Positions 1 through 6,397 of a stretch of 6,397 nucleotides of DNA are shown here, piece by piece (position 1 is the first letter of the stretch; every line of letters begins with the position of its first letter). The stretch is from Promethearchaeota archaeon (GTDB taxonomy: Archaea; Asgardarchaeota; Lokiarchaeia; Sigynarchaeales; SOKP01). The notes below the pieces were generated by a model. The model did no database searches and was not told the origin of the DNA. It worked only from the letters and a program-made list of their open reading frames with translations. The translations under genes and the position numbers were made by a program. The stretch is from positions 1-6,397 of the forward strand of contig DAOUUT010000219.1 of NCBI GenBank assembly GCA_030668025.1, in the 5' to 3' direction.

Positions 1-1
1 C

Positions 2-514
2 GTTACAAATATATATAATGAGACTAACAACGATAAAAATTATCTATTCGTAAACTATACCCTTAAATTTTATTATAAAAATTCTTGGCTAAATGAACTA
101 GAACACATTAACTCATTTTACATGGCTTATAATAAAACTTTGAACTTTCTAAATTGGTCAACAGAAGGGTTCCAACAAGGAAATTTATTCTTGTTTCCAA
201 CCCCTGTTAATCGTTCACTAATTGGAGAGTCAATAAAAATAGGCGGTTTTTTTAACTATGTAATTTCGGGAGAAAAGATCATTTTAGACTATGGAAACAG
301 TACTACTATTGAATTAACTATAGCACCTTCTGGAATCTCTACGATAATAGAAAAGATTACGAACAGCACCACTATATATCGTTGGGAATTAAATACAGAT
401 GAAATCATTGTTAGGGTTCCTTTCGGAAACTATTATTTAATCGTTTTGATAATTAGCGTAATGTTAGTAGTAATCGTTAAAAAAAAGAAAATGTATATGC
501 CTTTCAAACATTAA
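2..514 (+). CDS. C-terminal part of a surface glycoprotein-like, tail-anchored membrane protein (5' end outside window)
   Basis: The reading frame is open from base 2 to the TAA at 512-514 (170 codons), so the ATG at 122 is internal and the true start lies before the window. The visible part is Asn, Thr, Tyr and Ile rich, like a beta-rich exported domain. It ends in one hydrophobic stretch (YYLIVLIISVMLVVIV), then four lysines and a short tail, which is a C-terminal membrane anchor with a positive cytoplasmic end. I count seven N-x-S/T sequons (NET, NYT, NKT, NWS, NRS and NST twice), which suggests an N-glycosylated extracellular domain. I recognise no family. The next gene is convergent, with only 17 bases between the stop codons; the T-rich bases at 511-531 could serve as terminator. 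Confidence 0.75.
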   Translation, partial: VTNIYNETNNDKNYLFVNYTLKFYYKNSWLNELEHINSFYMAYNKTLNFLNWSTEGFQQGNLFLFPTPVNRSLIGESIKIGGFFNYVISGEKIILDYGNSTTIELTIAPSGISTIIEKITNSTTIYRWELNTDEIIVRVPFGNYYLIVLIISVMLVVIVKKKKMYMPFKH

Positions 515-531
515 TTTTTATTTCGATTTAA

Positions 532-1374
532 TTATCCTTGAGTATTTTCTTCAATATCTCCTTTATATATATCAAATGGGACTCTTTCATTTGTGTCGAC
601 AATCCTTCTAAAAAATACTTTTTTGCTTTCTTCAATTGCTTTCTGGGTTGGTTGGTATTTTCTAGCGGGTTGACCGATGTATATGTAATTCGGTTCTAAT
701 ATTTGTCCTACATGTGTCACGGCCCAGATACCCAGAGTTGTACTTTTTCCTATAATAGTTCCAGGTGCTACAATTGAATGTCCTCCTAAAACTACATGGT
801 CGCCAATAATAACCTTTTTGATTAAAAGATGATCGTCATTATCAATTTTAACGATCATACTAGACATAATAACCGCACCTTGACCAACCATCATGTTGTC
901 TCCTAAGTCAATAAATTCTGTATCTAACCACCCATCGAAAAGAGTACTTTTAAAATCGGTACGAACGCCTAATAATTTAAAAGCAAGATTGGTAGCCCAT
1001 GGGAAGCAGAAATTATTCCAAATCCAAAATACAAACTTTTTGACAACAACTCGTAAACAAAAGTAGTAATAATCGTTATTGCTTTTATTAATTTTAAATA
1101 AACCTTCGCGTGGTTTGTGTAATAACTTCAATGTAATCAAAAATAACTTTCCTAGTAAGAGACTAATTAGCAAATACGCGCCCCACCACGCTAAAACGTC
1201 AATAAAAATTATAAAAAACCTCCAATGTAAAAAACTCGAATTCATAGCAACTGGAAAGAATGATAAGATCATGACTGATGGCATAAGAAAAGATAAAATG
1301 TGTAAAGTTATAAAAATTAAGGACGCAATAGGGTGCCAACGAAAAGAATTTGTTGTTATTGGGTGCGTTGCCAT
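532..1374 (-). CDS. Membrane-anchored left-handed beta-helix (hexapeptide) acyltransferase-like protein, single module, Pls/PosA C-terminal type
   Basis: This 280-residue protein starts with two strongly hydrophobic stretches (about 15-40 and 52-84). A P-x-x-G-x-F motif follows (PREGLF, 88-93), then a soluble domain with hexapeptide-type turns at about 145-235: DGWLDTEF, LGDNMMVGQG, VIIGDHVVLGGHS and APGTIIG. These read as a left-handed parallel beta-helix like that of hexapeptide acyltransferases. H199-S200 is the likely active-site histidine area by family analogy. Arrangement and motifs resemble one module of the C-terminal region of Pls/PosA-type peptide synthetases. It is closely similar to the first module of the upstream gene, including TTN[S/T] near the N-terminus and TN-x-x-VPF at the C-terminus. 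The ATG at 1372-1374 is the only usual start; it lies 40 bases after the upstream stop, so the two form an operon. A longer start near 1425 is possible. Substrate unknown. Confidence 0.8.
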   Translation of the reverse strand: MATHPITTNSFRWHPIASLIFITLHILSFLMPSVMILSFFPVAMNSSFLHWRFFIIFIDVLAWWGAYLLISLLLGKLFLITLKLLHKPREGLFKINKSNNDYYYFCLRVVVKKFVFWIWNNFCFPWATNLAFKLLGVRTDFKSTLFDGWLDTEFIDLGDNMMVGQGAVIMSSMIVKIDNDDHLLIKKVIIGDHVVLGGHSIVAPGTIIGKSTTLGIWAVTHVGQILEPNYIYIGQPARKYQPTQKAIEESKKVFFRRIVDTNERVPFDIYKGDIEENTQG

Positions 1375-1414
1375 AGCAATTGACTCATATCCTTTCTCAG
1401 ATAAGTTATGTTCT

Positions 1415-2803
1415 TTATTCTCCAGAATAATCGCCTCCTAAATAATCGATAATATCTTCTTTTTTCATCCTTCTAGCTGGGAATCCAGTATATATCCCAT
1501 TACCATCTAACTCATCATATTTAAGCGTAGTGCAACCAGGTAAAAATGTAGAATCCTCTCCAACCTTAGTACCAGGCAAGCCTCCCGTTGTGGCATTAAG
1601 TATAGATCTATTACCTATTTCTGCACCAACAAATATTAGATTCTCTTCTCCATAAACGCCATTAACTAAATGATTTGTAATATGTGATGAAGTACCTAAA
1701 TAACAATTATCACCAAGGTTTATGTGACTGTGGACAAAAGTTTCTTCTAGTACCGTACCCTTTCCAATTTTATTGGATTTTATAAAATTCAACTCCCAAT
1801 TAACTAACCACGGGAATGGAGAACGTGAGAATGCAAAAACAGGATATTTCATGAGGAATGATCTAAAATGATAATAATCAAGAGTAGTTGATGACGCATC
1901 TAGATTTCTATCGAAGATGCCTTGAGAAGGACCTCTTTTATCTGCTAATTTATAGAACCACCTTGTAAATAATGCCACGAAAAATAAATGTATTAAATAG
2001 CAAGATATAAATATTAATGGAGTTAAAAGATATAGGCCGAAGTTATATGGATTTAAAAGAATCTCAATTGTAAAGGGTTGAGACAACAGATTCGGCGCTA
2101 AAAATCCAAACAAAAACAAGTAAAAAATAAATCCTGGCAAAAAAAAAGAAAATCCAATTATGATTACGCCAGATATAATATAAAAATGAAACGGAACTGA
2201 TAAATTTGTTCCATGTGCTTTTAAAAACTCTTCGTTTTGCGTGATAGATGGTTCTTTTTCAAAAAAGCTTTTTTCAATTACTTCTTTATTAGTAATAGCG
2301 CTAATTTCTAACATTTTTTTAACAGGTCTACCACGATATATAGAATTGCTATCTAAATGCTGATCTATTTTAGTTATAGAATTTGAATCAAGAATAGTGT
2401 TTGGTTCAATAATAGTGCCTGGTAAAATAAGAGAATGGGCCCCAATAATTACATTGTCCTTTATAACTACTCGTTTAAAAATCAACCTATCTTTTACAAT
2501 CAAATTCGACATAATTACAGTCCCTTGACCTATTCTAACGTTTTTCCCAAGTGTAACAAACTCGCAATCAACCCAACCATCATGTAAAGCGTTTTTAAAG
2601 CTAGTTTTTACCCCTAATATTTTATATGCTAATATTTCAAAAAAAGGAAGAGATAATTGTCTTGATAACCAAGTAGGCCACTTTTTGATAACGGCTCTTA
2701 AACTCCAATAACAAAAGTCTTTATCATCTTTTTTAAAATAAAATACGCCTTCTTTAGGCGGATGGATTAAATTAGTAATTAAAAGAAATATTTTTGAGAC
2801 CAA
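1415..2803 (-). CDS. Two-module membrane left-handed beta-helix acyltransferase-like protein, Pls/PosA C-terminal type
   Basis: The conservative call starts at a TTG (2801-2803) and gives 462 residues. Module 1 covers about 13-160: PKEGVF at 16-21, DGWVDCEF, LGKNVRIGQG, then the beta-helix turn GAHSLILPGTI with H123-S124. A linker with TN-x-x-VPF (199-205) leads into two membrane stretches (204-237 and 252-283). Module 2 covers about 284-447: PSQGIF at 292-297, a second beta-helix, and a closing YTGFPARRM like YRGRPVKKM and YIGQPARKY in the other modules. In module 2 the His-Ser pair is replaced by T405-T406. Family knowledge: such TM-hairpin plus soluble-domain repeats make up the C-terminal half of Pls/PosA peptide synthetases. 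No adenylation or carrier domain is fused here. TTG is very probably not the true start, because 76 upstream codons in the same frame encode the missing first membrane hairpin. It is first gene of an operon with 532-1374. Confidence 0.8.
   Translation of the reverse strand: MVSKIFLLITNLIHPPKEGVFYFKKDDKDFCYWSLRAVIKKWPTWLSRQLSLPFFEILAYKILGVKTSFKNALHDGWVDCEFVTLGKNVRIGQGTVIMSNLIVKDRLIFKRVVIKDNVIIGAHSLILPGTIIEPNTILDSNSITKIDQHLDSNSIYRGRPVKKMLEISAITNKEVIEKSFFEKEPSITQNEEFLKAHGTNLSVPFHFYIISGVIIIGFSFFLPGFIFYLFLFGFLAPNLLSQPFTIEILLNPYNFGLYLLTPLIFISCYLIHLFFVALFTRWFYKLADKRGPSQGIFDRNLDASSTTLDYYHFRSFLMKYPVFAFSRSPFPWLVNWELNFIKSNKIGKGTVLEETFVHSHINLGDNCYLGTSSHITNHLVNGVYGEENLIFVGAEIGNRSILNATTGGLPGTKVGEDSTFLPGCTTLKYDELDGNGIYTGFPARRMKKEDIIDYLGGDYSGE
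1423..1439 (-). promoter_or_regulatory. Shine-Dalgarno-like AGGAGGCGAT with a non-ATG codon downstream
   Basis: On the minus strand AGGAGGCGAT (1439-1430) matches 9 of 10 bases of the ideal archaeal AGGAGGTGAT. It lies inside the last codons of the two-module gene. Eight bases after its GG is a CTG (1425-1423) in frame with the downstream gene and upstream of its annotated ATG. Use of CTG would add 17 residues and overlap the upstream stop by 11 bases, giving translational coupling. The ATG at 1374 itself has only a poorly spaced AAAGGA about 15 bases ahead. The same bases encode Gly-Gly-Asp in the upstream gene, so the match may be accidental. Confidence 0.3.
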
Positions 2804-3039
2804 AATAGAACTGATAATTAAAATGAAAACTCCTACAAAGAAAATTAACGGAAAGATAATATAAAATAATGTCTCTGTCAGATAAAAATTATACCAATAA
2901 AACCAAAACCAAAAAATAAGTGGTTGAGAGCTCAGAACAATTATTAATAAGTAAATGACTATATAATATTTTTTAGCTAAAGTATTTGTAGTTCTGGGGC
3001 CTTCTCTTAAAGAAGCGGGTATAGAAATTTTTTATTCAC
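2804..3039 (-). other. Missing N-terminus of the two-module gene: open in frame but without a normal start codon
   Basis: The frame of the 462-residue protein stays open for 76 codons above its TTG, from 2804 to 3031, and is closed by a TAA at 3032-3034. The translation contains GPRTTNT, matching HPITTNS in the sister gene, then two long hydrophobic stretches (YYIVIYLLIIVL and LFYIIFPLIFFVGVFILII) ending in the helix that runs into the TTG. Distances between TTN and P-x-x-G are similar in both proteins, so this is coding. There is no in-frame ATG, GTG or TTG. A GTG at 3037-3039 would join the frame if the A6 run (minus strand, 3033-3028) had one more A, giving about 541 residues. Other options are an ATT or ATA start, or an ATG at 3109 interrupted by the TAA. 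Confidence 0.65.
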
Positions 3040-3059
3040 TCTGCTTTATCCATAACTCT

Positions 3060-3082
3060 AGTGATATTATAATATAATAATA
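3060..3082 (-). promoter_or_regulatory. TATA-like promoter element of the membrane acyltransferase operon
   Basis: The minus strand reads TTATATTATAATATC across this stretch. It includes the perfect 12-base palindrome ATATTATAATAT (3064-3075). Its centre is about 29 bases from the GTG at 3037-3039, the spacing expected of an archaeal TATA box ahead of a leaderless start. In so AT-rich a region TATA matches are cheap, so this is a candidate only. The flanking stretch to 3224 is shared with the divergent dehydrogenase gene. Confidence 0.35.
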
Positions 3083-3200
3083 TAGTAAGAAGTTATCTCT
3101 TAAAACCATAATATAATTTATTAATTTAAATTTTTTCTTCAAATTTCCTAAAGTTTTAGATATATTAAAAACTAAATTCAATATTATTATTTCAATTTTA

Positions 3201-3227
3201 ATAAAGGATGAAGGATGAAATAGGTTG
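3201..3227 (+). promoter_or_regulatory. Ribosome binding region and TTG start of the acyl-CoA dehydrogenase
   Basis: A tandem repeat AAGGATG-AAGGATG (3204-3217) lies just before the coding region. The second AAGGA (3211-3215) is 9 bases from TTG at 3225-3227. The in-frame stop TGA at 3216-3218 excludes any earlier start. The two ATGs in the repeat are out of frame; the second opens only ATG-AAA-TAG, which could act as a tiny upstream reading frame. A weak TATA-like stretch (TTAGATATATTAAAA, about 3155-3169) lies upstream. Confidence 0.45.
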
Positions 3228-4754
3228 AGTGAAGAATTTTGGTGGTGGACGGACCCACAAAAAGCGATTTACCAAGAAGTTAGAGCGTTTGTAGAGGTTA
3301 ATTTCGAAGAGGCAGAGGAATATTTCTGGAATACCAAATTTCCATGGCCATTAGTAAAGAAAGTTGCTGAAAAAGGGTATTTTGGAGTCGGCGTTCCGAA
3401 AGAGTACGGTGGTTTAGAATTGGGCGCTACCGGAAGTTGCATTGTTGCAGCGCAGCTAGGCAGACTTTATGCTGTAGGTCATGTATTCACCGTAAGTATG
3501 TTGGCTGGGTTGGAACAGCTATTAAGGTTTGGTACCGAAGATCAAAAGCGAACTTGGCTCCCCAAAATTGCAAATGGTGAAGAATTGGGTGCTTTATGCA
3601 TTACTGAACCTTTTGCGGGATCTGACGCTGCTAATGTTTTTACTTCCGCTGTAAAGGATGGAGACGAATGGATATTAAACGGTAAAAAGCGATTTATCAC
3701 TGGAGCAGGAGTTTCTGATAGATATTTTATTTACGCAAAAACGAGCGATGACCCAGCTATTCGCAAACAATACGGTCATATAACTTCTTTTATGGTTGAA
3801 AAAGGTAGACCAGGATTTTCTTTAGAAAAAATAAACCCCTTGATTGGATTTGATAATGTCCCAAATGGATACATCGATTTTGATCACGTTAGAATTCCGG
3901 ACATTAATCGTATTGGTGCAGTTGGAAATGGTTGGAACGTGATGATGGCAGGTTTGAACTTTGAGCGACTAATTGGTGCTGCAGTTTTTAGTGGTTTGTT
4001 TGAAGATGTAATTAATTTGTTATTTCACTTTACTAAAAGGCGAGTTCAATTTAAAAGAACTACAAATCAATTTCCAGGGATTCAGAACGAAATCGCTGAG
4101 ATTATAAAGATCGCAAAAGTATCGAGATTATATTCTTATCATTGCGCTAAATTAATAGACAATGGTGGAGAACCAATGGTTGAGGCCTCAATAGCAAAAA
4201 TAATTAACACAGAAGCTGCAAGAGATATTGGACTTAAAGCCATTCAAATATTGGGAGGAGATGGTCTCACTAAGTTTTTACCTGCTGAAAGAATCTTACG
4301 CGAAGCTAAAATTGGAGAAATCGTTGCTGGAACTAATGAAGTCCAAAAAATGATTATCTATAGGTTTTGTGCTATGCTCCCTATATATAATAAACCAATG
4401 AGAATGAGATGGAACGACGATATTAATGCCCCGATAATTTCGAAAAAAGAATCTACATTCAAAGGAATGGAAATTAATGAGGAAAACATATTAAAAGTTA
4501 TTTCTCACGATTACAAAATAAACCCAGGATTATATATGACTCCAGACGATGTACGAGAGGATATAGGAGGGGGGCGCTCTGAATTGAGAAAAATTTTTGA
4601 AACGCTAGAAAAACAGGGATTAATCATTATTCATCGCGATCGGTCTGGAAAAATCGCATTAATTAAATCTACTTACGAAGGATTACAATTAGCTTTTCCA
4701 AAAGAATATTACCAATGGTTTCCAGCGTGGTACGATAACGCCGATAAATTTTAA
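3225..4754 (+). CDS. Acyl-CoA dehydrogenase with a C-terminal winged-helix domain
   Basis: Residues 1 to about 383 form a complete FAD-dependent acyl-CoA dehydrogenase, which puts an alpha,beta double bond into an acyl-thioester and passes electrons to an electron-transfer flavoprotein. Visible family motifs are ITEPFAGSDAAN (126-137), DGDEWILNGKKRFITGAG (145-162), LGGDGLTKFLPAERILREAKI (343-363) and GTNEVQKMI (369-377). The MCAD-type catalytic Glu before GT is Ala (A368), but E247 in LNFERL matches the alternative base of isovaleryl- and long-chain enzymes. The usual R-x-x-F-G is R-V-Q-F-K. The family is normally about 380 residues; the extra tail of about 125 contains a helix (419-430), TPDDVREDIG (439-448), a putative recognition helix SELRKIFETLEKQGLI (452-467) and a wing ending near 488, typical of winged-helix DNA-binding domains. 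Starts at TTG. Divergent from the membrane operon. Substrate not predictable. Confidence 0.9.
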   Translation: MSEEFWWWTDPQKAIYQEVRAFVEVNFEEAEEYFWNTKFPWPLVKKVAEKGYFGVGVPKEYGGLELGATGSCIVAAQLGRLYAVGHVFTVSMLAGLEQLLRFGTEDQKRTWLPKIANGEELGALCITEPFAGSDAANVFTSAVKDGDEWILNGKKRFITGAGVSDRYFIYAKTSDDPAIRKQYGHITSFMVEKGRPGFSLEKINPLIGFDNVPNGYIDFDHVRIPDINRIGAVGNGWNVMMAGLNFERLIGAAVFSGLFEDVINLLFHFTKRRVQFKRTTNQFPGIQNEIAEIIKIAKVSRLYSYHCAKLIDNGGEPMVEASIAKIINTEAARDIGLKAIQILGGDGLTKFLPAERILREAKIGEIVAGTNEVQKMIIYRFCAMLPIYNKPMRMRWNDDINAPIISKKESTFKGMEINEENILKVISHDYKINPGLYMTPDDVREDIGGGRSELRKIFETLEKQGLIIIHRDRSGKIALIKSTYEGLQLAFPKEYYQWFPAWYDNADKF

Positions 4755-4760
4755 ATATAT

Positions 4761-4785
4761 TCCTTATTTTTCTTTTTTATTTTTA
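4761..4785 (+). terminator. T-rich terminator of the acyl-CoA dehydrogenase gene
   Basis: Seven bases after the stop at 4752-4754 the plus strand is almost pure T for 24 bases (runs of 5, 6 and 5 T), without a strong hairpin. Oligo-T tracts alone end transcription in archaea. Confidence 0.6.
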
Positions 4786-4805
4786 ATTGTTAATCTTGAA
4801 ATCTT

Positions 4806-4841
4806 AAAAAAAAAATTAGCGTTATTAACATAGTTAATAAC
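4806..4841 (-). terminator. Perfect inverted repeat followed by T10: terminator of the coiled-coil gene
   Basis: GTTATTAAC (4821-4829) and GTTAATAAC (4833-4841) are exact inverted copies, 9 bases each, with a 3-base spacer. On the minus strand this hairpin is followed after five bases (GCTAA) by ten T (4815-4806). It lies about 70 bases beyond the stop of the convergent minus-strand gene. The near-symmetrical 21-base palindrome could alternatively be a protein binding site. Confidence 0.55.
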
Positions 4842-4857
4842 ATGGAATTTAGACTAT

Positions 4858-4917
4858 CTTAGATGAATTTAAATGAAGAACAATATCTAAGTGAGCATAA
4901 TTATAAATTATTTATGC
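4858..4917. repeat. Two further inverted repeats around the 3' end of the coiled-coil gene
   Basis: CTTAGAT (4858-4864) pairs with ATCTAAG (4885-4891) around a 20-base loop. GCATAA (4895-4900) pairs with TTATGC (4912-4917) around 11 bases. The second repeat contains the stop codon of the minus-strand gene (4912-4914). With the palindrome at 4821-4841, three inverted repeats lie within 97 bases. They may fold the 3' untranslated region of the minus-strand transcript. Confidence 0.4.
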
Positions 4918-5316
4918 AGTGGAAGCCTTTTGCAAACCAGATAACTCTTTTTGTAATACCTTTATTTCTGCATTTATCGCTTTAATTTTTGCCTTTTTCT
5001 CGTTATCTGTTTCCTTCAGTTTTAGATTTAATGTTTTCTCTTTTTCTTTAACTAATGTTGCTGATTCTTTTGTTAACCCTTTTAAAGAAATCTTTAATTC
5101 ACTTTCTTTTGCTTTCCATTCAGCAGCTTTAGCCATAGCTTCATCAAACTTCTTCTGATCGGCTTTTAATTTAGTATTATTCTCAGCAATTTTAGGATTA
5201 TACGCCCCCTCAACTTCAGTTTTAATAGAAGAGCTTTTTCCTTTAAATTCTTCTTCAACTTTACTTATTTCATCATTTTTTAACTTAATTTGGTCTTTAA
5301 TTTTATTTTCCGACAT
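4912..5316 (-). CDS. Small Lys/Glu/Ala-rich coiled-coil protein, unknown function
   Basis: This 134-residue protein begins MSENKIKDQIK and is almost entirely charged helix: Lys, Glu, Ala and Leu dominate, with leucine or isoleucine at rough heptad spacing (for example IKAINAEIKVLQKELSGL near the C-terminus). One proline, in GAYNPKIAE, probably marks a break between an N-terminal and a longer C-terminal helix. No signal peptide or membrane segment is present, so it should be soluble and cytoplasmic. I chose ATG at 5314-5316 over a TTG 12 bases upstream because a TATA box sits about 27 bases ahead of it, as for a leaderless message. No cysteine or enzyme motif is visible. It is monocistronic and convergent with the dehydrogenase gene. 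It could be a scaffold or nucleic-acid-associated helical protein, but nothing in the sequence decides this. Confidence 0.8.
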   Translation of the reverse strand: MSENKIKDQIKLKNDEISKVEEEFKGKSSSIKTEVEGAYNPKIAENNTKLKADQKKFDEAMAKAAEWKAKESELKISLKGLTKESATLVKEKEKTLNLKLKETDNEKKAKIKAINAEIKVLQKELSGLQKASTA

Positions 5317-5339
5317 AAAATTATACAACTTAAAATTTT

Positions 5340-5351
5340 TTTATAAATTTT
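5340..5351 (-). promoter_or_regulatory. TATA box of the coiled-coil gene, leaderless
   Basis: The minus strand reads TTTATAAA at 5347-5340, an almost ideal archaeal TATA box, preceded by GCCAAAA as a possible purine-rich BRE. Its centre is about 27 bases from the A of the ATG at 5316, so transcription should start at or next to the start codon. Confidence 0.7.
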
Positions 5352-5381
5352 GGCATTATAAGCCAAATAATTAATTATTGG
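5349..5381. repeat. Overlapping inverted repeats (possible operator) upstream of the coiled-coil gene
   Basis: TTTGGC (5349-5354) and GCCAAA (5362-5367) are inverted copies with a 7-base spacer. The second arm is reused in CCAA (5363-5366) with TTGG (5378-5381), which encloses the perfect palindrome AATAATTAATTATT (5366-5379). The set gives three TTGG/CCAA half-sites directly upstream of the TATA box on the minus strand, in the region where archaeal activators or TFB-blocking repressors bind. Confidence 0.4.
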
Positions 5382-5542
5382 TTTCGTATTTAATTGTTAG
5401 TATTTCTTAATTTCAATAAGAAAAAGGTTAAATATTATGAAACAAACTTTTTTCAGATTATAAGGAGGATTTTCTTAAAATTATTAAATAGTTCCATCTA
5501 CTAAGTAAATACCTTGCTAAAAGTATTTAAACGATCGTGGGT
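5382..5542. other. Intergenic region without a gene; possible plus-strand structured transcript
   Basis: No coding frame of substance lies here. Readable elements are a weak plus-strand TATA-like GTTAAATATT (about 5428-5437), an eight-codon ATG frame (5437-5463, MKQTFFRL), a strong AAGGAGGAT (5462-5470) with no usual start codon behind it, and an inverted repeat TAAATAC (5506-5512) / GTATTTA (5523-5529) with a 10-base loop. With the hairpin and T-run that follow, this could be a small RNA of about 110 to 140 bases, but no known RNA family was recognised. Confidence 0.2.
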
Positions 5543-5569
5543 AAGAAAAGACTTCTTTTCTTCTTTTTT
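5543..5569. terminator. Hairpin with T6: plus-strand terminator-like, also 3' of the minus-strand gene
   Basis: AAGAAAAG (5543-5550) and CTTTTCTT (5555-5562) are exact inverted copies with an ACTT loop. The T-run (5564-5569) follows on the plus strand, the layout of an intrinsic terminator, yet no plus-strand gene precedes it. On the minus strand the hairpin starts 13 bases after the stop of the 5576-5926 gene but is not followed by a T-run. It may end either transcript. Confidence 0.4.
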
Positions 5570-5575
5570 ATTAAT

Positions 5576-5926
5576 TTAATCTTTAATTTCGAAACTCTTA
5601 ATTAAATCAACTTTGTTTTTGAGGTCTATGGTAATAGCTAATAGGATTGTTTCTTCGGATTCAATAAATTCGGGATCCAGCATTACAAAGTAAAAAATGT
5701 TTCCTTTCGTTTCATAGCCCATTTCCATTTCACCGCATTCTTCTGGTAGTATTTTTAAAATTTCTTCGGGTGCATGCTTTTTCAATACTTCAAATATTGA
5801 ATTTTCGAGTTCTGATTGCTCTCTGCGAATTTCTTTTATTGTCGAAAAATCAAATTGACCCATGGATGCTCCAGCTTTATTATTTAGCTCGTTCCATTTC
5901 TTAAACAGTTCGCTTAAACTTGACAT
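5576..5926 (-). CDS. Small acidic protein of unknown function
   Basis: This 116-residue protein (MSSLSELFKKWNEL...) is not one I recognise. The first 60 or so residues look helical and charged (KEIRREQSELENSIFEVLKKH), followed by PEEILKILPEECGEMEMGY. The second half looks like alternating beta strands (KGNIFYFVMLD, TILLAITIDL, KVDLIKSFEI), so a small alpha plus beta domain is likely. There is one cysteine, no signal peptide and no membrane segment. The ATG at 5924-5926 is favoured because a TATA-like element lies about 24 bases ahead, as for leaderless transcription. It is divergent from the DUF1028 gene with 121 bases between their start codons. The length and intact frame support a real gene, but no catalytic motif is visible. 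Confidence 0.75.
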   Translation of the reverse strand: MSSLSELFKKWNELNNKAGASMGQFDFSTIKEIRREQSELENSIFEVLKKHAPEEILKILPEECGEMEMGYETKGNIFYFVMLDPEFIESEETILLAITIDLKNKVDLIKSFEIKD

Positions 5927-5942
5927 AGTAAAACTAAATCCA

Positions 5943-5957
5943 GATTTAAAATAAATC
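5943..5957 (-). promoter_or_regulatory. TATA-like element within an inverted repeat, upstream of the 5576-5926 gene
   Basis: GATTTA and TAAATC are inverted copies around three bases. The minus-strand TATTTTAAAT inside this stretch is centred about 24 bases from the ATG at 5926, fitting a leaderless promoter. The symmetry could also make it an operator. A further AT-only stretch at 5971-5995 offers other TATA-like matches. Confidence 0.4.
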
Positions 5958-6009
5958 TTTTTGTTATTCTAAAAATATAAAAATATTTTTTTATAATGAA
6001 TTTTAAATT

Positions 6010-6031
6010 CTTATTACAAACTTATTATAAC
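6010..6031 (+). promoter_or_regulatory. TATA-like element with a direct repeat, upstream of the DUF1028 gene
   Basis: CTTATTACAA (6010-6019) and CTTATTATAA (6021-6030) are direct copies offset by 11 bases, about one helical turn. The second copy is about 22 bases from the ATG at 6048, suitable for a leaderless start. No Shine-Dalgarno sequence precedes that ATG. Confidence 0.4.
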
Positions 6032-6047
6032 CAGGTTATTTTCAAAA

Positions 6048-6397
6048 ATGAAGAAAAATAAAATCAGCAATAAAAATGAAAGATTTTCCCACACATACTC
6101 TATTGTAGCAAGAGATTCTAAAACAGGACAGATGGGTGTGGGAGTACAAAGTCATTATTTTTCAGTGGGAGGGATTGTTTCATGGGGCGAATCAGGAGTG
6201 GGAGTTGTAGCGACTCAATCGCTTGTTAATGTATCTTTCGGTTTACGGGGAATCGATCTTTTAAAGCAAGGGAAATCACCAAAAGAAGCTTTAAACATAT
6301 TGCTTTCAGACGACGATGGGAGAGATGTAAGGCAAGTCGCAGTTTTGGACGCTCAAGGAAGAGTTGCAGCTCATACGGGATCGAAATGTATCAAACA
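6048..6397 (+). CDS. DUF1028 Ntn-hydrolase-like protein, N-terminal part (3' end outside window)
   Basis: From ATG at 6048 the frame is open to the window end (116 codons plus two bases). The translation matches the DUF1028 family pattern: HTYSIVARDSKTGQMGVGVQS, GGIVSWGESGVGVVATQS, FGLRGIDLLKQGKSPKEAL, then RQVAVLDAQGRVAAHTGSKCI. DUF1028 is placed in the Ntn (N-terminal nucleophile) hydrolase superfamily, with the Thr or Ser after the initiator Met as candidate nucleophile; the physiological substrate is not established. Here 15 residues precede the aligned Thr (T16), with no alternative start codon nearer to it. The visible part is about half of a typical family member. No signal peptide or hydrophobic segment is seen. 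It is divergent from the small minus-strand gene. Confidence 0.88.
   Translation, partial: MKKNKISNKNERFSHTYSIVARDSKTGQMGVGVQSHYFSVGGIVSWGESGVGVVATQSLVNVSFGLRGIDLLKQGKSPKEALNILLSDDDGRDVRQVAVLDAQGRVAAHTGSKCIK

Follow-up and report, generated by a model that had tools for sequence, protein, structure and literature searches.

A two-gene set of membrane-hairpin and left-handed beta-helix units in Lokiarchaeia with the layout of the Pls/PosA terminal domain

Among described enzymes with a left-handed beta-helix (LbH), Maa, LacA and the AntD-type sugar N-acyltransferases are soluble homotrimers. Pls makes a polymer, and the polymerising part of this enzyme, its terminal domain, is still unexplained. 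For PosA, a published study describes a model of the terminal domain (AlphaFold/RoseTTAFold) in which three membrane hairpins and three LbH units show approximate three-fold packing (PMC10522769). Here we analysed a window of 6,397 nucleotides, meaning the whole stretch of DNA under analysis, from a Promethearchaeota archaeon of the Lokiarchaeia, in which a preliminary description had placed three repeats of a membrane hairpin plus a beta-helical domain on two minus-strand genes, split two and one. The reading that we prefer, at a probability of about one half, is that the products of these genes, A and B, form an integral-membrane LbH acyltransferase built from three unlike units, a pseudo-trimer with one active site and with acyl-CoA as its most likely donor.

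Two genes and three related units

The two minus-strand open reading frames run from 1415 to 3031, stop to stop (gene A), and from 532 to 1374, counted from the first ATG (gene B). The features of the two genes and of a divergent neighbour are as follows.

1415–3028, minus strand: gene A, alpha-beta protein, 537 codons plus stop (open reading frame; start taken from relatives)
2765–2965, minus strand: alpha membrane hairpin, gene A residues 22–88 (AF2 model; charge pattern)
2306–2611, minus strand: alpha LbH, gene A residues about 140–241 (AF2 model, fold matches)
2435–2437, minus strand: His198 of the alpha GxHS motif (conserved columns)
1934–2191, minus strand: beta membrane hairpin, gene A residues 280–365 (AF2 model)
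1484–1771, minus strand: beta LbH, gene A residues about 420–515 (AF2 model, fold matches)
1670–1672, minus strand: codon of His453 in the NHLV loop of beta, candidate catalytic base (conservation, profile alignment)
532–1428, minus strand: gene B, gamma protein (probable start ATT at 1426–1428; first ATG at 1374)
1120–1332, minus strand: gamma membrane hairpin, gene B residues 15–85 from the ATG (AF2 model)
670–912, minus strand: gamma LbH, gene B residues about 155–235 from the ATG (AF2 model, fold matches)
3225–4754, plus strand: acyl-CoA dehydrogenase, divergent neighbour (profile matches)

Gene A encodes two units, alpha and beta, and gene B encodes one, gamma, each unit consisting of a membrane hairpin and an LbH. 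The two proteins were folded as separate chains. The AF2 model of the gene A protein (pLDDT 88.6, pTM 0.87) has helices at residues 22–48 and 52–88, an LbH at about 140–241, further helices at 280–315 and 327–365 and a second LbH at about 420–515; that of the gene B protein, counted from the ATG and of moderate confidence (pLDDT 69.7), has helices at 15–44 and 49–85, an LbH at about 155–230 and a tail with pLDDT below 50. (A fused protein, P0034, was dropped as a modelling target, MAFFT having placed the rows of A on its gamma part, as judged from low row identities.) Comparison of the units with hhalign gave E values of 1.4e-69 for alpha and gamma (35% identity), 2.3e-26 for alpha and beta and 3.2e-25 for beta and gamma; judged by these profiles, the three units are homologous to one another. 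The models and the homology of the units bear out the three repeats and their split between the genes, and the predicted structures of A and B likewise recover the layout of six transmembrane segments and three soluble domains that had been likened to the C-terminal half of Pls.

Solved LbH acyltransferases matched both LbH parts of gene A and the LbH part of gene B, and by predicted structures and fold matches A and B have the LbH fold that defines the hexapeptide acyltransferase superfamily. Against the Pfam hexapeptide models, a check named in the preliminary description, gene B stayed below the cut-offs.

Only one unit carries a histidine at the position expected of a catalytic residue. 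Among the conserved columns, beta alone shows a His on the excursion loop of its LbH (NHLVDG-type), and this residue is invariant in 53 of 53 sequences; the gamma LbH has no conserved His, and the conserved His of alpha lies elsewhere (GxHS, 42 of 45). In Pls, a conserved loop His was found in the third unit, C3, only (QTH-type, 12 of 12), with none in C1 or C2. Both His453 of beta and the His of Pls C3 align, in profile alignments, with His115 of LacA, the catalytic residue of that enzyme. Since each has one loop His, A/B and Pls each resemble a degenerate trimer with a single active site. Also invariant in the beta unit are E159, E160, K125 and K234, and a YxGxPA-type stretch near the C-terminal end of the units has a Pro that is conserved in all three classes (alpha, 44 of 45; beta, 53 of 53; gamma, 46 of 49).

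A special case of a membrane LbH acyltransferase would be an enzyme that acetylates archaeal lipid precursors or headgroups, like heptaprenylglyceryl phosphate O-acetyltransferase. The membrane anchoring and the archaeal host agree with this, and NF058585, the NCBIfam model of that enzyme, was the best NCBIfam match of gene A (E 8.2e-13) and of a beta-gamma protein from a paralog cluster (E 1.3e-15). However, the scores of this single 172-position model were 19–57 bits (48.3 for A and 24.2 for B) against a curated cut-off of 300, and the matches covered only the LbH part. Moreover, gene B scored better with other LbH families, and the beta unit of the window, taken alone, matched no NCBIfam model at E≤0.01. 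We regard this narrower activity as unlikely and prefer the more general membrane LbH acyltransferase.

Comparison with Pls and the search for a synthetase

The NRPS terminal-domain model TIGR02353, which the preliminary description had proposed as a check, matched gene A at 43.1 bits (E 1.9e-11; residues 30–242, which is the alpha unit only, the alignment beginning within the first transmembrane helix) and gene B at 35.1 bits (E 4.9e-9), both about tenfold below the curated cut-off of 423.1 bits. In 21 related lokiarchaeal genomes the model gave 6–15 matches per genome, and in none of the 21 over the cut-off. Because 13 of 14 control genomes had matches as well (one over the cut-off), a weak match to TIGR02353 alone means only that an LbH is present.

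For a closer comparison we used 12 Pls-type plasmid proteins, out of 69 records found. All nine profile pairs between alpha, beta and gamma and the Pls units C1–C3 gave hhalign E values between 3.3e-6 and 5.6e-17 (pairwise, not database, values), and the LbH halves by themselves gave values between 5.6e-6 and 2e-15 for all nine pairs, whereas the best value for the membrane and linker halves was 0.015, at a probability of 3%. When gene A was compared with all plasmids by tblastn, Pls/PosA came first by coverage, at E 0.02, and a WcaF-type acetyltransferase reached E 6e-4. A solved Pls terminal domain was absent from the best 50 of 588, 788 and 495 fold matches and from 50 sequence matches. A common fold and layout of Pls and A/B is well supported by these findings, and the profile kinship of alpha, beta and gamma to the Pls/PosA terminal domain appears confined to the LbH part. 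Thus, the likeness to Pls/PosA that had been claimed stands for the LbH profiles, the membrane and linker parts having given no significant match by themselves; the two outcomes named beforehand as fatal to the claim, a lack of any profile or structural similarity and soluble domains that are not beta-helical, did not occur.

We also placed the units in a tree of 99, with 21 from each lokiarchaeal class (out of 45 alpha, 53 beta and 49 gamma) and 36 from Pls. The Pls units C1–C3 formed one clade apart from alpha, beta and gamma (in a tree that carried a long-branch warning), and the grouping of beta with C3 as a single clade was rejected at p 0.013, again with long branches present. Because the Pls units stand apart and the beta/C3 grouping is rejected, we favour the view that the three-unit assemblies of Pls and of the lokiarchaeal proteins would have arisen by independent triplication. 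(Summed global hhalign scores for pairing the units were highest for gamma with C1, alpha with C2 and beta with C3, at 250 compared with 219–242 for the five other pairings, which is too close to choose among them.)

The preliminary description had seen no adenylation domain, and our profile searches found neither an adenylation nor a carrier domain in A, B or the other genes of the window. Two options had been left, a free-standing enzyme and a partner of a synthetase encoded elsewhere. The carrier model PF00550 matched in none of the 21 related lokiarchaeal genomes (drafts of unstated completeness), compared with 11 of 14 controls, and at the sensitivity of that model its absence speaks against the Pls thiotemplate scheme. 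Together with the lack of any TIGR02353 match over the cut-off, it argues against the second option, and a split synthetase with its carrier elsewhere is rejected for these 21 genomes by the lack of PF00550 matches. The first option, in the form of an acyltransferase, is the reading that we prefer.

A free-standing enzyme could also be a Pls-like peptide or isopeptide ligase, with a separate adenylating enzyme that activates amino acids without a carrier. Consistent with such a ligase are the layout shared with the PosA terminal domain as set out in PMC10522769, the TIGR02353 matches of A and B and the restriction of the loop His to one unit in both A/B and Pls. In addition, an AMP-binding enzyme lies beside one paralog cluster (L057, 7338–8999; PF00501, E 2.4e-62), and a 545-amino-acid protein with a TSGTT-like motif is present in others (L050, L054 and L060). 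However, no adenylating gene was recognised beside A/B, and the 21 related genomes gave neither a carrier-family match nor a TIGR02353 score over the cut-off. The 545-amino-acid protein, for its part, gave nothing relevant and no adenylating domain in Pfam at E≤1, its L060 member had no match in the PDB at E≤10, and its family aligned with the adenylation domains of Pls over 15 residues only (hhalign probability 5.7%); as a candidate for a hidden adenylating enzyme it carries no weight in our argument. A ligase is, on balance, distinctly improbable. Most likely, A/B share the build of the Pls terminal domain without being a Pls or a split synthetase.

Start codons, gene overlap and shifted gene boundaries

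Genes A and B adjoin in 37 of 37 loci (the window counted). All 36 loci in named genomes are from Lokiarchaeota or Lokiarchaeia, the closest being 93% identical, and among the 120 of 199 relatives of gene A listed, every source name that gave an organism was that of an Asgard archaeon. With paralogs counted, 30 of the phylum's 119 genomes had a match to the gene A profile at E≤1e-20. A/B look like members of a large unnamed family of membrane enzymes in Asgard archaea, which are relatives of eukaryotes. The acyl-CoA dehydrogenase neighbour recurs in 24 of 37 loci (some of them incomplete); other neighbours, named by eye, include a phosphoglycerate-mutase-like protein, an alpha/beta hydrolase, a sugar transporter and a nitroreductase, and none of the neighbours of A/B gave a hint of pathway or substrate. 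The remaining genes of the window encode a DUF1028 protein (incomplete at the window end) and unknown proteins.

Gene A has no ATG, GTG or TTG ahead of position 2803, and comparison with relatives places its start at an ATT at 3026–3028; a start at 3039, as in the preliminary description, is out of frame (1415–3039 is not a multiple of three). Two sequences that may guide initiation stand near the starts of A and B.

3036–3039, minus strand: Shine-Dalgarno-like GTGA, 7 nucleotides upstream of the gene A ATT (sequence)
1434–1438, minus strand: Shine-Dalgarno GGAGG for gene B, within the end of gene A (sequence)

In 35 loci (L032 and L035, which begin inside gene A, were excluded) the codon preceding the SIPxS motif is ATT in 26, ATA in six, ATC in two and ATG in one (L006), and 29 of the 35 have a Shine-Dalgarno-like match of at least four bases 3–10 nucleotides upstream of it. 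No ATG, GTG or TTG lies between the upstream in-frame stop and this codon in 30 loci; in four (L025, L030, L031 and L034) there is an upstream in-frame GTG or TTG that is potentially usable. More distant relatives (L081–L083) have ATC directly after the in-frame stop. We considered that ATT, ATA and ATC, all of which encode Ile, may be an internal Ile codon rather than a start; however, in most loci the in-frame stop is only one to four codons away, and none of those codons is a usual start. At the equivalent place, 20 alpha paralogs from clusters, found by pattern, have ATG (16), TTG (two) or GTG (two), and in a second alpha-beta family an ATG adjoins it in L087 and L088, L089–L092 giving no start assignment. 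(Note that the comparison of starts with neighbouring families was column-based, with an internal Met column chosen in some, and is indicative.) As far as sequence comparison can tell, gene A uses a conserved non-AUG start (ATT, ATA or ATC), a feature newly noticed here. PMC8211752 and PMC6237735 describe aIF1 as counteracting non-canonical starts in archaea, and a bacterial precedent, a regulated GTC start, is reported in PMC5472188. If Lokiarchaeia do conserve a non-AUG start specific to this gene, archaea would offer one of the few examples of regulation through the start codon. Among the open-access titles listed, none concerned a conserved AUU start in archaea or the A/B family in Asgard archaea.

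The two genes also overlap. Pattern searches that allowed ATT, ATA and ATC found, in 28 of 37 loci, a gene B start candidate that overlaps gene A by 8–23 nucleotides and is preceded by a Shine-Dalgarno match, and none in the other nine; the conserved PITT motif of gene B lies 43–82 nucleotides past the stop of gene A. In the window, gene B probably starts at the ATT at 1426–1428, inside gene A, for an overlap of 14 nucleotides in a different frame. One study reports that overlaps or gaps of -8 to +10 nucleotides are enriched among subunits of complexes and calls overlaps of more than 8 nucleotides rare (PMC10666635). Because the A/B overlaps, mostly 11–17 nucleotides, lie beyond that class, the study backs an A:B complex by analogy only.

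Out of the many TIGR02353 matches we fetched 12 regions and assigned the units by BLAST to alpha, beta and gamma of the window. The regions held 11 beta|gamma|alpha three-gene sets (one incomplete at the region end), ten beta-gamma|alpha sets (one with a truncated alpha), eight lone beta-gamma genes, one alpha-beta|gamma set and an alpha fragment at a contig end. Since eight of the 18 beta-gamma proteins have no alpha beside them, the ratio of the three units is not strictly 1:1:1. Only one of 210 matches, P0034, is a fused alpha-beta-gamma protein, and since the overlapping genes A and B are read in different frames it could be an assembly slip. In the tree, alpha, beta and gamma each formed one clade (99/96, 100/99 and 95/80) that mixes window-type and cluster-type proteins; the three classes are therefore older than the differing gene layouts. 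The alpha-beta|gamma order is a circular permutation of beta-gamma|alpha, and all three layouts are permutations of one cycle. (The ten neighbouring proteins of the paralog clusters that were tested include a zinc alcohol dehydrogenase, a C-N hydrolase, an NAD-dependent epimerase, a CxxCxxCC protein, a pyridoxamine-oxidase-like protein, the AMP-binding enzyme and a heliorhodopsin.)

Proposed mechanism and comparison with known systems

In the scheme that we infer for A:B assembly, sidedness, donor, acceptor and chemistry, alpha and beta of gene A and gamma of gene B would pack as a pseudo-trimer, with the three membrane hairpins holding a three-lobed LbH head at the cytosolic face. Alpha and gamma would retain the fold and help shape the clefts where units meet. 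The donor would be a thioester, acyl-CoA being the most likely, held in the cleft next to beta, and His453 would activate the hydroxyl or amine of an acceptor, either a lipid or a lipid-linked sugar, that comes from the membrane. Of note, the stretch ahead of the second hairpin of gene A has a net charge of -1.4, though it is expected to be cytosolic, which counts against this sidedness. That A/B are instead a decayed LbH trimer with a scaffolding or regulatory role and no enzyme activity, comparable to the gamma-carbonic-anhydrase-like subunits of mitochondrial complex I, which are among the top sequence matches, would suit the absence of the loop His from two of three units but is very improbable given the invariant His, Glu and Lys residues of beta and the C-terminal Pro kept in nearly all units.

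Taking the membrane LbH acyltransferase as the activity, we tentatively suggest that Lokiarchaeia evolved a heterotrimeric family of such proteins with permuted gene boundaries and several sets per genome, convergent with the polymerising half of Pls, in which the alpha-beta|gamma form may be throttled by AUU, AUA or AUC starts and coupled to gamma. For Asgard biology this would be a large unnamed family of membrane enzymes, possibly relevant to lipid or surface chemistry. A free-standing Pls-like assembly would also allow the chemistry of the terminal domain to be studied without its synthetase, and the comparison suggests that the basic activity of a Pls-type terminal domain is acyl transfer at the membrane.

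By sequence, the paralog sets of Lokiarchaeia, whether beta|gamma|alpha or beta-gamma|alpha, have the same unit classes and build as A/B, but differ in their gene boundaries, their canonical alpha start codons and their location in a separate gene cluster. Maa, LacA and the AntD-type enzymes share the LbH fold, and LacA the position of the loop His, whereas A/B would have three unlike, membrane-anchored units and one such His. Like Pls/PosA, A/B are predicted to have three transmembrane pairs with an LbH unit after each, here on two chains; the synthetases carry adenylation and carrier domains, whereas A/B have neither and are split over two genes. Because they lack both domains and score below the cut-off, A/B fall outside the Pls/PosA family whose layout they share.

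Start codons of genes A and B

Gene A, which encodes the alpha and beta units, has a non-AUG start codon, and this property is conserved.

3026-3028, minus strand: start codon of gene A, non-AUG, conserved
1426-1428, minus strand: ATT, candidate start codon of gene B, within gene A

At 35 loci (the window together with fetched regions L001-L031, L033, L034 and L036) the codon at this position is ATT in 26, ATA in six, ATC in two and ATG in one, and an SD-like GTGA(T) lies upstream of the non-AUG start in most loci. Three more distant relatives (L081-L083) have ATC. In contrast, the alpha paralogs (n = 20) start with ATG, TTG or GTG. Gene B, which encodes the gamma unit, also seems to have an ATT start, both in the window and in the relatives nearest to it; the candidate codon has GGAGG upstream, and the corresponding position in other species is ATG or ATA.

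Neighbouring genes and paralog sets

A dehydrogenase gene is divergent to gene A, and its product continues for approximately 130 residues past the end of its Pfam domains.

3225-4754, plus strand: acyl-CoA dehydrogenase, present in 24 of 37 loci

A conserved lokiarchaeal cluster (L049-L057, L059 and L060) contains two to four additional hairpin-LbH sets, frequently accompanied by a Zn alcohol dehydrogenase, a C-N hydrolase and a CxxCxxCC protein; heliorhodopsin is also present in one instance at least. Near the paralog sets is a family of approximately 545-aa proteins with a TSGTT-like motif, for which a Pfam search returned no relevant match.

L050, 9832-11460: member of the ~545-aa family
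L054, 8912-10555: member of the ~545-aa family
L060, 12989-14626: member of the ~545-aa family

Many of 21 lokiarchaeal genomes hold further weak matches to TIGR02353, the Pls/PosA terminal-domain model, in frames of approximately 245-260 aa (L038, L040-L046 and neighbours) that often adjoin a frame of approximately 280-305 aa.

Split and fused layouts

Among 210 hits, the only alpha-beta-gamma fusion is P0034, a protein of 808 aa. On a Pseudonocardia plasmid (L070, 1447-5420) Pls is annotated as two genes, one for the adenylation part and one for the carrier-plus-terminal part. Because two genes are annotated there, splitting may occur in a bacterial Pls as well; a sequencing slip is a possible alternative explanation for this annotation.
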